Shown piece by piece: positions 1 through 43,514 of a stretch of DNA of 43,514 bases. The position numbers were made by a program, and so were the translations under genes. This DNA comes from a virus. The notes beneath the pieces are model-generated. The model was not told the origin of the DNA. It worked only from the letters and a program-made list of their open reading frames with translations, and searched no databases. The stretch is taken from IMG/VR virus record IMGVR_UViG_3300025679_000012, positions 1 to 43,514 of that record. The stretch is one strand, 5' to 3'. Position 1 is the first letter of the stretch. The number at the start of each line of letters is the position of its first letter.

Positions 1-306
1 AAAGTGGACACAGCCGCCGACCAGAGTGTGGTCATTGCGGCTGCAAGTACCGACCCAATCTGTGGCGTTCTTCAAAACAAGCCAAAGGCGGGCAAGGCAG
101 CAGTCGTCCGTTGGGGTGGCAGTTCAAAGGTTATCGCAGGTGGCACGATCACTCGTGGCGACCGCGTGACCTCAGACGGTTCCGGTCACTGCGTAACGAC
201 AACCACCAACAAGGATGTCGTGCTCGGCCTCGCGCTCAGCTCAGCAGTCTCCGGCGATGTCGTCGAGATTCAGCTTTCGCACCCTGCGAAAAACAGCTTC
301 ACCTAG
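1..306 (+). CDS. Capsid cement/decoration protein (DUF2190-like), C-terminal part
   Basis: This is the C-terminal part of a 127-residue protein whose start lies at 43298 at the other end of the window; the frame is continuous across the circular join. The sequence (PICGVLQNKPKAG, VRWGGSSKVIAGGTI, GDRVTSDGSGHCV, GDVVEIQLSHPA) matches the pattern of DUF2190 capsid cement proteins, small beta-rich proteins that bind the outside of the assembled capsid and stabilise it. It sits between the protease/scaffold gene and the major capsid gene, as in Mu-like heads. The apparent GTG at position 4 is an internal codon, not a start. One base differs between the two copies of the overlap (position 13 G, 43388 A), giving Ala or Thr. 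Family call is good; binding to the capsid is inferred. Confidence 0.75.
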   Translation, partial: KVDTAADQSVVIAAASTDPICGVLQNKPKAGKAAVVRWGGSSKVIAGGTITRGDRVTSDGSGHCVTTTTNKDVVLGLALSSAVSGDVVEIQLSHPAKNSFT

Positions 307-350
307 TCGATTTTTATCAAACTTACTTACCATTAATTTAAAACACTATT

Positions 351-1277
351 ATGGCACTCGTACAACAGGATGTCGTCGTCGATCCAGCGTTGAGTAACGT
401 CTCGATCAAGTACACCAACGACACCTTCATCGCTGACATTCTTTTCCCGATGGTAAAGACAGCGAAGCAGACAGGTAAATACTACATATACGATAAGAGC
501 AACCTCCGCGTCGATCAGACGACTCGTGCAGCTGGTAGCGGCGCGAACGAGATCGACTTCGGAGTGGCACCAACGGGGACGTTCTCCTGCGATGACCACG
601 CTCTGAAGGGCTTCGTGTCGGACGAAGTTCAGGATCAGGCAGATGCAGCCCTCAACCCGCTCATCGATGAGACTGAGACCATCACCGAGAAGCTCCTCCT
701 TGACCGTGAGACCAACGCGGCCACGATCATGCAAAACACAGCGACCCTCACTCAGAATACGACGCTCTCCGGAACGTCACAGTGGAGTGACTACCAAAAC
801 TCCGACCCAGTAGGTGACGTACGTACAGCTCGCACCACAGTGCACTCTGCCACGTTCAAGAAGCCAAACACACTCGTGCTTGGTAAGCAGACGATGGATA
901 TCCTCTGCGAGCACCCACAAATCCTCGAGCGCATCAAGTACTCACAGCTCGGTGTTGTGACACCTGAATTGCTCGCTCGCCTCTTCCAAGTCGAAAAGGT
1001 CATTGTCGGTGAAGCCGGCAGCCTCTCAAGCAAGGAAGGCCAGACAGACGCACTCGCGTACATCTGGGGCAAGCACGCATGGGTCGTCTACATCAGTCCA
1101 CGCGTAAGTCTCAAGATGCTCACCTTCGGTGTCACCTTCACTTACTCACAACGCATCGCTAAGCGTTGGAGAGACGAGGACCGCGAAGGAACCTACGTGC
1201 GTATCGGTAGCGATAACTACGTACAGGCCGTCATCGCCGCCGCAGCCGCCTACTTTATCAAAAACGCAGTAGCCTAA
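351..1277 (+). CDS. Major capsid protein (Mu gpT-like, HK97 fold expected)
   Basis: A 308-residue protein with the look of a major capsid protein: an N-terminal VVVDPALSNVSIKY segment, a LFPMVKTAKQTGKYY stretch, a long central alpha/beta region and a C-terminal segment with KRWRDEDREGTYVRIG. Location directly after the protease/scaffold and cement genes and upstream of small virion genes is the normal order for a head module. There is no Shine-Dalgarno; the leader is AT-rich (AAAACACTATT before ATG). It is followed within 16 nt by a strong hairpin, which may protect the mRNA. The HK97 fold is expected from the family and not directly visible. Role is fairly sure from context and length. Confidence 0.85.
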   Translation: MALVQQDVVVDPALSNVSIKYTNDTFIADILFPMVKTAKQTGKYYIYDKSNLRVDQTTRAAGSGANEIDFGVAPTGTFSCDDHALKGFVSDEVQDQADAALNPLIDETETITEKLLLDRETNAATIMQNTATLTQNTTLSGTSQWSDYQNSDPVGDVRTARTTVHSATFKKPNTLVLGKQTMDILCEHPQILERIKYSQLGVVTPELLARLFQVEKVIVGEAGSLSSKEGQTDALAYIWGKHAWVVYISPRVSLKMLTFGVTFTYSQRIAKRWRDEDREGTYVRIGSDNYVQAVIAAAAAYFIKNAVA

Positions 1278-1292
1278 CTAAACGGCTCGTAA

Positions 1293-1317
1293 GGGTCCGC
1301 GGAATGTCCGCGGACCC
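1293..1317 (+). terminator. Strong hairpin after the major capsid gene
   Basis: Perfect 11-bp inverted repeat GGGTCCGCGGA / TCCGCGGACCC with a 3-nt ATG loop, 16 nt after the capsid stop codon. There is no T run, so it is more likely an mRNA-stabilising or attenuating hairpin than a classical intrinsic terminator. A second weaker hairpin (GCAGG..CCTGC) follows before the next start. Confidence 0.55.
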
Positions 1318-1360
1318 GAGCAGGCGGGAATCAAACCCCTGCCCATAGCCCAAAATCACT

Positions 1361-1894
1361 ATGGCAAAAAACGTCTCACAGCTTAAGCAAGTAGCACCAG
1401 AATTCCAGTCACAGCGTGGCGCAGTGAAGTGCGAAGCGGTCCTCGGTCTCAAAAAGACCGCGACTGCTATCTACGACACCTCAGTCAACGATAGTGCTGG
1501 CGTTTCAAACAAGACCGTCGCGGCACACGGCCTCGGGGTCTTTCTTCCTATCGGAGCAATCATCACCAACGCATGGACGGACGTGAAGACAGCGTTCACC
1601 TCTGGCACGAGTGCAGCGACCATCGCACTCAAGGCAGAAGGTGCAGGTGACCTCGTAGTAGCCGTAGCCATCAACTCGGGCACGACACGATGGGGCGCAG
1701 GTCTCGGTGGGTGTCTCCCGGGCAACCCAGCTGAAGCGACCGTAGCAGGCGATACAGGTATCCTCTCTGCGGCCCGCACAGCAGCAACGTACATCAAGAC
1801 GACCGCAGAGCGTGAAATCATCGCAACGGTAGCGGTGGAAGCACTCACTGCAGGCAAGATGGCAATCTTCGTCGAGTACGTGCAATCCTTGTAA
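1361..1894 (+). CDS. Probable virion protein, unknown family
   Basis: A 177-residue protein starting MAKNVSQLKQVAPEF. It is rich in Ala, Thr, Val and Gly, with alternating polar and hydrophobic stretches (ATIALKAEGAGDLVVAVAI, ATVAVEALTAGKMAIFVEYV) typical of beta-sandwich virion components. It lies two genes after the cement protein in the head operon, so a head decoration or fibre role is plausible. I do not recognise a named family. The start is the only ATG preceded by an A-rich leader (CCCAAAATCACT) and is consistent with neighbours. Confidence 0.6.
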   Translation: MAKNVSQLKQVAPEFQSQRGAVKCEAVLGLKKTATAIYDTSVNDSAGVSNKTVAAHGLGVFLPIGAIITNAWTDVKTAFTSGTSAATIALKAEGAGDLVVAVAINSGTTRWGAGLGGCLPGNPAEATVAGDTGILSAARTAATYIKTTAEREIIATVAVEALTAGKMAIFVEYVQSL

Positions 1895-1913
1895 TAATTA
1901 ATCGCGCAATACC

Positions 1914-2306
1914 ATGAACACTATCCTATACGTCCTCTCGAACCTCAAACACAACGGCGACGTCTACGCTGCCGGATCGTTCATTGAGGCAACCGAGGCA
2001 GACCTGAAAGCTCTCGAGACGCTCGTCACCGACGGCGTTCTTCGAGTGATGGAAGGTGCCAAGACGACTGCGGAAGCAGCCGAAACAATCGCTAACGAGA
2101 AGGCAGTAGCACTTGACGCAGTAGAATCAGCCAAGGAAAACGCCCCTGAAGACACGTGGGGACCGAAGACTGAGACCACTGCAGAGAAGGTCGACACAAC
2201 CGCAACCGAGACCAAGGTGGACACCGGCAGTGCACCGATCGTCGGGACCGGAGACGTTGACCCAAACGCAGGCAAGCCTGCTGCACCATCAGGTAACGAC
2301 CTCTAA
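1914..2306 (+). CDS. Hypothetical virion-operon protein with low-complexity acidic tail
   Basis: 130 residues. The first ~45 (YVLSNLKHNGDVYAAGSFIE, then EADLKALETLVTDGVLRV) form a compact domain seen in small phage head-region proteins that measure or list an N-terminal 'length/requirement' motif; the rest is a Thr/Glu/Ala-rich low-complexity tail, probably disordered, ending AAPSGNDL. It lies in the head module with a 5' leader ending GCGCAATACC. No catalytic motif is visible. Function is unknown; a virion role is inferred from position only. Confidence 0.55.
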   Translation: MNTILYVLSNLKHNGDVYAAGSFIEATEADLKALETLVTDGVLRVMEGAKTTAEAAETIANEKAVALDAVESAKENAPEDTWGPKTETTAEKVDTTATETKVDTGSAPIVGTGDVDPNAGKPAAPSGNDL

Positions 2307-2310
2307 TACC

Positions 2311-2886
2311 ATGAACAACCTCAAAACAAAGATAGCAATATTCGCAGTAGCGCTCGCACTCTCCGGAGTGGCGGGCATTGCCTATGGAGCGAGCTACTTC
2401 TCGGGCACTGTCCAGACATCGGCAGCAACGTCGACCCCAGCGTACATGACACCCGGCAACGCCACATCGACACTGACGTACAACACGCTCACCAACTCGA
2501 GTGTGGCGACTGCAGTACCGAGTGGCTCACAGGCAGCGACCAAGGCGGAGTTCGTCTACCTCGCAGGCCAACTCACCGGAAGCTCGACGAGTGCGGTGCT
2601 ACACATCACACCAGAGTACAGTGTCGACGGCATCGACTGGTATCAGGGCTACGGCATCCTCGTGAACATTTCAACGACTACACCAAACCCGACCTATGCA
2701 TACGGAACCGTTGACGCAATCAACATCCCATACGCATCAACTACTGTTGGAGGCAACTCAGCATCGTCCATTGACCGCTTCATCGTGAAGATCCCCGTAC
2801 CAACAAAAGACGTTCGCTTCGTAGTAACACTCACCGGCGCAAACGCCGCTTTCTGGGGCCAAGTCATCCCAATCAAGAACCAATAA
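2311..2886 (+). CDS. Exported virion-operon protein with signal peptide
   Basis: 191 residues from the ATG at 2311 (leader CTAATACC); a longer frame reaches back to 2230 but would overlap the previous gene. The N-terminus MNNLKTKIAIFAVALALSG followed by VAGIAYGAS is a classical signal peptide or membrane anchor: two lysines, about 15 hydrophobic residues and an AxA-like cleavage region. The mature part is Ser/Thr/Pro/Gly-rich and beta-strand prone (HITPEYSVDGIDWYQGYGI, DVRFVVTLTGANAAFWGQV). An exported protein inside a phage head operon is unusual. It could be a surface-displayed or periplasmic factor or a virion component with a hydrophobic anchor. No family recognised. Confidence 0.6.
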   Translation: MNNLKTKIAIFAVALALSGVAGIAYGASYFSGTVQTSAATSTPAYMTPGNATSTLTYNTLTNSSVATAVPSGSQAATKAEFVYLAGQLTGSSTSAVLHITPEYSVDGIDWYQGYGILVNISTTTPNPTYAYGTVDAINIPYASTTVGGNSASSIDRFIVKIPVPTKDVRFVVTLTGANAAFWGQVIPIKNQ

Positions 2887-2907
2887 TTACTAGTAAACGA
2901 AACCACC

Positions 2908-3456
2908 ATGGCAGCAACATTCGAATTTGAACGTGACACAGGTACGCAGACGGGCTCTCCAACAAAGGGCACGACTCGCACCACTGCGATCACCGACACC
3001 AACTGGAAGAACACCGACACCGTGGGCACCGCGTACTCCGCAGCGCCAATCACTGCCGGTAGTAACAGCTTCGAGATTTGGAACTTCGGACACTTCTCGG
3101 GCTCCTTCAACCAGATCAGTGCGGGCCTTTTCGCACACACGTCGGTAGCGTTCGGCACCGGACTCACACTCAAGGGATGCCCAGCATGTACCACGACGTC
3201 AGGCTTGGCCTACACGACACCGAGCGCCTCTACAAACGCATCGCTCACCGTCGACATGACGACAGCCGTCGCAATCGGCTCTGGCGTGGCAGTCTTCTTC
3301 GGAGGCACCGGACCAGAGGCAGCAACGATGGCAGCGTCTCAGGCGACCAACCCATGCTACACCAACTACCTCACCACCCAGCTCCAGACATCTGGCTCGG
3401 CAGCCGCAGGCGATACGGCGACGGTGACCCTTACTCTTCAGTATAACGAGAACTAA
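2908..3456 (+). CDS. Probable virion protein, unknown family
   Basis: 182 residues, starting MAATFEFERDTGTQTG after the leader AACGAAACCACC. Composition is Thr/Ser/Gly/Ala-rich with few charges, and a pair of cysteines in KGCPACTTT near residue 92 plus one in NPCYTNY. Strand-like segments and the C-terminal TATVTLTLQYNEN suggest a beta-sandwich. It sits in the head operon immediately before three small genes; decoration or head-tail joining roles are possible. I recognise no family. Confidence 0.55.
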   Translation: MAATFEFERDTGTQTGSPTKGTTRTTAITDTNWKNTDTVGTAYSAAPITAGSNSFEIWNFGHFSGSFNQISAGLFAHTSVAFGTGLTLKGCPACTTTSGLAYTTPSASTNASLTVDMTTAVAIGSGVAVFFGGTGPEAATMAASQATNPCYTNYLTTQLQTSGSAAAGDTATVTLTLQYNEN

Positions 3457-3458
3457 GT

Positions 3459-3725
3459 ATGGACACAGATACATCAAAGAAGGTCGTAATGTTTGACGCA
3501 TCCCTGCAGAAGGACTGCGATCACACGATCGACATCGATGGAGCCGGGGAGATTGTGCTCACGAGCGTAGAGAGCGGTCACTTCGTCAAGTTCCCAGCCG
3601 GGACCGACGCAGCACAACTCGCTGAACTCATCGCAGCCCACAAGGCAGCAAACGAGGGCCAGATAACTCAGGCATCCATCGAGGAGAAGAAGGCAGCACT
3701 CATCGCCGGGCTCACAGGCATCTAA
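3459..3725 (+). CDS. Small hypothetical protein in head operon
   Basis: 88 residues, starting 2 nt after the previous stop (TAA-GT-ATG), so probably translationally coupled. N-terminal half is beta-prone (KKVVMFDASLQKDCDHTIDI), C-terminal half is helical and charged (DAAQLAELIAAHKAANE, SIEEKKAALIAGL). No motif identifies a function. The tight spacing and shared strand place it in the virion operon. Confidence 0.5.
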   Translation: MDTDTSKKVVMFDASLQKDCDHTIDIDGAGEIVLTSVESGHFVKFPAGTDAAQLAELIAAHKAANEGQITQASIEEKKAALIAGLTGI

Positions 3726-3750
3726 ACCATTACCCAGTAACGTCAATCCA

Positions 3751-4167
3751 ATGACTACAGCATCAATCATTCCGCTCAAGTACCTCTTCACTGCGACCTT
3801 CATCGATGGCTCGTCCATCGTGCAGACGCCAGATGACCAGAGCATCATCGAACCCGGGAAGCGTTCTCAATTCTTCGACGTTCTCGAGCTCGCCAAGCAA
3901 AAGCAACTCGTGTCCTTCGTCCTCAAGGGGGAAGGGCATGAGTTCGGCGTAGACCTACGTGACGGCCACTTCGAAATTGACGGGGTGGCATTCAACATGC
4001 ACGAGGAGGAGATGCCGGGCTTCGAGCTGATATTCTTCCGCCAGCACACGCACAAATTCAATCAGGGCAAGGAGAAGGATACCGAGCTGAGTCATGACGT
4101 TGTCTACCGCATGGGATGGAAGGTGCCCGGGCAACAAACTTATCAACGAGTAATGCAATTCGACTAA
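3751..4167 (+). CDS. Hypothetical protein in head operon
   Basis: 138 residues with a beta-rich N-terminal part (LKYLFTATFIDGSSIVQTP) that includes FVLKGEGHEFGVDLRDGHF and ends with GWKVPGQQTYQRVMQFD. It shows no signal peptide, membrane segment or catalytic motif. The order after several small virion genes and before another beta-sandwich protein suggests a virion or assembly role, which is inference. Confidence 0.5.
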   Translation: MTTASIIPLKYLFTATFIDGSSIVQTPDDQSIIEPGKRSQFFDVLELAKQKQLVSFVLKGEGHEFGVDLRDGHFEIDGVAFNMHEEEMPGFELIFFRQHTHKFNQGKEKDTELSHDVVYRMGWKVPGQQTYQRVMQFD

Positions 4168-4175
4168 ACAATTTT

Positions 4176-4727
4176 ATGTCACGACAACTATGGGTAGAGG
4201 AGATCGCCGATGAGCAAGGCATCAACGGCACAGCCATCACGGGCTCATCGGAGACCATCCTATTCCCTGACAACACTATCCCGAACGGCTTCATGCGTGA
4301 CGGCCGCAAACTGCGCATCACCGCATGGTTCAAGTACTCCAACGTAGTGACGACACCGGGCTCCATTACCTTCCGTCTTCGATGGGGAGGCGTTGCCGGT
4401 ACACTGCTTGCAACGACGAGCGCCATCGCACTCAACATCACCGCCGAGACAGACATCATGGCAACGATGGTGATTGACCTGACTGTCCGCTCCAACGGGG
4501 GATCGGGCACCATCCTCGCAATGGGACTCGTCACCCTCGCCCAGCAGCTCGCAGCGAGCAACAATGCACCAGCATTCATGGGCTCAGCCGGAGGCGCAAG
4601 CACCAACACACCGGCCGCTGTTACCGTTGCGCTCAACGCCGACACCGCACTCTCGCTGACGTATCAGTCGACCGTCACCACCGGATCAATCACCGGCATG
4701 CAGTACACGCTCGAGGCACTCAACTAA
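4176..4727 (+). CDS. Probable virion protein (beta-sandwich type)
   Basis: 183 residues from the ATG at 4176, 8 nt after the previous stop (leader AACAATTTT); a longer frame to 4116 would overlap the upstream gene. Content such as KLRITAWFKYSNVVTTPGSI and TFRLRWGGVAGTLLATTSAI is typical of a jelly-roll or beta-sandwich in which strands are measured out by Thr/Ala/Gly. It resembles tail or head fibre accessory proteins in style only. Function unknown; placed in the virion operon. Confidence 0.55.
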   Translation: MSRQLWVEEIADEQGINGTAITGSSETILFPDNTIPNGFMRDGRKLRITAWFKYSNVVTTPGSITFRLRWGGVAGTLLATTSAIALNITAETDIMATMVIDLTVRSNGGSGTILAMGLVTLAQQLAASNNAPAFMGSAGGASTNTPAAVTVALNADTALSLTYQSTVTTGSITGMQYTLEALN

Positions 4728-4728
4728 C

Positions 4729-5139
4729 ATGGCTTACTCCGCAAAAATAATCGGCAAGGTACTTGAGCGTGGGCAACTCAAGGTACAGGTGCAATATAAA
4801 AGCGACTCCGACACATTCGAGGAGTACATCGTCGTAAGCCGCGGCCAGCCGGAGGGATGGCTTACAGAGTGCATCAAGGCACGTCTCGCAGACTTAAATG
4901 AGTTGCCAGCAATCCATGAAGCGATCGTAACTCCGAGCGAGGAAATTACCCATGACATCCACGCACCGGAGCCAAAGACTCTAACGCCACGCGAGGAATA
5001 CGCAGCAGACCTGCAGCGCTTTGAAAAGTTTGTGCATGCGGTCGCGCGAGGCCTTACAACAGTGCAGCATGACGACTTTGTGGCACTCAAGAAAAAGCTC
5101 GCCGACAACTTCACTCCAGAGTATCTCGACCTCTTCTAA
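4729..5139 (+). CDS. Hypothetical protein preceding the sulfation cassette
   Basis: 136 residues, starting one base after the previous stop (TAAC-ATG). It begins with a beta-rich domain (MAYSAKIIGKVLERGQLKVQ, with VQYKSDSDTFEEYIV) and ends with a helical charged half (REEYAADLQRFEKFVHAVAR, VALKKKLADNFTPEYLDLF). The pattern of a small barrel plus a helical tail is common in virion or assembly accessory proteins. No family is recognised. Confidence 0.5.
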   Translation: MAYSAKIIGKVLERGQLKVQVQYKSDSDTFEEYIVVSRGQPEGWLTECIKARLADLNELPAIHEAIVTPSEEITHDIHAPEPKTLTPREEYAADLQRFEKFVHAVARGLTTVQHDDFVALKKKLADNFTPEYLDLF

Positions 5140-5143
5140 AACC

Positions 5144-5482
5144 ATGATTTACTCACTCTACCCCGGACGATTCCAGCCGTTTCACAAAGCGCATGCGGCG
5201 ATAGTGCAAGGGCTACTCGACGAGGGCAAGAGTGTCTGCGTTGCGCTGAGGGACACACCAAAGAGCGACACAGACCCGTACACCATTGATGAGCGCACGG
5301 CATTCATACGCGCATACTTCCCTAACGAGGAAAGGGTAAAAATTATCACGCTCCCCGACATCGAAGAAATCGTGTACGGCAGAAAGGTCGGGTACGGCAT
5401 CCGAGAGGTACACCTTAGTCCAGAGCTTGAGGCCATCTCAGCAACACAAATACGCAATGATAACTTGGCTGACCGGAAATAG
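5144..5482 (+). CDS. HxxH nucleotidyltransferase (NMNAT/cytidylyltransferase-like)
   Basis: 112 residues from the ATG at 5144, 4 nt after the previous stop. The N-terminus has the nucleotidyltransferase signature YPGRFQPFHKAHAAI, with H14 and H17 as the HxxH pair (HKAH), and near the C-terminus ISATQIR, the counterpart of the ISGTxxR motif. Members transfer NMP from an NTP to a phosphate-containing substrate; NMN adenylyltransferases, cytidylyltransferases and ATP sulfurylases share the fold. It overlaps the APS kinase gene by 26 nt, so it is probably co-translated. The neighbours make an ATP-sulfurylase-like step (forming APS) attractive, but the sequence alone looks closer to NadM-type enzymes, so the substrate is unresolved. 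Confidence 0.75.
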   Translation: MIYSLYPGRFQPFHKAHAAIVQGLLDEGKSVCVALRDTPKSDTDPYTIDERTAFIRAYFPNEERVKIITLPDIEEIVYGRKVGYGIREVHLSPELEAISATQIRNDNLADRK

Positions 5483-5777
5483 CGGGGCCGGCAAAACAAC
5501 CCTCGCCAACAAGATGCGCAGGCACGAAATACTGCTCGATGGCGACGCCATGCGCGCGGTGTGGCCGGGCTTGGGCTTTACGAAAGCGGACCGCTGGAAA
5601 AATAACCTGCGCATCGCTCGATTGGCAAAGGAACTTGACCGTCAGGGCTTCGACATCATTGTCTCCACAATTTGTCCGTACAGGAAACTGCGTGAAGAAG
5701 TGCGACACATCACTGGATGTCGCTTTATTTACATCGAAGGCGGCCGCACCGGCAAACAATACCCCTATGAAAAATGA
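5457..5777 (+). CDS. cysC: Short adenylylsulfate (APS) kinase
   Basis: 106 residues from the ATG at 5457, overlapping the nucleotidyltransferase gene. APS kinase phosphorylates APS at the 3' position to give PAPS, the sulfate donor. Visible motifs are Walker A GNSGAGKTT (residues 7-15), DGD at 28-30, the LGFTKADRWKNNLRIA segment matching the family's LGFSxxDRxxNxRR region, and ICPYRKLREEV matching ISPxRxxR. Typical CysC proteins are about 170-200 residues; here the segment between the VDT-like strand and the PYE motif appears deleted and the protein ends GKQYPYEK. So it is a compact, possibly altered kinase. It overlaps the sulfotransferase start by 11 nt, indicating a coupled cassette. Confidence 0.8.
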   Translation: MITWLTGNSGAGKTTLANKMRRHEILLDGDAMRAVWPGLGFTKADRWKNNLRIARLAKELDRQGFDIIVSTICPYRKLREEVRHITGCRFIYIEGGRTGKQYPYEK

Positions 5778-6354
5778 CACCGTCTACATCGTCAGTAGCT
5801 TCCACCGTAGCGGATCATCAATGATGATGCGCTGTCTTGAGGCTGGTGGCCTAGAGGCGTACTTCGATCCGTTCCTCGACACGGCATGGAATTTGATTTA
5901 CGGCAACAGTGACTATACGCCCAACCCCAATGGCTTCTATCACACCGATGACGAGCAAACAGACTGGCCGAGCTTTCATTCCGACCACAAGGGCAAGGTC
6001 GTAAAAGTGTTCCGGCGCGACCTCCACATCCTTCGCCCCGGAGCGTACAAGGTGGTGTTTATGACGCGCAACCCAGATGAGGTACGCGCCTCGATGCGGG
6101 CATTCTCTCCAAATACAACGTGGGGCCACATGGAGGTCGCCACTCATTTCTACGACCAAATAAAAGATGCGACGCTGGAGGCATTGCGCAAGCGTCCAGA
6201 CATGGAGATTCTGGAAGTAAACTACGGAGATGTAATCGCTGACCCAGTCAAGCAGTTTGAAAAAATAAGAGACTTCGGTATCCCGATTGATCCAGAAAAA
6301 GCAGCTGCCATGGTCGACAGCTCGCTCCATCGCTTTCGACTCGAGCGCGTATAA
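5767..6354 (+). CDS. PAPS-dependent sulfotransferase
   Basis: 195 residues from the ATG at 5767, which lies inside the end of the APS kinase gene. It has the two PAPS-binding motifs of the sulfotransferase superfamily: the 5'-phosphosulfate loop SSFHRSGSSMMM (residues 10-21) and the 3'-phosphate region FMTRNPDEVRAS with R101 and S109. Such enzymes move sulfate from PAPS to a hydroxyl or amine of a sugar, protein or small molecule. Directly following a PAPS-forming kinase, it probably uses PAPS made by that enzyme. The acceptor is unknown; tail or capsid glycans or proteins and host surface sugars are candidates given the virion operon context. Confidence 0.8.
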   Translation: MKNDTVYIVSSFHRSGSSMMMRCLEAGGLEAYFDPFLDTAWNLIYGNSDYTPNPNGFYHTDDEQTDWPSFHSDHKGKVVKVFRRDLHILRPGAYKVVFMTRNPDEVRASMRAFSPNTTWGHMEVATHFYDQIKDATLEALRKRPDMEILEVNYGDVIADPVKQFEKIRDFGIPIDPEKAAAMVDSSLHRFRLERV

Positions 6355-6357
6355 TTT

Positions 6358-7020
6358 ATGTCACGAAACGTAACACCATACACCACATGTGGCACGGCGG
6401 CCGATGACTCCACCGTAGGCACTCAAACGTGGGCAAGCCCAAACACAATCGCGGGAAATTACAATAGCATCAGTACCGCCACGACATGCACAGGAGTTGT
6501 CAACACCACTAAGACAACGCACTATCTAAAATGCACAAATTTTGGATTCAAACTACCCGCCGATGCCGTCATCCAAGGCATACAGGTGCGCATTGGCAAG
6601 TACAAAGGCACCACGGGCCCGACCGTAAAAGACGCAAACGTAAAGCTCGTGACTAACGGTTCAATAGCAGCGAGCACCGACAAGGCCGACACCGTGACTG
6701 CATACGCTTTGCAATCTGGAGGTGCTCCTCAGTATCAAGGGACGCAACCGTATGGCGGTCTTGGAGATCTTTGGGGGCTCACGCTTGTGGCATCGGACAT
6801 CAACAACTCGGGCTTCGGGGCAGCCATTGCTTGCACCCTAACCAGTACATCCGATGCGACAGCGGTCGTTGACATACAAACCTGCCAGATCATCGTGTAC
6901 TACGACAGTCAAAGACTCGGCAAAGGGCGCACCGAGGAGCGCTACAAACCAGCACCATTCAAGCCCGGAGACGGTACATTTATTAGCAACCTCAGAGGTC
7001 GAAAGATAATCAGGTCTTAA
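6358..7020 (+). CDS. Probable tail or virion surface protein
   Basis: 220 residues after the leader TATAATTT. Thr/Ser/Gly/Ala-rich, with four cysteines (TTCGT, TTCTGV, LKCTNF, AIACTL) that could pair in the extracellular virion, strand-like segments (AVIQGIQVRIGKYKG, DIQTCQIIVYYDS) and a basic C-terminal tail (NLRGRKIIRS). The layout resembles beta-sandwich fibre or decoration proteins. It comes right after the sulfotransferase and before the repeat protein, so it could be a sulfation target, which is speculation. Confidence 0.55.
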   Translation: MSRNVTPYTTCGTAADDSTVGTQTWASPNTIAGNYNSISTATTCTGVVNTTKTTHYLKCTNFGFKLPADAVIQGIQVRIGKYKGTTGPTVKDANVKLVTNGSIAASTDKADTVTAYALQSGGAPQYQGTQPYGGLGDLWGLTLVASDINNSGFGAAIACTLTSTSDATAVVDIQTCQIIVYYDSQRLGKGRTEERYKPAPFKPGDGTFISNLRGRKIIRS

Positions 7021-7067
7021 AATAAAAACAGCCGGCCGCAATCCAATGCGACAGACACACCAATCCC

Positions 7068-8966
7068 ATGGCATTCATCGCACTTAGATCACACGCAATA
7101 AAAAACCCGGGCAACACCCGGAATATTACGACGACCCAAACCGAGAACGGTGTCGCTCGCGTGCAGAAGACGACCTCTCAGACAGAGACTGGTGTAGGTC
7201 GCATCCAGATCACCACAGCGCGTACGGAGACAGGAGTCTCACGAATCCAAGTAACGACCTCAAAGACCACCACGGGCATAGCCAGAATCACGGCCACAAC
7301 AGCCCAGACTGCCACAGGTAAGGCGAGGATCACCGCAACCACTCCAAGGACCGAAACCGGCGTGGGGCGCGTCACAGCGACAACCAGCCGCACTGAGACC
7401 GGCGTTTCCCGTGTAACAGCCACCACATCGAGGACTGAGACTGGTGTGGCACGTATTACAGCCACGACGTCCAAGACGGAGACGGGTGTATCTCGAATCA
7501 CTGTCACTACCCTGAAGACCGAAACCGGCCTCTCGAGAGTGACCGCGACGACCTCACGAACCGAGACTGGACTCGCCCGGATAACCGCTACCACGACGCG
7601 CACAGAAACTGGTAAAGCCGCGATCCTCCGCACCACAAATCAGACCGAAAGTGGTATAGCTCGCGTGCAGGTGAGCACCGCGCGCACTGAGACCGGCGTA
7701 GCACGCATTCAAATCACCAGCACCAAGACGGAGACTGGTATCGCTCGAGTGACTGCAGTGACAGCAAAAACAGAAACAGGCCTCGCTCGCATTCAGATCC
7801 AGACCACGAAGACCGAGAGTGGTGTGGCGCGCATTACCGCATCAACCCTGAAGACAGAAACGGGTGTCGGCCGTGTGACTGCAACCACCCTGAAGACCGA
7901 GACCGGCGTATCGAGAATCACTGCAAAAACGACCAAGACAGAGTCGGGTGTTTCCCGTGTAACGGTATCGACCTCGAGGACCGAGAGTGGTGTGGCAAAC
8001 ATCGCCTCGTCAACCACCACAACAACGAAGACCGAGACAGGTGTCGCAAATATCAAGGTGACTACCCAGCGCACTGAGACCGGCGTAGCACGCGTGCAAG
8101 TAACGACACAGAAAACGGAGACGGGTATAGCGAGAGTGCAACTCACAACTTCAAAGACCGAGACTGGTGTCGGACGTATCACCGTCTCCACTTCGAAGAC
8201 TGAAACGGGCGTAGCGCGAATCACTAAAGTAACAGCAAAGACCGAGACCGGAGTAGCGCGAATCACCGTGACTACGACAAAGAGCGAGACCGGCCTCGCC
8301 CGCATAACCACGATCGACTCAAAGACCGAGACCGGCAAAGCTGCAATCCTCAAGACATCCTCTCAGACCGAAAGTGGTGTCGGCCGCATCACTACGACGA
8401 CCGCACGAACCGAGACCGGCAAAGCCTCCATCCTGCGCACGACGACTCAAACGAAGACGGGTGTGGCACGCTTGCAGGTTCAAACCAGTAAGACAGAGAC
8501 CGGAGTAGCTCGCATCACCAAAGCAGTGGCACGCACAGAGACAGGCACCTCACGAATTACCGCCCAGACCGCCCAGACCGCCCAGACCGCCACAGGTAAG
8601 GCGAGAGTGACCATTACCACCTCCCGGGCCATTCAGGGCACCTCACGCCTCCTGAAGACCTCATCGGCCACTGAGATGGGCAAAGCACGCCTCCAATACA
8701 CCACCAGTCGCACCGAGACGGGCAAAGCGACCGTTTCCGCCATTACGACCCAGAATATCACCGGGACCGCGTCGATCGTGGCACAGGTAAAGCAAGGCAA
8801 AGGCAGGCACGTCCTCACGACGCACCAGCGAGCACAGATACTTCCAACGAAGACCATACAAACCGACACCATCACCACAGGCAGTAGAGCGCAGACGACA
8901 GTCGAAACAGGAACCAAAATATTATCCACCCTCACCACGCGCACACCCGAGCGCACGGTGCTATAA
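7068..8966 (+). CDS. 14-residue repeat protein, probable fibre
   Basis: 632 residues of which about 545 consist of some 39 tandem repeats with consensus TTxxTETGVARITA (14 residues, 42 bp). Invariant positions are T-x-T-G and an R/K-I/V pair; two units carry 3-residue insertions. Alternation of Val/Ile with Thr suggests a stacked beta structure such as a solenoid or fibrous stalk; YadA-type heads also use 14-residue turns, but the consensus differs. There is no cysteine and no hydrophobic core segment. Codons differ from repeat to repeat although the protein motif is kept, so the repeats are old and selected at protein level. A perfect 9-bp triple repeat at 8561-8587 marks recent slippage. 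The last ~75 residues are not repetitive. Function as a tail or head fibre is inferred. Confidence 0.65.
   Translation: MAFIALRSHAIKNPGNTRNITTTQTENGVARVQKTTSQTETGVGRIQITTARTETGVSRIQVTTSKTTTGIARITATTAQTATGKARITATTPRTETGVGRVTATTSRTETGVSRVTATTSRTETGVARITATTSKTETGVSRITVTTLKTETGLSRVTATTSRTETGLARITATTTRTETGKAAILRTTNQTESGIARVQVSTARTETGVARIQITSTKTETGIARVTAVTAKTETGLARIQIQTTKTESGVARITASTLKTETGVGRVTATTLKTETGVSRITAKTTKTESGVSRVTVSTSRTESGVANIASSTTTTTKTETGVANIKVTTQRTETGVARVQVTTQKTETGIARVQLTTSKTETGVGRITVSTSKTETGVARITKVTAKTETGVARITVTTTKSETGLARITTIDSKTETGKAAILKTSSQTESGVGRITTTTARTETGKASILRTTTQTKTGVARLQVQTSKTETGVARITKAVARTETGTSRITAQTAQTAQTATGKARVTITTSRAIQGTSRLLKTSSATEMGKARLQYTTSRTETGKATVSAITTQNITGTASIVAQVKQGKGRHVLTTHQRAQILPTKTIQTDTITTGSRAQTTVETGTKILSTLTTRTPERTVL
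7140..8780 (+). repeat. Array of about 39 degenerate 42-bp coding repeats
   Basis: Period of 42 bp carrying the consensus ACNGAGACNGGNGTNGC inside each unit. The repeats diverge at third positions, unlike a recent tandem expansion. At 8561-8587 the 9-mer CGCCCAGAC occurs three times in a row, a likely recent slippage product adding three residues per copy (QTA). Confidence 0.85.
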
Positions 8967-8967
8967 T
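8959..8967 (+). promoter_or_regulatory. Extended -10 box, leaderless start
   Basis: TGC-TATAAT with the ATG of the next gene only 7 nt after the box, so a transcript starting at the usual distance would begin at or next to the A of ATG. No convincing -35 box. The box overlaps the stop codon of the repeat gene. Confidence 0.5.
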
Positions 8968-8974
8968 TACCACT

Positions 8975-9895
8975 ATGAAAGTACTCCTAGCACCCACCGA
9001 GGACTTTATCAAACGAGAGCGCAGCGCACTGAGCGCGGCCGCAACAGCAGGCTCGAGCGTAGTCTTGAGCATCGTCAACAGTGCCGGCTTTGCAGTGAAC
9101 GACTACGTCGTCATCGGACTCGAGGGCAGTGAAGTGGCCGAGCTTTGCAAAATCACTGCAGTGGCAGCAACGACAATCACCGTCGCAACCTTGGCACTCG
9201 CGCATCAGATCGACGACCCAGTAGTGAAGTACCGATACAACGAGCGCAAATTCTACGGATCACTGACCGCAACCGGAAGCTACACCGAGCTGACAGGATA
9301 CGGTTCGCCAGTGACGATCGCAGTCAACGACCCGCAAGGCACTATTCTCGAGTACACCGGAGGCGAGGGATACCTATACTTCAAGAGCACCTACTACAAC
9401 AGCACCACGACAGACGAGAGCAACCTCGTCGATGCAGATACCGTACTCGCCGACGAGAGCGTGCGCTACTGCAGCCTCTACGCAATCAGAAAGCAGGGTG
9501 GCCTCACCAACAACCCCTACGTCACCGACGGACTGATTGAGGTCTACCGCAAGCGCGCAGAGAGTGAAGTGGACAGTTACCTCAACGCACGATACATACT
9601 CCCTCTCATAAACAGCACCGGCTCGCCGGAGATCCCATTCCTCGTAGAGAACTGCACCATGCTACTCGCGGCCGGGTACATGGACTATCAGGAGCTCGGC
9701 AAAGACGGAGAAGGTATCAAGTGGCTCGGTGAAGCGCGCGGTGTACTCAAGCGACTGCAGTCACCCGGAGGCCAGCAACTCCTCGGATCCGACAAGCTGG
9801 AGATGCAATCACGCATCCTCTCCAACGGCGTACAAAGCTACCCAGACGACACCGACTGCGAACCTCCAGTATTTACAATCGGCCAACGCTTCTAA
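8975..9895 (+). CDS. Head-tail adaptor, gp36-like (DUF1320) domain
   Basis: 306 residues. The N-terminal ~110 residues form a beta-rich domain (VLSIVNSAGFAVNDYVVIGL). The C-terminal part (VRYCSLYAIRKQGG, YRKRAESEVDSYLNARYI, VENCTMLLAAGYMDYQEL, WLGEARGVLKRLQSPG) matches the Mu gp36-type adaptor family: an all-helical head-completion protein that docks below the portal. The usual family length is about 140 residues, so the extra N-terminal domain is an addition here. It is followed by gpG-like and tail-terminator genes, the expected connector order. Confidence 0.75.
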   Translation: MKVLLAPTEDFIKRERSALSAAATAGSSVVLSIVNSAGFAVNDYVVIGLEGSEVAELCKITAVAATTITVATLALAHQIDDPVVKYRYNERKFYGSLTATGSYTELTGYGSPVTIAVNDPQGTILEYTGGEGYLYFKSTYYNSTTTDESNLVDADTVLADESVRYCSLYAIRKQGGLTNNPYVTDGLIEVYRKRAESEVDSYLNARYILPLINSTGSPEIPFLVENCTMLLAAGYMDYQELGKDGEGIKWLGEARGVLKRLQSPGGQQLLGSDKLEMQSRILSNGVQSYPDDTDCEPPVFTIGQRF

Positions 9896-9899
9896 AACT

Positions 9900-10349
9900 A
9901 TGCGCCTGCAATTCAACGTCGGCGGCCAGATGGAACTCTCCCGCGTGCTGCTGAATATAGGTAACGCCGTACAAGACTGGACCCCGGCATTCGAGCAGAG
10001 CGCTGAAGACCTCGTGGAGTTTTTCAGCTACGAAGTATTCGAGACTGAGGGCGGAGCGATAGACGAGGACTGGTCGCCACTCTCAATGGCATACGCAAAG
10101 CGCAAAGCAAAGTTGTACCCTGACCAAGGCATCCTCGAGGCGACGGGCACCATGCGCGAGAGCTTCCTCTCACAGGCAGACGCGACGTCGCTGAAGATTT
10201 GGAACGCGGCCGAATACTTCAAGTACCACCAGAGCAGTGCACCGCGCAACAAGATGCCCCGTCGTGTTATGATGAAATTAACCGAGAACCTGCGCGAGGT
10301 AGTCGTCAAAAACTTCCAGAGGCAATTCATCGAGGAGGCAAATAGATAG
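9900..10349 (+). CDS. Virion morphogenesis protein, Mu gpG-like
   Basis: 149 residues from the ATG at 9900, 5 nt after the previous stop; a longer frame to 9729 lies within the adaptor gene. The helical protein contains WSPLSMAYAKRKAKL, ILEATGTMRESFL and the C-terminal LREVVVKNFQRQFIEEA. This pattern, particularly 'W-x-P-L-x-...-K...-ILxxTGxLxxSF', is the phage virion morphogenesis (gpG) family, which joins head to tail. Its place between a gp36-like adaptor and a terminator-like gene fits. Confidence 0.7.
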   Translation: MRLQFNVGGQMELSRVLLNIGNAVQDWTPAFEQSAEDLVEFFSYEVFETEGGAIDEDWSPLSMAYAKRKAKLYPDQGILEATGTMRESFLSQADATSLKIWNAAEYFKYHQSSAPRNKMPRRVMMKLTENLREVVVKNFQRQFIEEANR

Positions 10350-10351
10350 CT

Positions 10352-10852
10352 ATGACAACACAACAAAGCGACCCTATAATTCAAAAGTATATCGACCTCG
10401 TGAAGGCAAACACGAGCGCCTTCCGTGCCATTTATGCGGGAGACCCAGTAGTGATTCCCGTCTCGATGATGCCCGCACTCATCGTTGCAAAACGACAAAG
10501 CACTGTCTCAAAGTTCACCAACGCCGAAGATATCCACATGGTGACTCTTGTGCTGACCGTGGTGACCGACATCCGAAAAGACATATCCGACGAGACCACG
10601 CTCGTCCCGGGCAACGCAACGCTCTACGACCTCATCGAGGGCCGCGACCCAGTGACGTACCTATTAAAACCCCAGTCCTTGCTCTATATTTTGCGTCACA
10701 ACCTCGGCGTTGACCCGACGCACCAAATCTACACTGACATCAGCACCCCGACAAAAATAGACTACGGAATGGTGATGAACAAAAGGCAGGCAGGCTCGTG
10801 GTCGATCGAGGGAGCCATTACCGCAGTCGCCTCGATTGTGCAACTCCGGTAG
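10352..10852 (+). CDS. Probable tail completion/terminator protein
   Basis: 166 residues beginning MTTQQSDPIIQKYIDLVKAN. It has a beta strand plus helix layout (MVTLVLTVVTDIRKD, TYLLKPQSLLYILRHNLGVD) as in small tail-terminator proteins that cap the tube. It lies between gpG-like and tail tube genes, where such a protein is expected. No sequence motif is decisive, so this is a context call. Confidence 0.55.
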   Translation: MTTQQSDPIIQKYIDLVKANTSAFRAIYAGDPVVIPVSMMPALIVAKRQSTVSKFTNAEDIHMVTLVLTVVTDIRKDISDETTLVPGNATLYDLIEGRDPVTYLLKPQSLLYILRHNLGVDPTHQIYTDISTPTKIDYGMVMNKRQAGSWSIEGAITAVASIVQLR

Positions 10853-10857
10853 TAGCA

Positions 10858-10863
10858 TATAAT
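10858..10863 (+). promoter_or_regulatory. -10 box, leaderless start
   Basis: TATAAT followed by 6 nt (TACACC) and ATG at 10870; a transcript from it would begin at the start codon. No -35 box is obvious. Confidence 0.45.
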
Positions 10864-10869
10864 TACACC

Positions 10870-11043
10870 ATGTCTGAAGACACCACAGAAACAGCAAAGC
10901 AAGAAGCACCGGCAACGACTGCCGAAACCATGACGATGCGTGAGTACTTCTTCCCTATTCACGGGAAGACAATAAGCGCAACGTCGCAAGCTGAGGCAGA
11001 GTCGAAGCTCGCGGAATTATTAAAAGAACCAACTAAAAAGTAA
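10870..11043 (+). CDS. Small hypothetical protein before tail tube
   Basis: 57 residues, MSEDTTETAKQEAPATTAET then MTMREYFFPIHGKTISATS and a Lys/Glu-rich helix. The start at 10870 is chosen because it lies 6 nt after a TATAAT box and after the previous gene's stop. The first 20 residues are likely disordered. Position just before the tail tube gene suggests a tail-assembly role, but this is inference. Confidence 0.55.
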   Translation: MSEDTTETAKQEAPATTAETMTMREYFFPIHGKTISATSQAEAESKLAELLKEPTKK

Positions 11044-11045
11044 TC

Positions 11046-12221
11046 ATGACTAAATTTATCGGGCATCAGTTTGATATTGGTATCGGCAAAGAGTCGACAC
11101 GCGGCACTGCAGTCGTCGCAACGTACTGGCTGCCAGACTCATCGCTCACCGTCGACGACAAAGTAAAGGTCGCAAAGGATGAGACCTCCATCGGCGTGAT
11201 TGAGGATGGCGTCGGACAGGAAGTGAGTAACGTATACAGCGAGGCAGTACTCGAGGGCCGCGTATCAGATACAGGCTTCGGCTTGCTTTTGATGGCGCTC
11301 ATGGGTACTGACACTATCGGCGCAGTCGAAACAGGTGTGAAGGACCACGTCTTCACCGTTGCACAAAATGCGCAACACCCATCGCTCTCCGTCTGTGTCT
11401 ACGAGCCAAACGCATCGACCGGGCTCGTCTACCCACTCGGCATGATAGACAGCCTCGACGTGACCTGTGAGCTCGACAAGTACGCAATGTACAAGGCGAC
11501 GATCAAGGCGAACCGCAACGCGTCACAGGCCAACACCGTAGCGTACGCCGCTGACAATGCATTCCGTCCGCAAGACATCACCATCGGATACGCTCCGACG
11601 TTGGCTGGCGCAAACGGCACGCTCACAGCGACCGGCACCGCGGCATCATCAATCCACGTCACGAGTCTTTCAATCTCGACCACGCTCCTGCAGGTGGGCA
11701 TGACGGTCTCCGGCACCAACGTGCCAGTTGGCACGACAATCGCAACGATTGTGGGCGCTGCAGCATTCGACCTCTCGGCAGCATCGACCGGAGCGATCGG
11801 CACGCTGACCTTCGGTCCAACACCAGTCAACAGCAAAAAGGTGCAGCTTTCATTCAAGGCCAACACTGAAGACGACGAGGTACTCGGCAACATAAACCCC
11901 GTCGATCGTCTCAACAAGGCAATGCAGGTAAGTGGCACATTCGAGCTGTACTACACCGACCGCACATTCATCGACACAGTGATGCTCGGCGATATCTACA
12001 AAGCAATCAACGTCAAGATGGTCTCCGGCGTTACGATTGGAACGACATCGCACCCGACGTTCACTGCGAACTTCGCGCGCGTGAAGCTCAGTGAGGTATC
12101 ACGCAAAATAGACAACAAGGGCATCGTCTCACAAACGGTGAAATTTACCGCCTTTTATTCACTCAGCGCTTCGGAAATGTTTGACCTCACCCTCCGAAAC
12201 ACTATCACCTCAGGTTACTAA
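11046..12221 (+). CDS. Major tail tube protein with Ig-like insertion
   Basis: 391 residues. The first ~180 and last ~135 residues form the expected tail-tube body (KFIGHQFDIGIGKESTRGTA, GLLLMALMGTD, and the C-terminal VKLSEVSRKIDNKGIVSQTV). Residues about 185-255 form an inserted Thr/Ala/Ser-rich beta domain (GTLTATGTAASSIHVTSLS), of the kind often found as a surface-exposed Ig-like decoration on tube proteins. It precedes the chaperone and tape measure genes, the standard order. The tube role is well supported by context; the exact family is not. Confidence 0.75.
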   Translation: MTKFIGHQFDIGIGKESTRGTAVVATYWLPDSSLTVDDKVKVAKDETSIGVIEDGVGQEVSNVYSEAVLEGRVSDTGFGLLLMALMGTDTIGAVETGVKDHVFTVAQNAQHPSLSVCVYEPNASTGLVYPLGMIDSLDVTCELDKYAMYKATIKANRNASQANTVAYAADNAFRPQDITIGYAPTLAGANGTLTATGTAASSIHVTSLSISTTLLQVGMTVSGTNVPVGTTIATIVGAAAFDLSAASTGAIGTLTFGPTPVNSKKVQLSFKANTEDDEVLGNINPVDRLNKAMQVSGTFELYYTDRTFIDTVMLGDIYKAINVKMVSGVTIGTTSHPTFTANFARVKLSEVSRKIDNKGIVSQTVKFTAFYSLSASEMFDLTLRNTITSGY

Positions 12222-12238
12222 AATTAAAAAGCAATACT

Positions 12239-12562
12239 ATGGAACGAGAACAAAAGACATTGACCACTAGCGGGGGCCACACAGTCGTAATCAAGGCGTA
12301 CCTTACCGGCAAAGAAAACAACGAGCTCAAGGCGGCACTCTTCAAGGGTGTAGGTGCCGTAGAGGCGGGCGAGAAGCCCAAGATGCCTCTCGAGAACGCG
12401 ATCGGATACGAGCGCAAGCAGATAGAGAGCCTCGTAGTCTCATTCGACGGCAGTACCGAGGCACCAGTGGATGCCCTCGAGAATTTGCCAAGCGGTGAAT
12501 ACGACGATGCGGTCAAGCAGATCAAAGAGGCTGCTGGCCTTTCTTTAGCGCCAGCGAAGTAA
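12239..12562 (+). CDS. Tail assembly chaperone, short product (gpG-type)
   Basis: 107 residues (MEREQKTLTTSGGHTVVIKA) ending AAGLSLAPAK. It lies between the tail tube and tape measure genes, exactly where the chaperone pair is found in siphoviruses. Long-tailed phages make a short product and a -1 frameshifted long product that help the tape measure assemble. Here the -1 frame is open from 12499 onward and continues to 12756, and the overlap holds a T-rich stretch CCTTTCTTTAG (12538-12548), so a frameshift in 12499-12562 is likely. No canonical X XXY YYZ heptamer is visible. Confidence 0.75.
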   Translation: MEREQKTLTTSGGHTVVIKAYLTGKENNELKAALFKGVGAVEAGEKPKMPLENAIGYERKQIESLVVSFDGSTEAPVDALENLPSGEYDDAVKQIKEAAGLSLAPAK

Positions 12563-12756
12563 AGTACGCGTGGGACAACTACTTCGCTAACGGGTGGACG
12601 AGAGACCTCACGCCGGAGATGGTCGCCGCGATTCTCTGCAGAGAGATGCATTGGACATACCAAGAGTACTCAGAGCAGCCGACGTTCTTCATCGCCATAC
12701 TGCTCACCATGATGCAGTCGGAGTCGGAGGAGCGAGAGCGCCGCTCTAAATCATAA
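12499..12756 (+). CDS. Tail assembly chaperone frameshift extension (gpGT-type)
   Basis: An open -1 frame that has no ATG before 12619 and reads FFSASEVKYAWDNYFANGW, TRDLTPEMVAAILCREMHW and a C-terminal acidic-basic run to the stop at 12754-12756. It is best explained as the C-terminal part of a fusion made by -1 frameshifting from the 12239 gene. An internal ATG at 12619 could alternatively start a 45-residue protein. It ends 5 nt before the tape measure start. The frameshift is inferred by position and by the open frame; the precise slip site is uncertain. Confidence 0.65.
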   Translation: MRRCGQADQRGCWPFFSASEVKYAWDNYFANGWTRDLTPEMVAAILCREMHWTYQEYSEQPTFFIAILLTMMQSESEERERRSKS

Positions 12757-12761
12757 ACACC

Positions 12762-14510
12762 ATGGGAGAAAACGACTTACAAATTAATATCACTGCGGTA
12801 GACGACGCGAGCTCAACGCTGCAGGAAGTCGCGTCGACTGCAGATGGGATGGCGACCTCCATTGGGCAGGCCGCCAATTCCATATCGGAAAGCATGACGA
12901 GCGCCTTCACCGCTTCAGAGGAGGCGGCCGTAGACGCTGCCATGGCAGCAGTGAACGCGTGGACCGATGCAGACGAGTCGATAACCGGAGCAAACGCCAC
13001 GATGGTGGAGGAGGGAGACAGTGCTTTCTCAAGCCTCTCTGATAGTGCGCTCGCCTCAGCAAGCGCATCGAGTGAGAGCTGGCAAACCTCTCTCGAGGAT
13101 ATAGCCGCACTCGGGACTATGACAGAGACGGAAGTAGACGCAGCGTTCATTGCAATGAGTGACAGTGCCGCGGCCTCGGCAGGCAAAGCTACGTCCTCGA
13201 TGGAGGGAGCAATGTCCGTCTTCCGCATTTTGATGATTGCCAACCTCGCAAAGCAGGCAGCCTCGGGTCTTGAGGGAATGCTGAGCACACTCATAACTGC
13301 AGCCGCAGGCGATCCAGTGAAACTCGCACAGGCACAGGATCAGATGAGCCAGCTCGTCGCACAGCGCGACAAACTCGAGCAACCAATATCGGGCAAGGGC
13401 AAAACGACCGGGCAGCTCGGGTCGGCCGAGGAGCAACAGGCGGCCGGTCTTGCAACGGTGAAAGAAAAGATTGCAGAATTGCAGCCTCAACTGGCTCAAC
13501 TCGAGCAGGCACAGAGGATCGGAGGGCAAGCCGCAAAGGACTACGATGCAGCAGCACTCAAACTAACGGCAGACTGGCAGAAGTTCCTCGAGACTGCAGG
13601 TGCTCCCCTTTTGGAAAACGCAGCGAAGACTGCAGTGGCACTCGACGACATCGTCACCAAGTTGACAGCTTTTGCTGCAGCGCATCCGAAAGTCGTCGAG
13701 GCAATCGGTCTCACCATTGCGTCACTCGCCGCATTTTTCACGGGACTCTCGGTAGTATTTGCGATACTCGTGCCGATCGTCCTCGTGCTGTGGCTTTTCA
13801 CTTTGCCATTCACGGTGATGGCGGTCATTATCGGTATCGCCATCGCCTTGATTGTAATTGGTGTTGTATTCCTCGCCTCGCTCATAGTGGTGAATTGGGA
13901 CAAAATATCAAAGGCAACCGGCGTGACGTGGGACGGCATCGTGGCCGCAATAAAACTAGCGTGGAGTGTTGTCGAAGGTATCCTCTTCCCGGGCATCGGC
14001 GGACTCGTCGACTGGATGTTCAACCACTGGAAAACAATAAAGGGCGACATCGAGGCAGCGTGGAACTGGATATCGGGCTTCATTTCAGGCATCTGGGGCA
14101 AAATAGTGAGCGACTCGGAGGCGGCCATCGGTAGCATTCAGAAACTCATCAGTGGCATCATGGCGCCTATAAACAACCTTACTAGTGCAGTCTCGGGCAT
14201 GGGCAACTTCATGGGAGCTGCTGGCGCTGCGGCCGGCTTTGTATTCGGTGGAGCGATGGCAGAGGGTGGCATTGTAAATAGCCCAACCCTTGCTCTTATT
14301 GGTGAGGCCGGTCCTGAAGCGGTTATCCCCTTGTCGGCATTCAACGGGGGCGGCTCACTCGCAGGCGTTGGCGGGGGTGGAAGTGGCGGACTCAATATCT
14401 CATTCAACATCGGCACCCTCTATGGCACAGACAGCTCCACCGCGACACGCTTCGCCAACCAGATCGCAAAGATGATTAACCAGCAGCTCAAGCTGAAGAA
14501 CTACAACTAG
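12762..14510 (+). CDS. Tape measure protein
   Basis: 582 residues. The N-terminal third is Ala/Ser-rich and coiled-coil-like; residues 313-376 form a long hydrophobic stretch with several membrane-spanning segments; after an amphipathic helical region the C-terminus has the characteristic GGIVNSPTLALIGEAGPEAV (with IPLSAF after it) of tape measure proteins. The tape measure sets tail length and is ejected with the DNA, probably inserting in the host membrane. At about 1.5 angstrom per residue it predicts a tail near 90 nm. It follows the chaperone pair and precedes the hub gene. Confidence 0.9.
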   Translation: MGENDLQINITAVDDASSTLQEVASTADGMATSIGQAANSISESMTSAFTASEEAAVDAAMAAVNAWTDADESITGANATMVEEGDSAFSSLSDSALASASASSESWQTSLEDIAALGTMTETEVDAAFIAMSDSAAASAGKATSSMEGAMSVFRILMIANLAKQAASGLEGMLSTLITAAAGDPVKLAQAQDQMSQLVAQRDKLEQPISGKGKTTGQLGSAEEQQAAGLATVKEKIAELQPQLAQLEQAQRIGGQAAKDYDAAALKLTADWQKFLETAGAPLLENAAKTAVALDDIVTKLTAFAAAHPKVVEAIGLTIASLAAFFTGLSVVFAILVPIVLVLWLFTLPFTVMAVIIGIAIALIVIGVVFLASLIVVNWDKISKATGVTWDGIVAAIKLAWSVVEGILFPGIGGLVDWMFNHWKTIKGDIEAAWNWISGFISGIWGKIVSDSEAAIGSIQKLISGIMAPINNLTSAVSGMGNFMGAAGAAAGFVFGGAMAEGGIVNSPTLALIGEAGPEAVIPLSAFNGGGSLAGVGGGGSGGLNISFNIGTLYGTDSSTATRFANQIAKMINQQLKLKNYN

Positions 14511-14511
14511 T

Positions 14512-15966
14512 ATGACAGCTCCCGTCAACGTACTCTGGAACGGCACCACAGATATTTCATCGTACATCGATTGGAATACTCTCGACTGTGTCTCAGTGCT
14601 CACAAAAGAACGTGGCACGATGAAGTTCTCAATGCTCCTGAAGCCGGAGAGCTCGTCATTCATTCCAGCACTCGCAGACACCATCGCACTGGCGGACCCC
14701 AGCGGGACGATATTCGGAGGCAACGTCACTGAAATTGAAAAGACCGTGCGCGGTGGTGTAGGTGCACTCATCGAGGTAGCAATCACCGTGACCGACTACG
14801 GCTATGCGCTCGACAGCAAGCTCGTGAAGACCTCCTACGTCAACAAGGACCCTTCCTACATCGTCAACGACCTTGTGACACGCTTCGGTCCCGGGGGATT
14901 CGACAGCGTGACCCACGTACAGGTGGGCGGTTTCAACATTTCCACAATCTCGTTCAACTACGAGAACCTCACCAAGTGCATCGAGGCAGTCGCCAAGCAA
15001 ATAGGATGGGACTGGTTCATCGACAGCACCAAGGCGCTCCATTTTTTCTTTGCAACAACGGTGACCGGCAGCAGTGAGTACAACCCGGCACCTTTCAACA
15101 TCGACGACACCGGAGGAAATATCATCTGGCCGAGCATCGACATCGACCAGAATATAACCAACCTCAAAAACAGTATCTACGTCATCGGGGGCACCTATAA
15201 AAAGGAATTCACCACAGGGACCACCCCGGACGTCTACACCACCGTCGCTGGCACCGTCATATACCCATTGGCCTACCGATACACCGGCTCTTTTTTTGTG
15301 GAACTCGACGGCGTATCACAGAGCATTGGAGTCGACCAACAAGACGACCCCTCACTCTTTCAAGTTATGTACAACAGCTCGGGGCCGTTCCTGCGAATGA
15401 ATAGCGACCCGGGCACCGGGCACACGCTGAAGACTTTTGGATTTGCAGAGATTCCGATCGTTGCGCACGTCCAAGACAGCACCAGCATCAGCACCTTCGG
15501 CGAGTACCAAGACTCCATCATCGACCCGCAGATTAAAAGCGTCCCTGAAGCGCAGGAACGTGCTGAGGCGGAGCTCGTAGAGTTCGGCCATGCCGTCTAC
15601 GATGTGAAATTCAACACGTTATCCACAGGCCTCCGCATTGGCATGACGATCCTCCTCAACAGCGTCAAGTTCGGGGTGAGCAACTACCCCCTCGTCATCA
15701 AGCGAATAGAGGCCACAGGGCACACACCTACGGCACTGCGCTATCAGGTGGAGGCAATCGGGTCCGACAACGTGACCTTTACAGACATCATGCTCACCCT
15801 CCTGCAACAACAGAATGGAGCAAACCAAGTGGATCCAAGCACCGTCCTGCAGATACTTCTCGACATCGAGGAGGATGTGAAAATCGACGACTCTGTTACA
15901 ATTACCACTACGACCGCACCATACGTGTACGGCACTGCACGATACGGCTTCAGCGTATTTTCATGA
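14512..15966 (+). CDS. Tail hub / baseplate protein
   Basis: 484 residues. The N-terminal ~115 residues (VLWNGTTDISSYIDWNTLDC, TIFGGNVTEIEKTV) are beta-rich as in the distal-tail and hub family; the middle has the AVAKQIGWDWFIDSTKALHF region; the C-terminal part (LSTGLRIGMTILLNSVKFGV, LRYQVEAIGSDNVTF) is a second beta domain. This is the expected architecture of a tail hub that closes the tube, directly after the tape measure. It overlaps the next gene by 4 nt. The TTATCCACA inside it at 15619 is probably chance. Confidence 0.75.
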   Translation: MTAPVNVLWNGTTDISSYIDWNTLDCVSVLTKERGTMKFSMLLKPESSSFIPALADTIALADPSGTIFGGNVTEIEKTVRGGVGALIEVAITVTDYGYALDSKLVKTSYVNKDPSYIVNDLVTRFGPGGFDSVTHVQVGGFNISTISFNYENLTKCIEAVAKQIGWDWFIDSTKALHFFFATTVTGSSEYNPAPFNIDDTGGNIIWPSIDIDQNITNLKNSIYVIGGTYKKEFTTGTTPDVYTTVAGTVIYPLAYRYTGSFFVELDGVSQSIGVDQQDDPSLFQVMYNSSGPFLRMNSDPGTGHTLKTFGFAEIPIVAHVQDSTSISTFGEYQDSIIDPQIKSVPEAQERAEAELVEFGHAVYDVKFNTLSTGLRIGMTILLNSVKFGVSNYPLVIKRIEATGHTPTALRYQVEAIGSDNVTFTDIMLTLLQQQNGANQVDPSTVLQILLDIEEDVKIDDSVTITTTTAPYVYGTARYGFSVFS

Positions 15967-16478
15967 TAAAAAAGCTCCTACACATACTCCTCAAACAAAA
16001 GCCAGAAGGTGTACGCATCACCGGAGAAATAACGGTGCGAGCATACCGCGCAGGCACGCAGGAACTCATATCGGAGAGCGTGACCAAGAACATGATTATG
16101 CAGGCCGGGAGCACCGGCCTCGACCTCGTCATTCAGCGACTCATTGCGGTGAATACCTACAGCCTCAACATCAACTACGGAGAGATTGGCACCGGCAACA
16201 CTGCAGTGGCATTAACCGACGTGGGCAACACAACCCCGGCATTCCGCACCGTGCCATCGCTTCAGCAAGACTTCGGACAGTCACAGGCAGTGCTTCAGTT
16301 CTTCTTCCCCGACGGATCACTCACCAACCAGACGTACTACGAATTCGCAACCTTCGTTGACGGAGCATCGGGCCTCGGGACCGGGCAGGTTTTTAACCAC
16401 GCACTCCTCGGCACCCCCTACGTGAAGTCGTCCGGCCAAGACACCACTGTGCAGGTGGTCTTCACCATCACGCAATAA
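15963..16478 (+). CDS. Tail tip/baseplate protein, unknown family
   Basis: 171 residues, starting MIKKLLHILLKQKPEGVRI with start overlapping the hub stop by 4 nt. It has a beta-rich body (ITVRAYRAGTQEL, NYGEIGTGNTAVALTDVG) and ends TVQVVFTITQ. It has the amino-acid style of tail-tip or baseplate-associated proteins with 'GTGxxxV..D..L' loops. Located between the hub and the adhesin gene, it probably forms the tail tip. Function otherwise unresolved. Confidence 0.6.
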   Translation: MIKKLLHILLKQKPEGVRITGEITVRAYRAGTQELISESVTKNMIMQAGSTGLDLVIQRLIAVNTYSLNINYGEIGTGNTAVALTDVGNTTPAFRTVPSLQQDFGQSQAVLQFFFPDGSLTNQTYYEFATFVDGASGLGTGQVFNHALLGTPYVKSSGQDTTVQVVFTITQ

Positions 16479-16482
16479 ATCT

Positions 16483-16490
16483 GCTAAAAT
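16483..16490 (+). promoter_or_regulatory. Extended -10 box, leaderless start
   Basis: TGC-TAAAAT, 6 nt before the ATG at 16497. This puts the expected transcript start at the start codon. Confidence 0.45.
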
Positions 16491-16496
16491 ATATCT

Positions 16497-18212
16497 ATGA
16501 AAAGCGCACCTATCACGACCGCCGAAACAATCTACTCCGGAGACATTAATGCCATTCGTGCGGATGCTTCCGGTGCCGCAGCATTGAGTTGCCACCAGCA
16601 ACTCGGCACCATTGCACTCGGCACCAACGCGAGCAACACACAGACACTCACCATCACCGTAAACGGCACCGCGATCGTGATTCACTTCGTGACTGCAATC
16701 GGCTCGACAGCCAACAACGTACTCATTGGAGCGAGTGCCGCGGCGACATCGGCAAACCTCCTCGCCTTCCTGCAAAACCCATTCCTCACTAACACCACGC
16801 AGGTAGCAGCGACCACTGCAAACCAGACACTCCTCAGCTTCCTCACGTTCTCGCAAAACGGCACTAGCACCGTACTGGGCTCAAACAACAAGTCGGCATA
16901 CGCACCACTGACGAGCCTCTCCTGCAGTACCACAGTGACCAGTGGCACCTATACGGCCGCCACACTCAAGGTGTACGTCGAGCCGGGTATTTGTTACGTC
17001 AACGGAGTGCAGGTGAAGTTTCTCGGGGGCTCATCCCCTGCTGTTACTGCACCAGCATCGAACCCACGCATCGACGTACTCACCATAGATTCATCGGGAA
17101 CACTCGCGTGGACGACCGGCGCGGAGAACGCGAGCCCGAGCGCACCTACCTACCCAGCAAACAAAATACCGCTCTGCGAGCTCTACAATGTCGTGAGCGA
17201 GACAATCCTCAACGACTACGAAAACCAAGCGAGCGGGACCGGATACATCCTCAACGACGTGCGACCAATGGTCGAGAATGCATTCAACCCAGCGTCCGTG
17301 GCGACTGACCTAATTCCCGACGCTGACAACACCCGAGCACTCGGAAGTCTCAGCAAGGAATGGACCAATGGGTATTTCAAAAACAACGTATACGTCAACG
17401 GCCTCGGTGTAGCGATTTCAAAATACGGAGGTACAGGTACCGATGGCGCGCTGTCGATTACGAGTGGCACGACGACCATATCGGCCGCAAGTGCATACGT
17501 CGAGAAAAACTACACCAGCATGAGCATCACCAGTACAGGAAATCTCGCCATCACCAGTGCGTTCTACGGCACGAGCGTCACTCTGCGCTCGCAGGGAAAT
17601 GTGACCATCACGACCTCGAGTACGAGTGCCATAACCGTAAACGGTATCGGCGGAGGTCCTGACGGGTGGGTTAACGCAGACAGCCCGAGCTCCTCAACTG
17701 CAGGCATCGGTGGAGCAGGTGGTGGATCAACTACGGGTCGCGGAGCTGGCAGTGCTTCCGCATCGACCGGCAATCAAATCGTGGTAGCAGGCACAGGGCT
17801 TGGCGCGCTGTCGCCTTTCACAAGATGGGCACCTCCGGGTGGAAATGGAAGCAATGGCACCACGGGAGGCGCAAACGGTTTCTCTCAGGGAGGTGGTGGA
17901 GGTGGTGGAAATGGAGGTGGTGGTCTTTATATCGAATGCGGTGGAGCATATAACTTCACGACGGGGGCTCTCAATGCCGGTGGTGCGACAGGAGGTGCAG
18001 CACCGCACAACACGTCCGGTGGCCTTCAGGGGGGCTGTGGCGGAGGTGGCGCAGGTGGCAACATCATCGTCCTGTATTTCAGTCTCACAGCTGACTCGGG
18101 CACTTACAACGTGAGTGGCGGTGCAGGTGGCACGAACGGCTTCGGAGCAGCGAGTGGAGCCGCTGGTGCCAACGGTCTATCTTACAGAGGAGTCAATAAC
18201 TACCACGCATAA
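16497..18212 (+). CDS. Tail fibre/adhesin with glycine-rich tip
   Basis: 571 residues. The N-terminal ~250 residues are Ala/Thr-rich with SGDINAIRADASGAAALS; the middle has LIPDADNTRALGSLSKEW, a typical fibre-head motif (D-x-DNxxxLGS...W), followed by beta-helix-like ITSTGNLAITSAFYG repeats. The last ~190 residues are Gly-rich, with GGGGGGGNGGGG and GGAGGTNGFG, similar in style to the polyglycine sandwich tips of T4-like gp38 adhesins. The protein most likely contacts the host receptor. It is the last tail gene before the lysis genes. The fibre call is good; the receptor is unknown. Confidence 0.75.
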   Translation: MKSAPITTAETIYSGDINAIRADASGAAALSCHQQLGTIALGTNASNTQTLTITVNGTAIVIHFVTAIGSTANNVLIGASAAATSANLLAFLQNPFLTNTTQVAATTANQTLLSFLTFSQNGTSTVLGSNNKSAYAPLTSLSCSTTVTSGTYTAATLKVYVEPGICYVNGVQVKFLGGSSPAVTAPASNPRIDVLTIDSSGTLAWTTGAENASPSAPTYPANKIPLCELYNVVSETILNDYENQASGTGYILNDVRPMVENAFNPASVATDLIPDADNTRALGSLSKEWTNGYFKNNVYVNGLGVAISKYGGTGTDGALSITSGTTTISAASAYVEKNYTSMSITSTGNLAITSAFYGTSVTLRSQGNVTITTSSTSAITVNGIGGGPDGWVNADSPSSSTAGIGGAGGGSTTGRGAGSASASTGNQIVVAGTGLGALSPFTRWAPPGGNGSNGTTGGANGFSQGGGGGGGNGGGGLYIECGGAYNFTTGALNAGGATGGAAPHNTSGGLQGGCGGGGAGGNIIVLYFSLTADSGTYNVSGGAGGTNGFGAASGAAGANGLSYRGVNNYHA

Positions 18213-18216
18213 TTTT

Positions 18217-18453
18217 ATGGCACTACGACACGAAACAAAAGTAGAAAAGCGGACGTTTGAGAATCCTCAGACGCACGAGAAGCTCGAGCGCAGCGTCGAG
18301 GTGGACGAAATAGTCTTTGACCTTGTCTGTTCATGCGGCAAGAAAGGCGGAGAGTTCCGCTTCCCAGTCAATCACGGCCGAGAGAGCGACGATCACCTCG
18401 AAAAGGAACTGCTCGAAAAGTACTCGCATACCTGCGAGGACCACACCCCCTAA
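18217..18453 (+). CDS. Small cysteine-containing hypothetical protein
   Basis: 78 residues from the ATG at 18217, 4 nt after the previous stop. Contains a CSCGKKGG segment near residue 38-45, then HGRESDDH and HTCEDH, so a small metal site of the form C-x-C...H...H-x-C is possible. It lies at the boundary between tail and lysis genes. No family recognised; a role in lysis or as a virion accessory is open. Confidence 0.5.
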   Translation: MALRHETKVEKRTFENPQTHEKLERSVEVDEIVFDLVCSCGKKGGEFRFPVNHGRESDDHLEKELLEKYSHTCEDHTP

Positions 18454-18454
18454 T

Positions 18455-18883
18455 ATGAACGTCTTAACCTTAACAAACATCGTCATGTTCGGAGGCTACA
18501 TCATAGCCGGCGTTCTTGTTGTGCTGGGCATGTTTGGAATGCAGGTGCGCCAACGACGCGGAGAGAGCGACACAGTAGCAAGCACACTCATCAACAACCT
18601 GCAGGCATCGCTCAAGCTTACGGAGGACAACCTCAAGACGACGATGGGAAGGCTCGACACCACGACCAAGGAACTGCATCAGATGCAGGGACGCAACACA
18701 GTGCTCGAGCAGCTCTTCAACGGTAGCGAGGGAAGTATCCTGTCGTTTCTCAAACAAGCACCCGAGCTGATGCGCGTCGCCAAAGAAAACCACGAAATCT
18801 CGCAGACCAACGCCGCCGAACTTAAGCAACTGACCACGTCAATAAACCTGCTCGTCACGGCACTCACCCCCAAGGCTGCTTAA
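18455..18883 (+). CDS. Membrane-anchored coiled-coil protein, spanin-like
   Basis: 142 residues from the ATG at 18455, two nt after the previous stop. One N-terminal membrane segment (IVMFGGYIIAGVLVVLGMFG, residues about 9-28) is followed by a charged coiled coil to the end. This single-TM plus coiled-coil layout, in front of an endolysin and a holin gene, is that of an inner-membrane spanin or an accessory lysis factor. I see no partner lipoprotein. The role is inferred from topology and location. Confidence 0.55.
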   Translation: MNVLTLTNIVMFGGYIIAGVLVVLGMFGMQVRQRRGESDTVASTLINNLQASLKLTEDNLKTTMGRLDTTTKELHQMQGRNTVLEQLFNGSEGSILSFLKQAPELMRVAKENHEISQTNAAELKQLTTSINLLVTALTPKAA

Positions 18884-18902
18884 AAATTAACGCAATACCA
18901 CT

Positions 18903-18914
18903 ATGAAAACATAG
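18903..18914 (+). CDS. Possible minigene MKT-stop
   Basis: ATG-AAA-ACA-TAG preceded by GCAATACCACT, the same kind of leader that precedes real genes here. Very short minigenes are known in phage lambda (bar) where they titrate tRNA. It may be chance; a 3-codon frame is not evidence of a gene. Confidence 0.2.
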   Translation: MKT

Positions 18915-18951
18915 AGCACTCCCCCTCTTTATTCATCCTAAAAGCAATACC

Positions 18952-20127
18952 ATGAACGAACAAGAAATGAAGGACTTCGCACGTGGCGGAGCAATCCGCT
19001 CACCGAAAGACTATCGACAGGTGACCCTCGCACACATCGCCGGGGCCGCGCCTGCAGTAAAGCATTACAACTTCCACATAACGGACTTCGGTAAGGTGCC
19101 GGACGTCTTCCAAGGCCTCATTGGTGCGTGCCAAAACCACGCATACGCGGAGGTGCACATGCACCGCGAGTTCCGACTCACGGGAGTGATGCCGACACTC
19201 TCGCCACGCTTCCCATACGCCATGTGCAAGATTGAGGACGGCATCGTCGATCAGGGAACGTACACCAACATGCCATTCAAGATGGGCGTCAAGTACGGCG
19301 TTGCAACGCAGGCGGTCGTACCTAACGACACCACGCTCAGCTACGACGCGTACACCTACGGACGCGCGATCGTCAACATCCCGCCGATGGCATTCACCGA
19401 TGCAGACAACCACCGCATCCCCGGCTACATTCAGGTCGGAGACTACAACAATGGTGTGACGGTGGACCAGCTCTACCAAGCACTGCAACGCGAGCCAGAC
19501 GGCATCGTGATTCAGCTCACAGTAGGGGCGGAGTGGTACACAGCAGCAAACGGACAAACAAGCTGGGCGAAGGGTGCCGTTCTACCGATACGCAAGGTAG
19601 TGACTCCCATCGACAACCACGACATTACCCTGACCGGCATCGAGACTGAGGCAGCAACCGGCCGAGCCATGGGCTTCTTCCGTAACCACTGGAGCAAGGC
19701 GTGGGCATCAACAGGCGGCATCCCAAACAGTCCGCTCCCAGAAAACAACGACGGAGACGACGGCTGGTTCTACTTCGACGAGCATCCAATCGTGGACGCC
19801 TTCATGCCAAGTGAGATCCCGGATCCACTGCTCGCCATCATCAAGGCGCTCCCTGCAGAGAAGGACTTCAGTCATACGTGGGCAGTCGACCTCGCACCGG
19901 GTGCCACGGGACCGGATGTGCAAGCCCTGCAGATTGCGCTGAAGATTACGGGCAACTTCCCATTCAATCAGCCGGTGACTCAGTACTTCGGAGGTATCAC
20001 TGCGGCCGCAGTGAAGGCATACCAGACGGAGTACAAAATCGCCAACGCCGCGACGATCGCAAGCGCCAACGGTCACGTTGGAGGCCTGACTCGTGCGGCA
20101 CTTAATAAAATGTTTGCTCATAAATAA
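18952..20127 (+). CDS. Papain-like cysteine peptidase with peptidoglycan-binding domain (endolysin)
   Basis: 391 residues. The N-terminal ~250 residues carry papain (C1A) hallmarks: QGLIGAC (Q54, C60) equivalent to papain QGxCGSC with Gln six residues before the Cys nucleophile, H223 in NHDITLTG, and N245 in FRNHWSKAW corresponding to the NSWG box. The C-terminal region (about 310-391; PGATGPDVQALQIALKI, GGLTRAALNKM) is a PG_binding_1 type cell-wall domain. It sits between a spanin-like gene and a holin, so it should be the endolysin. A cysteine peptidase with a wall domain instead of a usual muramidase or amidase is unusual and suggests attack on a peptide bridge or surface protein layer. 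Confidence 0.75.
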   Translation: MNEQEMKDFARGGAIRSPKDYRQVTLAHIAGAAPAVKHYNFHITDFGKVPDVFQGLIGACQNHAYAEVHMHREFRLTGVMPTLSPRFPYAMCKIEDGIVDQGTYTNMPFKMGVKYGVATQAVVPNDTTLSYDAYTYGRAIVNIPPMAFTDADNHRIPGYIQVGDYNNGVTVDQLYQALQREPDGIVIQLTVGAEWYTAANGQTSWAKGAVLPIRKVVTPIDNHDITLTGIETEAATGRAMGFFRNHWSKAWASTGGIPNSPLPENNDGDDGWFYFDEHPIVDAFMPSEIPDPLLAIIKALPAEKDFSHTWAVDLAPGATGPDVQALQIALKITGNFPFNQPVTQYFGGITAAAVKAYQTEYKIANAATIASANGHVGGLTRAALNKMFAHK

Positions 20128-20131
20128 ATAT

Positions 20132-20482
20132 ATGGTTATAACAATTCTTCTCGGCATCGCTGCGTCGGTCTTCACTGAAGTAGCGACAGCCCTCAATAAG
20201 GTACTCAACAACACAGTCCTCAAGGGTGACGGTGCATTCCTCCTCGCGTTCGGTATGGCGTTCCTCGCATCGATTGTCAAAGAGGTGACGATGCCGGGCT
20301 TCCATTTCGCCGACCTCCTCAACTACGCGACACTGGTGCAGTACTTCACCGAGACCTTCACCGTCTCGCAAGTATTCTTCCTCGTGATTTACCAGCGCCT
20401 CGGTCTCGACGTTGGAGGGTCCAACACGACGACGACCCAGTTGCAGGTGTCAGCGAGCACGAGTGGAGCGACCGGAGTCTAG
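20132..20482 (+). CDS. Holin-like membrane protein
   Basis: 116 residues from the ATG at 20132, 4 nt after the endolysin stop (TAA-ATATATG region). Hydrophobic segments at about residues 2-22, 35-50 and 70-85 (ITILLGIAASVFTEVATA, FLLAFGMAFLASIV, VSQVFFLVIYQRL) give two or three membrane spans, typical of a small holin. The C-terminal ~30 residues are Ser/Thr-rich. It is the last gene before a strong terminator and structured RNA, ending the late operon. Confidence 0.65.
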   Translation: MVITILLGIAASVFTEVATALNKVLNNTVLKGDGAFLLAFGMAFLASIVKEVTMPGFHFADLLNYATLVQYFTETFTVSQVFFLVIYQRLGLDVGGSNTTTTQLQVSASTSGATGV

Positions 20483-20489
20483 TCAATCG

Positions 20490-20588
20490 GGGGCACCGAG
20501 CCGATCGGAAGCCAACATCGGCTGCACGGTATTGCCGGCTGCATGGAGGTGCGTGTGATAGCGCTTATTCCGGTCGGCACAGTGCCCC
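20490..20588 (+). ncRNA. Structured RNA element at the end of the late operon
   Basis: Outer 7-bp arms GGGGCAC (20490-20496) and GTGCCCC (20582-20588) enclose a 7-bp hairpin AGCCGAT/ATCGGCT (20499-20505, 20517-20523). Other short helices may form inside. It lies between the holin gene and the terminator, so it would be the 3' part of the late transcript. Could be a stabilising 3' UTR, processing site or small RNA. Confidence 0.4.
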
Positions 20589-20597
20589 TGACAAAAG

Positions 20598-20620
20598 AGC
20601 CCCAGCAATGGGGCTTTTTT
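20598..20620 (+). terminator. Intrinsic terminator of the late operon
   Basis: Stem AGCCCC/GGGGCT (20598-20603, 20610-20615), loop AGCAAT, then a T run. AAAAG upstream and TTTTT downstream extend it, so it may work on both strands. Confidence 0.85.
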
Positions 20621-20659
20621 GCTATTGGGAGTTATCCCCTCCCGAGCGTTCACGAACGA

Positions 20660-20688
20660 TTGACAGCGAACACGAACGAGAGTAATGT
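20660..20688 (+). promoter_or_regulatory. Early promoter with CGAAC operators
   Basis: TTGACA (20660-20665), 17-nt spacer, TAATGT (20683-20688). The spacer contains GCGAACACGAACG (20666-20678); just upstream lies the perfect palindrome CGTTCACGAACG (20647-20658). Similar sites occur at 22617 and 24570. A repressor binding here would block the early operon. Confidence 0.6.
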
Positions 20689-20719
20689 GTGGGTATTAGC
20701 AATTAAGATCAACAATGAT

Positions 20720-20950
20720 ATGAAAGTACAGATTACATTTAAGGATCCCGACGCACTCGAAGACTGCATCACTGAGGCATTGGAAGAAGTGACAGTCGAA
20801 GGAATCAGCGCAGACGAGCTTGAGGCAGTGAAGGAGAAAAGACGAGAGGAGGTGAGAGATCTCTGCCGTCAGTGGTTCAAGTGGGGAGAGTATCTCACGG
20901 TCGAGGTAGATACGGAATCAAAAACGTGTGCAGTGGTAGCGAACGCATAG
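20720..20950 (+). CDS. Small hypothetical early protein
   Basis: 76 residues from the ATG at 20720 (MKVQITFKDPDALEDCITEA); a longer frame to 20543 would include a terminator and is rejected. Mixed alpha/beta with Glu-rich helices and an acidic region (EEVTVEGISADELEAVKEK). It is the first gene after the early promoter. No function recognised. Confidence 0.55.
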   Translation: MKVQITFKDPDALEDCITEALEEVTVEGISADELEAVKEKRREEVRDLCRQWFKWGEYLTVEVDTESKTCAVVANA

Positions 20951-20951
20951 T

Positions 20952-21260
20952 ATGAACAATCTCACTATCACCGGCCAAGCATCCGATCGCACTGTGTACT
21001 ACGGTGCAACGGAGCTGAATCCGGCACCATCGAGGGAGCTTTACAATCACTCGCCGGACGGATTCTCATGGGGATACGGAGGGTCCGGACCTGCGCAACT
21101 CGCGCTTGCAATCTTGCTCGAGCACACGCAGGACGTACACGTCGCAGCATCAAATTATCAACAGTTCAAATTCGATGTGATTGCACACCTTCCAATCGAC
21201 CAAGACTTCGAGATCCCGATCTCGTCGGTCGATGAGTGGCTCGCATCGCATCGTGCATAA
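20952..21260 (+). CDS. DUF6166-like small protein
   Basis: 102 residues starting one nt after the previous stop. The segment LYNHSPDGFSWGYGGSGPAQ followed by LALAILLE is the hallmark of the DUF6166 family found on phages, plasmids and other mobile elements. The family has no assigned function. The protein is short, soluble and has no catalytic motif I recognise. Confidence 0.65.
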   Translation: MNNLTITGQASDRTVYYGATELNPAPSRELYNHSPDGFSWGYGGSGPAQLALAILLEHTQDVHVAASNYQQFKFDVIAHLPIDQDFEIPISSVDEWLASHRA

Positions 21261-21287
21261 TTTAATTCACAAATTAATCACACAGCT

Positions 21288-21470
21288 ATGCAACACGTAT
21301 CAAAAGAAACACTGCTCACGGCGAAAATAACTCTGAAGGCAGAGAGGATGCGCCTCGAGCACCTGCGCAACAGCATGGCACGCACCGCAGATGAGGAGAC
21401 CATGTCCGAATACAAACACGCGATCATTCGCATCGATCGAGCGCTTGCGGATATCGAAATGAACCTATGA
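21288..21470 (+). CDS. Small helical hypothetical protein
   Basis: 60 residues of almost pure amphipathic helix (AKITLKAERMRLEHLRNSMA, YKHAIIRIDRALADIEMNL), a likely coiled coil. Overlaps the next gene by ATGA. A regulator or assembly accessory is possible; nothing specific is visible. Confidence 0.5.
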   Translation: MQHVSKETLLTAKITLKAERMRLEHLRNSMARTADEETMSEYKHAIIRIDRALADIEMNL

Positions 21471-21610
21471 TAGAAATCACCGTAGCAACAGCCATGGAAG
21501 CACTCGAGGCTCTTCGGGAGGCAAGGGAGAAGTGCATAAAAAACGAGGAGCCGAAGCGAGCAGAGCGAATTACTAGAGCAATAGTCGAACTCAACAAAAA
21601 GTATGGATAA
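21467..21610 (+). CDS. Small hypothetical protein, 47 residues
   Basis: Reads MIEITVATAMEALEALREAR and ends ITRAIVELNKKYG, stopping at TAA 21608-21610. Starts at the ATGA overlap with the previous gene and overlaps the next by 8 nt, both typical of coupled phage genes. Helical and charged; function unknown. Confidence 0.45.
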   Translation: MIEITVATAMEALEALREAREKCIKNEEPKRAERITRAIVELNKKYG

Positions 21611-21914
21611 CAACGAAAAGAGAGTCGCCAACATGAGTCGCCCCGAGCTCATCTTCGAGATTGCACGGCACGCGCACCCGAGCTGGTACCACTCAATGAC
21701 CAAGTGGCCGACCATTGAGCTGAAGCTCTTCCTACTCGCATACCGTGGTCACGACATCCGCCACCCGAAGCCTTGGCCACCCATGGAGACAACAGAGCAG
21801 TGGCGCATTGCGATGAAGAAGAAGGTCTGGCTAGAGTCGCTGACATTGGTCGTCGGCATCGATTGGGGGATACCGGGAGGCTCCATTACCGTTCATCACA
21901 TCCACCGAGTATGA
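21603..21914 (+). CDS. Hypothetical early protein
   Basis: 103 residues (MDNNEKRVANMSRPELIFEI). Trp/His/Pro-rich middle (HPSWYHSMTKW, HPKPWPPMETTEQWRIAM) and a hydrophobic C-terminal part (ESLTLVVGIDWGIPGG). No recognisable motif. Overlaps its neighbours by a few bases on each side, so it is part of the early operon. Confidence 0.5.
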   Translation: MDNNEKRVANMSRPELIFEIARHAHPSWYHSMTKWPTIELKLFLLAYRGHDIRHPKPWPPMETTEQWRIAMKKKVWLESLTLVVGIDWGIPGGSITVHHIHRV

Positions 21915-22129
21915 GACGAGAGTCAATGACAAACGACGAGTACGAAAGCCTCACCTTCGACCCCAGCAAGATCCCGGCACAGTGCCTCACCTGCGGGAGC
22001 CGACAGATCGTGCTGGTGAAGATACTGGAGAGCGGCAACAGGTCGAAGAACCGCACGGGAGTGTGCACAAACCCTCCCTGCCACCACTACACAGACCCGG
22101 GAGAATTGGTCACATGGGTGCGCGAATGA
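21911..22129 (+). CDS. Small zinc-ribbon-like protein
   Basis: 72 residues from the ATG at 21911 that overlaps the previous stop (an alternative ATG at 21926 gives 67 residues). Carries C-x2-C (CLTCGS) and a second C-x4-CHH segment (CTNPPCHH), a plausible zinc ribbon. Such small proteins often contact DNA or RNA. One of several zinc-ribbon proteins in this early region. Confidence 0.5.
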   Translation: MRRESMTNDEYESLTFDPSKIPAQCLTCGSRQIVLVKILESGNRSKNRTGVCTNPPCHHYTDPGELVTWVRE

Positions 22130-22188
22130 TGCTACCATTAAGCTGGCGACCGGCGGGTGCATTTAAAGCCCTCCCACAGCCTAAAAAC

Positions 22189-22635
22189 ATGAAAACAACC
22201 AGAATCGTCATCGCCCTCGTTGCCATAGCAATAACCGGCATGGCCCTCCACAGCCTCCTGAAGGGCACAGAAGTGACCTACACGGCACCGGAGACAGTCG
22301 TAGTGACACCGGCACCACTTACCAGCGAACAGCAGGCATGGCTCGGGGCCCTCGAGTGGTGCGAAAGCGGAGGCAACCCCAAGGCAATCAACCCGAAGGA
22401 TAGCGATGGCACTCCCAGCTACGGCATCCTGCAATTCAAGCCCGGGACGTTTAGAACCTTCGCAGGTATCTATGGCCTCAGCACCTCGACGTCCTACATG
22501 AACCGAGACGAGCAGGTGGCAATAGTGACCCAGATGGTCGTTCGCAACGGGGTGAATTGGCACCAGCAATTCCCCGCCTGCGTTGCCAGATTAGGACTAC
22601 CGCCACTATCCCCAGCCGTTCGTGTTCGCTCTTGA
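22189..22635 (+). CDS. Exported lysozyme-like (transglycosylase-type) protein
   Basis: 148 residues from the ATG at 22189. An N-terminal signal anchor (IVIALVAIAITGMALHSLL) is followed by a small lysozyme-like domain: ALEWCESGGNPKAINPKDS, then GTPSYGILQFKPGTFRTFA, with catalytic Glu in the WCESGG motif. Resuscitation-promoting and related transglycosylase domains share this layout and cut peptidoglycan glycan strands. The gene lies in the early region, far from the lysis genes, so it may soften the wall early or act in host cell-surface remodelling. Comparable short lysozyme domains are common in Patescibacteria. Confidence 0.7.
   Translation: MKTTRIVIALVAIAITGMALHSLLKGTEVTYTAPETVVVTPAPLTSEQQAWLGALEWCESGGNPKAINPKDSDGTPSYGILQFKPGTFRTFAGIYGLSTSTSYMNRDEQVAIVTQMVVRNGVNWHQQFPACVARLGLPPLSPAVRVRS
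22617..22629 (+). promoter_or_regulatory. CGAAC operator, inverted orientation
   Basis: CGTTCGTGTTCGC is the exact reverse complement of the GCGAACACGAACG at 20666. It lies just upstream of the -35 box at 22632. Confidence 0.5.
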
Positions 22636-22660
22636 CCGTTAACAACCGATAGACTACAAT
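22632..22660 (+). promoter_or_regulatory. Early promoter, leaderless start
   Basis: TTGACC (22632-22637), 17-nt spacer, TACAAT (22655-22660), then 7 nt (TAATCAC) and the ATG at 22668. A near-consensus sigma70 promoter whose transcript should begin at the start codon. Confidence 0.65.
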
Positions 22661-22667
22661 TAATCAC

Positions 22668-22910
22668 ATGGCAAAGGAAACAAAAATAGATCCTCAAGCG
22701 TGGTACACGCTCAGGGATATCGTGCAACATGCAATGTTCCCGTGGCTACCTTCTTACTGGTCGGTGCAGAAGGCGGTGACCGAGAAAAAGATTGCTTCAA
22801 TCTTAAAGCCGGTCGTGCGGGGCAAGGGCACAAACGTACGGTACCAGTTCAAAGGGGAGAACATCCTCAAATTTATAAAATCAGTCGAGACGGGATCCGT
22901 CCGACTCTAG
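22668..22910 (+). CDS. Small helix-turn-helix protein, possible regulator
   Basis: 80 residues. WYTLRDIVQHAMFPWLPSY, then SVQKAVTEKKIASILKP and RYQFKGENILKFI read as a winged helix or excisionase-like DNA-binding fold: a helix, a turn, a recognition helix and a basic wing (RGKGTNVRY). It is the first gene after a promoter with the shared CGAAC operator, so it is the best candidate for the early-gene repressor or activator. DNA binding is inferred. Confidence 0.5.
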   Translation: MAKETKIDPQAWYTLRDIVQHAMFPWLPSYWSVQKAVTEKKIASILKPVVRGKGTNVRYQFKGENILKFIKSVETGSVRL

Positions 22911-22923
22911 CAATACCAATACC

Positions 22924-23229
22924 ATGAGCAAAGAAACAGCACTCCAGTCCTACACCAACGCAATGGACGCATTACTCAGTCACGAACGCGAGAACGCCTC
23001 AGTCTTCGATGCGCACCAGCGCCTCGCCATGGCAGTCATCGATGCCGACAACGCACTGCGAGACGCAGTAGCAGAGGCCGGGTCAGGCGTAAGCAATGGC
23101 AGCTTCACCGTCACCTACACGCCGGTAACGCAGACCGTCTACGATGAGGAAATCATCAAGGCGAAGTGCCCGGAGGCAATATCAACCAATGAGCGTCCCC
23201 CACGCATTACTATCGGCAAGGTGAATTAA
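22924..23229 (+). CDS. Hypothetical protein upstream of RecT
   Basis: 101 residues (MSKETALQSYTNAMDALLSH), preceded by CAATACCAATACC. Helical first half (RLAMAVIDADNALRDAVAEA) and a beta-prone second half. Lies between the putative regulator and the annealing protein; small genes adjacent to recT often help single-strand annealing but none is recognised here. Confidence 0.5.
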   Translation: MSKETALQSYTNAMDALLSHERENASVFDAHQRLAMAVIDADNALRDAVAEAGSGVSNGSFTVTYTPVTQTVYDEEIIKAKCPEAISTNERPPRITIGKVN

Positions 23230-23260
23230 TCACCCACCTCGCCTAAACAAAAGCAATACC

Positions 23261-24184
23261 ATGACCCAAGAAACACACGTCGTCACCAAGCCGAACCAGC
23301 GCCCACCAACCGACCTCGAGATACTCAAGAAGGACCTCGCAACCGACTACCTCAAGACCGTCAAGAATTACTTCAGAGGCAACGAGGCCGAGGCGTTGAC
23401 GTTCATGACCTCAGCGATTGAATACGTCCGCCGCGTGCCAAAGCTCCTACAGTGCGATCGTCAGACATTACTCACTGCACTGGTAACGGCCGCGCAGTTT
23501 CGCTTTATGCCATCCGGCGTGAGCGGAGAGGCATACATCATCCCCTACAAGAACGAGGCCAAATTCCAACTCGGATACCAAGGCATCGTGACGCTCCTCT
23601 ACCGCACCGACAAAGTAAAGGCAATCAGCGCGAATATCATATACGAAAACGATACCTTCGATTATCAAGAGGGACTCAACGCGGTCCTGATTCACAAGCC
23701 GGCGATGTTTGGCAAGCCGAAGGGTGAGCCGATAGGGGCCTACACAGTCGCCCAGATGGCCGGAGGCGCACGAACCTTCAAGGTGATGGATAAGGATGCC
23801 ATCATGGGCATCAAGGCCCTCTCTAAGGCCTCCACCACCTCCCAGAGCCCGTGGAATTCAGATCAGGACCCTGAGATGTGGATGTGGAAGAAGACCTGCC
23901 TCATTCAGCACGCCAAACTGCTCCCAAAGACCGTAGAATTGCAGCAGGCAATCGAAAAGGACTACGAGGGCGAAGGACTCGACAAACCACGTCTCGACCC
24001 CGCAGGAGCCGCTGTGGGCCGGGCATTCCACTCACCTGACGCACCAGACACCGAGGACCACACGGACACTACAGAGAAGGCACCCGGCGAGGAGCCGAAG
24101 TGTCCTGCAGGGAAGCACCACGCCGACTACGTCGAGGGCGGGGTGTGCACTGCATGCGCGGCAGACAAGAAGGCCGGACGCTAA
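23261..24184 (+). CDS. recT: RecT-family single-strand annealing protein
   Basis: 307 residues. The conserved core (CDRQTLLTALVTAAQFRFMP, SGVSGEAYIIPYKNEAKFQL, then GYQGIVTLLYR, DKDAIMGIKALSKA, DPEMWMWKKTCLIQHAKLLP) is that of RecT: it coats and anneals complementary single strands and drives phage recombination and repair. The C-terminal ~40 residues add a zinc-finger-like C-x-A-G-K-H-H ... C-x2-C segment (KCPAGKHHADY, GGVCTACA), not usual in the family. It normally pairs with a 5'-3' exonuclease; here the nuclease-FtsK fusion 2 genes downstream is the likely partner. Confidence 0.88.
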   Translation: MTQETHVVTKPNQRPPTDLEILKKDLATDYLKTVKNYFRGNEAEALTFMTSAIEYVRRVPKLLQCDRQTLLTALVTAAQFRFMPSGVSGEAYIIPYKNEAKFQLGYQGIVTLLYRTDKVKAISANIIYENDTFDYQEGLNAVLIHKPAMFGKPKGEPIGAYTVAQMAGGARTFKVMDKDAIMGIKALSKASTTSQSPWNSDQDPEMWMWKKTCLIQHAKLLPKTVELQQAIEKDYEGEGLDKPRLDPAGAAVGRAFHSPDAPDTEDHTDTTEKAPGEEPKCPAGKHHADYVEGGVCTACAADKKAGR

Positions 24185-24185
24185 G

Positions 24186-24596
24186 ATGAGTTACTGGGCA
24201 ACGTGTAGAGAATGCAATAGTAGTCGAAAGAAGGTACGTTTTATAAAGGTGAAGGGACGAGTCTATGCGTACTGCCTAAAGTGTAGGCCGATCATCAAAA
24301 CACCTGCCTATCTTTCTACCGCAAGGTGGAGGAAACGTCACCCACTACAAACGCGTGCACACAGAGCAGTCTTCGTTGCCACCAGAAATGGGAACCTCAA
24401 AAAGGGACTTTGTTGGTGTGGGAGTAAAAAAGTAGAAGCACATCATGATGACTACACTGAATTACTTAAAGTAAGATGGCTGTGTAAAAAGCACCATACA
24501 AAAGCCGACCTCGAGCGACGCAAGGCAGAAACGAGTTGTCCACACCCTAGCAAACACAAACGCTTGCAAACGAACGCGAACGGGAGTATGGTGTAG
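24186..24596 (+). CDS. HNH endonuclease (homing-type)
   Basis: 136 residues. Four N-terminal cysteines (CRECNSS, YCLKCRP) are followed by the HNH core: CWCGSKKVEAHHDDYTELL, then VRWLCKKHHTKADLERR. HNH domains bind a metal and nick DNA. The gene is separate in style from neighbours: more A/T, codons like AGA and GGA are frequent, so it may be a recent arrival. It lies between recT and the nuclease-translocase gene and its 3' end carries the next promoter. Homing-type activity is inferred. Confidence 0.75.
   Translation: MSYWATCRECNSSRKKVRFIKVKGRVYAYCLKCRPIIKTPAYLSTARWRKRHPLQTRAHRAVFVATRNGNLKKGLCWCGSKKVEAHHDDYTELLKVRWLCKKHHTKADLERRKAETSCPHPSKHKRLQTNANGSMV
24536..24544 (+). promoter_or_regulatory. 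DnaA-box-like sequence
   Basis: TTGTCCACA, one mismatch from TTATCCACA. It lies just upstream of the CGAAC/CAAAC repeats at 24551. Could bind DnaA; the perfect box at 28353 is stronger. Confidence 0.3.
24551..24592 (+). promoter_or_regulatory. Early promoter with CAAAC/CGAAC operator repeats
   Basis: TTGCAA (24564-24569), 17-nt spacer, TATGGT (24587-24592). The 24551-24585 stretch holds repeated CAAACA, CAAACG, AACGAACG and GCGAACGG units; ACGAACGCGAACG (24570-24582) matches the operator at 20666. It sits at the end of the HNH gene and should drive the nuclease-translocase gene. Confidence 0.55.
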
Positions 24597-24622
24597 CTAT
24601 TACCAAATAACACTGCAATCCA

Positions 24623-26734
24623 ATGCAAAACGAGACACAAAGAATGGCACAGATGCCCGTCGAAAAGATGAGCTACTCGGGACTCACGCAACTACTGCGC
24701 AACCCGATTATTTATAAACTGAAGTACATCCTCGGGGTGTACGATCGCCCAACCGGCGTATCCGGCATGGTCGGCCGAGCCGGACATGAGGCACTCAAGG
24801 TCTACTACGGCGGCAACAAAGACGTTGCCACCCCGGCCGATCCACAGGCAGCACAGGAGATAGCGATTGACTACGGCCTCCAATACCTCGTCGACTACCC
24901 AGACGCCAACATCGACTTCGGTAAGACCGGATCCCGCGAGGGCATGCTGAAGACATACGCACAGGCGATGCGCTTCTACTTCGCAGAGGAGCCCGTGTAC
25001 AACGAGATACTCATGTGCGAGGAGAAGATGGAGGCAACAATCCACACAATCGACGGCGATGAGATGCCACTGCCAGCAGTCGGAGTCCCGGACATTGTGC
25101 ACAAGCGCAAGGACGGAGGCATTGAGATAGTCGACGTTAAATTCGTGAAATCATTCACCGAGTACGACGAGGAGGACTACATCAAGATCGTGCAAAGCCA
25201 ATTCCTCTGGCACCTCCTGAAGGCGACCAAAGGAATCAGTGCAGACCGGATGCTCTTCAGAGAGGTGAAGGTAACCGAGAACGCCAAAGAGAATGCAGGC
25301 AAGCCGCAGATCCGCGACTACGCCGTACCATTCAGCCACGAGCAATACCGAATCATTTTCTATAACCTCTACCGCGACGTGGTGCGCTTCCTCTCAAATC
25401 CCGATGCCATCTTCCTCCCTAACCTTTCCGACCCATTCGATGGAGAGCAAGCAGGCCTCCTGTACGCGCAGGGCCTCCTCTCCGGCGACATGAGCGACGT
25501 CGAGGTGATGCACAAGGTCAAGGACATCGCATACACCAGCAAGAAGTTTGTCCCGAGCCGACTCGATAGCGACGTCAACAAACACCTCCGCCCTGAAGAT
25601 AAGATTAAGCTGCGCCTCGCAGAGTTCGGCATCCCCGTCGAGCCCGAGGAGACCAAGGTAGGCACCAGCGTCACGCAGTACCGCTTCAAGGTGAGCGCCG
25701 GAACTACGATGTCACGCTTCACAAAGCACAAGGCCGACATCGCACGCGCAATCGAAGCGAAGGGCGAGATACGCATACTCGCACCGATCCCGGGCACTTC
25801 GCTGGTGGGAGTCGAAGTAGCAAACGAATCACGCACCACCGCACTCTTGAGCAAAGCGGAGATAATCAAAGACACGCTCTCGCTTCCAATCGGCATCGAC
25901 GTGCAGGGGGCACCGCACTTGGCACCCCTCGATGAGATGCCGCACCTCTTGGTAGCCGGCACAACCGGGTCCGGCAAGAGTGTGACGGTCCGCACCTTCC
26001 TGAAGGCGCTAACCAAACAGCTCACACCGACCCATCTGCACCTGATACTCATTGACCCGAAGCGCGTCGAGCTCGCAGAGTGGAAGGGCGACAAGCACCT
26101 CCACGGCGGAAAGATTGCCTACGAGTACGCCGACGCACTCCTGATACTCAAGGGACTCACCGACGAGATGGAGAATCGCTACAAGCTACTCGAGAAGGCA
26201 AAAGTGCGAAACATAAAAGAGTACAACGACCGCGAACGAATGACGGCACCAGAGGGGTCACGACAAACACTCCAGTACATCGTCACAGTCGTCGACGAGT
26301 TCGCAGACCTCATCCTGCAGGGCAAAATAGCCTCACGCAGAGAGAAGAAGCGCGAGAGCCTGCAGACGATCGTGACCCGCGAGAAGGTCACGCAGATGGC
26401 GAAGCAGTTCGCAAAGATGGGCATGGCCTACACGGCACCAGACCCTGAAGTCGAGATGCCAACGGTCGAGGAGATGATTGTACGCCTCGCACAGATGGCA
26501 CGCGCGGTCGGCATCCACCTCATCATCGCCACACAGCGCCCGAGCGTCGATGTAATCACCGGCCTCATCAAGGCCAACTTCCCCACTCGCATCGCGCTGA
26601 CAACGGCGAGCGCGACCGACAGTAAGGTCATCCTCGGGGTCGAAGGTGCAGAGAAACTCACCGGCAAGGGGGATATGCTTTTTATGAGTCCCGGAGCTGG
26701 CATTACTAGACTTCAAGGCTTCATCGCTGAATAA
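24623..26734 (+). CDS. PD-(D/E)XK nuclease fused to FtsK-type DNA translocase
   Basis: 703 residues. Residues 1-280 form a RecB/Cas4-like nuclease: H55 in GRAGHEALK, D157 in GVPDIVH, D171-x-K173 in VDVKF and Q191 in VQSQFLW. Residues ~330-430 (VTQYRFKVSAGTTMSRFTKH, then EIRILAPIPGTSLVGVEVAN) are the FtsK beta region. The motor follows: Walker A GTTGSGKS (446-453), LILIDPKRVEL, Walker B VVDEFADL (D558, E559), IIATQRPSVDVITGLIKA. The usual C-terminal gamma (KOPS-reading) domain is absent; it ends RLQGFIAE. So a DNA motor is joined to a nuclease that could feed single strands to RecT. Order and domains are clear; the action is inferred. Confidence 0.85.
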   Translation: MQNETQRMAQMPVEKMSYSGLTQLLRNPIIYKLKYILGVYDRPTGVSGMVGRAGHEALKVYYGGNKDVATPADPQAAQEIAIDYGLQYLVDYPDANIDFGKTGSREGMLKTYAQAMRFYFAEEPVYNEILMCEEKMEATIHTIDGDEMPLPAVGVPDIVHKRKDGGIEIVDVKFVKSFTEYDEEDYIKIVQSQFLWHLLKATKGISADRMLFREVKVTENAKENAGKPQIRDYAVPFSHEQYRIIFYNLYRDVVRFLSNPDAIFLPNLSDPFDGEQAGLLYAQGLLSGDMSDVEVMHKVKDIAYTSKKFVPSRLDSDVNKHLRPEDKIKLRLAEFGIPVEPEETKVGTSVTQYRFKVSAGTTMSRFTKHKADIARAIEAKGEIRILAPIPGTSLVGVEVANESRTTALLSKAEIIKDTLSLPIGIDVQGAPHLAPLDEMPHLLVAGTTGSGKSVTVRTFLKALTKQLTPTHLHLILIDPKRVELAEWKGDKHLHGGKIAYEYADALLILKGLTDEMENRYKLLEKAKVRNIKEYNDRERMTAPEGSRQTLQYIVTVVDEFADLILQGKIASRREKKRESLQTIVTREKVTQMAKQFAKMGMAYTAPDPEVEMPTVEEMIVRLAQMARAVGIHLIIATQRPSVDVITGLIKANFPTRIALTTASATDSKVILGVEGAEKLTGKGDMLFMSPGAGITRLQGFIAE

Positions 26735-26736
26735 GT

Positions 26737-27015
26737 ATGAAACTAGAGCTAAAAAATGCAGATACGATCGTTCTCAAGCCTGAGAATATTCAAGACAAAG
26801 TATGGCTGACGATATGGGCAAAGGAGGCGACACAGCAAGGCTGTAAGGGTTTTGAGCTGCAGCACAATTATAAAGAGGGTAATCGCACAAGCAGTGGGTA
26901 CACCGACCCCAATGAGGTGGACTCGTTCTCGAATGACGGCGGTCATCATGATAGCGGGCACTTCATGCGATATGAAGACATTGAGAGTCTGGAATTTTCT
27001 CCCAACCATCTATGA
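26737..27015 (+). CDS. Small hypothetical early protein
   Basis: 92 residues starting 2 nt after the translocase stop. MKLELKNADTIVLKPENIQD starts a beta-rich domain; a charged second half contains GGHHDSGHFMRYEDIESLEF. No family. It overlaps the next gene by 4 nt, so it is co-translated. Confidence 0.5.
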   Translation: MKLELKNADTIVLKPENIQDKVWLTIWAKEATQQGCKGFELQHNYKEGNRTSSGYTDPNEVDSFSNDGGHHDSGHFMRYEDIESLEFSPNHL

Positions 27016-27704
27016 AGAAACAAAACTTCCACCCCGGCAAATTGCTCCCCATCATTGCGATAGCAGCGCGGATGATTAAGAATGACCCGACACTGCTCGA
27101 CGAGCTCGACACCGGCTCCAAGGACACGCAGCTCTTCCGCCTCCGCTACCACCTCAAAGAGGCGATCCCGGCGCTGGCCGACAAAAGCCACTGCCCGAAC
27201 TGCGGAGAGAGCATGGCGCAGTACGTGCGACGAGTAGATGTCTTCGTGGCACTGCTGGTCCTTCAGATGAGCAAGGTCGTGCTGAAGCGCGTAGCGGACG
27301 GGATACCCTTCACCGAGGCCAACAAGATACGAGTCAACGCCGAGGGGTCGATAGGACACGTACTCAAGAACAACACGTCGATCGCACGCACGCTCGGGCT
27401 CATTGCAAAATACAAAGACAAAAGCGCAGGCTCCGGTGCACTCTGGGTAGTCACCGCTCGAGGCTGGGCCGCACTCCGCGGCGAGCCAATACCAGCGCAG
27501 GTCGTAGTCTTCCGCAACCAGATCATCGAGCACACAGACGAGACTACGACCTTCGCCGCAGTCTTCGCTGGCAACACTGAAAAGGCACGCGAGCTCGAGA
27601 AGCGCAATAAGCACATCAAGGTGGACCGCCGCTTCGACTACGCAGACTACGACCCCACACGGTACGTGGAGATCGCGGGCATGCAGCAAGGGGCTCTGCT
27701 ATAA
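27012..27704 (+). CDS. Zinc-containing protein with winged-helix-like end
   Basis: 230 residues. A helical N-terminal part (LLPIIAIAARMIKNDPTLL) precedes CPNCGESMAQYV (C-x2-C zinc site near residue 61). The C-terminal half (TLGLIAKYKDKSAGSGALW, then VVTARGWAALRGEPIPAQV) looks like a winged helix: short helices plus a wing ending in 'VTARGWAALRG'. It may bind DNA or RNA in replication. No named family. The TATAAT box at 27700 overlaps its stop codon. Confidence 0.5.
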   Translation: MKKQNFHPGKLLPIIAIAARMIKNDPTLLDELDTGSKDTQLFRLRYHLKEAIPALADKSHCPNCGESMAQYVRRVDVFVALLVLQMSKVVLKRVADGIPFTEANKIRVNAEGSIGHVLKNNTSIARTLGLIAKYKDKSAGSGALWVVTARGWAALRGEPIPAQVVVFRNQIIEHTDETTTFAAVFAGNTEKARELEKRNKHIKVDRRFDYADYDPTRYVEIAGMQQGALL

Positions 27705-27705
27705 T
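27697..27705 (+). promoter_or_regulatory. Extended -10 box before the exported-protein gene
   Basis: TGC-TATAAT. The next longer frame starts 83 nt downstream; a 17-codon frame (ATG 27719 to TAA 27772) follows the box by 13 nt and might be a leader peptide, but the evidence is thin. Confidence 0.45.
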
Positions 27706-27787
27706 GACAGGGAATGGGATGCGCCCTATAGACACCCAAAGGTCGACAATTACCAAGCCAACATTAAAATAAACAATCAATAATTAT

Positions 27788-28291
27788 ATGAAAAACAACA
27801 TCATCGCATCACTCGTCGCAGTAGCTCTCTTTGTGGGTCCTGCCTCAGCATTCGCTGACAGTATCGTCACCGCATCGTCCGGTGCACACGCATCGGTATC
27901 ACCTTCCGGTGTGACCATCGTCCCCACAGGAGCAACCCAGTCGTTCATCTTCGGCGCAGACACCGGGTACGCCGTATCCAACGTCACCTTCGACGGATCA
28001 AACCTCGGAGCACTTGGAGCACTCGTCTTCACCGGAGACAACATCAACCACTCAATCAACGTATCAGCAACAGGCGCAGGCGGAGGTAGCACACTCCCCT
28101 ACTGCTCCGGTCCTATGGCACCGGGCTGGCACGTAGACCTTCCCGGCGGAGGCTGCGGAGGCTCACAGATGTGGATTGCTTCAGGCGCAACATACACCCT
28201 CCACACAACCTCAAAGCTCGCAGGAGCGGCAGTTGTGATTGAATCGTGCCCAGCATTCTACCCATCGGGCTGCATGGTAAACACCAAGTAA
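27788..28291 (+). CDS. Exported early protein with signal peptide
   Basis: 167 residues. NNIIASLVAVALFVGPASAF is a textbook signal peptide with AxA cleavage (SAFA). The mature part is Gly/Ser/Thr-rich with four or five Cys (PYCSGPM, GGGCGGS, ESCPAFY, SGCMV) that could form disulfides, plus AGWHVDL-like aromatic turns. It belongs to the early region and is followed by a terminator, so it is a self-contained unit. Possible roles: superinfection exclusion or altering the cell surface. No family recognised. Confidence 0.65.
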   Translation: MKNNIIASLVAVALFVGPASAFADSIVTASSGAHASVSPSGVTIVPTGATQSFIFGADTGYAVSNVTFDGSNLGALGALVFTGDNINHSINVSATGAGGGSTLPYCSGPMAPGWHVDLPGGGCGGSQMWIASGATYTLHTTSKLAGAAVVIESCPAFYPSGCMVNTK

Positions 28292-28313
28292 CTCGAACGT
28301 CCAACAAGAGAAA

Positions 28314-28338
28314 GGCACCGCAACGGCGGTGTCTTTTT
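28314..28338 (+). terminator. Intrinsic terminator after the exported-protein gene
   Basis: Stem CACCGC/GCGGTG (28316-28321, 28326-28331), extended by GG/TC, loop AACG, followed by a T run (28334-28338). Confidence 0.75.
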
Positions 28339-28352
28339 CGTTATCGGCGCAG

Positions 28353-28361
28353 TTATCCACA
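28353..28361 (+). promoter_or_regulatory. Perfect DnaA box in an intergenic region
   Basis: TTATCCACA is the DnaA consensus. It lies between a terminator and a small gene that precedes the initiator-like gene. With the 47-bp palindrome at 28927 it suggests the replication origin region. Confidence 0.5.
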
Positions 28362-28392
28362 GATGAAGATGGAATGAAGATGCTAGCATTGT

Positions 28393-28400
28393 GCTATCAT
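28393..28400 (+). promoter_or_regulatory. Extended -10 box, leaderless start
   Basis: TGC-TATCAT at 28392-28400 (TG at 28392-28393), 6 nt (AATTTC) before the ATG at 28407. Expected transcript start at the start codon. Confidence 0.45.
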
Positions 28401-28406
28401 AATTTC

Positions 28407-28625
28407 ATGGCAGGAACTGACCCTCTAAAGGCACACAAAAAGCACCCAGCAATGGGTGTTTATGATGCGTGGGAGCTTGAGATAAACAAGCCACGCAACA
28501 GGATGATTGGACTCCGAGTCACAGAGGACGACATGAGGATTCTCGAGAGGCTCGCAAAAAAGAAAGGGGCGACAGTGACACAGGTCGCATACATCATCCT
28601 GCGTAGGAAGATTATGGAATTATGA
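28407..28625 (+). CDS. Small DNA-binding-like protein before the initiator
   Basis: 72 residues from ATG 28407; a GTG start at 28329 is rejected because it lies inside a terminator and a DnaA box. MAGTDPLKAHKKHPAMG, then NRMIGLRVTEDDMRILERLA and KKKGATVTQVAYIILRRKI have a ribbon-helix-helix look (strand, helix, helix): small dimeric DNA-binding proteins often autoregulate. The next gene overlaps by 4 nt. It is likely a partner or regulator of the initiator. Confidence 0.55.
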   Translation: MAGTDPLKAHKKHPAMGVYDAWELEINKPRNRMIGLRVTEDDMRILERLAKKKGATVTQVAYIILRRKIMEL

Positions 28626-29353
28626 GACTCGAACGCGACAAAAAAATACCCTACGCTCAGGTCGCAAACCACGTCCTGAACGACAAGAAACTGAGCTGGA
28701 AAGCGAAGGGAATCTATGCCTACCTATTCAGTAAACCTGAGACGTGGGACTTCTCGACACACCGCATAAAGGACGATGCAGTCGACGGTCGTGAGGCACT
28801 ACTGACAGGGATAAAAGAACTCGAGGATCAAGGCTACCTCTTCAGAGTCAGGCAGGGAAATGGGAGGGTAAAATACATCATTTCACATGCAGAGCCTCAG
28901 TCGGAAATCCCGACTCAGGAGCCCGAGTCGGAAAACACCACAGTGGGGAATTCCCACAGTGGTGTTTCCCGACCAGTAAGTAACACAGAGGGCCCAAGTA
29001 ATAAAGATAAGAAAGTAAAACAGAATCCCGCGCGCAGCGCGGAGGAGGAGAAGCAAATCGCTGATGTCATCGAAGCATTCAAAGACGTGAACCCTTCTTA
29101 TAATCGACTCTTCGGAATTCCTCCACAGCGAGAGGCCGCGTGGCGTCTCATTCAGCAGCACGGCCTCAAGCGGACCTTCGACATGGTCGCCTACCTTCAA
29201 CACTCAAACGCGGAGCGATATGCTCCCACGATCACGACGCCCTCCCAGCTGGAGTCGAAGCTGGGGGAGCTGAAGGCGTGGGCCGACAAGCAGCGCAAAA
29301 CGTCGAGTGGAAAAGGGAAGGGGATTATAAGCGCAGCAGGAATATCAGCATGA
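28622..29353 (+). CDS. Replication initiator-like winged-helix protein
   Basis: 243 residues. The N-terminal domain (YAQVANHVLNDKKLSWKAKG, then IYAYLFSKPETWDFSTHRIK, DGREALLTGIKELEDQGYL) is a winged-helix fold as in phage replication organisers (O-like). Residues ~95-140 form a linker rich in Ser/Glu/Lys; its DNA holds a 47-bp palindrome (28927-28973) and an AT-rich stretch, as lambda has its origin inside gene O. The C-terminal part (PPQREAAWRLIQQHGLKRTF, YLQHSNAERYAPTI) may bind a partner such as a host helicase loader. No polymerase or helicase is encoded in the window, so the phage should borrow the host's. Confidence 0.7.
   Translation: MRLERDKKIPYAQVANHVLNDKKLSWKAKGIYAYLFSKPETWDFSTHRIKDDAVDGREALLTGIKELEDQGYLFRVRQGNGRVKYIISHAEPQSEIPTQEPESENTTVGNSHSGVSRPVSNTEGPSNKDKKVKQNPARSAEEEKQIADVIEAFKDVNPSYNRLFGIPPQREAAWRLIQQHGLKRTFDMVAYLQHSNAERYAPTITTPSQLESKLGELKAWADKQRKTSSGKGKGIISAAGISA
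28927..28973. repeat. 47-bp imperfect palindrome in the initiator linker
   Basis: Centre at 28950. 20 of 23 pairs match without any gaps: GTCGG/CCGAC, AAACACCAC/GTGGTGTTT and GTGGG/CCCAC around GAATT. CCACAGTGG occurs twice (28938-28946, 28954-28962). A second inverted repeat AGTCGG/CCGACT lies at 28899-28915. Immediately downstream is the AT-rich stretch near 28995-29030. Looks like a replication origin or initiator binding site; the coding meaning is a Ser/Thr/Val linker. Confidence 0.7.
28990..29030. other. AT-rich stretch, possible unwinding element
   Basis: A run of A-rich sequence (AGTAATAAAGATAAGAAAGT and neighbouring) immediately downstream of the palindrome and within the initiator gene, lower in G/C than the genome around it. 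Placement is as expected for a DNA unwinding element; unproven. Confidence 0.4.
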
Positions 29354-29640
29354 CAAAAATAATGCAGGGCTTCAAAGCAGTGATGAGCCGAGGCGACGAC
29401 ATTCGTCTCGACCCAGATGAGGTGGCACTGGTGCAGGAGGGTGCCAAGCGTGGTCTCATGGTGCAGGTGAAGCAGGGCATCATCAACCCGAGCTTCCTCG
29501 TCTCGATAATCGAAGACAAGACCCGGGAGATTCGTTACACGCCCGGATTCACACACGAGCGCCGGAGCCTCGGCATGGAGCCGCTGAGGAACCTGCTCGA
29601 GATGCCAATCGAGCGTGTACAGCTCGGAGGCGGAAATTAA
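29350..29640 (+). CDS. Hypothetical early protein
   Basis: 96 residues from ATG 29350 (ATGA overlap with the initiator stop). Mixed helical protein with LDPDEVALVQEGAKRGLMV, QGIINPSFLVSIIEDKTR and a C-terminal ERVQLGGGN. Function unknown; possible replication accessory by location. Confidence 0.5.
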   Translation: MTKIMQGFKAVMSRGDDIRLDPDEVALVQEGAKRGLMVQVKQGIINPSFLVSIIEDKTREIRYTPGFTHERRSLGMEPLRNLLEMPIERVQLGGGN

Positions 29641-29658
29641 TAATTAATCGAAAACGAT

Positions 29659-29877
29659 ATGGCAAAGGATTTCACAAAAGAGCAGCTAGTCACCGTCGGT
29701 GAGGCACTCGCAGTCTACGGTGACGAACTCCTCAAGGTACACAAAAAGATGGTGAAGCTCGGACTACCCGAGCAGCAGACCATCAAAGTAAAGTACCTCG
29801 GCGTACAGGCGCTCCGCGATCAGACCGGGCCGACACGCAGAGAGGAGACGGGTGCGGTGCGCGGCGATCGCGGATAG
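29659..29877 (+). CDS. Small hypothetical protein
   Basis: 72 residues (MAKDFTKEQLVTVGEALAVY), basic C-terminal half (LRDQTGPTRREETGAVRGDR). No motif. Followed after two bases by a tiny acidic gene, so the two may form a basic-acidic pair. Confidence 0.45.
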   Translation: MAKDFTKEQLVTVGEALAVYGDELLKVHKKMVKLGLPEQQTIKVKYLGVQALRDQTGPTRREETGAVRGDRG

Positions 29878-29879
29878 TT

Positions 29880-29981
29880 ATGGCCGAAGACCCGGAGGAG
29901 GCAGAGGACATCGAGGAGCAGGTGAACCCTGATACCCACGAAGACGACGACGAAGACGATACCACCGAAGTGCAACATTAA
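29880..29981 (+). CDS. Tiny highly acidic protein
   Basis: 33 residues, start 2 nt after the previous stop, MAEDPEEAEDIEEQVNP followed by THEDDDEDDTTEVQH. More than half Asp/Glu. Acidic small phage proteins can mimic DNA and block DNA-binding host enzymes (e.g., anti-restriction). Only a possibility. Confidence 0.4.
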   Translation: MAEDPEEAEDIEEQVNPDTHEDDDEDDTTEVQH

Positions 29982-30004
29982 AAAATCAATCTAAAAACAA
30001 CAAC

Positions 30005-30571
30005 ATGGACCCAGAAAAATCAATGCCAAGTATGGACGCGATGCTCACACAGGAGTACTCACCCCGCCAGTGGCTCAACTTTTACAAGAACGTGTGGACG
30101 CGCAACCTCATCGCCTGCATGACCGACGTGACGGCCGACCGATTACTCTTGGCGATAGAACCGCTCGCTGAGACAAAGGAAGTCCTCACCAACGAGAGTG
30201 GTCACCCAATCATCGGGGAAAACGGCAAGCGACAGCACAAGACCATCGCAGAGCGCCTCGAGGAGCGCAAGGGTGCAGTGCAGAACTCACTCGACATACT
30301 CGCGTCACTCAACAGCCTCATCGCACTGAGTGATGAAGACCTCGTGAAGACGTGGTCGGACGAAGCGCTCGCCCCAGTGGTGGCGCCAGTGGCAAACGCC
30401 GTCGATACGAGTAAGCTCGTGAGCTTCACCGTAGCCGACGCTCAGACCCTCACGACCGACGACAAGGTAGACCATGCGGCAGGTACGACAGTCGACCTCG
30501 ACCCTGAAGCACAACAGACAAAGGACTGGGTAGCAGCCGGAGTAATTGCGCCGACGACGGCTGGCATATAG
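30005..30571 (+). CDS. Hypothetical early protein
   Basis: 188 residues. Helical first two thirds (SPRQWLNFYKNVWTRNLIAC, ERKGAVQNSLDILASLNSLI) and a Val/Thr/Ala/Asp-rich tail (LTTDDKVDHAAGTTVDLDPE). The leader ATCAATCTAAAAACAACAAC precedes the ATG, which suggests a fresh translation start. No family is recognised. Confidence 0.5.
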   Translation: MDPEKSMPSMDAMLTQEYSPRQWLNFYKNVWTRNLIACMTDVTADRLLLAIEPLAETKEVLTNESGHPIIGENGKRQHKTIAERLEERKGAVQNSLDILASLNSLIALSDEDLVKTWSDEALAPVVAPVANAVDTSKLVSFTVADAQTLTTDDKVDHAAGTTVDLDPEAQQTKDWVAAGVIAPTTAGI

Positions 30572-30573
30572 GT

Positions 30574-30753
30574 ATGGCAAAGAAGACCTACTACGGTGTC
30601 TACCAGCGCGGAAAGTTGGTAGAGTACATCAACAGCCACACCGGCACAAAAATGCCTGTGATATTCCTGAGTAAGAAAGCAGCTCAGCTCGTCGCAACGA
30701 GCCGCACCAAGGGACTCAAGAAGCCAAACTTCGTGAAGTCAATCACAATCTAG
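30574..30753 (+). CDS. Small basic hypothetical protein
   Basis: 59 residues, MAKKTYYGVYQRGKLVEYIN, then VIFLSKKAAQLVATSRTKGL. Basic, with several aromatic residues in the first strand. Starts 2 nt after the previous stop and ends 2 nt before the methyltransferase. Possible DNA-binding accessory; no family. Confidence 0.5.
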   Translation: MAKKTYYGVYQRGKLVEYINSHTGTKMPVIFLSKKAAQLVATSRTKGLKKPNFVKSITI

Positions 30754-30755
30754 CT

Positions 30756-32015
30756 ATGCAAACCGCACTCACAGTCCATGAAATACCGATCGATGAGCTG
30801 AAGCCAGCCGACTACAACCCACGCAAGTGGAGCGACGCGGCACGCAAAGGGCTCACCGATTCGATGGACGAGTTCGGCATGCTTCAACCAATCGTCGCCA
30901 ACTCCTCGGCCGAGCGCCGGGGAGTGGTGATTGGTGGCAACTTCAAACTCGACATCGCAAAAAAGAAGGGACTCAAGACCGTCCCCGTTGTTTGGATTTC
31001 GCTCACACTCGAAAAGGAAAAGGCGCTCAACCTCCGACTCAACAAGAATCAGGGAGAGTTTGACGAGGAATTACTCGCAGAGTTTGACCCGGTCCTACTC
31101 GCACAGGTGGGATTCGAGAGCAAGGAAATCGATAAGATATTCGGCGAGGACGGAGAGGACGACTTCGATGCAGACAAAGAGGTGGCGGCGATCGTCACAC
31201 CAACCAGTAAGCGCGGTGAGGTCTACCAGCTCGGCCGACACCGACTCATGTGCGGAGACGCGACCGCGCAGGCGGATGTAGATACGCTGAGGGGGGGGGC
31301 GCTCGTCGACATGGTCTTCACCGATCCGCCATACAACGTCGCCTACAAAGGGAATGGCAAGAACACCAGCAACACAATAAAAAACGACGACATGAGCGAG
31401 GACTCATTCAGAGCCCTGCTCACCGGCGCATTCGCGCAATACAAGAACGCACTCAAAAAAGAGGGCGCGCTTTATTGTTGCTACGCCAGCCACACACATC
31501 GAGAGTTTGAGGACGCACTCAACACCAACGGATTCGAGGTGCGCAACCAAATTATCTGGGTCAAGAAGGTGGCGAGCTGGGGCTTCGGCGACTATCGCTG
31601 GAAGCATGAGCCGATACTTTACTGCCACCAGAAAGGCTCACCACTCCCCTTCTACGGCGATCGCAAGCAGTACACGGAGTGGACGGAGGAACCGAGCGAC
31701 GAGGAACTCCTGAAGACACTCCGGGCACAAGTGACAAAAGACGAGGAAGGGGAGTCGACAGTGTGGAGACTCGGACGCGAAATGAAGTACGACCATCCGA
31801 CACAAAAGCCTCTCAAGCTGGTGTCGATAGCAATCAGGAACTCGAGCAAACGCGACGACATCGTACTCGACCTCTTCGGAGGATCAGGCAGCACCCTTAT
31901 CGCTGCGGACCAACTCAATCGAAGCTGCTACACCATGGAGCTCGACGAGAGGTATGTTGACGTGATTATTAAACGCTGGGAAAAGCTCACCGGCGGCAAA
32001 GCAATAAAAATATGA
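30756..32015 (+). CDS. ParB-like domain fused to DNA methyltransferase
   Basis: 419 residues. Residues 1-120 (PADYNPRKWSDAARKGL, LQPIVANSSAERRGVVIGG, KKKGLKTVPVVWISL) are a ParB/sulfiredoxin-type domain. The methyltransferase then has DPPY (190-193, motif IV) before the SAM-binding DLFGGSGST (372-380, motif I), the permuted beta-class order, for N6-adenine or N4-cytosine methylation. HPTQKPLKLVSIAIRNSSK is the region before it. The phage could protect its DNA from host restriction. A G9 run at 31291-31299 in the coding sequence is a possible slippage site. Confidence 0.82.
   Translation: MQTALTVHEIPIDELKPADYNPRKWSDAARKGLTDSMDEFGMLQPIVANSSAERRGVVIGGNFKLDIAKKKGLKTVPVVWISLTLEKEKALNLRLNKNQGEFDEELLAEFDPVLLAQVGFESKEIDKIFGEDGEDDFDADKEVAAIVTPTSKRGEVYQLGRHRLMCGDATAQADVDTLRGGALVDMVFTDPPYNVAYKGNGKNTSNTIKNDDMSEDSFRALLTGAFAQYKNALKKEGALYCCYASHTHREFEDALNTNGFEVRNQIIWVKKVASWGFGDYRWKHEPILYCHQKGSPLPFYGDRKQYTEWTEEPSDEELLKTLRAQVTKDEEGESTVWRLGREMKYDHPTQKPLKLVSIAIRNSSKRDDIVLDLFGGSGSTLIAADQLNRSCYTMELDERYVDVIIKRWEKLTGGKAIKI
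31291..31299 (+). repeat. G9 homopolymer inside the methyltransferase gene
   Basis: Nine G in a row between motif regions of the methyltransferase (codons AGG-GGG-GGG-GCG). Such tracts can gain or lose a base during replication, switching expression of the gene. Confidence 0.6.
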
Positions 32016-32257
32016 GAGAGACAAAAAAGCAGAAGGTAGACAGGGAGAATCGTGAGCGAGAGATGAATTATTGGTCGAACCACCGCTCGAAAATCGAGGA
32101 GGACTCAAGCGTAAACACCATGCTGAGTCGAGCCAATAACAAACTGCACAACGAGAGTGTCGAGATGCAACGCAAGGGGCTCAGGAATCAGGTGTTGCTT
32201 GCGCTCGCAACCGTCATTGCATTATTCACGATAGCAGCGACCATCGCACTCAAATAG
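32012..32257 (+). CDS. Small membrane-anchored basic protein
   Basis: 81 residues. A charged N-terminal half (MRETKKQKVDRENREREMNY) and a C-terminal membrane segment (QVLLALATVIALFTIAATIA). Overlaps the methyltransferase stop by 4 nt. The topology is tail-anchored; function unknown. Confidence 0.5.
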   Translation: MRETKKQKVDRENREREMNYWSNHRSKIEEDSSVNTMLSRANNKLHNESVEMQRKGLRNQVLLALATVIALFTIAATIALK

Positions 32258-32259
32258 GT

Positions 32260-32592
32260 ATGATGAAACACAAAGACAAAGTGAAGCTCGCACGCAAAAT
32301 GCGCACACCACTCGAGATTAGTAAGACCGCAAGGAATGAAGACGGCACCCCGACACACGAGGGAATCTTCACCTCCGAGGCATGGGAGACTCGCAAGATC
32401 GGCATCGCATCGCGCGTTGCACGCAAGCGAGCACTGGCACATGAGCGAGCAGCCATCCGCAAAGCGGCCGTCGGACAGAAACCACTCCCACGATGGAGAC
32501 AGAAACTCGCAGCAATGCGAGCAGAGAGAATAGCGAAACGTGCCGGTCGACACGCCGCATACGCACGCAGGAACGCCCCATCACTCGTATGA
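32260..32592 (+). CDS. Very basic hypothetical protein
   Basis: 110 residues with about one third Arg/Lys/His (ARKMRTPLEISKTARNEDGT, RWRQKLAAMRAERIAKRAGR). Could bind nucleic acid. Sequence contains ARKRALAHERAAIRKA repeats of helix. No family. Overlaps the next gene by 4 nt. Confidence 0.5.
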   Translation: MMKHKDKVKLARKMRTPLEISKTARNEDGTPTHEGIFTSEAWETRKIGIASRVARKRALAHERAAIRKAAVGQKPLPRWRQKLAAMRAERIAKRAGRHAAYARRNAPSLV

Positions 32593-32753
32593 AGCGCATC
32601 CGACCCGAGCGCAAGCACATCGGCAAGGTCCTCGTAAAGCCGTGCGTAGCAGACTACTGCGTGAACCCGCGAGCGAAGGGAAGCGCCCGCTGCTTCGACC
32701 ACGTCATCCATTACAACGGAATAAGTCGAGCACAGCCAGTGCCAACGGTATGA
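32589..32753 (+). CDS. Small cysteine/basic protein
   Basis: 54 residues from ATG 32589, which overlaps the previous stop (TGAAG). MKRIRPERKHIGKVLVKPC, ADYCVNPRAKGSARCFDHVI: C-x4-C...C-x2-H could be a zinc site. Function unknown. Confidence 0.45.
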   Translation: MKRIRPERKHIGKVLVKPCVADYCVNPRAKGSARCFDHVIHYNGISRAQPVPTV

Positions 32754-33079
32754 TTCGCGTCATCATCGAAAGCCCGTACGCCGGGGACATACCAAAAAAC
32801 CTCGCCTACGCCCGAGAATGCCTCAAGGACAGCTTAAATCGCTGTGAAGCCCCGATTGCCAGTCACCTGCTCTATACGCAGGTTCTGGACGATTCAACGC
32901 CTGCAGAGCGGGCACGGGGCATGGAGGCAGGCTTCGAGTGGGGCAGGCACGCGCAACTCGTCGCCGTTTATACCGACTACGGAATCAGCAAGGGCATGCA
33001 AGAGGGGATCCTGCGTGCGACCGACAACGGCACGCCGATCGTCTACCGCACACTCGGCGGTCCGAGCATCCAAGAATGA
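32750..33079 (+). CDS. DUF7768-like (nucleotide-processing fold) protein
   Basis: 109 residues from ATG 32750. MIRVIIESPYAGDIPKNLAY, then ASHLLYTQVLDDSTPAERAR and LVAVYTDYGISKGMQEGIL resemble the DUF7768/DUF4406 group, which has a Rossmann-like fold related to nucleoside deoxyribosyltransferases. In phages these may alter nucleotides or NAD-type ligands; substrate unknown. Overlaps the previous stop by 4 nt. Confidence 0.55.
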   Translation: MIRVIIESPYAGDIPKNLAYARECLKDSLNRCEAPIASHLLYTQVLDDSTPAERARGMEAGFEWGRHAQLVAVYTDYGISKGMQEGILRATDNGTPIVYRTLGGPSIQE

Positions 33080-33080
33080 T

Positions 33081-33533
33081 ATGGCCAACTCAATCAGTAC
33101 CGTCTCTGGCTCCGTGAGCTTTATAGTCTTCGGAAATCAGGAGGACGAGAACGAGGGCAACCCAATCCCCTACACTCGAACCACGCAGGCATCCAAGTGG
33201 AGCCCGCGATACATGCGGTACACGGCGTGGAAAACATACGTCGTGGCGCAGTACCTCGACACCGTCTTCCCCAACAAACAGATCCGGAGGGAGGACATGG
33301 GAGAGATTCACGACCTGCTCGAGAAGAAGCCAATCAAGAAGGGCGTGCGTGCACGCGTCGTTGCACACATCTTCTTCGGCAAAGAGAACCACTCGGACCC
33401 TGACAACATCGTGAAGGGCATTAACGACGCACTCTTCATGGACGATAAGCACGTCGACGTCCAGACGCACCACTCCTGCGGCAATAAAAAGCCACGGATA
33501 GAGGTGACGATAACATTCAACATGGACCTATGA
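33081..33533 (+). CDS. rusA: RusA-family Holliday junction resolvase
   Basis: 150 residues from ATG 33081. The hallmark is FFGKENHSDPDNIVKGINDA followed by LFMDDKHVDV: the conserved Asp/Asn/Lys/Asp residues of RusA coordinate the metal and cut four-way junctions. An N-terminal strand (SVSFIVFGNQEDENEG) precedes. The resolvase fits with the RecT system and packaging-ready concatemers. Overlaps the next gene by 4 nt. Confidence 0.8.
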   Translation: MANSISTVSGSVSFIVFGNQEDENEGNPIPYTRTTQASKWSPRYMRYTAWKTYVVAQYLDTVFPNKQIRREDMGEIHDLLEKKPIKKGVRARVVAHIFFGKENHSDPDNIVKGINDALFMDDKHVDVQTHHSCGNKKPRIEVTITFNMDL

Positions 33534-33730
33534 ATTGGAAAGCACTCAAGGACGGCGAATGCCCGAAATGCGGAGCGTCACTCATCCAGAAGCCAGACGT
33601 TGCGATACTCGAATGCGGCAAGCGCGACTGCGACTTCACCATTTCAGAAATGAAACTCCGCGAATTAATTACTAAGCCACCACGCGCTCGAGAGCCGCAG
33701 GGCGATGGGTGGGAACGACACCAGATATGA
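33530..33730 (+). CDS. Small zinc-ribbon protein
   Basis: 66 residues. CPKCGASLIQKPDVAILECG contains C-x2-C and a later C, then CDFTISEMKLRELIT, giving a likely zinc ribbon of CPxC...C...C form. Starts inside the resolvase stop region. Function unknown; DNA contact is possible. Confidence 0.55.
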   Translation: MNWKALKDGECPKCGASLIQKPDVAILECGKRDCDFTISEMKLRELITKPPRAREPQGDGWERHQI

Positions 33731-34269
33731 CACAACGAACCAACAACAAAATCTTCTTCTGCTGGGGATGCATGGGTCCATTAACCGGCGACAAAACCAT
33801 GTTCTGTGACGAGCACTGCGCAGCAGTCTATGGGCGCAAGCAGAGCGAGCGCGACCTCGGCCGAGTGAAAATAGCAGTCTACATGAACAAGAGCATGCTC
33901 GACCTCTGCAGAGGCGAGAAGGTGATGCCGCATGAATTCTCCGGCTTCATCCACACCGGGCACGACATGGTCTGCGTTGCATTATTCGATAGGGACGAGA
34001 TCGAGACAATCGGAGACGCGGTATCCAACACATACGACGGCTACTGGCGTGAGATAGGTCGTCTCAATACGAGCTTCGAGGACCTCTCCGGCGGAGAGCG
34101 TCGCCTCGGACATCCACACCGGCCACGTAAGATGCGCGAGGTAGGTATCCTGAGCTACCTCTGCGACGAGTACGGACTAAGTACCGAGAAGAACGTCGCC
34201 GCGGCGATCGGGGAAATTGTCAACGGGGAGGGACTGAGGGACGGCATCGAACTCTTCAACAGCCTATGA
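33727..34269 (+). CDS. Zinc-finger-containing hypothetical protein
   Basis: 180 residues from ATG 33727 (ATGA overlap). An N-terminal zinc cluster (FFCWGCMGPLTGDKTMFCDE, then HCAAVYG) with C-x2-C ... C-x3-C; a middle domain with FIHTGHDMVCVALFDRDEIE and a basic C-terminal part (RRLGHPHRPRKMREVG). No named family. Might read or process nucleic acid. Confidence 0.5.
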   Translation: MTQRTNNKIFFCWGCMGPLTGDKTMFCDEHCAAVYGRKQSERDLGRVKIAVYMNKSMLDLCRGEKVMPHEFSGFIHTGHDMVCVALFDRDEIETIGDAVSNTYDGYWREIGRLNTSFEDLSGGERRLGHPHRPRKMREVGILSYLCDEYGLSTEKNVAAAIGEIVNGEGLRDGIELFNSL

Positions 34270-34676
34270 AAATCGTTAACGAAAAGCCACCGGCATGGGT
34301 ATACGAAGAATGCCACCAGCGCTTTGCAATCGACGACAAGGCCACCATTTATTCATGGGGCGATACTATCTACAACCCCGCTGGTGTCGTCATTGACGCC
34401 GCTCTCGAAGTGCACGAAGCGATACACAGCAAGCAGCAGTACGACATGGGCGGTCCGGCACAGTGGTGGAGAGCGTACCTCGACAAGCCAGAGTTCCGCG
34501 CTGAAGCAGAGGCACAGGCATACGGTGCGCAGTACCGATACTTCTGCAAACGAGAGAAGGACCGCAACGTCCGTGCGCGTTACATGCACATCATCGCCTC
34601 GGCACTCGCAGGCGGAATGTACGGTCTGAGCATGCGCGTCGAAGATGCCCGGGCAGCGATCATCCTGCGGTCATGA
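34266..34676 (+). CDS. HEXXH metallopeptidase-like protein
   Basis: 136 residues. A zinc-peptidase motif HEAIH occurs in DAALEVHEAIHSKQQYDM; further on EFRAEAEAQAYGAQYRYF may supply a third ligand (Glu/His). The context W-G-D-T-I-Y-N-P-A-G and P-A-Q-W-W-R-A-Y is typical for small phage 'minimal' metalloproteases. No signal peptide, so cytoplasmic. Substrate unknown. Overlaps neighbours by 4 nt on both sides. Confidence 0.6.
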   Translation: MKIVNEKPPAWVYEECHQRFAIDDKATIYSWGDTIYNPAGVVIDAALEVHEAIHSKQQYDMGGPAQWWRAYLDKPEFRAEAEAQAYGAQYRYFCKREKDRNVRARYMHIIASALAGGMYGLSMRVEDARAAIILRS

Positions 34677-35065
34677 GGTCGATGAAGATAATGGCACTCA
34701 AAGACGAGGGCCATAAACTAATCGACCGGCTCGTATCGATGGGAACGGAGCGCACGACGGTCTACCACAAGCTCAGGAAACAACTGAAGCGACACGATGG
34801 CACTGAGCACTTCAGTAACATGAGGACCATCGAGCAATGTCAGGAGGCAGTCGAGCGCCTGCACATGATGGTGGGATTCAAAATGAAGGCACTCGAGGAG
34901 GCAAAGAACCCCACACCAAAGACGGAACGCCGCCGGAAACGCAAAGGCCAGATGCTCGCACACGCTGAGATGCAGAGAGCCTTCGCAGAGCTGCGTGCAC
35001 GTCGAGGGCAACCGACCCGATGGCAGAGAATTATCAACCGAATCAAAAGCATCGTATGGGAGTAA
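34673..35065 (+). CDS. Basic helical hypothetical protein
   Basis: 130 residues (MRSMKIMALKDEGHKLIDRL). Helical, with a basic stretch TPKTERRRKRKGQMLAH and a C-terminal RWQRIINRIKSIVWE. Likely a nucleic-acid-binding accessory. It overlaps the previous gene by 4 nt and the next one by 10 nt. Confidence 0.5.
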   Translation: MRSMKIMALKDEGHKLIDRLVSMGTERTTVYHKLRKQLKRHDGTEHFSNMRTIEQCQEAVERLHMMVGFKMKALEEAKNPTPKTERRRKRKGQMLAHAEMQRAFAELRARRGQPTRWQRIINRIKSIVWE

Positions 35066-35223
35066 AGATTACCCCCGGGCAGGCACCGAAAGTACGCTGT
35101 CCCGTTTGCAAGAGCCTCTACAAGCCCGAGGAACTCAAAGGGAAGAAGGCATGCGACAGATGTGCGTTTGCAGGCGATCCACAGGAGGACGGAGAGGAAT
35201 GGCCACTCAAGAAGAAATTCTAA
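35056..35223 (+). CDS. Small zinc-ribbon protein
   Basis: 55 residues from the ATG at 35056; a longer frame (35020) is possible but overlaps the previous gene by 46 nt. CPVCKSLYKPEELKGKKACD followed by RCAF gives a C-x2-C...C-x2-C zinc ribbon, then an acidic-basic tail. It precedes the cytosine methyltransferase and may help target it. Confidence 0.55.
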   Translation: MGVKITPGQAPKVRCPVCKSLYKPEELKGKKACDRCAFAGDPQEDGEEWPLKKKF

Positions 35224-35225
35224 CT

Positions 35226-36389
35226 ATGAAATACGTCTCAACATTTACAGGCATCGGCGGATTCGAACTCGGCATAGGGGCCGAGCACGAGTGCGTCGGA
35301 TACTCAGAGGTAGACAGATACGCATGCAACATTTACCAGCACCACTTCCCTACTCACCAAAACTATGGAGACATCACCAAAATCGACGCAGCCTCTCTTC
35401 CCGACTTCGACCTCCTCGTTGGCGAATTTCCTTGTCAGGCTTTCAGCATCGCTGGAAAACGACGAGGGTTTCAAGACACTCGGGGTACTCTCTTCTTCGA
35501 CCTTGCGCGAATACTGCAAGCAAAACAGCCTCGACTATTCGTCTTTGAAAATGTCAAGGGATTACTCAGTCATAACGATGGCCAGACTTTCCGCACCATC
35601 ATCGCCACGCTTGCTGAGCTGGGGTATGACGTCCAATGGCAAGTGCTTAACAGTAAAAATCACGGAGTCCCTCAAAACAGAGAGAGAGTGTTCATTGTCG
35701 GACATCTTAGAGGATCACGTCGACCCGAAGTATTTCCTCTCGGAGAAGGTGATAGCCGGACTGACGAAGCACGCAATCAAGAGAGGGAAGTCGTGGCCCA
35801 CACGCTCCGCGCCAAGCAAGGGGGCCCGGACCTAGAAAACTCGTACCTCATACCGGAGGCAACGCAGATGGGATACGCAGAGGCACACGTGGGAGACAGC
35901 ATAAACCTCTCAGTGCCCAACTCGACCACGCCGCGTGGTCGAGTTGGGAAAGGGATAGCTCAAACATTGGACACCGGAATGCAACAGTACACGATCGTGG
36001 CAGGCAACCAACGAGGAGAGGTACGAGAGATGCCGATAAGCGGGAGCCTCGCATCGAAGAAAAGCTCAAGCCAGTTCTCGTACCTGCTCCAGCGACCACG
36101 AGGCAAGAACAAGGGAGGCAAGCATGACATCGCACCCACGATGACCGGAAGCGAATACCATCATAACAACCATGTCGCAGGCGCTCGCATCCGGCGCCTC
36201 ACACCGACAGAGTGCGAGAGACTGCAGGGCTTCCCAGACGGATGGACCGGCGTAGAGGGCACAAGCGACACCCAGAGATACAAGACACTCGGCAACGCAG
36301 TGACGGTGAACGTGGTCAGAGACGTCATGCGCAAGCTACTCGCAGGCGACCAAGACAGTGAGTCACTTTCACGGCCCGCTCAAAAGTAG
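35226..36389 (+). CDS. DNA (cytosine-5) methyltransferase
   Basis: 387 residues from ATG 35226 (leader CTAACT). Motifs of the C5 family are in order: I FTGIGGFELGI, IV GEFPCQAFS (C70 is the catalytic Cys), VI FVFENVKGLL (E108), VIII QNRERVF, X GNAVTVNVV. The target-recognition stretch (about residues 190-330) is unusually hydrophilic and contains a perfect 15-bp inverted repeat. It should methylate phage DNA at C5 to escape restriction. No cognate endonuclease is visible, so it is an orphan. Confidence 0.88.
   Translation: MKYVSTFTGIGGFELGIGAEHECVGYSEVDRYACNIYQHHFPTHQNYGDITKIDAASLPDFDLLVGEFPCQAFSIAGKRRGFQDTRGTLFFDLARILQAKQPRLFVFENVKGLLSHNDGQTFRTIIATLAELGYDVQWQVLNSKNHGVPQNRERVFIVGHLRGSRRPEVFPLGEGDSRTDEARNQEREVVAHTLRAKQGGPDLENSYLIPEATQMGYAEAHVGDSINLSVPNSTTPRGRVGKGIAQTLDTGMQQYTIVAGNQRGEVREMPISGSLASKKSSSQFSYLLQRPRGKNKGGKHDIAPTMTGSEYHHNNHVAGARIRRLTPTECERLQGFPDGWTGVEGTSDTQRYKTLGNAVTVNVVRDVMRKLLAGDQDSESLSRPAQK
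35916..35948. repeat. Perfect 15-bp inverted repeat inside the cytosine methyltransferase gene
   Basis: CCCAACTCGACCACG, a 3-nt CCG spacer, then the exact reverse complement. It lies in the variable recognition region of the enzyme. A perfect hairpin of this size is not expected by chance. Confidence 0.8.
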
Positions 36390-36440
36390 GTTAGAATGTA
36401 AAGAACGCGCCCAACCACAAGACAACGACGCGAAAACAAT

Positions 36441-37118
36441 ATGGCAACCAATTCGATGAGAAACAGTGAAATGTCACATCCCGTAAAACGGGCAGACATT
36501 TACCGCGAGTTCGTCTTGTGGACCGCGATGCCACCACTCGAGAAACGCAACCTCGGCATCGAGACACAAACCGCATTCTGCGAGTACTACAAGATTGGAA
36601 TCAACACACCGACAGCATGGAAGCACCGCGCGGACTTTGAGGGACGTGTCGATGCAATCCTGAAGATGTGGAGCACCGACAAAACGCCGGATGTCATTCA
36701 CGGCATCTACCGCAGCGCAGTCAAGGGCAACCCAATGTCGCAACTGCTCTGGCTGCAATACTTCAAGAAATTCTCCCCGAGGACAGAGGTCGAGCACACC
36801 AACAAGGTCGAAGTTGGAGTGAACGACATCAGACACCTCATCGAATTATTACCAGAGCCACTAAAATCAAAGCACTATGCAAACCTCAGAGAACTCCTTG
36901 ACGACTCAAGCGCCGTTAGAGACGCTCGCGTCGTTGAGGATAGCCATTGGACAACGAGACCTGCGGACCCAATACTCGGAGAAGCCGATAACGATGCACA
37001 AGACGTTCCCGAGCAAGAAGGGCATGCGGTGGCCCCAAGTCATCAAACAGGCGTACGCGCTCCTATGGACTGGGGCAACTACCCGAGCGATCATCAAGGC
37101 ACCGCGCGGGGGTGGTAA
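36441..37118 (+). CDS. terS: Terminase small subunit
   Basis: 225 residues. N-terminal KRADIYREFVLWTAMPPLEK with helix-turn-helix features, VAILKMWSTDKTPDVIHGIY, then WLQYFKKFSPRTEVEHTNKV and VNDIRHLIELLPEPLK fit a small terminase subunit that recognises the packaging site and recruits the motor. A preceding -10-like box (TAGAAT, 36392) may start this late unit. The C-terminal ~80 residues overlap the large subunit by 242 nt in another frame, which is unusual. Small subunits diverge, so the call rests on position and fold style. Confidence 0.7.
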   Translation: MATNSMRNSEMSHPVKRADIYREFVLWTAMPPLEKRNLGIETQTAFCEYYKIGINTPTAWKHRADFEGRVDAILKMWSTDKTPDVIHGIYRSAVKGNPMSQLLWLQYFKKFSPRTEVEHTNKVEVGVNDIRHLIELLPEPLKSKHYANLRELLDDSSAVRDARVVEDSHWTTRPADPILGEADNDAQDVPEQEGHAVAPSHQTGVRAPMDWGNYPSDHQGTARGW

Positions 37119-38478
37119 GAGCAAACTGCTCGGCACGCTGGGCTTTGACCTCTGGTATCTAAAAAAGCGCAGCGTCGTCAACATGGGCGGCTCGCTCGTG
37201 CAGGCGCAGGTGGTCTACGGTTACTTCGAGGACTACTGCGACATGGACGCGAGTGTAGCAACCAGCGTTGCCGGTGGCATCAAGGGCGTAAAGATAGGCG
37301 AGACCGAAGCGAACGAAGGCCACAAATTCAACTGCGTCACCGCATCACCGAAGCAGGTGCGCGGCAAGCACCCGGACGTGCTCCTCTCGGATGAGACCTG
37401 CGAGACGAGCGACGAGCTCATCGACGACGCACTCCCGATGGTGAACGACAGCGAGAACCCACTCGTCGTCATGGCCTCGACCTTCCACAAGATATTCGGA
37501 CGCTTCGCAGAGACGTGGGACAACGCAGAGGAGATGGGATACACGCGCATCCAGTGGGACATCTTCGACGTCACACTCCCCTTCCCGGCTGACTACTTCG
37601 AGAACGGCGCGCTGAAGGACGGCACCAAGGTGTGCAACCTCAACGGCATAGAACGCCTCAAGAAGCACGCCAAGGGGCGCACAGGAGATCCAGAGGGCTG
37701 GGTGCACATCGACAACATCGTGCAGGCATGGAGAGAGAAGCCAACCGAGAACTGGTTCGAGGTGGAGTACCTCGGCACACGACCCTCGAGCGCCGGGCTC
37801 GTCCTCAAACCCGAAGATGTTGACAGGTCGGTCTTCGACAGCAACACAGAGACACGTTACAATTATGTGACAGGAGCGACGGCCGTGCTTGGCATCGACT
37901 GGGGCTTCTCAACGATGACATCCGTAGTGGAGCTGATGCGCCACAGAGACGATGTAGCGGTGATGCTTGACAACGTCAACTACCACCAAACGTCGGCCGA
38001 GGAAATCATCACTGAGACAGTCGCAAAAGTGAAAGCACACCGCATCCGATTTATTTATGCAGACTCCGCTGGCAAATTTGAAAACGTCGCGTTGCAAAAC
38101 GCACTCAGCAAAGAGAACATCGGGTGCGTCGTCATTGAGGTCGTCTTCAGCAAAGAGAAGTTTGGTAGCACCGGAACGAACGATCAGGGCAACGGGTCGA
38201 TGCTCGGCAACCTGCGCGCTCACTTTGAGCAGGCGAAATTCAAGATGCCGAAGAAATTCAAGGATGCTTATTACCAGATCAAGAATTATCGATATGAGGA
38301 GGGGACTGACAAGCCAGTCAAAAAGAATGACCACATCCCCGATGCACTCATGTGCGCGCTTCAGCACTTCAAGCTCACTACAGTCACTCGCAGGCTTCCG
38401 GTCCAAGGAGAGGATAACCAGCCGGACGTTGGGAGCGAACGTGGTATAACTGCAGGAGACGACAAAAAACAATTTTAA
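36877..38478 (+). CDS. terL: Terminase large subunit
   Basis: 533 residues from the ATG at 36877; a second Met at 36994 is an alternative start. It carries Walker A KAPRGGGKS (74-82), Walker B DVLLSDE (D172, E173), the motor coupling segment VVMASTFHKIFG, and the nuclease motifs GIDWGFST (D341), IYADSAGKFEN, and NDHIPDALMCA. The enzyme pulls and cuts DNA into the prohead. The reading frame overlaps the small subunit by 242 nt. Confidence 0.9.
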   Translation: MQTSENSLTTQAPLETLASLRIAIGQRDLRTQYSEKPITMHKTFPSKKGMRWPQVIKQAYALLWTGATTRAIIKAPRGGGKSKLLGTLGFDLWYLKKRSVVNMGGSLVQAQVVYGYFEDYCDMDASVATSVAGGIKGVKIGETEANEGHKFNCVTASPKQVRGKHPDVLLSDETCETSDELIDDALPMVNDSENPLVVMASTFHKIFGRFAETWDNAEEMGYTRIQWDIFDVTLPFPADYFENGALKDGTKVCNLNGIERLKKHAKGRTGDPEGWVHIDNIVQAWREKPTENWFEVEYLGTRPSSAGLVLKPEDVDRSVFDSNTETRYNYVTGATAVLGIDWGFSTMTSVVELMRHRDDVAVMLDNVNYHQTSAEEIITETVAKVKAHRIRFIYADSAGKFENVALQNALSKENIGCVVIEVVFSKEKFGSTGTNDQGNGSMLGNLRAHFEQAKFKMPKKFKDAYYQIKNYRYEEGTDKPVKKNDHIPDALMCALQHFKLTTVTRRLPVQGEDNQPDVGSERGITAGDDKKQF

Positions 38479-38484
38479 TCAACT

Positions 38485-40956
38485 ATGGACATATCACTCA
38501 AGTTTTCAACAGGGAAGAAAACGGCAACCGAGCCGAGTCCAGTCAGTGCGCAGGTGAGCATCCAAAAGGACCTACAGAAAACAGACGACAGCCGACCACT
38601 GGCGGCATCATTCCCGAGAGCTGAGCTCGGCGACTCCGGTACACGATTGCTCCACGGCATCATCACCGAGGAATACAATCCGCAACTGCAGGGCATCCAA
38701 GGCATCCGCGTCTTCGAGGAGATGCGCAAGTCCGACGGTACTGTGCGCGCAGCGATGATGGTCTGCACACTCCCAATCCGCCGGGCCGACTGGTACGTGA
38801 AGCCTGCAAGCGATAGCACCCAAGACGAGGAGATCGCGAACTTCGTGCGCCATGCGCTCTTCGATTGGGTAGAAGACATGACGTGGGACGACATCCTCCG
38901 CCAAGCACTCCTCATGACCGCATTCGGTGTGATGCTCTTCGAGAAGGTATACGGCACCATGGACCACGAGGGCAAGACATACGTCACACTCTCGAAGCTC
39001 GCACCGCGCCTCCCAAAGAGTATCCTGCAGTGGGAGTTGGTAGACCACACCTTCGGCATCCAACAGATCCGACAGGATGGACAGCTCGCCCAGATCCCCG
39101 GCTCCAAACTTTTGATATTCGTCAACGAGCGAGAAGGGGATAACTGGTGGGGCACATCCATGCTCCGAGCCGCATACCAGCACTGGTACCGCAAGAGCAA
39201 GTACTACGCGATAGACAGCCTCGCATTCGAGCGCCAAGGACTCGGCGTGCCAACGCTCACGATGCCAGTGGGATACACCGAGAACGATGAGAAGCGAGCC
39301 AAGACCACACTGCAAAACCTCCGCGCAAACGAGAAGGCATACATGGTGCTTCCACCCGGCTACACATTCGAGTTTGCCAACATGGGCGCACGCACAACAC
39401 GCGACCCTACAGTAGCCATCGAGCACCACAACAAGGAAATCTTGCAGAGCGTGCTCGCACAGTTTCTCGAGCTCGGCGCATCGAGAGCCGGAAGCGGAAG
39501 CCGTGCGCTTTCAACCGACCACTCCGACCTCTTCCTCAAAGCGATGGAGGCGATAGCAAACACCGTCCGCGACGTTTTCAACAAGCAACTCGTCAAAGAG
39601 ATTGTCGACCTGAACTTCAACGACGTGAAGGCATACCCTGTGCTTGATTACTCCGGCATCAGCAAGGTAGATATAGCTGCACTCGGCACTGCAATCGCAC
39701 AGCTCACCACATCCGGATTCTTGAGTCCGACCGACGACGACCAGCAGTGGGTCCGCGCATCGATGGGCCTGCCAGCACGCACACAGGAGCAGATCGAGGA
39801 GGCCAACCAAGACGACCCGAGCGTCCAAGAACTCGAGCAAGGCGACCAAGACATCGAGGAGACACCGGAGAGCGATACGACCGCAACGGATCCGACAGAC
39901 GTCGAGGATGCAACAACAACCGCTGCGCAAAACAAGAAGGATAAGACCGGCAAAGGCGACACGAAACCGGCACCGAAGCCTGCTGCTAAACCTGCACCCA
40001 AGAAGCCTGCACCGAAGCCAGCGGCCGCACACGAGCACAAGAAGCCAGTGCGACGCTTCAGCGATGCAAACGGATTCACGAGCTGGAGACCGCAGACCTT
40101 CGCTGAAGGGAAAGTGAACTGGAACCTTATACAGACCGACCTCGACAAAATGCAGTCGGACTTCACGACCGATGCAAACGCGCTCCTCAACGACTCCAAG
40201 GACTCATTCATGGCAAAGCTCCACCAAGCGCTCAAGGACAACGACTACAAAACCATCGCCACGCTCGAGCTGGGCTTTTTGATTGCATACAAGTCACTGA
40301 TTAAAAAGGCGATGCAAGATGCATACGTGCACGGCAAGACCGACGTCGCGCACGAGATAGGCATCGACACGCCAGCCAACACGGCCGACACACTCAAGAA
40401 CATCGACCTCATCGCACAGACCGTCGCACAGAAAACAGCAGCCGCACTTGAGGCACAGGTGAAGCTCGGGGTATCCACCGCACTCAAAAGCGACGTACCC
40501 GCACTGCAGGTATCCGGGCAACTTGACGCTGACCTTGAGCAGGCGATCGCCAAGACGGTAGACGACGCGGCAAGCACACTCATCTCGCAAGCCATGAACA
40601 TGGGACGCAACGATGTCTTTGACCGCAACAGCGACGAGATTTATGCCCTCCAGCGCAGTGAACTGCTCGACAGCAAGACCTGCAACTTCTGCCTGAGCAT
40701 GGATAGTCGCGTTGTCGAGAAGGGAGACGAGTGGACCGACACCGACATATTCCACAGCAACTGCAGAGGCATCTGGGTAGCAATCCTCAAGGACGAAGTG
40801 AACCCACCACCAATCGACGGCGTGCCTTCAAACGTCGGAGATTACTACGGTGGCAACGTCAACTCGCTCGTGCAACCGAAGGTGCCAATCACAAAGCCGG
40901 GCTCGCTCGCGGAGCAATTCGTCAAAGACCAAGCAGCCAAGGCAGCCAAGAAATAA
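38485..40956 (+). CDS. Portal protein fused to MuF-type head morphogenesis domain
   Basis: 823 residues. Residues 1-440 are a portal of the DUF935/Mu gp29 type (YNPQLQGIQGIRVFEEMRKS, VKPASDSTQDEEIANFVRHA, LSTDHSDLFLKAMEAIANTV). A Pro/Ala/Lys-rich linker follows (about 485-520, KPAPKPAAKPAPKKPAPK). The C-terminal part is MuF-like, with LQRSELLDSKTCNFCLSMDS and HSNCRGIWVAI (Cys-x2-Cys ... Cys). In Mu these are separate genes; here they are one protein. Portals form the DNA gate, MuF proteins help assembly and may enter the host. The linker likely permits flexible positioning. Confidence 0.82.
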   Translation: MDISLKFSTGKKTATEPSPVSAQVSIQKDLQKTDDSRPLAASFPRAELGDSGTRLLHGIITEEYNPQLQGIQGIRVFEEMRKSDGTVRAAMMVCTLPIRRADWYVKPASDSTQDEEIANFVRHALFDWVEDMTWDDILRQALLMTAFGVMLFEKVYGTMDHEGKTYVTLSKLAPRLPKSILQWELVDHTFGIQQIRQDGQLAQIPGSKLLIFVNEREGDNWWGTSMLRAAYQHWYRKSKYYAIDSLAFERQGLGVPTLTMPVGYTENDEKRAKTTLQNLRANEKAYMVLPPGYTFEFANMGARTTRDPTVAIEHHNKEILQSVLAQFLELGASRAGSGSRALSTDHSDLFLKAMEAIANTVRDVFNKQLVKEIVDLNFNDVKAYPVLDYSGISKVDIAALGTAIAQLTTSGFLSPTDDDQQWVRASMGLPARTQEQIEEANQDDPSVQELEQGDQDIEETPESDTTATDPTDVEDATTTAAQNKKDKTGKGDTKPAPKPAAKPAPKKPAPKPAAAHEHKKPVRRFSDANGFTSWRPQTFAEGKVNWNLIQTDLDKMQSDFTTDANALLNDSKDSFMAKLHQALKDNDYKTIATLELGFLIAYKSLIKKAMQDAYVHGKTDVAHEIGIDTPANTADTLKNIDLIAQTVAQKTAAALEAQVKLGVSTALKSDVPALQVSGQLDADLEQAIAKTVDDAASTLISQAMNMGRNDVFDRNSDEIYALQRSELLDSKTCNFCLSMDSRVVEKGDEWTDTDIFHSNCRGIWVAILKDEVNPPPIDGVPSNVGDYYGGNVNSLVQPKVPITKPGSLAEQFVKDQAAKAAKK

Positions 40957-40957
40957 C

Positions 40958-41299
40958 ATGGCACGCGCACGCAGAGCCACAGACGGCAACGGCACCGTAT
41001 ACATAGCCATCGAATGCAAGGGGTGTGACGAACGCCACACCGTCGTCGTAGCGCGTGGCATCGGAGACATCGGTCCCGTGTGGGGATTCAATGGCTCGCT
41101 CGAGCTACCAACATTCACACCATCACTACGAGTCACTTGGCCGGCGAACCCTAACGCGATAGCAGGCTTTGAGGAGTGGCGCACCGAGAGATGTTGTCAC
41201 TCGTTCGTCGCCGACGGCAGAATCCAGTACCTCGGAGACTGTACGCACTCACTGGCCGGACAGACCATAGACCTACCGGAGATATCGGGTGTAGAATAA
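40958..41299 (+). CDS. DUF6527 family protein
   Basis: 113 residues from ATG 40958. Matches the DUF6527 pattern: WGFNGSLELPTFTPSL, then CHSFVADGRIQYLGDCTHSL and AGQTIDLP. The family is small, found in phages and plasmids, with conserved Cys/His (CKGCDERH, CCHSF, DCTH) that may bind metal. Function not known. Last gene before the RNA locus. Confidence 0.65.
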   Translation: MARARRATDGNGTVYIAIECKGCDERHTVVVARGIGDIGPVWGFNGSLELPTFTPSLRVTWPANPNAIAGFEEWRTERCCHSFVADGRIQYLGDCTHSLAGQTIDLPEISGVE

Positions 41300-41384
41300 A
41301 GACGGGGGAGCAATGCAACCGAGGTCCAAGGCTTAGCCACATGGACACACACATCAACCGCATCACTCCCCCACCAGCTCTTTC

Positions 41385-41423
41385 AAAGGAGGTGATCACA
41401 TATCTCTGGCGAGTCCCAGCCGC
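41385..41423 (+). promoter_or_regulatory. Bipartite anti-16S tail (extended Shine-Dalgarno)
   Basis: A 13-nt AAAGGAGGTGATC lies at 41385-41397 and an 8-nt CCAGCCGC at 41416-41423, with a 19-nt gap (after the shared 12 nt) containing CTC-TGGC-GAG. It would pair to the anti-Shine-Dalgarno and h45 region of 16S rRNA. The nearest start-like codon is ATA at 41400 with a 9-codon frame ending TAA at 41427. Confidence 0.55.
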
Positions 41424-41431
41424 CAGTAACT

Positions 41432-41463
41432 AACACCCCGCCGTTGACGGGGTGTTCTTTTTT
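41432..41463 (+). terminator. Intrinsic terminator with promoter -35 in its hairpin
   Basis: AACACCCCG (41432-41440), loop CCGTTGA, CGGGGTGTT (41448-41456), then a T run (41458-41463). A TTGACG in the loop/3' arm is the -35 of the next promoter. Confidence 0.85.
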
Positions 41464-41471
41464 GAGATAAT
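41444..41471 (+). promoter_or_regulatory. Promoter of the tmRNA gene
   Basis: TTGACG (41444-41449), 16-nt spacer, GATAAT (41466-41471). The transcript would begin near 41478, leaving a ~40 nt leader before the mature tmRNA end. Confidence 0.55.
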
Positions 41472-41517
41472 GGGCTGGACTGGTACACGAGAGCGCAATG
41501 GCTCCGGTCAGTTGATT

Positions 41518-41875
41518 GGGCTCGAATTAGATTCGACTCCGGCGTTCTTTGAAAAGTTGCGATGCAAGCGCACCCGATCGCTTCTCTCGGGTAAAACTCA
41601 AAAGCAAAATCTATTGCTTCTCCGTACTTCTCGAACGCTGGCAGTCTTCGGACTCCTGCATTCGCCTAGCGACGGCGTCGACCATATTGCGGACGTGCGC
41701 AAAATGGCCCGGCGTAAACAATCACGTATGGTGGAGGTAACATGAACCCAGTCCAATGGGCAATGCCCCGGGGTCCGCGTATGCGGGCCGACGAGCTCAA
41801 GCGCTACTTGAGACAGGCATCGTAGACGCTTTTCAATGACACTGAAGGACCCGGGTGCAAATCCCGGCGAGTCCA
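41518..41875 (+). ncRNA. ssrA: tmRNA (ssrA), phage-encoded
   Basis: The 5' end GGGCTCG (41518-41524) pairs with CGAGTCC (41868-41874), discriminator A at 41875, and the conserved GATTCGAC follows the acceptor arm. T arm CCGGG-TGCAAAT-CCCGG (41851-41867 region). An H-type pseudoknot (AAGCG/CGCTT with ACCCGA/TCGGGT, 41566-41592) precedes a tag frame from GCA 41604 to TAG 41667-41669: AKSIASPYFSNAGSLRTPAF and a last A, ending -AFA like some bacterial tags. A second pseudoknot (CTCAAG/CTTGAG, CGCTA/TAGaCG) lies at 41796-41828. Length 358 nt is normal. CCA is not encoded; the T loop has G in place of U55. tmRNA rescues stalled ribosomes with host SmpB. Confidence 0.85.
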
Positions 41876-41882
41876 CACGATC

Positions 41883-41966
41883 GTGCTCTGTCCCCCGAGG
41901 CGCGGTAAAGTCGGATCAGACCAAGCTCCCGCACAATATGAGTCCCAGCCTCCGGGGAGAGCGCAC
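41883..41966 (+). ncRNA. Rod-like structured RNA downstream of the tmRNA
   Basis: Arms GTGC, CT, TCCCC and GAGGC (41883-41901) pair with GCCTC, GGGGA, AG and GCAC (41948-41966) at equal spacing with symmetric mismatches. The loop contains further small helices (GCGG/CCGC, GTC/GAC). It lies between the tmRNA and the protease gene. May be a processing product, leader of the protease mRNA, or packaging site. No coding frame of note. Seen as complementarity; function unknown. Confidence 0.4.
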
Positions 41967-42030
41967 GACAAAGATATCCACACCTTGACTATGAAAGCAC
42001 CATGAGGGGTGTTAATCTTTATGTATTCCC

Positions 42031-43272
42031 ATGAAGACACTCACCACTGAACAAGCTCGCGTGAGAGCGAGCGGTAAATACATCGGCATCTTCCCCTTCG
42101 AGTTCGACGATGGGGGTGGTGGCACAGGTAGCGTGACGATACCGCGCACGATTCACCTGATACCGATTGGGACGTGGGATCATGACCTCTACGGTCCAAT
42201 AATTATTACGCCTGCTGACATCCGGCAATTCGCGTCCAACTTTAATGCAGGTATCCGCAAGGGTATCTTCATCACAGCCGGGCACGAGGGCTATGCCGAG
42301 CTGCCTGCGCAGGGGTGGATAACTTCGGTAGAAGCGCGTGACGACGGTCTGTGGGGCGTGGTAGACTGGAACCAGCTAGGAGTAGAGACTTTGAGCGACA
42401 AGCAATACAAGTTTTTCTCTCCTGAGTTCTTCCTCGAATACGCCGACCCAGAGACGCATGAAGTTACGAAGAACGTTCTCACCGGCGGCGCACTCACAAA
42501 GAGCCCTTACTTCAAGGAACTCGAGGCCGTGGTCTTCTCGGATAGAAACATTACAAAGAAAATTAATACTAACGAAAACATTATGGATATTGCAGAAATT
42601 CTCAAGCTCGACAAGGCCACTCTGACCGACGAGCAAAAGGCTTTTATTAAGACCAACGCCGACAAGCTCACTGACGAGCAGAAGGTGGAGTACAAAGACG
42701 TCGTAGGCGAGGCGGATGCCCCTGCAGAGACGGACGAGGAAAAGACCGCACGCGAGGAAAAGGAGAAGGGCGATGCCAACGAGGCAGCCGGACTCAACCG
42801 CGACGGCTCAGCCAAGACTGCAATCGACGCATCCGAAAAGGTGCAGATCAGTGCAGGCGAACTCGCAGCACTCACCAAGGCAGCGAACGAGGGCAAGTCT
42901 GCATTCGCAGAGCTCCGCACGAGCAAGATCACTGCGTCTGTCAAAAGCCTCGTCTTCAATTCAAAAACCAACAGTGTCGGACGGTTCCTCCCGAAGAGTG
43001 AAGCAGCCCTTCAGTCTTTCATGGAGAAGCTCGATGACGGACAACGCGCTGCGTTTGCAACGTTGGTAGCAGAACTGCCAAGTTCGCAGATTTTCGCCGA
43101 GAAGGGCGATGCTGGGACGATGACGGGTTCAGCTGAATCGGAGGTAGAAGCAAAGACCACGAAGCTCATGACTGAGAAGAAGATGTCGTACAGCGACGCT
43201 CTCAAGCAGACCTTCGCGGAGGATGCAGCACTGCACGAACGCTACGTCGCAGAGACGGGCACGCGCAATTAA
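42031..43272 (+). CDS. Prohead protease with nested scaffold (Mu gpI/gpZ-like)
   Basis: 413 residues. The first ~180 residues match the Mu-type head protease: IPIGTWDHDLYGPIIITPAD, FITAGHEGYAELPAQGWIT, FFSPEFFLEYADPETHEVT with SPEF near 130, GGALTKSPYFKELEAVV. The rest is a charged helical scaffold. An in-frame ATG at 42583 (Met185, MDIAEILKLDKATLT) is preceded by AACGAAAACATT, like other leaders here, so a separate scaffold of 229 residues may be made, as Mu makes gpZ inside gpI. Cleaves scaffold and capsid during head maturation. Confidence 0.82.
   Translation: MKTLTTEQARVRASGKYIGIFPFEFDDGGGGTGSVTIPRTIHLIPIGTWDHDLYGPIIITPADIRQFASNFNAGIRKGIFITAGHEGYAELPAQGWITSVEARDDGLWGVVDWNQLGVETLSDKQYKFFSPEFFLEYADPETHEVTKNVLTGGALTKSPYFKELEAVVFSDRNITKKINTNENIMDIAEILKLDKATLTDEQKAFIKTNADKLTDEQKVEYKDVVGEADAPAETDEEKTAREEKEKGDANEAAGLNRDGSAKTAIDASEKVQISAGELAALTKAANEGKSAFAELRTSKITASVKSLVFNSKTNSVGRFLPKSEAALQSFMEKLDDGQRAAFATLVAELPSSQIFAEKGDAGTMTGSAESEVEAKTTKLMTEKKMSYSDALKQTFAEDAALHERYVAETGTRN
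42583..43272 (+). CDS. Nested in-frame scaffold protein (alternative start)
   Basis: 229 residues beginning MDIAEILKLDKATLTDEQKA. Acidic helical scaffold-type protein (DEEKTAREEKEKGDANEAAG). Translation from this start would leave the protease domain out. The A-rich leader before the ATG is like leaders of separate genes. Expected from Mu gpI/gpZ, not proven. Confidence 0.55.
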   Translation: MDIAEILKLDKATLTDEQKAFIKTNADKLTDEQKVEYKDVVGEADAPAETDEEKTAREEKEKGDANEAAGLNRDGSAKTAIDASEKVQISAGELAALTKAANEGKSAFAELRTSKITASVKSLVFNSKTNSVGRFLPKSEAALQSFMEKLDDGQRAAFATLVAELPSSQIFAEKGDAGTMTGSAESEVEAKTTKLMTEKKMSYSDALKQTFAEDAALHERYVAETGTRN

Positions 43273-43297
43273 TTAATCATTATTTAAAACATTCACT

Positions 43298-43514
43298 ATG
43301 TCTCAAGCAATTCGTGATTTCGAGAAGTCCTTCCTCTCGACAGCTGACCTCAGCGCCGCTGAGTTCGTCATTGTCAAAGTGGACACAACCGCCGACCAGA
43401 GTGTGGTCATTGCGGCTGCAAGTACCGACCCAATCTGTGGCGTTCTTCAAAACAAGCCAAAGGCGGGCAAGGCAGCAGTCGTCCGTTGGGGTGGCAGTTC
43501 AAAGGTTATCGCAG
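43298..43514 (+). CDS. Capsid cement protein, N-terminal part (runs over the circular join)
   Basis: ATG at 43298 (leader AACATTCACT) opens MSQAIRDFEKSFLSTADLSA, continuing AEFVIVKVDTTADQSV and onward to the window end; the frame continues at position 140 of the window (equivalent to 43515) and stops at 306. The two pieces make a 127-residue DUF2190-type capsid cement protein. The window end falls within the gene because the circular genome was cut here. Confidence 0.75.
   Translation, partial: MSQAIRDFEKSFLSTADLSAAEFVIVKVDTTADQSVVIAAASTDPICGVLQNKPKAGKAAVVRWGGSSKVIA
43376..43514. repeat. Terminal overlap, identical to 1-139 with one mismatch
   Basis: Positions 43376-43514 match 1-139 at 138 of 139 bases; the mismatch is A (43388) against G (13). 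This indicates a circular assembly or terminally redundant ends with a unit length near 43,375 bp, and a mixed population at this base. Confidence 0.9.

Follow-up and report, generated by a model that had tools for sequence, protein, structure and literature searches.

Three overlapping plus-strand genes of a viral genome, A, B and C (positions 5144-6354), probably encode a compact sulfation pathway, with A and B as a split minimal PAPS synthase whose sulfurylase, A, derives from NMN adenylyltransferases (NMNATs), and with C as the transferase. The sulfurylase function of A is predicted from gene fusion and genomic context. In the proposed pathway, A would join sulfate to AMP from ATP to give APS; B, by its homology to APS kinases, would phosphorylate APS at the 3' position to give PAPS; and C, by its fold and PAPS site, would move the sulfuryl group of PAPS onto an acceptor. 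A and B would together be a split version of a two-domain enzyme that is a single polypeptide in Patescibacteria and many phages.

Organization and conservation of the cassette

The head and tail genes of the window, which is the whole 43.5-kb IMG/VR virus record, are siphovirus-like, and the cassette is flanked by the genes for the major head protein and a head-tail adaptor (Table 1). Each of the three genes overlaps the next, by 26 nt between A and B and by 11 nt between B and C. Compared with relatives in other phages, they gave pN of 0.16-0.44 and pS of 0.77-0.88 (synonymous sites saturated); A, B and C are coding and under purifying selection. A search for the cassette in other phages, as the first-pass annotation had proposed, found all three genes in phage contig L014, where they again overlap and follow the order A, B, C, and where A and B also share 26 nt. 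The three overlapping genes that it had described are thus confirmed by their coordinates, Pfam matches, pN/pS and recurrence in L014. Elsewhere in the window, a ParB-like/DNA methyltransferase fusion and a cytosine-methyltransferase-like protein were recognized by eye.

Table 1. Positions of the cassette genes, their neighbors and other features in the window and in related loci
Feature	Record	Position	Strand	Length	Description or match
Major head protein	window	351-1277	+		phrog_1005, E 2.9e-89
Upstream protein	window	4729-5139	+	136 aa	No assigned function; 35% identity to L002 protein, E 3e-23
Gene A	window	5144-5482	+	112 aa	NMNAT-like HxxH nucleotidyltransferase; proposed minimal ATP sulfurylase
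Gene B	window	5457-5777	+	106 aa	Short APS-kinase-like P-loop kinase
Gene C	window	5767-6354	+	195 aa	PAPS-type sulfotransferase
Downstream protein	window	6358-7020	+	220 aa	Probable virion protein; E 1e-21 to L002, 6e-27 to L013
Repeat protein	window	7068-8966		632 aa	phrog_25538; many short TETGVARIT-type repeats
Head-tail adaptor	window	8975-9895	+		phrog_195, E 1.6e-5
ParB-like/DNA methyltransferase fusion	window	30756-32015			By eye
Cytosine-methyltransferase-like protein	window	34995-36389			By eye
Glycosyltransferase-like genes	L012	378-1235, 2663-4315			By eye
Glycosyltransferase-like genes	L015	2128-2901, 6852-7982			By eye
QueC-like PP-loop ATPase	L046	6348-6914			Near kinase-nucleotidyltransferase fusion
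Staskawiczbacteria fusion protein	L119	1664-2470			A + full-length APS kinase

Gene C and the candidate acceptor

Judged by its family, conserved PAPS site and predicted fold, gene C is a good PAPS-type sulfotransferase. It passed the PF13469 (Sulfotransfer_3) cut-off of 27 with 38.8 bits (E 1.6e-9) and also matched PF00685 (E 2.4e-5). The best 31 PDB fold matches that Foldseek returned for its predicted model (pLDDT 85) were all sulfotransferases (31/31), and VIA aligned 168 residues of the model with TPST1 (Z 12.5, rmsd 3.5). The 5' phosphosulfate loop reads FHRSGSS and the 3' phosphate site RNPDEVRAS. Loss of PAPS-binding residues in relatives, which the first-pass annotation had raised as a sign against its reading, was not seen: R14, G16 and S18 in the loop and R101 and S109 in the 3' site do not vary among the six phage sequences.

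Five other viral contigs carry a relative of gene C, and one more match came from a near-identical copy of the window phage. Phage GenBank records searched with gene C gave no match, so its closest relatives are metagenomic only. In L002, L012, L013 and L015 the C relative adjoins, or sits between, counterparts of the two genes that flank C in the window. Relatives of the 136-aa protein immediately precede the sulfotransferase gene or a kinase-sulfotransferase pair in other phages (between kinase and sulfotransferase in L002, with positional relatives in L012, L013 and L015), and those of the 220-aa protein immediately follow the sulfotransferase. The contigs L013 and L015 contain the C relative with neither A nor B, and L002 and L012 contain B but no A. 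Within the cassette, C is constant and A and B are optional; the latter two may provide PAPS where the host produces little.

Since late virion genes surround C, its acceptor would most likely be a late product, for example a virion protein, a virion glycan or a host surface glycan. A sulfated virion part or surface glycan is at this stage speculative. Glycosyltransferase-like genes lie in the virion region of the sulfotransferase in L012 and L015, and their presence suggests a possible glycan acceptor and glycan decoration of the virion. The repeat protein near the cassette is probably a fiber or decoration protein.

Descent of gene A

By sequence comparison, gene A descends from NMN adenylyltransferases and not from ATP sulfurylases. 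It matched PF01467 (E 1.4e-8) and the profile of the archaeal NMNAT 1f9a (E 5.8e-13), and its family matched Patescibacteria NMNATs in hhalign at 99.8%. The predicted model (pLDDT 88) aligned with NMNAT structures (archaeal NadM, 1f9a/1ej2) at Z 10.2-10.4 in VIA, and PPAT and NMNAT headed both the VIA and the Foldseek lists. ATP sulfurylase did not appear in either list, and we give no weight to this. Gene A carries the motifs GRFQPFHKAH, YGRKVGY and ISATQIR, and across 17 aligned A-family sequences G8, R9, Q11, H14, H17, Y78, G79, R80, V82, G83, I98, S99, T101 and R104 are invariant.

The A family lacks a segment of ~17 residues that NMNATs have between PDI and VY(S/T)G (YGR in A), presumably the nicotinamide-binding segment, and carries an invariant YGRxVG in its place. 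Gene A scored far under the NMNAT equivalog cut-offs (TIGR01527, 32.9 bits versus 181; PRK01153, 37.8 versus 127), and the NMNATs formed a group separate from the A family in a nucleotidyltransferase tree. Membership of gene A in the ATP-sulfurylase family was rejected, as PF01747 gave no match to the window's gene A protein (the best member of set A4 reached E 0.003) and hhalign aligned it with ATP sulfurylase over only 24 shared columns (18%). A likeness of YGRDVG to the sulfurylase motif GRDHAG was set aside because the two motifs are unaligned in hhalign.

Gene B, a shortened APS-kinase-like protein

Gene B (protein P0002) matched PF01583 (APS_kinase) at E 5.8e-21 and the APS kinase 7yq0 in the PDB at E 3e-17, and has a P-loop (GNSGAGKT) and the motifs LDGD, DRxxNNLR and CPYR. 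The protein stops at PYEK, and the APS-kinase lid (DPKGLYKKA...FTGID) and C-terminal strand are absent from it. We call B APS-kinase-like because these elements are missing and its Pfam match covers only profile positions 4-103 of 152. The B protein of L002 (76% identity) has the same end, those of L014 and L016 end near the same place, and those of L012 and L019 end even earlier. A recent frameshift as the origin of the short B was rejected on account of the shared end in L002 and the nearly shared one in L014 and L016. Patescibacteria relatives keep a short version of the lid region (PYEVPKNPDLTIDP), suggesting that phage B is a shortened variant of a family with an already reduced lid.

Of the labels in the first-pass annotation (nucleotidyltransferase for sulfate activation, APS kinase, sulfotransferase), that of C stands, while the B protein falls short of canonical APS-kinase length and A derives from NMNATs and lies outside the ATP-sulfurylase family. 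With A and B so corrected, its overall reading of sulfate activation and transfer is supported by the fold and PAPS site of C and by the links of the A family to APS kinases and sulfotransferases.

The A-B pair in viruses

Scanned stretches held 446 viral A relatives, the best 80 of which were kept as loci. A was fused or close to an APS-kinase-like domain of B's type in nearly all of these best 80 of 446, and phrog_10255 is a kinase-nucleotidyltransferase fusion. L016 carries A, B and then a different sulfotransferase in a row, and a GLPRSG-type sulfotransferase lay within 1.4 kb of A in 10 of the 80 best viral loci; most viral A-B fusions had no sulfotransferase within the stretch examined. 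PF13469 was present in 7 of 41 A-anchored contigs (2.03 Mb) versus 1 of 50 random viral contigs (1.25 Mb). No canonical ATP sulfurylase was found above cut-off in 46 viral records.

DUF2061 stands beside many of the phage fusions (a cluster of 25 loci, of which one member was tested in Pfam), and on the Mesorhizobium huakuii nod plasmid it lies between a sulfotransferase and cysD/cysN. DUF2061 neighborhoods on Bradyrhizobium and Halobellus plasmids held no sulfur genes, so only the phage loci and the Mesorhizobium plasmid connect DUF2061 with sulfate. A second family beside the fusions (L031, L033, L046, L077 and L078) has PRASS/PRTGS-type loops (one member tested, Pfam-negative) and is perhaps a further sulfotransferase family. 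The kinase-nucleotidyltransferase fusion of marine phages has a QueC-like PP-loop ATPase nearby in L046.

The A-B pair in cellular genomes

In Patescibacteria and DPANN genomes, A and an APS-kinase-like domain are joined in a single polypeptide at 13 of 14 loci, usually with A first. Conservation extends through the whole of the Patescibacteria fusions, whose lid is very short. The L119 protein joins A to an APS kinase of full length (PF01583, E 3e-36, positions 4-149 of 152), and the next gene encodes a sulfotransferase. Sulfotransferases also adjoin the fusion in L118 and L120 and lie near it in L110, L111 and L123. Several of the Patescibacteria fusion genes (L110-L118, L121-L123) are in polysaccharide or sulfotransferase neighborhoods, and L123 has an inositol-phosphatase-like gene. 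Among 286 Patescibacteria genomes, PF13469 was present in 4 of the 8 with A and B versus 16 of the 278 others (Fisher p 0.001, a value that overstates independence because several of the eight are close kin). Canonical ATP sulfurylase passed its cut-off in none of these eight A+B genomes versus six of the others, and in 1 of 23 cellular A carriers. CysD gave a strong match, under its equivalog cut-off, in 1 of 14 carriers. Many of the assemblies behind the sulfurylase counts are incomplete. A relatives also occur in SAR11 (Pelagibacteraceae), Rhizobium and other cellular genomes (L124-L139).

Together, the APS-kinase fusion, the sulfotransferase neighbors, the absence of the usual sulfurylase and the DUF2061 context tie A and B to sulfate. 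The first-pass annotation had allowed for a nucleotidyltransferase acting on NMN and unconnected with sulfate; A does have NMNAT ancestry, but the second part of that proposal fails because the A family is fused to APS kinase and adjoins sulfotransferases. In the nucleotidyltransferase tree, gene A grouped with L016 among Patescibacteria sequences, apart from the marine kinase-nucleotidyltransferase fusions (moderate support). A Patescibacteria host for the window phage is possible on this grouping.

Alternative functions of the cassette

The ancestry of A could instead point to NAD salvage, in which B would phosphorylate nicotinamide riboside and A would adenylate NMN, as in NadR, with C an unrelated neighbor using host PAPS. 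The closest solved relatives of A are archaeal NMNATs, its family is close to the Patescibacteria NMNATs in hhalign, a kinase paired with an adenylyltransferase follows the logic of NadR, and a NADAR-domain gene adjoins the fusion in Stenotrophomonas phage Bhz60. However, B resembles APS kinase and not nicotinamide riboside kinase, A has the new invariant YGRxVG where the NMNAT segment is missing, the fusion partner of A in L119 is a full-length APS kinase and a sulfotransferase adjoins that fusion, and neighborhoods of the A-B pair are enriched in sulfotransferases; we consider NAD salvage quite unlikely. It is also unlikely that only C works, drawing PAPS from the host, with A and the short kinase being remnants or re-purposed. 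The missing lid of B, its still earlier end in L012 and L019, and the occurrence of C without A or B in L013 and L015 would all fit such a decay, but purifying selection on A and B is clear, L014 retains their order and overlap, and the Patescibacteria fusions are conserved throughout despite their very short lid.

APS-kinase-like enzymes can act on other nucleotides, and the CDP-phosphoramidate kinase of Campylobacter is APS-kinase-like. With A outside the sulfurylase family, A and B might accordingly make a 3'-phosphonucleotide carrying another group (e.g. phosphoramidate or phosphonate) for transfer by C. Against this stand the full-length APS kinase in L119, the association of A-B with several different sulfotransferase families, the DUF2061 association as in a cysD/cysN-sulfotransferase operon, and a TauE permease near the fusion in L111, and we regard a donor of this kind as highly improbable. 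The compact sulfation pathway is the reading that we prefer.

A candidate class of ATP sulfurylase and its relation to known systems

To our knowledge, the ATP sulfurylases generally recognized are of just two types, Sat and CysDN. The A family appears, as a prediction, to be a so far unrecognized NMNAT-derived type with a wide distribution among phages and Patescibacteria. The fullest form of this proposal, on which our judgment is evenly divided, is that A represents a third, minimal class of ATP sulfurylase that evolved from NMNAT, has spread in Patescibacteria, DPANN and hundreds of phages as a ~250-aa PAPS synthase, and here feeds a head-operon sulfotransferase acting on the virion or a surface glycan. 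If true, a compact sulfurylase of this descent would explain how PAPS could be supplied in reduced Patescibacteria and in many phages without Sat or CysDN, genes now annotated as NAD genes or as 'kinase' would become sulfation genes, and phage-driven sulfation of virions or surface glycans would become testable.

A literature search, with subscription journals mostly outside its scope, found no phage or Patescibacteria PAPS synthase of the A+B type. In published virome work, sulfotransferases rank with the most frequent auxiliary genes of viruses predicted to infect Patescibacteria (PMC12285232), and APS kinase appears under 'assimilatory sulfate reduction, not validated' (PMC12713726). Our results point to sulfate transfer rather than assimilatory reduction for such genes.

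In known PAPS synthases (PAPSS and bacterial Sat-APS kinase), as in A and B, an HxxH nucleotidyltransferase is paired with an APS-kinase domain, in our case probably also for PAPS. Unlike PAPSS, A is ~110 aa, NMNAT-derived and outside PF01747, B has no lid, and the two are separate overlapping genes. Archaeal NadM (PRK01153; 1f9a/1ej2) belongs to the same superfamily as A and has a similar fold and the motifs GRFQPFHxGH and IS[AG]TxIR, whereas A has the invariant YGRxVG instead of the ~17-aa segment after PDI and is linked with APS kinase and sulfotransferases. Members of phrog_10255 (annotated 'kinase', e.g. in Stenotrophomonas phage DLP_6) are homologous to A and B as one protein, but they are fused in kinase-nucleotidyltransferase order, and no sulfotransferase was recognized beside the fusion in two isolates. 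C shares its fold and PAPS-binding residues with Sulfotransfer_3 and tyrosylprotein sulfotransferase, StaL and Teg12, but is short (~190 aa) and only 11-18% identical to them. Rhizobial NodH-NodPQ resembles the cassette in that sulfate-activating genes adjoin a sulfotransferase (together with DUF2061) for one dedicated product; there, however, activation is by CysD/CysN and not by an NMNAT-like enzyme, and the acceptor is the Nod factor.

Follow-up and report, generated by a model that had tools for sequence, protein, structure and literature searches.

A 13-nt complement of the canonical 16S rRNA tail beside a phage tmRNA gene: a candidate extended Shine-Dalgarno site in phages otherwise free of such sequences

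Introduction

What is a 13-nt stretch perfectly complementary to the canonical 3' tail of the 16S rRNA doing next to a tmRNA gene, in a phage whose genes nearly all lack a Shine-Dalgarno (SD) sequence? The question is raised by an IMG/VR virus record of 43,514 bases, analysed here at its full length (hereafter the window), which harbors a Mu-like head module comprising the terminase, portal, DUF6527 and Mu-like protease genes. The contig L001, at least 99.96% identical to the window, spans the junction of the two window ends, whose overlap is about 139 bases long and contains one mismatch; the genome is therefore circular or permuted. Both the tmRNA gene and the region of the complementary stretch, termed block 1, sit in the gap that extends from the end of the DUF6527 gene (41299) to the protease gene.

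Results

Block 1 and its surroundings

The features located upstream of the tmRNA gene are as follows.

40958-41299 (+), DUF6527 gene, devoid of SD, immediately upstream of the hairpin region
41268-41297 (+), putative weak sigma-70-like promoter TAGACC-18-TAGAAT (9 of 12 matches)
41304-41373 (+), long hairpin GGGGGAG...CUCCCCC (fold z −3.9 over 41300-41380)
41341-41433 (+), 30-codon ATG ORF MDTHINRITPPPALSKEVITYLWRVPAASN, of which block 1 would encode the KEVI residues
41385-41397 (+), block 1, AAAGGAGGTGATC, the 13-nt complement of the canonical 16S tail (extended SD)
41400-41429 (+), candidate mini-ORF of nine codons plus UAA, with an AUA start 7 nt past GGAGG
41416-41423 (+), block 2, CCAGCCGC, in a local hairpin
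41432-41463 (+), intrinsic terminator

The 13-nt match had been predicted to be unlikely by chance, and this holds true. A first-order Markov model expects about 0.0008-0.001 copies of AAAGGAGGTGATC on the + strand of the window, in which no second site with fewer than two mismatches to the 12-mer was found. Furthermore, when both strands were scanned, block 1 made the best duplex with GGATCACCTCCTTT of the whole genome (−22.3 kcal/mol; runner-up −19.1). The predicted setting, between a long hairpin and a terminator, was recovered as well, the 41300-41431 RNA, which includes block 1, folding better than shuffled sequences (z −3.4). Block 1 is real, as is its setting, and both are unusual. In the predicted fold the SD core GGAG of block 1 is locally paired, and AUG, GUG and UUG are absent from about 5-10 nt downstream of block 1, where an AUA stands at spacing 7. 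The promoter at 41268-41297, if active, would begin a transcript at about 41304.

The original prediction combined block 1, taken as 12 nt, with the 8 nt of block 2 into a single complement of the 16S 3' end. Both blocks are present as letters, 18 nt apart (19 nt with the first block counted as 12 nt), but the second one has little to commend it. First, CCAGCCGC occurs twice in the window. Second, it folds into a local hairpin (CTGGCG, 41406-41411, with CGCCAG, 41421-41426), and it would face helix 45 of the 16S rRNA. Third, in a co-fold with the 16S tail including helix 45, block 1 alone pairs and block 2 keeps its own hairpin. Fourth, CCAGCCGC is not kept in the relatives compared, the corresponding stretch of L008 reading GCAGCCGG. 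Block 2 being neither free in the predicted joint fold nor conserved, we rejected the two-block pairing as a working unit.

A phage tmRNA gene downstream of block 1

The neighbouring tmRNA system is described by three features, the first of which has its −35 element in the loop of the terminator.

41444-41471 (+), tmRNA promoter TTGACG-16-GATAAT (10 of 12 matches)
41518-41878 (+), phage tmRNA gene (RF00023, 52.8 bits, E 8.9e-20; gathering score 47)
41604-41669 (+), tmRNA tag AKSIASPYFSNAGSLRTPAFA*, to be compared with the tags of L008 and of the patescibacterial locus L121

The gene was missed by both ARAGORN and a fast whole-window Rfam run, and was detected by a focused Rfam search with a score above the gathering score; with its tag frame present, this bears out the tmRNA that had been proposed from the sequence. 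Near block 1, tmRNA is the sole stand-alone Rfam family that attained its gathering score, and its true member is the neighbour of block 1, not block 1 itself. The tag is close to that of the relative L008, AKATVSQFFPTVASLRTPAFA*.

Strong sites recur beside the tmRNA of related phages

Portal and protease searches yielded 26 further related phage records, many of them fragments, which were searched whole; an additional relative, L117, was found later and read around its protease only. Searched with RF00023, three of the 26 relatives proved to have a full tmRNA gene, namely G001 (locus L003), G006 (L008) and G011 (L019), and hence four of 27 records have one, window included. Partial matches in G017 and G014 were discarded, being fragments situated at tRNA-like ends rather than genes for tmRNA. 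The GGAGGTGATC sequence is present in three of the four tmRNA-bearing records (window, G001 and G011) and in none of the 23 others; put differently, it was not found in 24 of the 26 relatives searched, the tmRNA-bearing G006 among them. As many of these records are fragmentary, a missing tmRNA or site there is weak evidence. Thus, of the two blocks whose conservation had been in question, block 1 occurs beside tmRNA in two of the three other tmRNA-bearing relatives, whereas block 2 is not conserved.

In the window, G001 and G011, the genome-best anti-SD complement lies 130, 179 and 339 nt from the tmRNA gene, respectively, and on its strand. We estimate the chance that two of three relatives show a site so near the tmRNA at about 5e-4, considering about 1.3% of the positions per genome in what is a small sample. 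The codon found after GGAGG is AUA in the window (spacing 7), AUU in L003 (spacing 7) and AUC in L019 (spacing 8). This AUC is directly followed by UAG, and a coding role is therefore unlikely in L019. In both L003 and L019, the SD-led ORF immediately upstream terminates at the UGA within GGAGGUGA. Counterparts of the flanking hairpins were not found in the relatives. The terminator and the tag end are common to the window and L008, with some similarity ahead of the terminator too, a pattern that would fit the window lineage having lost an SD-led gene.

A scan of viral contigs with the motif pattern returned at least 119 matches, mostly unrelated, and no new tmRNA-linked case among those listed; neither the tag nor the motif pattern led to tmRNA-bearing relatives past those in hand. 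As side observations, a tRNA with a CAT anticodon directly precedes the tmRNA in L003 (11175-11248), and a tRNA-like gene whose anticodon loop is unusual (caca according to ARAGORN) comes right after the strong SD site in L019 (3480-3558).

SD-led short ORFs adjoin tmRNA in genomes that make little use of SD

That nearly all genes of the window lack an SD was confirmed, since none of the 45 called ORFs (at least 100 codons) has one, as compared to 3/45 at a control position; looser criteria gave three single cases among 53 ORFs. Neither is there an excess in the four tmRNA genomes (0/45, 2/48, 2/43 and 4/43, against 3, 3, 2 and 3 at the control position). The exceptions in the sister phages are short ORFs adjoining tmRNA, several of which are cysteine-rich.

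L003, 10799-11071, SD-led short ORFs (AGGAGGTGATTTTT-ATG and CCGGAGGAATC-ATG)
L008, 10481-10681, SD-led short ORF (AAAGGAGGATCAC-GTG)
L019, 3265-3468, SD-led short ORF (AGGAGGTC-ATG)

G006 (L008), which departs from the strong-site pattern, carries its shorter AAAGGAGGATCAC ahead of the GTG of a 66-codon ORF. No Pfam family attains its cut-off with these tmRNA-side ORFs, and no conserved ORF product was found at the module.

The candidate host and its 16S tails

The host appears to be a Paceibacteria-type patescibacterium, to which two sequence clues point without proof. First, the start of the phage tag, AKSIASPYF, also occurs within the tmRNA tag of the patescibacterial locus L121, and the ASPY/SPYF motif is common to other tmRNA tags of the same group. 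Second, a portal search of the class genomes was positive in one of 384, the Parcubacteria genome G027, in which a small contig bears a broken portal fragment; resting on this one fragment, the portal search was set aside as a weak host assignment.

The original prediction expected the host 16S end to match, and this did not hold in most of the nearest genomes. Among the relatives of G027, 28 of the 29 readable 16S ends are devoid of CCUCC and read GGAACAUAUCC, GGAUCAUAUCC and similar, and pairing with tails of this kind, from a host group that is itself only a candidate, is poor, block 1 ranking 70 to 339 of 2174. To describe block 1 as complementary to the host 16S rRNA is thus unsupported by these tails, even though the canonical complement was found in 109 of the 384 genomes of the wider class (Paceibacteria). 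These 109 occurrences of AAAGGAGGTGATC were also considered as an RNA family, and this was rejected, since most of the inspected loci are genuine 16S ends read on the opposite strand. In a small sample of the class, SD was counted in 1/45 ORFs of the group with anti-SD (control, 0) and in 14/118 ORFs of the other group (control, 6). Neither group shows much SD use, and the SD-lessness of the phage therefore does not decide the host tail. The 16S ends point to a mixed anti-SD status inside one class of Patescibacteria, which merits a separate study. In the loci L080-L109, from the nearest G027 relatives, 16S tails such as GGAACATATCC replace the canonical GGATCACCTCC.

Discussion

A candidate ribosome-binding site

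We tentatively propose, with slightly less than even confidence, that block 1 is the extended SD ribosome-binding site of a small gene module that is linked to tmRNA and changes rapidly. Four points can be read directly in the letters: the site exists, it is conserved next to tmRNA, the genomes are otherwise SD-less, and the module of the sister phages holds neighbouring short ORFs begun by real SDs. In the window, the site would start the tiny AUA-led frame (41400-41429) or be the remnant of a gene of the sister type. If transcribed, it would pair with a 30S subunit whose exposed 3' tail bears a canonical anti-SD, and the loaded subunit would stand just ahead of the terminator, either at the AUA frame, from which a short product might be made, or without a productive start.

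The suggestion that block 1 is a super-strong SD for the AUA frame gains some support from the AUU and AUC codons in the same place in the sisters and from the SD-led tmRNA-side ORFs. Against the SD-site reading, all three strong sites lack a standard start codon within usable distance. Moreover, it is odd that a gene remnant should retain a perfect 13-mer, the site may be unreadable in the likely host group, whose tails are mostly devoid of CCUCC, and the association with tmRNA comes from a sample of four tmRNA-bearing genomes only. If real, block 1 would be an extended SD kept beside tmRNA in phages otherwise SD-free, with a host 16S tail that is possibly devoid of anti-SD, and would thus offer an example of a phage that recruits ribosomes in a specialised way.

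Alternative explanations

Block 1 could instead belong to a non-coding phage RNA, about 160 nt long (about 41304-41463), that has hairpins and a terminator of its own and would capture or select those 30S subunits in which a canonical anti-SD is exposed. This RNA would act as a decoy or a sensor of a ribosome subpopulation, adjoining the tmRNA that rescues stalled ribosomes. We regard this explanation as unlikely though live, and as less likely than the SD-site reading. The orphan sites in three of the four tmRNA phages, the good fold and the weak promoter at 41268-41297 speak for it, as does a pairing energy far exceeding the −13 kcal/mol that marks the rpsU extended SD (PMC9976891). However, the SD core is locally paired in the predicted fold, the flanking hairpins are missing from the relatives, the tails of the likely hosts mismatch and the self-folded, unconserved block 2 brings no pairing of its own with the 16S end. 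That such a structured RNA, selecting or capturing canonical-tail 30S subunits in a phage of an SD-less lineage, would together with tmRNA make up a ribosome-control cassette is distinctly improbable.

Another explanation, which we consider rather doubtful, is a coding coincidence, block 1 merely being the K-E-V-I codons of the 30-codon ORF (41341-41433). This frame is open, begins with ATG and stops just before the terminator, and in L117 AAAGGAGGTG arises within the portal codons A-K-E-V. Yet the homologue search with MDTHINRITPPPALSKEVITYLWRVPAASN found none, L019 keeps GGAGGTGATC although in that phage the frame is closed by a stop upstream and the ORF is missing, and the repeated place beside tmRNA is left unexplained. 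Pure chance, with the tmRNA association as a small-sample effect, is very improbable: it can appeal to the four tmRNA-bearing genomes and to the many unrelated motif matches in viral contigs, but is hard to reconcile with the expectation of 0.0008 for the 13-mer and with best sites close to tmRNA in three genomes.

Comparison with known systems

In Flavobacterium johnsoniae and other SD-less Bacteroidota, the extended SD of rpsU is marked by a pairing energy of −13 kcal/mol, and a lone strong SD can single out a ribosome subpopulation (PMC9976891). The window site is similar in being one exceptional SD in an SD-less genome, with a pairing past that mark (PMC9976891). It differs in having no bS21 gene (rpsU) and no standard start, in being followed by a terminator and tmRNA, and in belonging to a phage whose candidate host probably lacks the anti-SD. 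The rpsU type further implies a host that retains its anti-SD but conceals it within the ribosome, whereas the class of the candidate host is mixed in this respect.

As regards very short frames, the bar minigenes of phage lambda have a strong SD ahead of a very short frame started by AUG, whereas the window frame would begin with AUA.

The alphaproteobacterial CC2171 sRNA (RF01867) resembles the locus in its consensus, in which GAAAGGAGGUGAUCCAG stands close to the 5' end and the 3' end forms a terminator-like hairpin. The window similarity is confined to the SD stretch, and a search of 41200-42100 with RF01867 (gathering score 75 bits) reported no match even at E up to 1. We also considered the AAAAGGAGGTGATCCAGCC element (G058) as a host counterpart of block 1 and rejected it, as it is not conserved in 296 relatives. 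At the patescibacterial locus L078 (1440-1600, −), AAAAGGAGGTGATCCAGCC is found in an isolated intergenic element that also comprises a GC-rich hairpin, two SD-like stretches and a promoter-like site; this element is a weak match to CC2171.

Follow-up and report, generated by a model that had tools for sequence, protein, structure and literature searches.

A tailed phage that has head genes of the Mu-like kind and probably infects ultra-small Parcubacteria carries a tmRNA of its own among these genes, after the portal and before the protease, and this RNA appears to serve ribosome rescue (probability roughly 0.7). The phage is represented by the 43.5-kb virus record IMGVR_UViG_3300025679_000012, analysed over its full 43,514 nucleotides (the window), which encodes a Mu-like portal (PF06074), an I-type protease (PF10123) and a large terminase. 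The gene, its tag, the charging determinant, the junction in front of it and the host signature are read from the sequence, and from these we infer separate transcription, trimming, CCA addition, charging, SmpB delivery, tagging and proteolysis. Phage tmRNAs are known but rare (402 of 18,146 phage genomes; PMC9004378) and their use is unproved; our literature search found no report of a tmRNA from a Patescibacteria phage.

The tmRNA lies in a 731-bp locus (41300-42030) without a convincing protein gene, the longest stretch of the record outside plus-strand ORFs of at least 100 aa. The next-longest plus-strand gap measures 364 bp, and smaller ORFs lie within most of the other gaps; ORFs such as 41452-41745 overlap the tmRNA. 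The preliminary description of this DNA, which had marked a gene-free locus of ~730 bp here, was thus correct on this point.

Table 1. Features of the locus and its flanks (positions in the window)
Feature	Position	Strand	Details
DUF6527 gene, upstream flank	40958-41299	+	113 aa; Pfam PF20137, E 2.8e-8
Predicted structured RNA 1	about 41303-41376	+	GGGGGAG/CTCCCCC stem, ends ACCA; tRNA-like length, no T-arm
Anti-SD complement AAAGGAGGTGATC	41385-41397	+	13 nt, complementary to the canonical 16S anti-SD tail over its full length; the genome's only match of at least 10 nt
Small hairpin CUGGCGAGUCCCAGCCGCCAG	41406-41427	+	-10.6 kcal/mol, z -3.7
Intrinsic terminator of the upstream (portal, DUF6527) transcript	41432-41463	+	Hairpin 41432-41456, 9-bp stem, then CTTTTTT
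Putative tmRNA promoter, overlapping the terminator	41444-41471	+	TTGACG 41444-41449, 16 nt, extended -10 TGAGATAAT 41463-41471
Predicted tmRNA 5' precursor leader	41472-41517	+	46 nt, from the end of the -10 to the start of the Rfam match
One-piece tmRNA (ssrA)	41518-41878	+	Rfam RF00023, 52.8 bits (permissive filters), E 9.8e-20, model 1-374 of 374
5' acceptor strand GGGCTCG	41518-41524	+	7/7 pairs with 41868-41874; G3-U70 present
Pseudoknot PK1	41566-41592	+	AAGCG/CGCTT and ACCCGA/TCGGGT; read off against the PK1 sequences of hosts, L004 and L009
Tag reading frame	41604-41669	+	21 residues, AKSIASPYFSNAGSLRTPAFA; resume codon GCA at 41604, stop TAG 41667-41669
Motif GTGGAGGTAACATGAACC	41731-41748	+	Among phage tmRNAs only
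T-arm and 3' acceptor strand	41851-41878	+	CCGGG-TGCAAAT-CCCGG, CGAGTCC, discriminator A, then CAC (not CCA)
Predicted structured RNA 3	41880-41969	+	Long stem CGUGCUCUGUCCCC.../...GGGGAGAGCGCACG
Promoter-like element of the protease gene	41974-42018	+	Ends in TGTTAATCT (42010-42018)
Mu-like I protease/scaffold, downstream flank	42031-43272	+	413 aa; PF10123, E 3e-17; phrog_328

The tmRNA gene and its tag

The match to the one-piece tmRNA family was obtained with permissive filters, against a gathering score of 47 bits. Both ARAGORN and a default-filter Rfam scan of the region missed the gene, probably owing to its odd T-loop, which has G rather than U at loop base 55 (the usual T-loop being UUCRANY). 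The D-loop has AG where others have GG, an elbow contact that is usual but not needed for homology. The other three phage tmRNAs, described below, have TTCGATT or TTCAATT as T-loops and GG in the D-loops, and the window tmRNA has the lowest Rfam score among the three copies at the portal-protease site. It is mainly because of these departures from the usual letters that doubt attaches to the activity of the window tmRNA, not to its homology.

The acceptor stem (GGGCUCG/CGAGUCC) keeps the AlaRS identity pair G3-U70, which is present in all 27 tmRNA sequences compared. The host stem is GGGGATG/CATCTCC; in the phage stems, pairs 4-69, 5-68 and 6-67 are different, mostly through changes on both sides, and pairing is still complete. 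The tag frame sits behind PK1, and its position and C-terminus match the tag called independently by ARAGORN in the relative L009 (AKATVSQFFPTVASLRTPAFA, then stop), which is of equal length. The final eight residues before the stop, SLRTPAFA, are common to the two tags and most of their codons differ synonymously; the tag of a second relative, L004, of which ARAGORN reported the end only, reads ATKAVQSPYFASVKDVLAGRDLVLA followed by a stop. The window tag ends in TPAFA and carries the SPYF signature of host-order tags, and peptides tagged by this tmRNA would end in SPYFSNAGSLRTPAFA.

These details bear on whether the gene is a decaying passenger, a once-useful copy that has lost its elbow contacts and is no longer charged or admitted to the ribosome. 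The changed base 55, the shift from GG to AG, the CCA that is not encoded and the ARAGORN miss would fit such decay, as would the lack of a tmRNA in most relatives, and the hosts have their own tmRNA; yet the acceptor and T stems are fully paired, the former with both sides changed relative to hosts, G3-U70 is kept, the tag frame is intact with synonymous changes against L009, and CCA is likewise not encoded in many host tmRNAs. We regard decay as unlikely.

Further candidates in this region were rejected. Two tag frames further downstream, AQNGPA and AKWPGVNNHVWWR (each ending in a stop), have no PK1 before them and no match in relatives, and the ATG of an SD-led 27-codon frame at 41743 within the tmRNA is ACG in L004 and CCG in a third relative, L020. 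Rfam matches to rnk, rimP and sR32 scored far under the cut-off.

The terminator-promoter junction and the flanking RNAs

In front of the tmRNA, the terminator of the upstream transcript runs into a putative promoter with GATAAT at 41466-41471, TG in front of it and 10 of 12 consensus matches; promoter-like sites number 4 in 1.8 kb, versus 0.7 +/- 0.9 in shuffles. The succession of strong hairpin, U-tract and extended -10 is found in the window, L004 and L009 (TTTTTGAGATAAT, TTTTTGATACACT and TTTTTGATACAAT, respectively), the extended -10 abutting the U-tract as TGATACACT in L004 and TGATACAAT in L009. These two phages are ~60% identical to the window phage in the portal protein, and their terminators stand at the corresponding place. 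The string TTTTTGA followed by the -10 occurs at these three loci only within 576 kb searched on both strands, a figure that expresses rarity and not independence, as the pattern was drawn from the same loci. Host tmRNAs were rejected as the source of the junction, none being seen in the 110 nt upstream of them.

The preliminary description had reported a terminator here, which its nine pairs, the CTTTTTT tract and the counterparts in L004 and L009 confirm, and had held that a promoter -35 inside the hairpin tightly links termination to the start of the tmRNA. Such a -35 is present in the window (a 5/6 match) and only there, the same position reading TTGCTG in L009 and TTCGCC in L004, and a promoter scan found no -35/-10 pair in either. 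The linkage survives as the U-tract/extended -10 junction kept in all three phages; the hairpin -35 as its essential element does not.

The promoter-like element before the protease gene would give a very short mRNA leader. Relatives that lack the tmRNA have TGCTATAAT or TGTTATAAT at the corresponding position, a few bases before the ATG, and because the element is kept in them, the tmRNA unit was apparently inserted before an existing promoter. In Mu, the late promoter PI precedes gene I; the phages studied here likewise have a promoter directly upstream of the I-type protease, whereas theirs is of the extended -10 type with a very short leader, and in the window the tmRNA unit is inserted before it. 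An extended -10 close to the ATG is seen in the protease genes of the window phage and of L005-L008, which suggests leaderless or near-leaderless mRNAs.

The tmRNA is flanked by two strong predicted folds, RNA 1 (-27.8 kcal/mol, z -5.1, 0 of 200 shuffles as good) and RNA 3 (-39.7 kcal/mol, z -4.1, no shuffle as good). Neither matches an Rfam family, and the sole relative containing them (L002) has an identical copy, for which reasons the structures stand as predictions; they are not conserved in L004 or L009. Both were rejected as tRNAs. The 7-bp stem and ACCA end of RNA 1 would fit, but a T-arm is missing, and RNA 3 lacks a cloverleaf with a T-arm, none being found by eye; ARAGORN and Rfam were negative for both. 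Most simply, the two may be decayed tRNA-like genes or processing structures. The 11-mer GAGTCCCAGCC occurs on either side of the tmRNA (41413-41423 and 41941-41951) and resembles its 3' acceptor strand, a repeat possibly due to chance.

Three structured RNAs forming a coordinated translation-control locus had been proposed from the sequence at the outset. The tmRNA is supported as an RNA by its family match, RNAs 1 and 3 have strong folds without comparative support, and the proposal is supported only in part, by a tmRNA, a gene of translation quality control, behind a terminator/promoter junction. That RNA 1 with the 13-nt SD sequence, the tmRNA and RNA 3 act jointly on ribosomes is improbable: the folds are strong and anti-SD complements are concentrated beside tmRNAs, but the flanking RNAs are not conserved in L004 or L009 and an anti-SD was found in 0 of 23 sampled 16S rRNAs of the host order.

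Relatives and host

Searches with portal and protease yielded about two dozen related contigs. Just three have a tmRNA, L004 and L009 at the same site and L020 upstream of terL, and the tmRNA is thus dispensable within the phage group; in L005-L008 the portal adjoins the protease. Scanning viral sequences twice for the shared 17-nt motif revealed no further tmRNA phage. The neighbours of the tmRNA are not a conserved set, since L004 has a tRNA-Met directly before it and a short tRNA-like sequence after it where L009 has small ORFs; L009 also has a DUF6527 homologue, downstream of the tmRNA there. The sequence in L004 (9628-9690, ~62 nt) has a T-arm and an acceptor stem and resembles a tRNA cut short, and L020 has a tRNA-like gene with an abnormal anticodon arm (2480-2558; ARAGORN: tRNA-???) directly behind AGGAGGTGATC.

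The four phage tmRNAs group apart from host tmRNAs (tree support 90/76; 88% of bootstraps), the window copy sharing ~46% identity with the closest host tmRNA sampled. An 18-nt motif is common to three phage tmRNAs and was not seen in hosts; GTGGAGGTAACATGAACC has 1 mismatch in L004, 5 in L020, 7 in L009 and at least 6 in each of 23 host tmRNAs. The form GTGGAGGTAACAYGAACC was seen at 41731-41748 of the window, 9510-9527 of L004 and 2019-2036 of L020, and in none of the host tmRNAs. The relationships suggest that these tmRNAs form a single old lineage among phages and have changed place within it, more than that they were captured recently; a single origin is favoured, not proved, by a tree that is weak overall. 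Although ssrA is a common integration target, it is very improbable that the phage bears this sequence through integration into a host ssrA, as the gene is complete with its tag and is situated among the head genes, a long core identical to a host tmRNA was not seen at this low identity, and the nearest host prophage remnant has a serine recombinase as its neighbour and no tmRNA within the 7 kb searched.

The SPYF motif of the tag, a decayed prophage and absent Shine-Dalgarno (SD) sites point to an order of Parcubacteria, that of 21-54-25, as host; no CRISPR match backs the assignment, which draws on one MAG contig together with these signatures. The decayed prophage, in Parcubacteria group bacterium 21-54-25, has a portal fragment 79% identical to that of the phage. 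The remnant (L037, 128-4832) also has a small-terminase-like frame, which by eye resembles the small terminase-adjacent protein of the phage. The SPY motif occurs in 17 of 23 tmRNAs of the host order (15 from ARAGORN calls and 2 read by hand) versus 0 of 26 in a phylum-wide sample. Phage tmRNA tags can serve as markers of the host where CRISPR matches are lacking. Within the order, the tmRNA model matched in 60 of 60 genomes (53 over the cut-off) and SmpB was found in 53 of 60; no smpB was found in the phage records.

SD motifs show no excess in phage genes or in host genes. The anti-SD is absent from all 23 readable 16S 3' ends of the host order (loci L094-L121), while 21 of 27 elsewhere in the phylum have CACCTCC. 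The tails of the order, for example GGAATATTTCAA instead of GGATCACCTCCTTT, indicate an apparently order-wide loss; loss of the anti-SD core has been reported for Campbellbacteria and Wolfebacteria (PMC10783764).

Proposed use of the tmRNA and the anti-SD complements

The tmRNA of this phage lineage probably works together with SmpB and AlaRS of the host to rescue and tag, and we consider it likely that it acts as a tmRNA during infection. The upstream head-gene transcript would end at the hairpin and host RNA polymerase would restart at the extended -10, making the tmRNA as a separate unit. Its precursor would be trimmed, RNase P presumably removing the leader, and CCA would be added. Host AlaRS would then charge the phage tmRNA and host SmpB would take it to stalled ribosomes, where rescued chains would receive the tag and subsequently be degraded, the phage tmRNA thereby supplementing the host's own.

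With bacterial one-piece tmRNAs (RF00023), the window copy shares the tRNA-like domain with G3-U70, PK1, the resume codon GCA and the tag frame; it differs in being phage-encoded, in its T-loop and D-loop and in the phage-specific motif at 41731. The tag design A[KN]...SPYF...A is that of Parcubacterial tmRNAs of the 21-54-25 order, from which the window tmRNA is set apart by its low identity, its other acceptor stem, its separate group and a record without smpB. The OM43 phage Melnitz also has a complete ssrA near a promoter, but its tmRNA is two-piece with a glutamine riboswitch (PMC9004378), whereas the window tmRNA consists of a single piece, follows a terminator/promoter junction and encodes a tag of Parcubacterial type. 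Mycobacteriophage DS6A is another phage with a tmRNA homologue, reportedly a CDS-less form without a tag frame that inhibits host tmRNA (mentioned in PMC11915505), in contrast to the intact tag frame here.

The preliminary description left out one extra translation-related feature of the locus, the 13-nt anti-SD complement. This site was rejected as the SD sequence of a gene: no ATG, GTG or TTG with an open frame stands at normal spacing (5-9 nt) after AAAGGAGGTGATC, and an ATA 7 nt after GGAGG is followed by 9 codons to TAA. The tmRNA cassettes, 4.7 kb in all, contain 4 anti-SD complements of at least 10 nt, versus 1 in 622 kb elsewhere; the window site was known before counting, and the strict test, on the other three cassettes, leaves 3 complements. 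A 10-nt match in L017 was set aside because it falls in a coding frame. It is a paradox that long anti-SD complements lie beside tmRNAs though the phage core genes and the hosts do not use SD initiation. Some SD-like sites of L004, L009 and L020 serve small genes with proper start codons, and none does in the window. Most simply, AAAGGAGGTGATC may be left over from, or a signal for, small SD-led genes such as relatives have at this place; on a modest reading, it would be the residue of SD-led genes of foreign origin. It is improbable that the complements act on canonical ribosomes, which the Parcubacterial host does not have, in a second, anti-SD-bearing bacterium such as a cell carrying the Parcubacterium; if they did, the cassette would be expressed in that bacterium or its RNA would bind the 30S subunit there, as a dual-host or ribosome-capturing device. 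The small genes of these cassettes have textbook SD sites, and several encode CxxC proteins; they lie at 8799-9090 in L004, 8468-8680 in L009 and 2255-2470 in L020, in phages whose other genes are without SD sites.

Follow-up and report, generated by a model that had tools for sequence, protein, structure and literature searches.

A complete one-piece tmRNA gene in the genome of a tailed phage with probable Parcubacteria hosts

The virus record IMGVR_UViG_3300025679_000012, analysed here over its whole length of 43,514 bases (referred to as the window, whose coordinates are used throughout), carries a complete one-piece tmRNA at positions 41518-41875, in a gene located between those for a Mu-type portal protein and a Mu-like head maturation protease. 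tmRNAs release ribosomes that have become stuck and append a tag to the incomplete proteins. We consider it very probable that the gene, carried by a tailed phage whose hosts are probably ultra-small Parcubacteria, specifies a functional tmRNA, and that this RNA rescues ribosomes during infection in concert with host partners. The relevant features are the following.

38485-40956, + strand: Mu-type portal protein (PF06074, E 4.3e-51; phrog_113), upstream of the tmRNA gene
40958-41299, + strand: small DUF6527 gene between the portal and tmRNA genes
41432-41463, + strand: intrinsic terminator, a 9-bp stem (41432-41456) followed by a T tract, at the end of the portal/DUF6527 unit that lies upstream
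41444-41471, + strand: promoter-like TTGACG-16-GATAAT with a TG before the -10 (extended -10), a consensus match at 10 of 12 positions, overlapping the terminator
41518-41875, + strand: tmRNA (ssrA) gene, RF00023 match, from G1 at the 5' end to the discriminator A73; CCA not encoded
41518-41524, + strand: 5' strand of the acceptor stem, GGGCTCG, 7/7 paired with CGAGTCC at 41868-41874, G3-U70 included
41525-41537, + strand: D-loop AATTAGATTCGAC, with A18 at 41529 and G19 at 41530
41566-41592, + strand: pseudoknot 1 (PK1), AAGCG/CGCTT with ACCCGA/TCGGGT
41604-41669, + strand: tag frame AKSIASPYFSNAGSLRTPAFA and stop codon TAG; 21 codons, resume codon GCA at RNA nucleotide 87
41851-41867, + strand: T arm CCGGG-TGCAAAT-CCCGG, with G55 at 41857
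42031-43272, + strand: Mu-like head maturation protease (PF10123, E 3e-17; phrog_328), downstream of the tmRNA gene

A targeted cmscan search with the Rfam model RF00023 gave 52.8 bits for positions 41518-41878 (gathering score 47), aligned over the full model (positions 1-374), with an E-value of 8.9e-20 in 901 bases and of 1.0e-21 in the whole record, where this is the sole match. The covariance search proposed in an earlier, sequence-only reading of this DNA was thus significant, and the encoded end at A73 coincides with the end which that reading had assigned to a tmRNA at 41518-41875. ARAGORN reported no tmRNA on the window, and Rfam with default filters and gathering threshold returned nothing for the whole window, the match emerging in the targeted scan by E-value; the odd T-loop and the missing CCA are probably behind both misses. 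The tmRNA sequence is repeated without any difference in a second contig of the same metagenome (L008), and the folding energy of the tmRNA by itself is modest (z -2.6). A 27-codon frame starting at about 41743 and preceded by GGAGG was rejected as a gene, since its counterpart in L011 reads GGTGGAGGTAACACG and lacks an ATG.

The RNA possesses an alanine-type tRNA-like domain, consisting of a 7-bp acceptor stem with G3-U70, A73 and a T arm; the acceptor pairing recognized in the sequence-only reading therefore stands. G3-U70 and A73 are the signals by which alanyl-tRNA synthetase (AlaRS) charges its substrates with alanine, and they are invariant in all 145 tmRNAs that we compared (four from phages, 141 from Patescibacteria). 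The acceptor stems of the four phage tmRNAs differ in sequence, yet every one of them is paired at 7/7 positions. The 3' end of the gene reads ACAC in place of CCA, in agreement with the earlier reading; CCA is encoded by only 8 of 50 Patescibacteria tmRNAs with SPY/SPF tags, so that its absence is normal in the likely hosts. PK1 is a strong H-type pseudoknot, and 11 bases separate its end from the resume codon at 41604. The region of PK2-PK4 is present but weakly aligned by the RF00023 model, and a simple scan yielded weak candidates there; of the two H-type pseudoknots originally proposed, PK1 is upheld, while the second is one among several such candidates.

The tag of 21 residues ending in AFA, as first read from the sequence, has its frame confirmed by the phage relatives L009/L010, for which ARAGORN calls the tag AKATVSQFFPTVASLRTPAFA. 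Its last eight residues, SLRTPAFA, are identical to those of AKSIASPYFSNAGSLRTPAFA, although 9 of the 24 bases in the corresponding codons differ between the window and L010; all nine differences are silent. When random changes of equal size were simulated, all eight residues were kept in 1 of 200,000 cases. This pattern indicates that the tag frame is under selection and, because the differences are exclusively silent, argues that it is read by ribosomes; it is, in our view, the strongest evidence for tmRNA function. The phage tag shares the SPYF motif with tmRNAs of Parcubacteria relatives, and it ends in alanine as do 43 of 50 Patescibacteria host tags of the SPY/SPF type, so that the comparison with host ssrA suggested at the outset has revealed common traits. 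For the relative L003, we take the tag to be AVQSPYFASVKDVLAGRDLVLA, which begins at the GCA behind PK1, and not AGRDLVLA as reported by ARAGORN.

A contact between G18 of the D-loop and U55 of the T-loop is typical of tmRNA, albeit not strictly defining. In tRNA, residue 18 touches pseudouridine 55 (PMC4810234). The typical contact is absent from the window tmRNA, which carries A18 and G55; the G at position 55 had been noticed in the sequence-only reading, and it now turns out to be one half of a paired change. Among the 145 tmRNAs, AG occupies positions 18-19 in 21 of the 24 that possess G55, versus one of the 121 others (L122); the association has a Fisher p of 4.7e-20, a value that was computed before L145 was reassigned and that ignores kinship. 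The A18/G55 combination is found in 20 other Patescibacteria tmRNAs, all of which score above the Rfam cut-off, and it consequently does not exclude membership in the tmRNA family. Carriers of G55, nearly always together with A18, include L084, L089, L090, L093, L094, L097, L099, L100, L102, L107 and L108. We regard A18-G55 as a candidate alternative elbow pair, and since G55 so consistently goes with A18, we interpret the G55 of the window as most likely a compensated variant, not as decay or a defect. On the best tmRNA tree, the fewest-changes history at positions 18 and 55 comprises eight joint switches, one joint reversal and eight single changes; the well-supported branches alone allow just two independent pairs. 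G55 occurs in none of the 50 sampled host tmRNAs with SPY/SPF tags, which suggests that the phage gained it separately or via recombination. One may tentatively envision, although we think it rather doubtful, that tmRNAs of Patescibacteria and their phages repeatedly switch from G18-U55 to A18-G55, a tertiary change involving two bases, and that the phage switch, made on an SPYF background, could make the phage RNA distinguishable to SmpB or to modification enzymes.

The likely host belongs to the Parcubacteria (Patescibacteria), as indicated by the sole genome match to the portal, by the SPYF motif and by the lack of an encoded CCA. Among 84,980 species genomes, the portal protein matched a single entry, the metagenome-assembled genome (MAG) of Parcubacteria group bacterium 21-54-25, which contains a portal fragment of 86 residues with 79% identity; this short fragment on one MAG contig, together with the resemblance of tag and tmRNA, is what supports the host assignment. 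The bacterium possesses an ssrA of its own, which smpB immediately precedes. Its tmRNA (L035; tag AKKSLARAVSPYFGMNDFAFAAVTARA by our own reading) is a one-piece molecule like that of the window, and both possess G3-U70, A73, no encoded CCA, and a tag that starts with AK and contains SPYF. The two differ in that the bacterial gene adjoins smpB, whereas that of the phage does not, in the G18/U55 elbow of the bacterial RNA versus A18/G55, and in the bacterial tag, which is longer and has an FAFA core unlike that of the window. The best identity of the window tmRNA to a sampled host tmRNA is 54%, and in the tmRNA tree no well-supported group holds the phage genes, which have no firm placement. Several further observations were made on the bacterial contigs. 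On L034, a Parcubacteria MAG contig, a recombinase-like gene adjoins the portal fragment and, as judged by eye, a gene resembling that for a terminase small subunit, so that the region looks like a broken prophage of the window's phage family. Genome G204 has a second tmRNA (L199, 2106-2494), which neighbors genes for DNA methyltransferases on a contig of 11.5 kb; its predicted tag, AKEKPLYVEDLLELWGLDKELEESLV, is unlike the usual ones, and it perhaps represents another mobile element with ssrA. In G263, too, RF00023 matches over its full length at two places.

Portal searches of viral contigs yielded 28 related loci. A tmRNA is present in three of these relatives, in the gap between portal and protease genes in L009 and L003, whose portals are about 60% identical to that of the window, and elsewhere in the more distant L018. 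The tmRNA precedes DUF6527 in L009 but follows it in the window; in L004, L005, L006 and L007, the portal and protease genes are nearly adjacent and there is no tmRNA. Of the 13 records with a length of at least 37 kb, the window among them, four contain the gene according to our count, and because most relatives lack it, it is dispensable. The portal-protease gap is a variable cargo site in which the tmRNA is optional. In L003 (11175-11626), a tRNA-Met with a CAT anticodon abuts the tmRNA with zero gap, and a common transcript would therefore need to be cut between them; this tRNA could alternatively be a tRNA-Ile2 with a modified C34.

Positions 14-139 of the window recur at the end of the record (126 bases) and L008 spans the junction, so that the genome, of about 43.4 kb, is probably either circular or terminally redundant. 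A promoter of its own, immediately behind the terminator, probably drives transcription of the tmRNA. Equivalent terminators precede the tmRNA gene of L009 (10715-10737) and the tRNA-tmRNA unit of L003 (11130-11153), and promoter-like elements, TTTTTGATACAAT in L009 and TTTTTTGATACACT in L003, can be discerned behind them by eye, although a promoter scan flagged neither. Ahead of the window terminator, positions 41343-41433 contain a possible ORF of 30 codons and, within it, CAAAGGAGGTGATCAC, which has the look of a near-perfect anti-16S Shine-Dalgarno element, with no start codon at the usual distance. A search of the phage genome found no smpB, as the initial inspection had indicated, and a sequence search of the PDB returned nothing for DUF6527. 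Elsewhere in the window, one protein (24623-26734) combines a PD-(D/E)XK nuclease domain with an FtsK/SpoIIIE motor, an uncommon-looking fusion for a phage, and a protein of 632 amino acids (7068-8966) is built from dozens of copies of a unit of about 14 residues that resembles TETGVARI.

In trans-translation, tmRNA is charged with alanine, delivered by SmpB to a stalled ribosome, and provides a new template by which translation switches to the tag frame, upon which the ribosome is released and the tagged protein is proteolyzed. We infer that the phage RNA, once transcribed from its own promoter and trimmed, would receive its CCA from the CCA-adding enzyme of the host, would be charged by the host AlaRS via G3-U70 and A73, and would enter, together with host SmpB, ribosomes stalled on broken mRNA. 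Translation would then switch to the GCA resume codon at 41604, AKSIASPYFSNAGSLRTPAFA would be added to the product, the ribosome would be released at the TAG, and host proteases would destroy the tagged product. In this manner, the phage tmRNA may supplement host ssrA when broken mRNA becomes more abundant under infection.

Other roles can be envisioned. The phage tmRNA might compete with that of the host such that the phage tag confers another fate on the tagged proteins, either sparing them from proteases or speeding them there. That the tag itself matters is suggested by SLRTPAFA, in which the DFAFA-type core often seen in related host tags is absent and which two phages preserve without any change. 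However, the other phage tags end differently (DLVLA and EPQYA), all four phage tags end in alanine as most host tags do, and PAFA endings are also found in the host tags of L060, L093, L108 and L121; we therefore view such a reprogramming of the tag as improbable. tmRNA genes are frequent phage integration sites, and the gene could consequently be a host ssrA that was captured by recombination, or the remnant of an attachment site, and now drifts without function. Its patchy presence among the relatives and its differing order relative to DUF6527 in the window and L009 would fit such a history, but the exclusively silent changes in the tag end and the compensated acceptor stems make a functionless passenger very unlikely. 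A remnant of an attachment site in particular is rejected on account of the full-length gene, which is not a 3' fragment, and of the result that no tyrosine integrase (PF00589) was found in the window or four relatives.

Hardly more credible is a decoy that titrates host SmpB and thereby blocks host trans-translation, as has been proposed for phage DS6A, whose tmRNA-like RNA is restricted to the tRNA-like domain (PMC4131195). The missing CCA and the altered elbow could be taken to mean that the window RNA is a poor substrate, but the absence of CCA is normal for the likely hosts and the elbow change is paired. Moreover, the AlaRS identity elements are intact, and the RNA is full-length, with a PK1 and a tag frame under selection, whereas a decoy would have no need of an mRNA-like part. 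Ribosome rescue with host partners is accordingly the reading that we favor.

The sequence-only reading had described phage tmRNAs as rare, a statement that can be refined to 402 phages among 18,146 genomes in one survey (PMC9004378). Earlier examples include those of the mycobacteriophages Bxz1, Wildcat and others and of Bacillus phage G (PMC4131195); like these phages and the 402-phage set, the window has a complete ssrA in a phage genome, and it differs from the known cases in its probable host phylum and may differ from them in the elbow variant. For the ssrA of methylophage Melnitz, maintenance of translation or tagging of host proteins has been proposed, as for the window, but the Melnitz tmRNA is permuted and two-piece and is accompanied by a glutamine riboswitch, whereas that of the window is one piece with a terminator and promoter in front (PMC9004378). 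The tmRNA of DS6A shares the phage location and is little more than a tRNA-like domain (PMC4131195), while the mRNA-like domain of the window is complete. In the literature searched (open-licence papers), we found neither a previous account of Patescibacteria phages with a tmRNA nor a description of the paired 18/55 change. Phage tmRNAs as such are already known; this one brings a host phylum that is probably new and an elbow variant, and the greater novelty may lie in the coupled switch of positions 18 and 55 among Patescibacteria tmRNAs.

Standard annotation with ARAGORN and default Rfam filters overlooks tmRNA genes of this sort. Little is known about the biology of Patescibacteria phages, and the gene described here shows a complete trans-translation RNA in a phage that probably belongs to them; the conserved phage tags are candidate protease signals that can be tested. 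The paired change at positions 18 and 55 offers a direct test of whether the elbow pair regarded as universal in tRNA and tmRNA can be replaced by another that works.
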